Part shown: in pieces, positions 1 to 5,578 of the stretch
How positions within the stretch are numbered: the stretch's first letter is position 1
How the letters are laid out: every line of letters begins with the position of its first letter
DNA from: Candidatus Woesearchaeota archaeon
Lineage (GTDB): Archaea; Nanobdellota; Nanobdellia; Woesearchaeales; UBA11576
DNA: 5,578 nucleotides
Direction of reading: 5' to 3'
NCBI GenBank assembly: GCA_030591125.1
Contig: JAUVBP010000084.1
Coordinates: 1 to 5,578 of the forward strand
Notes under the pieces: generated by a model
Seen by the model: only the letters and a program-made list of their open reading frames with translations
What the model was told of the DNA's origin: nothing
Database searches by the model: none
Translations under genes and position numbers: made by a program

Positions 1-47
1 CATCTGGGACATGCCCTGATGGTGAGAAGTGTTGCGTCGGCGTATGA
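1..47 (+). CDS. C-terminal end of a Cys-rich small protein (5' end outside window)
   Basis: Only the last 14 codons are visible, in the frame starting at base 3: S-G-T-C-P-D-G-E-K-C-C-V-G-V followed by TGA at 45-47. The ending C-x5-C-C-V plus two residues matches the endings of the next four genes (CCVPIG, CCVESPV, CCFM, CCVGAEMPE), so this is most likely another member of the same array. The stop codon overlaps the next gene's ATG as ATGA (44-47), a usual sign of translational coupling. The N-terminal part, including any membrane stalk, lies outside the window and is not seen. Confidence 0.75.
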   Translation, partial: SGTCPDGEKCCVGV

Positions 48-334
48 AGCTGATCCAAATGTTTTCTTTCTTTTCTTCTAGAAAGGCTCAAGGGATGAGC
101 ATCAAAGTCATTATCGTTGCAGTGTTAGCACTAATAGTGATGATAGTCCTCATAATGATAATGACAGGTAAGACAAAGATTTTCAGTAAGGTTTCAGTCA
201 GCTGTGAACAAAAGGGAATGGGTGCGCATTGTATAGCGGAAGGAGGGTCTTGTGAAGGCCCGATACATAAGTTAGGGACGGATTGCAAAAGCCAGAATGA
301 TCATACTCCCTGGTGCTGTGTACCGATAGGCTGA
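44..334 (+). CDS. Small pilin-like membrane protein with six-cysteine head (array member 1)
   Basis: A 96-residue protein of unknown function. Residues 1-15 form a short N-region ending in S-S-R-K-A, residues 20-41 are a very hydrophobic helix, and residues 53-96 are a small head. The R-K-A|Q context fits an archaeal class III (prepilin) signal, with cleavage after Ala15 and Gln at +1; an uncleaved signal anchor is the alternative. The head should face outside. Its cysteines (54, 63, 70, 81, 91, 92) are spaced C-x8-C-x6-C-x10-C-x9-CC, suggesting three disulfides. ATG 44 was chosen because it overlaps the previous stop as ATGA. A GTG at 29 and an ATG at 59 are in frame; ATG 59 would give a 10-residue N-region. 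The stalk is nearly identical to that of the gene at 622-915. No family was recognised. Confidence 0.85.
   Translation: MKLIQMFSFFSSRKAQGMSIKVIIVAVLALIVMIVLIMIMTGKTKIFSKVSVSCEQKGMGAHCIAEGGSCEGPIHKLGTDCKSQNDHTPWCCVPIG
62..79 (+). other. 18-nt pyrimidine tract with T4-T3-T4 runs at the start of array member 1
   Basis: This stretch is all C and T on the coding strand and encodes F-S-F-F-S-S just before the R-K-A signal motif. In archaea, T-rich coding-strand tracts can act as intrinsic terminators, so it could reduce transcription from the upstream gene into the array. It may equally be a simple result of Phe/Ser codons. Confidence 0.25.
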
Positions 335-339
335 GATCT

Positions 340-344
340 GGAGG
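340..344 (+). promoter_or_regulatory. Strong Shine-Dalgarno GGAGG deciding the start at 352
   Basis: GGAGG lies 7 nt before ATG 352, in the 17-nt gap after the stop of array member 1. It fixes ATG 352 as the start rather than the in-frame TTG at 313, which would run back into the previous gene. Confidence 0.85.
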
Positions 345-351
345 AAGTATC

Positions 352-609
352 ATGATAAAATCAAAAAAAGGAATGGAAACATTACAAGTTGTAGTGGCTG
401 CAGCAATACTCATCGCAATACTCCTTATCGGGTTCTATTTCCTGAATAAAGGTGCAAAGGCTGCAAGCGGAGCGACAGAATGCGTGAATGAATGCTCTGC
501 CAAATACTCAGACAATAAATGCCAGGATGAGGATTATCCTATAAAATCATATCAGTCATGCGAAGTAGATGACAAGAAAGGACGCTGTTGCGTTGAATCC
601 CCTGTATAG
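352..609 (+). CDS. Small pilin-like membrane protein with six-cysteine head (array member 2)
   Basis: An 85-residue protein of unknown function. The N-region is only seven residues and ends in S-K-K-G, followed by Met8-Glu9 and a hydrophobic helix at about 12-31. A short Ala/Gly/Lys linker leads to a head with cysteines 44, 48, 57, 70, 79 and 80, spaced C-x3-C-x8-C-x12-C-x8-CC. The last four positions follow the same plan as its neighbours, while the first pair is shifted. The head is strongly charged, with many Asp, Glu and Lys. The start is set by GGAGG 7 nt upstream. It lies 17 nt after array member 1 and 12 nt before array member 3, so the three are almost certainly one transcript. Its helix differs in sequence from those of members 1 and 3, so it is not a recent copy of them. 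Confidence 0.87.
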   Translation: MIKSKKGMETLQVVVAAAILIAILLIGFYFLNKGAKAASGATECVNECSAKYSDNKCQDEDYPIKSYQSCEVDDKKGRCCVESPV

Positions 610-614
610 GAGGT
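609..614 (+). promoter_or_regulatory. Shine-Dalgarno GGAGGT overlapping the upstream stop; sets the start at 622
   Basis: GGAGGT shares its first G with the TAG stop (607-609) of array member 2. It is 7 nt from ATG 622 but only 1 nt from the in-frame ATG 616, so 622 is the likely start. The overlap suggests re-initiation by ribosomes finishing the previous gene. Confidence 0.8.
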
Positions 615-621
615 CATGATC

Positions 622-915
622 ATGGAAAATAAACCAGTGAATAAGAAAGCACAAGGGATGAGCATAAAAGTAGTGATCATAGCAGTCCTTGCATTGATAG
701 TGATGATAGTCCTCGTGATGATATTCACAGGGAAGATCAAGGTATTCAGCAGCGGAGCATCGGACACTTCTGATCAATTCACCGGCAACAAATGTGAGTT
801 GCCTGGAACGAACAATGAGTGTATGTCGTATGCAGATGATTGCGATGGCTCGTACACCTCTCGAACTTACGATGATTGTGAAGCTAAGGGGTATGACGGC
901 TGTTGTTTCATGTGA
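622..915 (+). CDS. Small pilin-like membrane protein with six-cysteine head (array member 3, paralogue of member 1)
   Basis: A 97-residue protein. Its N-region ends in N-K-K-A|Q (residues 7-11), followed by the helix at about 15-36 and an exported head. The segment from K-A-Q-G-M-S-I-K through the end of the helix differs from array member 1 at only a few positions. The heads share little beyond cysteine placement: Cys 58, 67, 74, 86, 94 and 95, spaced C-x8-C-x6-C-x11-C-x7-CC, against x8, x6, x10, x9 in member 1. The head is acidic and rich in Tyr, with no proline after the first loop, and ends two residues after the Cys pair. Function is unknown. Possible roles are a minor pilin, a surface adhesin head or a small exported peptide; nothing in the sequence separates these. 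Confidence 0.87.
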   Translation: MENKPVNKKAQGMSIKVVIIAVLALIVMIVLVMIFTGKIKVFSSGASDTSDQFTGNKCELPGTNNECMSYADDCDGSYTSRTYDDCEAKGYDGCCFM

Positions 916-969
916 TTGACACAAGCCAGGTCTGACCCAAATCATACTATTATCAACTGAGTGTCGCAA

Positions 970-1407
970 ATGTCCTCTAAGAAAGCCCAGATGAATAAAC
1001 CCATGGGAGTAGTCGTAGGGATAGTAATACTTCTTGCATTAGCAATAGTTGTGTACCTGGCATTCATCAAGCCTTCAGGAAAAACCGCAGGAGACCTTTT
1101 CGGCAGCATGGGGTCATGCGCAGATCCCCTGGTCGGCGAGGATGGTGTCTGCAGTTGTGTGTTTGAGGGAGGAATCTGCCCAGGGACTTCTGAAGGCCAG
1201 CTCAATAGGAACTGTCCAGCAAAGGCATGTGACCCTACTGATGGTGAAGCGTTTGCCAAGCAATCAATAAAATCACAGCAGGAGTTCGATGAGAGAGTGA
1301 AGAAGATTGAAAAAGATCTCAAGAGCAAGCTCGGGCCGGACCAGAAGCGCATGCTTGAACCTGACCATTTTGGACTTTGTTGTGTCGGGGCAGAGATGCC
1401 TGAGTGA
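970..1407 (+). CDS. Pilin-like membrane protein with enlarged eight-cysteine head (array member 4)
   Basis: A 145-residue protein. It begins M-S-S-K-K-A-Q, a prepilin-like motif with Gln at +1, followed by a helix at about 13-33. The head has cysteines 50, 61, 63, 70, 82, 87, 137 and 138. The stretch C-V-F-E-G-G-I-C plus an 11-residue loop to the next Cys aligns with C-I-A-E-G-G-S-C plus a 10-residue loop in array member 1, so the domains are probably related. A 49-residue, highly charged Lys/Glu/Asp/Gln segment, probably helical, sits between Cys87 and the final Cys pair and has no counterpart in the other members. No Shine-Dalgarno is visible. ATG 970 is preferred; GTG 961 (three residues longer) is directly preceded by an in-frame TGA. 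The 54-nt gap before it is the largest in the array and could hold a weak promoter. Confidence 0.85.
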   Translation: MSSKKAQMNKPMGVVVGIVILLALAIVVYLAFIKPSGKTAGDLFGSMGSCADPLVGEDGVCSCVFEGGICPGTSEGQLNRNCPAKACDPTDGEAFAKQSIKSQQEFDERVKKIEKDLKSKLGPDQKRMLEPDHFGLCCVGAEMPE

Positions 1408-2375
1408 AAATGATACACAAAATTTTTCAGAAATTCTGGTCTCAAAAACTCGCGGATTCTAAGGAGAGTAAAGCTAATGTATCTACGTCTAAGATGGTCT
1501 CCAGCAGTGAGGTATTGTTCAGTTCTAAGAAAGGCATAGTGGGCATGAGCCTTCAACAGACCATAGGGCTTATCCTTGCCATCATGTTCATCATATTGTC
1601 TGTCGTAGTGATAATGGGTCTCATCAATGTCTTCACTGCAGGCCCTGATGAAGGGAGCACTGCCCGCTTCAATGAGATATTTGATGCTGTCGAGCTGATG
1701 CTCAGCGACGCAAATACCAATCTGAGTGAATCCTGTAAGATAAAGAACATGTACATCCATCCTGGTTTTGCCATCGTAGGTTTCAACAAGAAAGGCATGC
1801 CTAATGAGGCAGGTGAGTATGGCAAGGAGGGTGATGAGAACTATGGGTTTGTGGAAGAGCATTGTCCTCCAGATCCCCCCAATCTACTGCGGAATTATAT
1901 GTGGGATGATATCTATAAACCTAAGAGCTGTCTTGACAGGGGATGCCTCTGTCTCTGTCCTGCGAGTGGAGACGTAGACGGTGATGATTGTAAGGATTCG
2001 GGGGCGCAATGCAGACGCCTCAATGCAGGATTCCAGAATTTCATAATGACAAACCCTGAGAAGAACAACATGAAGATAGATCTTGTGATATACGGTGAGT
2101 CTTGTTTGGGTTCAAATTTAAATGTCATACCGGGTTATGTCATCAAACTACACACAAAGACCATGATTGAGGTCAACCCTATACTTGATATAAAAGTATT
2201 TCAGAAGGATTATGCAGGCATCCTTGAATGCAAAGATCTGATCACGAAGCTCAGGAAGCCAGCAGTTGCAGTACCTAAGCCTGCAGACAACAAGCCAAAA
2301 CCTGAAGAGGATACATTAAACAAAGCTGTAAAAGAGCATGGTGGCATCACACCAGGCACTCTCACACCCCAATAA
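1404..2375 (+). CDS. Single-pass membrane protein with ten-cysteine ectodomain
   Basis: A protein of about 323 residues. A long Lys/Ser-rich N-region of about 40 residues ends in S-S-K-K-G (40-44), then a helix spans about 53-77. The ectodomain has ten cysteines (111, 154, 176, 181, 183, 185, 196, 203, 234, 276). Cys181-Leu-Cys-Leu-Cys185 is followed by an acidic loop D-V-D-G-D-D-C (190-196) that could bind a metal ion such as calcium. The tail from about 284 is rich in Lys, Pro and Glu and looks disordered. GTG 1404 overlaps the previous stop as GTGA. ATG 1410 is two codons later, and ATG 1494 would give an N-region of ordinary length; the true start is uncertain. It shares the stalk design of the array, so it may be a larger partner. 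The pattern feels familiar from DPANN membrane proteins, but I cannot name a family. Confidence 0.85.
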   Translation: MKMIHKIFQKFWSQKLADSKESKANVSTSKMVSSSEVLFSSKKGIVGMSLQQTIGLILAIMFIILSVVVIMGLINVFTAGPDEGSTARFNEIFDAVELMLSDANTNLSESCKIKNMYIHPGFAIVGFNKKGMPNEAGEYGKEGDENYGFVEEHCPPDPPNLLRNYMWDDIYKPKSCLDRGCLCLCPASGDVDGDDCKDSGAQCRRLNAGFQNFIMTNPEKNNMKIDLVIYGESCLGSNLNVIPGYVIKLHTKTMIEVNPILDIKVFQKDYAGILECKDLITKLRKPAVAVPKPADNKPKPEEDTLNKAVKEHGGITPGTLTPQ

Positions 2376-2390
2376 TATCACAGTTTCTAC

Positions 2391-2428
2391 AAAAAGGTTT
2401 ATAAACGACAATTCTCTATGGTACACCA
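2391..2428 (+). promoter_or_regulatory. Archaeal BRE/TATA promoter for a leaderless transcript
   Basis: A purine-rich BRE-like AAAAAGG (2391-2397) is directly followed by TTTATAAA (2398-2405), a consensus archaeal TATA box. The box centre is about 28 nt before ATG 2429, so transcription starting the usual 25-27 nt downstream would begin at or next to the start codon. No Shine-Dalgarno is present, which fits a leaderless mRNA. It marks a new transcription unit separate from the upstream array. Confidence 0.75.
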
Positions 2429-3529
2429 ATGGGTTTTGTTTCAAAAAGAGGTAGATTAGTCAGCAGTAGGTCCGTCCCTTTTAGAGGAAAGAAGGGAGAC
2501 GTAATGAATGAATTCTATTTTATCCTATTCCAGCTGATGCTTGTCCTGCTTGTGCTTGTGGCACTCATACAATACGTCAACCTCACAGCATCAGGATTGA
2601 AGTTCGAGAAAAGATTCACATCTATGGACCTGGCCCTTCTTGCAACTACAGTGCAGTATGTGCCAGGGACATTGAAACACATCTATACGCCCATGGCGTT
2701 TGAAGCATTGATCGACCTTGAGCACATAAACAATACAGTATACATAAATCAGAAAGATAGCGATCTCCCTTCAATAGTGTTCTGGTTCCTCTCAGACATA
2801 AACCGGGACCCTATCGATGATCGCCCAATAAGACTGACAGGAACAAGAGCGAGTGAGGGAGGCATATTCAGTGATGGTGAGATAACGCCACCATACATAA
2901 CATATTACCGCACTGGACGTAAAATAGCATTTGACCATACAGAGATAAGCCCGTTCCATAAGAACTGTCCTGTGTTCAACACTTCTGCAGACCTGAACTC
3001 AAAGACGATCACGATATCCAAAGTGTTCAGTGACCCAAAGGATGAACGCAATGTTTCACATCCTGTGAACAAGATCGCTCAGCATATAGCGGCAAGACAT
3101 CGGAATCTGTTCAAGATCACCAAGAGCCCTGATAAATCTGAATCTGACCTCATAATATATGTGGGAGACTCAGGAGAGAGCAGGGGGCCTGGAAGCCTTG
3201 TCATGTTCATACCTATAGACGAAAATACCCTGCTGTCACGTAAGTTGGCATGTATCCTGATCAATGACCTGCTCACTGATGAGAGCTATATATTATTTTC
3301 ACAGATAATGCCGATATACACAGAACATCTTGATAAGGAAAGCCCTCTCAATGTATTGAAGACAAAAGCAGGCCAAGCGACAGTCTTCTGGGATATATCA
3401 GGATTCACTGCTGAAGAGTTTGATTATACAATCACAGCAGATGCTTTTGCTACTGCAATCCTCAGGTATCATGGTGCTGAGAAGCTGAATATCAGATCTG
3501 AAAAGACCATGAGTACAGAGGCAGAGTAA
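2429..3529 (+). CDS. Single-pass membrane protein; possible degenerate amidase-like ectodomain
   Basis: A 366-residue protein. A basic N-region ends in G-K-K-G (20-23), followed by Asp24 and Glu28 (+1 and +5 of a prepilin-type site) and a helix at about 29-50. Residues 66-190 form an uncharacterised alpha/beta region. Residues 191-349 follow the segment order of Amidase_3 zinc amidases: a beta strand T-I-T-I-S, an E-R-N-V-S..N-K-I-A helix start, D-L-I-I-Y-V-G, an S-R-K-L-A helix, A-T-V-F-W-D-I-S-G-F, and a final helix A-F-A-T-A-I-L-R-Y-H-G. The His of the PGHGG loop and the His of the S-I-H-A-N strand are absent, and Asp322 sits where a Glu is usual, so catalysis is unlikely. This fold match is inference from memory. 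The leaderless promoter supports ATG 2429. It has only two cysteines, unlike the array. Confidence 0.88.
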   Translation: MGFVSKRGRLVSSRSVPFRGKKGDVMNEFYFILFQLMLVLLVLVALIQYVNLTASGLKFEKRFTSMDLALLATTVQYVPGTLKHIYTPMAFEALIDLEHINNTVYINQKDSDLPSIVFWFLSDINRDPIDDRPIRLTGTRASEGGIFSDGEITPPYITYYRTGRKIAFDHTEISPFHKNCPVFNTSADLNSKTITISKVFSDPKDERNVSHPVNKIAQHIAARHRNLFKITKSPDKSESDLIIYVGDSGESRGPGSLVMFIPIDENTLLSRKLACILINDLLTDESYILFSQIMPIYTEHLDKESPLNVLKTKAGQATVFWDISGFTAEEFDYTITADAFATAILRYHGAEKLNIRSEKTMSTEAE

Positions 3530-3551
3530 GGCAGGATTAAGTCGCAATAAA

Positions 3552-4106
3552 ATGAGACATGTGATGATGAGCTACAATAAAGGAATGAGCAGGAAAGGGA
3601 TACTTTCTTTTAATTTCATGTCCATGATACCAAGGATACTATTCTTGGTCATAATGCTCACAGTGGTCATCGTACTGGTTGAGCTCTACATGAACCAGAA
3701 GTTCAATACTGAGGACCTGCGTGCAGAGATAATCCTGAATGGATTCATATATGCCACGGGAGGAATAAACTATTATGATGCTGTGACTGGCCGCACATAC
3801 CCTGAGATAATAGACCTGGTGCAGATGAATGCTACAGAACTTGAGGATTCATTCTTCTTCAAAGACAATAATGTGATTGCAGCAAAGATCTATGTATCAC
3901 ACCTTCCCAATGATGCAACTTCCCCTCTGAAAGAGTTATACTACAACAAGGAGTGGTACGACAGCTGGGAACCTATTGTGAGGCTCAAGATAGGTGGTAT
4001 AGGGGGTGTTGCAGAGTACAAGAGGACCCTTCCGACCATATACAGGAAAGAGGGCGGGACGTTCAAGTCAGGATATGTTACATATCAGGTGGTGCAGCCA
4101 AAATGA
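3552..4106 (+). CDS. Single-pass membrane protein of unknown function, cysteine-free
   Basis: A 184-residue protein, 22 nt after the previous gene and probably co-transcribed with it. The N-region ends in S-R-K-G (13-16), followed by a helix at about 25-46. The ectodomain (47-184) has no cysteine. It contains a G-R-T-Y-P-E-I-I-D segment (80-88), an N-N-V-I-A-A-K-I-Y strand (106-114), W-E-P-I-V-R-L-K-I-G-G-I-G-G (139-152), and a beta-rich end V-T-Y-Q-V-V-Q-P-K. The alternation suggests a mainly beta domain. ATG 3552 is the first start; ATGs at 3564, 3567 and 3585 are also in frame, and ATG 3585 would leave M-S-R-K-G at the very N-terminus. No clear Shine-Dalgarno distinguishes them. The pattern resembles a small conserved archaeal membrane family I cannot name. 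Confidence 0.85.
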   Translation: MRHVMMSYNKGMSRKGILSFNFMSMIPRILFLVIMLTVVIVLVELYMNQKFNTEDLRAEIILNGFIYATGGINYYDAVTGRTYPEIIDLVQMNATELEDSFFFKDNNVIAAKIYVSHLPNDATSPLKELYYNKEWYDSWEPIVRLKIGGIGGVAEYKRTLPTIYRKEGGTFKSGYVTYQVVQPK

Positions 4107-4122
4107 AATCAGATGACAACAA

Positions 4123-4158
4123 ATCATATTTATCAGCATATTTACTATCATATTTACC
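4123..4158 (+). repeat. 12-nt tandem repeat, three copies
   Basis: Three 12-nt units, ATCATATTTATC, AGCATATTTACT and ATCATATTTACC, follow each other without gaps, then a partial CATATT. The core CATATTTA is kept in all three. It starts 16 nt after the stop of the preceding gene. It could be binding sites on one face of the helix or simple AT-rich slippage. Confidence 0.6.
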
Positions 4159-4180
4159 CATATTGAAACAAAACCCAGGA

Positions 4181-4213
4181 GTGCCGGCACAGGACAATAT
4201 CCTGTGCTGGCAT
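4181..4213. repeat. Inverted repeat (14-bp stem, 5-nt loop)
   Basis: TGCCGGCACAGGA (4182-4194) pairs with TCCTGTGCTGGCA (4200-4212) around the loop CAATA, with one G-U pair and one further outer G-U pair (4181/4213). The stem is GC-rich inside an AT-rich gap, so it should form a stable RNA hairpin. No T-run follows it directly. Confidence 0.8.
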
Positions 4214-4259
4214 ATACTAAAAGCAGGAAATAATGAACTTTATTTCCTGCTTTTGTATA
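4213..4259. repeat. Long inverted repeat (15-bp perfect stem, extended to 20 bp)
   Basis: AAAAGCAGGAAATAA (4219-4233) is perfectly complementary to 4240-4254, with a 6-nt loop TGAACT. TATAC (4213-4217) and GTATA (4255-4259) extend the stem by five pairs past one bulged T. It directly follows the preceding hairpin and shares its last bases with the palindrome at 4248-4269, so the two cannot both fold. Confidence 0.8.
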
Positions 4260-4269
4260 TACAAAAGCA
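4248..4269. repeat. Perfect 22-bp palindrome
   Basis: TGCTTTTGTATATACAAAAGCA equals its own reverse complement. As DNA it could be an operator for a dimeric regulator; as RNA it would form a hairpin that competes with the long stem at 4213-4259, because both use 4248-4259. Confidence 0.8.
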
Positions 4270-4298
4270 ATTGATCAGTTCGAAAATTAATTGTTTTT
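4268..4298 (+). terminator. Possible terminator: weak hairpin followed by T5
   Basis: CAATTGAT (4268-4275) can pair with ATTAATTG (4286-4293) with one G-U pair, and TTTTT follows at 4294-4298. Archaeal transcription ends mainly at T-runs, so this is a reasonable end for the transcript carrying the two genes before it. The stem is AT-only apart from the closing pair and the wobble. Confidence 0.45.
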
Positions 4299-4306
4299 AG
4301 TATATT
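4295..4306 (+). promoter_or_regulatory. Weak TATA-like element upstream of the gene at 4356
   Basis: TTTTAGTATATT lies about 55 nt before ATG 4356, which would give a transcript start near 4327 and a leader of about 30 nt. GTATATAC inside the palindrome (4255-4262) is an alternative. Neither is as good as the element before 2429, and no Shine-Dalgarno is visible before 4356. Confidence 0.3.
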
Positions 4307-4355
4307 CCTTTTCATAGGATACCAACATAAGATGTAAACGTAGATTGTCAATACC

Positions 4356-5090
4356 ATGGACATCAGAAAAAACCGGAAGAACAGAAAGATGCGACGGATG
4401 AACAAGAAGGCATTCATAAGCGATTCGATAGTAGACATATGGGCAATAATCCTCTTCGCACTTGTAGTCCTGACATTTGCAATACTGTTCAAATTCGATG
4501 CTGACGCGCGTGAGATGGCAATAAAGGACAGGAAAGACGTGACTTATGGAAATTACTTTGCCCAGGTGTTCCTCAGGAAACCTATGTTGGCAGGTAATGA
4601 GCAGATGACCATGGCAGAGCTCATAGCGTTTTATGATTACAACCAGACACAAGAGAAACAGAAGAGCCTGATCCAAGATGCCAAAGACCTGCATAAATTC
4701 CTGTTCTACGGTGTCAGAAATCCTCTGTGGGATGCCCTTGAGCCAACTATAGACCAGTTCACAGAATGGAGCTTTGATGAAGACCGTTGTTGGGTTTTCT
4801 CTATAAAAGGGAATGGCTTTGAGTATGCAAAGTTCGGAGATTGCCCTGCATTGTCTACTGCATTCTCGATAGCCCTTGCGCTGGAACAGTACCAAGTACC
4901 TAAAGAAACATTCGTCACCTATATAGCCTCGGTCGATCCGAGACAGAAACCTATAGAGATCTACTCAATCTATGATCTCCAAAGGCTTGTAGAACTCTAT
5001 GCTCCCGATTCATATACTGATATGTCTGATTGGGAGAAGACACTTGAAACGTACTTGTGTGTGACATTTCCCCGTATCCCCCTATGTTAA
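4356..5090 (+). CDS. Single-pass membrane protein of unknown function
   Basis: A 244-residue protein. The N-region is very basic, with about 11 Arg/Lys in the first 18 residues, and ends in N-K-K-A (16-19). Phe20 would be +1 of a prepilin-type site, as in bacterial type IV pilins. The helix spans about 24-46. The ectodomain contains V-F-L-R-K-P-M (71-77), a Met-rich T-M-A-E-L-I segment (85-90) and a W-V-F-S-I strand (146-150). It has four cysteines (145, 163, 235, 244), the last being the final residue. ATG 4356 was chosen as the first start; ATGs at 4389 and 4398 would shorten the basic N-region to 8 or 5 residues and are plausible. It follows a 249-nt regulatory-looking gap, so it probably begins a new transcript. 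I recognise no family. Confidence 0.86.
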   Translation: MDIRKNRKNRKMRRMNKKAFISDSIVDIWAIILFALVVLTFAILFKFDADAREMAIKDRKDVTYGNYFAQVFLRKPMLAGNEQMTMAELIAFYDYNQTQEKQKSLIQDAKDLHKFLFYGVRNPLWDALEPTIDQFTEWSFDEDRCWVFSIKGNGFEYAKFGDCPALSTAFSIALALEQYQVPKETFVTYIASVDPRQKPIEIYSIYDLQRLVELYAPDSYTDMSDWEKTLETYLCVTFPRIPLC

Positions 5091-5107
5091 TATTCATCCA
5101 CTGAAAA

Positions 5108-5578
5108 ATGAGACGCGGATTATTCCACAAGAAGAGCAAGAAGGCAATGGTCTTCAACATCATGATAGTCTTATTTACGATAATGATACTCACTTATGCA
5201 TACATCCGGCTCACAGAAAAGATGGACAGGGTCGCGTTGGAGATAGGCGAGAACCAGATGGCCATCATAACGGACGTACAGGAAGGAGAGAAGGCATTGA
5301 TATTCCTTGACTTTGCTGCCAAGCTGGCCTTGTATCAGGCAGCATATGATCTCCAATCATCCGGCGGTTTTTCAGGCACATCGTCCTGCGGGACATATTA
5401 TGATTTCAACATGTGGAATGACAATTCAGAGACTGATTGTTCGATAAATGAGAGCACTGCAAGAGATGCATTGCAGATGCTGTTCTCATCAAGCCTCAAA
5501 TCCCGGGTCGCTGCGTATCCTACTGCAGATTTCATAGAGAGCACATCTGCAGCAACACTCGCTCGCGGTCAGGCTGTC
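5108..5578 (+). CDS. Single-pass membrane protein, N-terminal 157 codons (3' end outside window)
   Basis: An open frame runs from ATG 5108 to the last base with no stop. It lies 17 nt after the previous gene, so probably in the same transcript. The N-region ends in K-S-K-K-A (9-13), followed by a helix at about 14-34. Residues 37-84 look helical (I-G-E-N-Q, Q-E-G-E-K-A-L-I-F-L-D, A-A-K-L-A-L-Y-Q-A-A-Y-D-L) and lead into S-S-G-G-F and a C-G-T-Y-Y-D-F-N-M-W region. Cys94 and Cys111 flank it and may form a disulfide. I recognise no named family, although the helix followed by C-G-x-Y recalls long DPANN membrane proteins. No Shine-Dalgarno is visible. The missing C-terminus may hold the functional domain. 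Confidence 0.85.
   Translation, partial: MRRGLFHKKSKKAMVFNIMIVLFTIMILTYAYIRLTEKMDRVALEIGENQMAIITDVQEGEKALIFLDFAAKLALYQAAYDLQSSGGFSGTSSCGTYYDFNMWNDNSETDCSINESTARDALQMLFSSSLKSRVAAYPTADFIESTSAATLARGQAV

Follow-up and report, generated by a model that had tools for sequence, protein, structure and literature searches.

Pilin-like subunits of a conserved woesearchaeal gene cluster as putative carriers of peptidoglycan hydrolases

The window, by which we mean the whole 5,578 nt stretch analysed (contig JAUVBP010000084.1 of Candidatus Woesearchaeota archaeon, GCA_030591125.1), carries genes on the plus strand that we name slots A to J after their order, and the first and the last are cut by the contig ends. 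Its features are as follows.

1..47, plus strand: C-terminal tail of slot A, SGTCPDGEKCCVGV, in frame +3 from base 3 with the stop at 45-47; a short Cys-rich gene truncated by the contig start
44..334, plus strand: slot B, 96 aa; class-III-like signal SSRKA^QGMS, helix, six-Cys head
352..609, plus strand: slot C, 85 aa; KSKKG^METL, helix, six-Cys head; slot assigned from gene order
616..915, plus strand: slot D, 99 aa; NKKA^QGMS, helix, six-Cys head with a PGTNNEC motif
970..1407, plus strand: slot E, 145 aa; SKKA^QMNK, helix, eight-Cys head
1410..2375, plus strand: slot F, 321 aa (ORF from a GTG at 1404); SKKG^IVGMSLQQ, helix, 10 Cys
2429..3529, plus strand: slot G, 366 aa pilin-like carrier; no cargo domain in the window copy (Pfam)
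3552..4106, plus strand: slot H, 184 aa, pilin-like; an extra domain in none of 19 examined
4181..4305, no strand assigned: three strong, adjacent hairpins inside the 249 nt that separate H from I; these may act as a terminator or in processing
4356..5090, plus strand: slot I, 244 aa, pilin-like (NKKA^FISD)
5108..5578, plus strand: slot J, first 157 aa of a cargo carrier (SKKA^MVFN), truncated by the contig end at 5578

The ATG of slot B overlaps the stop codon of slot A as ATGA, and slot F occupies the same position in relatives. The gap between H and I (4107-4355) folds with a z-score of -8.1, and its hairpins gave no match in Rfam. A 306-aa ORF on the minus strand (942-1862), overlapping slot E and part of slot F, was taken as chance.

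The initial annotation had described the first 1,407 nt as a tandem array of exported mini-proteins with constant stalks and variable Cys-rich heads. Read directly, four complete genes (B, C, D and E) do follow the tail of a fifth (slot A), and all five end in a Cys-Cys pair, located 3 residues before the stop in the tail and 4, 5, 2 and 7 residues before it in B to E. Shuffling of the C-terminal 60 residues of B to E placed the pair within the last nine residues of all four in 0 of 20,000 trials, a test devised after the pattern had been seen. The expected [KR]K[AG] motif precedes the helix in each of them (RKA, KKG, KKA and KKA in B, C, D and E), and the heads hold the predicted six to eight Cys (6, 6, 6 and 8 behind the helix). 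The class-III-like N-termini support the predicted export and pilin-like plan. All nine genes B to J passed a strict test (basic N-region, [KR][AG] and N-terminal hydrophobic helix) that was passed by 13 of the 195 ORFs taken from 59 control loci; the pattern therefore exists within 1..1407, but its boundary does not lie there. In 38 different clusters, a looser test was passed by 476 of the 508 ORFs that lie on the same strand between slot 2 and J, both counted (totals summed by hand, one duplicate genome dropped), compared with 36 of 195 controls. None of the window genes, Cys-rich heads included, reached the cut-off of any Pfam family, curated pilin families among them, and ten cluster proteins of a relative (L048) yielded nothing over the cut-off in NCBIfam.

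Although a first scan of genome contigs with slot G found no relative, the cluster recurs in Candidatus Woesearchaeota, where it spans 8-19 kb and contains 8-17 pilin-like genes. The marker slot 2 was detected in 239 of 287 genomes of the order and in 147 of its 171 high-quality genomes; slots G and I were matched in 24 and 18 of 59 genomes, respectively, the window's own genome included. The array is, on these N-termini and this distribution, one stretch of a conserved woesearchaeal cluster of about a dozen pilin-like predicted surface proteins.

To compare the slots, 39 proteins from nine loci of five genera in the window's family were assigned by hand from gene order, leaving aside slot E of L048 and L049 and slots A and E of L041; slot C was not seen in L051. 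The best match of a head was the same slot in 239 of 272 comparisons, head identity being 38% within a slot and 26-27% between slots, and the slot order was kept across the five genera. All six Cys are invariant in slot B (alignment of eight sequences) and in slot D (nine sequences). The claim of a constant stalk was correct for slots A, B and D, where mean same-slot identity of stalk and head was 71 vs 47%, 53 vs 34% and 68 vs 42%, but failed for slots C and E (33 vs 34% and 32 vs 34%), whose stalks are no better kept than their heads. Slot D has 603 homologs, and a Pfam domain occurs in none of the 120 matches listed. Its AlphaFold model has a mean pLDDT of 81 (about 89 for residues 61-99) and gave no match in a fold search of the PDB, which is no evidence for a new or a different fold.

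The initial annotation can be read as proposing that the array expanded recently and that selection for variability drives its heads apart. The better conservation of the A, B and D stalks agrees with this. The results that would have contradicted the initial annotation were not obtained: the upstream gene has a stalk (slot A, off the contig here save for its tail, carries KKAQG or RKAQG and the C-terminus CCVGV in L043 and L044), the heads match no named pilin family in Pfam, and relatives carry the same array rather than single conserved copies. Yet the ortholog test points to dedicated subunits of one machine. Heads that are slot-specific orthologs in kept order, with six Cys invariant in both B and D, do not vary freely within the array, and we regard the diversification reading as highly improbable. 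These pilin-like, Cys-Cys-ended genes are, by their alignments, distinct subunits, each keeping its place in the family.

Variation of another kind was found further downstream. The slot J proteins of relatives share the pilin-like N-terminus, which in many of them is followed in frame by differing peptidoglycan hydrolase domains. The 64 matches represent 57 different J proteins, 45 of which were counted as complete after leaving out seven from loci fetched by their hydrolases (L246, L247, L248, L251, L253, L255 and L259) and five cut by a contig or locus end (L043, L147, L164, L172 and the window). Sampled without regard to cargo, 22 of the 45 carry a hydrolase over the Pfam cut-off: M23 in seven, SLT in six, M15/VanY in five, Amidase_2 in two, M74 in one, and Amidase_3 together with M74 in a single protein (L203). 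Three others have different hydrolases (one GDSL and two metallophosphatases), three show sub-threshold Pfam matches only (L055, L140 and L206), and 17 match no Pfam family. The excluded, cut J protein of L147 carries SLT. Among 17 close relatives of one J N-terminus, we found the muramidase PF11860 in three and NlpC/P60, GDSL and a named M15 peptidase in one each, while a Pfam domain was absent in 11.

The truncated J of the window is 88% identical over 157 aa to P0150, a protein of 852 aa in which only C39_2 exceeds the cut-off; the M15_4 and CHAP matches are weaker, and the M15 region looks degenerate by eye. In the window's own family, the J proteins of L041, L046 and L047 appear esterase-like by eye only. 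Contamination of metagenome bins was considered as the source of the cargo and rejected, since the enzyme domains share the reading frame of an archaeal carrier and lie within the cluster.

Slot G shows a similar arrangement. Its proteins in relatives are often longer than the 366 aa of the window copy, and among seven scanned, a muramidase was found in two and Amidase_2 in two, one protein having both; Pfam cargo was absent in four, and a fourth cargo-bearing G protein matched a phage-type lysozyme (E 1.4e-19). The G protein of L041 looks NlpC/P60-like by eye and had no match in Pfam or among PDB sequences. Slot H, whose protein search gave 14 matches, was used as a control and showed a Pfam family in 0 of 19. 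Peptidoglycan hydrolases are also common outside the cluster, with M23 in 30 and SLT in 33 of the 59 genomes, and 15 of 21 further hydrolase places that were fetched lie outside J proteins. No enzyme is visible in the window itself, where G is short, with no hydrolase over the Pfam cut-off, and J is cut. The pattern of a constant pilin-like carrier with variable predicted cargo is thus located in relatives, at slots G and J (starting at 2429 and 5108 in the window); the initial annotation had recognized such a pattern but placed it within 1..1407 rather than at these slots and across species.

Whether these domains cut peptidoglycan bears on a reading in which the cluster encodes a conventional adhesion pilus of archaea that is rich in minor pilins and whose enzyme-like domains are wall-binding adhesins or serve to feed on free peptidoglycan, with no breach of living cells. 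Both metal-binding patterns of M23 are present in 8 of 12 proteins inspected, which argues against it. Crude catalytic patterns were met together in three of nine SLT, one of seven M15, none of two Amidase_2 and none of two M74 proteins (in L253 the two SLT patterns matched 527 residues apart and were left uncounted), so that the misses in six of nine SLT and six of seven M15 proteins favor adhesion. A hydrolase over the cut-off is moreover absent in about half of the J proteins, and numerous Cys-rich minor pilins have been described from pilus loci of archaea (PMC4858521). On the other hand, the occurrence at a single slot of many murein-cleaving classes unrelated to one another suggests that cutting is under selection, and the J protein of L203 has two enzyme domains. 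We consider an adhesion pilus of this kind unlikely, if a serious contender.

Assembly of a filament would require machinery that is encoded away from the cluster. A prepilin peptidase was found in 55 of the 59 genomes (not in the window's own genome, which is 67% complete), a conserved ATPase in 58 at over 220 bits, and a TadC-like protein in 57 (E <= 2e-40); the own genome has partial ATPase and TadC-like copies on contigs C196 and C175. As the ATPase and TadC-like genes lie outside the cluster, they are tied to it by co-occurrence only. This association has exceptions: the ATPase occurs without a slot-2 match in nine of the 59, and one genome (G050) has slot 2 and neither ATPase nor TadC-like protein. 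Nine genomes with slot 2 have a single match to the ATPase profile, and five of these nine have two or three matches to PF00437.

We had considered that the cluster might lack a motor, as G006, G016 and other cluster-bearing genomes have no PF00482 match and a weak match to PF00437. The latter corresponds to the conserved ATPase of about 770 aa, which in some genomes adjoins an 8-TM protein matching PF00482 at E 0.016 in one case, 0.095 in another and not at all in a third. The motorless idea was dropped because profiles of the ATPase and the TadC-like protein match nearly all of the 59 genomes.

Alternatively, there may be no filament, and the single-helix proteins would form a static membrane-anchored complex or T2SS-like pseudopilus through which the cell secretes enzymes or retains them at its own surface. 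None of the cluster genes is conspicuous as a major pilin, inspection of the fetched cluster loci by eye showed no motor gene, and the predicted model of the J carrier is mostly helical, all as such a complex would have it; this model gave no match with E <= 0.001 in a fold search of the PDB, which again is no sign of a new or different fold. The class-III-type signals on B to J and the presence of prepilin peptidase, conserved ATPase and TadC-like protein in nearly all genomes argue for a filament instead, and we judge its absence improbable.

The target of the cargo is likely foreign, since 58 of the 59 genomes lack a set of Mur ligases: 34 have no Mur_ligase_M match, 24 have one and a single genome has three. 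The data most likely reflect a tip of a type IV filament or pseudopilus armed against bacterial walls. The window would then encode slots A to J of a pilin-like subunit set conserved among Woesearchaeota, whose members are predicted substrates of prepilin peptidase and are likely assembled by the ATPase and TadC-like pair encoded elsewhere. The short disulfide-rich A to E, together with F, H and I, may form the shaft or a tip scaffold, while G and J would sit at the exposed end and carry enzymes to a bacterial wall upon contact, opening it for feeding, attachment or entry. With such a pilus-like device, these tiny archaea could take hold of bacteria or break into them. That the subunit set displays wall-degrading enzymes on G and J, which would act on bacterial walls, is a proposal we hold to be evenly poised between right and wrong. 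The exchange of enzyme classes between species on a constant carrier is expected if cargo follows the wall chemistry of the partner. A bolder form, in which an order-wide dedicated filament serves as a contact weapon or drill with exchangeable murein-cutting warheads at its tip, fitted species by species to the wall of host or prey, is tentative, and we lean slightly against it.

To our knowledge, the way in which the widespread, uncultured Woesearchaeota contact other cells has not been described, and the case for bacterial partners is based mostly on isolated observations of murein hydrolase genes. Should pilin-like subunits indeed carry hydrolases, there would be a concrete machine with a parts list and directly testable cargo activity, the wall type of a partner might be predictable from the class of cargo, and peptidoglycan cutting would join the known jobs of type IV filament tips.

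Several known systems resemble parts of this arrangement. Conserved type IV pilus loci 1 and 2 of DPANN archaea, Woesearchaeota among the carriers, encode CpaF, TadC and coiled-coil proteins (Hamm 2024, PMC11291902) and probably include the ATPase and TadC-like pair found by PF00437; they differ in that FlaF and PilA are named in locus 1, and the available text describes no multi-pilin cluster with wall-degrading cargo. Other archaeal type IV pili share class-III signals and, in some loci, many Cys-rich minor pilins, but in the loci covered by the available text ATPase and TadC are encoded together with the pilins (Makarova 2016, PMC4858521); in that text 'Woesearch' and 'DPANN' are absent and Nanoarchaeota is named once. 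Archaea-encoded hydrolases that kill bacteria are prominent in Nanoarchaeota (PMC12352652), but the main text links them to no pilin, 'pilin' and 'pili' having 0 occurrences. A large enzyme family, for which the same kind of target has been proposed, is described from the same lineage; some of the long J proteins probably belong to it, and the main text of that description likewise lacks both words. The Kil/Tad pilus of Myxococcus xanthus is a type IV filament used in contact-dependent killing that ends in minor-pilin complexes; their C-terminal domains are modular, and the tips are variable and exchangeable; 'peptidoglycan' has 0 occurrences in the main text (PMC12075869). The resemblance is by function only; the present system is archaeal, with about a dozen pilin-like subunits per cluster and modular domains that belong to peptidoglycan hydrolase families.

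The window is the entire contig C86 of a 1.31-Mb genome (67% complete, 226 contigs), and its genes lie on the + strand throughout. They occupy slots A to J, gene places shared with relatives:

stop at 45-47, +, tail of slot A, cut by the contig start
44-334, +, slot B
352-609, +, slot C
616-915, +, slot D
970-1407, +, slot E
1410-2375, +, slot F
2429-3529, +, slot G
3552-4106, +, slot H
4356-5090, +, slot I
from 5108, +, start of slot J

The intergenic gaps from A to H are tight (-4 to 54 bases). H and I are spaced by 249 bases that hold three strong adjacent hairpins (window 4181-4305, z -8.1), and A-H and I-J may be separate transcripts. The proteins B to J have a common N-terminal plan of basic residues, [KR][AG] and a single hydrophobic helix. 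All nine pass a strict pilin-like test, compared to 13 of 195 control ORFs from 59 control loci, and none exceeds a family cut-off in a Pfam scan.

The initial annotation had described positions 1 to 1407 as an array of exported Cys-rich mini-proteins with a constant N-terminal helix (stalk) and a variable Cys-rich head. The five genes ending in a Cys-Cys (CC) pair are present as described, but the variable-head array was not borne out. We compared 39 short proteins from 9 loci in five genera of the window genome's family, assigned to slots A-E by gene order. Between genomes, a head found its best match within its own slot in 239 of 272 cases (A 42/42, B 58/72, C 37/56, D 72/72, E 30/30), while the stalks matched best within the slot in 151 of 272. 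Mean head identity was 38% in the same slot, 27% between paralogs within one genome and 26% between other slots across genomes. The poorest fit in the window is slot C, whose head was outscored by another slot in three of the seven genomes having slot C; this occurred in 2/8 genomes for B, 0/8 for D and 0/5 for E. Six Cys residues are invariant in the heads of both slot B (8 aligned sequences) and slot D (9 aligned sequences). A structure model of slot D built with 74 sequences (mean pLDDT 81, about 89 for residues 61-99) predicts two helices, the first of them long, and a small short-stranded head with its final strand at the CC pair. The neighborhoods of slots G and I in relatives have matching gene content, with gene order mostly preserved. 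As the heads match slot-wise across genomes, the sequence comparisons indicate that A-E encode dedicated subunits, each long maintained.

In relatives, more pilin-like genes lie upstream of slot A, the nearest being slot 1 (QIFIYI) and slot 2 (FNWIF...CPLIY). The window's own genome carries both at the end of contig C10, after two giant Cys-rich proteins (L191:2-11826), one of 2472 aa that runs off the contig start and one of 1468 aa, and long proteins occupy the place before slot 1 in several relatives. Across the order, the slot 2 profile matched 239 of 287 genomes, and 147 of 171 among those of high quality. Of 130 candidate stretches from the public collection, confirmation succeeded for 97; we retained 80, and 78 of these are recorded as Woesearchaeota, Nanoarchaeota, Nanoarchaeia or unnamed archaea. 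The marker-gene contigs L122 and L179, binned publicly under Methanosarcinales and Aminicenantes, are probably mis-binned woesearchaeal DNA. The 38 different clusters with slot 2 and J on one locus span 7.8 to 18.9 kb with 8 to 17 pilin-like genes each, and 476 of their 508 same-strand ORFs pass a looser pilin-like test versus 36 of 195 control ORFs. The pilin-like cluster is real and widespread, and probably belongs among type IV filament systems; we found no name for it.

The N-terminal part of J, approximately 150 residues (alignment A3), is conserved across the order, while the part downstream varies. Among 45 complete J proteins collected irrespective of this downstream cargo, 22 contain a peptidoglycan hydrolase over the Pfam cut-off: M23 (7), SLT (6), M15/VanY (5), Amidase_2 (2), M74 (1) and Amidase_3 with M74 (1). 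The others have sub-cut-off matches (3), a GDSL lipase or metallophosphatase (3) or no Pfam family (17); five more J proteins with M23 or SLT, which came from hydrolase searches, were left out of the 45. In the window's close kin, represented by 17 proteins with the J N-terminus of locus L041, we found muramidase in three and NlpC/P60, GDSL and an M15-named protein (P0150) once each. These six share 51-66% identity with the L041 type, and the other 11 have no Pfam domain. P0150, the nearest to the window's J, is 88% identical across all 157 residues; the remainder of this 852-residue protein matches C39_2 over the cut-off, and M15_4 and CHAP more weakly.

Both metal-binding patterns of M23 occur in 8 of 12 M23 proteins examined. 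The crude catalytic patterns were seldom met jointly (SLT 3/9, M15 1/7, Amidase_2 0/2, M74 0/2), so part of the cargo may bind without cutting, or else the search patterns may be too narrow. Genome G022 has two consecutive J genes and a slot I protein with a C-terminal C39-type peptidase domain (L052:2516-4363, 5064-6632 and 7465-8850). Because a 1477-aa protein with an M23 domain directly follows J in one genome of the window's genus (L041:13768-18201, G002:C43), the cargo of the cluster may extend beyond J.

Slot G also carries such domains: in seven proteins scanned, muramidase was found at loci L048 and L049, and Amidase_2 at L044 and L048. The pilin-like slot G protein of L046 (L046:12117-14048) has a domain matching the lysozyme-named PDB chains 3d3d and 1am7 (E 1.4e-19), which we take to be phage lambda lysozyme; the domain probably has a phage or bacterial origin. 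In the control slot H, the neighbor of G, none of 19 proteins had a Pfam family.

Candidate machinery was searched in 59 genomes, the window's own and 58 relatives. The prepilin peptidase PF01478 is present in 55, but was not found in the window's own 67%-complete genome. A PF00437 ATPase of approximately 770 aa (seven aligned, 54-71% identity to the first) was detected by its profile in 58 genomes at >220 bits; the window's genome has a fragment of it at the end of a contig. An 8-TM protein of approximately 740 aa is present in 57 of the 59; in G028 and G018 its gene comes immediately after that of the ATPase, and in G019 a single gene lies between them. The ATPase and the 8-TM protein stand together at L236:320-4884, L240:755-6011 and L237:3172-7703. 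By Pfam the 8-TM protein resembles TadC weakly, T2SSF barely detecting it, and it is perhaps two TadC units fused. The ATPase profile has a single match in nine slot-2 genomes, with one PF00437 match in G006, G027, G028 and G035 and two to three in G018, G021, G033, G043 and G048. Nine of the 59 genomes have the ATPase but no match to slot 2, and in G050 slot 2 occurs without either the ATPase or the TadC-like gene. This motor may serve the pilin-like cluster. Beside the ATPase lies a divergent gene with a coiled-coil look by eye (L240:6112-6597, L235:238-780, L238:7879-8499, L241:6832-7422). It agrees with the coiled-coil-containing DPANN pilus loci of Hamm et al., 2024 (PMC11291902), whose coiled-coil protein it may encode.

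Murein synthesis requires four Mur-type ligases. Mur_ligase_M has no match in 34 of the 59 genomes, one in 24, which could presumably come from FolC, and three in G014. With zero or one match against four required ligases, murein synthesis by the known route is beyond 58 of the 59 genomes, which makes a foreign target likely for the hydrolase cargo. G014 also has an unusually strong PF00437 match (E 1.4e-82), and its matches are probably from foreign contigs in the bin. Hydrolases also occur outside the cluster. M23 is present in 30 genomes of the 59 and SLT in 33, and of 21 further hydrolase places fetched, 15 lay in proteins other than J. Two SLT proteins of the window's genome are encoded outside the cluster, neither pilin-like (L242, G000:C49; L243, G000:C46).

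We propose that the subunit helices would be inserted into the membrane and trimmed by the prepilin peptidase, and that the ATPase and TadC-like pair would push the subunits into a short filament or pseudopilus. The Cys-rich heads of A-E would form a robust surface, with G and J at the exposed end, where large C-terminal domains fit best, holding wall-cutting enzymes at the archaeon-bacterium contact.

We found hydrolase cargo in no described archaeal pilus, and recognized no description of pilin-borne hydrolases in archaea by title or abstract in the open-access literature searched. Sections of earlier studies report large extracellular murein-like transglycosylase proteins in Pacearchaeota and Woesearchaeota (Castelle et al., 2021), murein-like transglycosylase genes in Woesearchaeota (Vigneron et al., 2022) and bacteria-killing peptidoglycan hydrolases of archaea (PMC12352652, 2025); words starting with 'pili' are absent from the three main texts. 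The nearest functional likeness to the proposed device is the Kil pilus of Myxococcus, which has exchangeable minor-pilin tips (PMC12075869).
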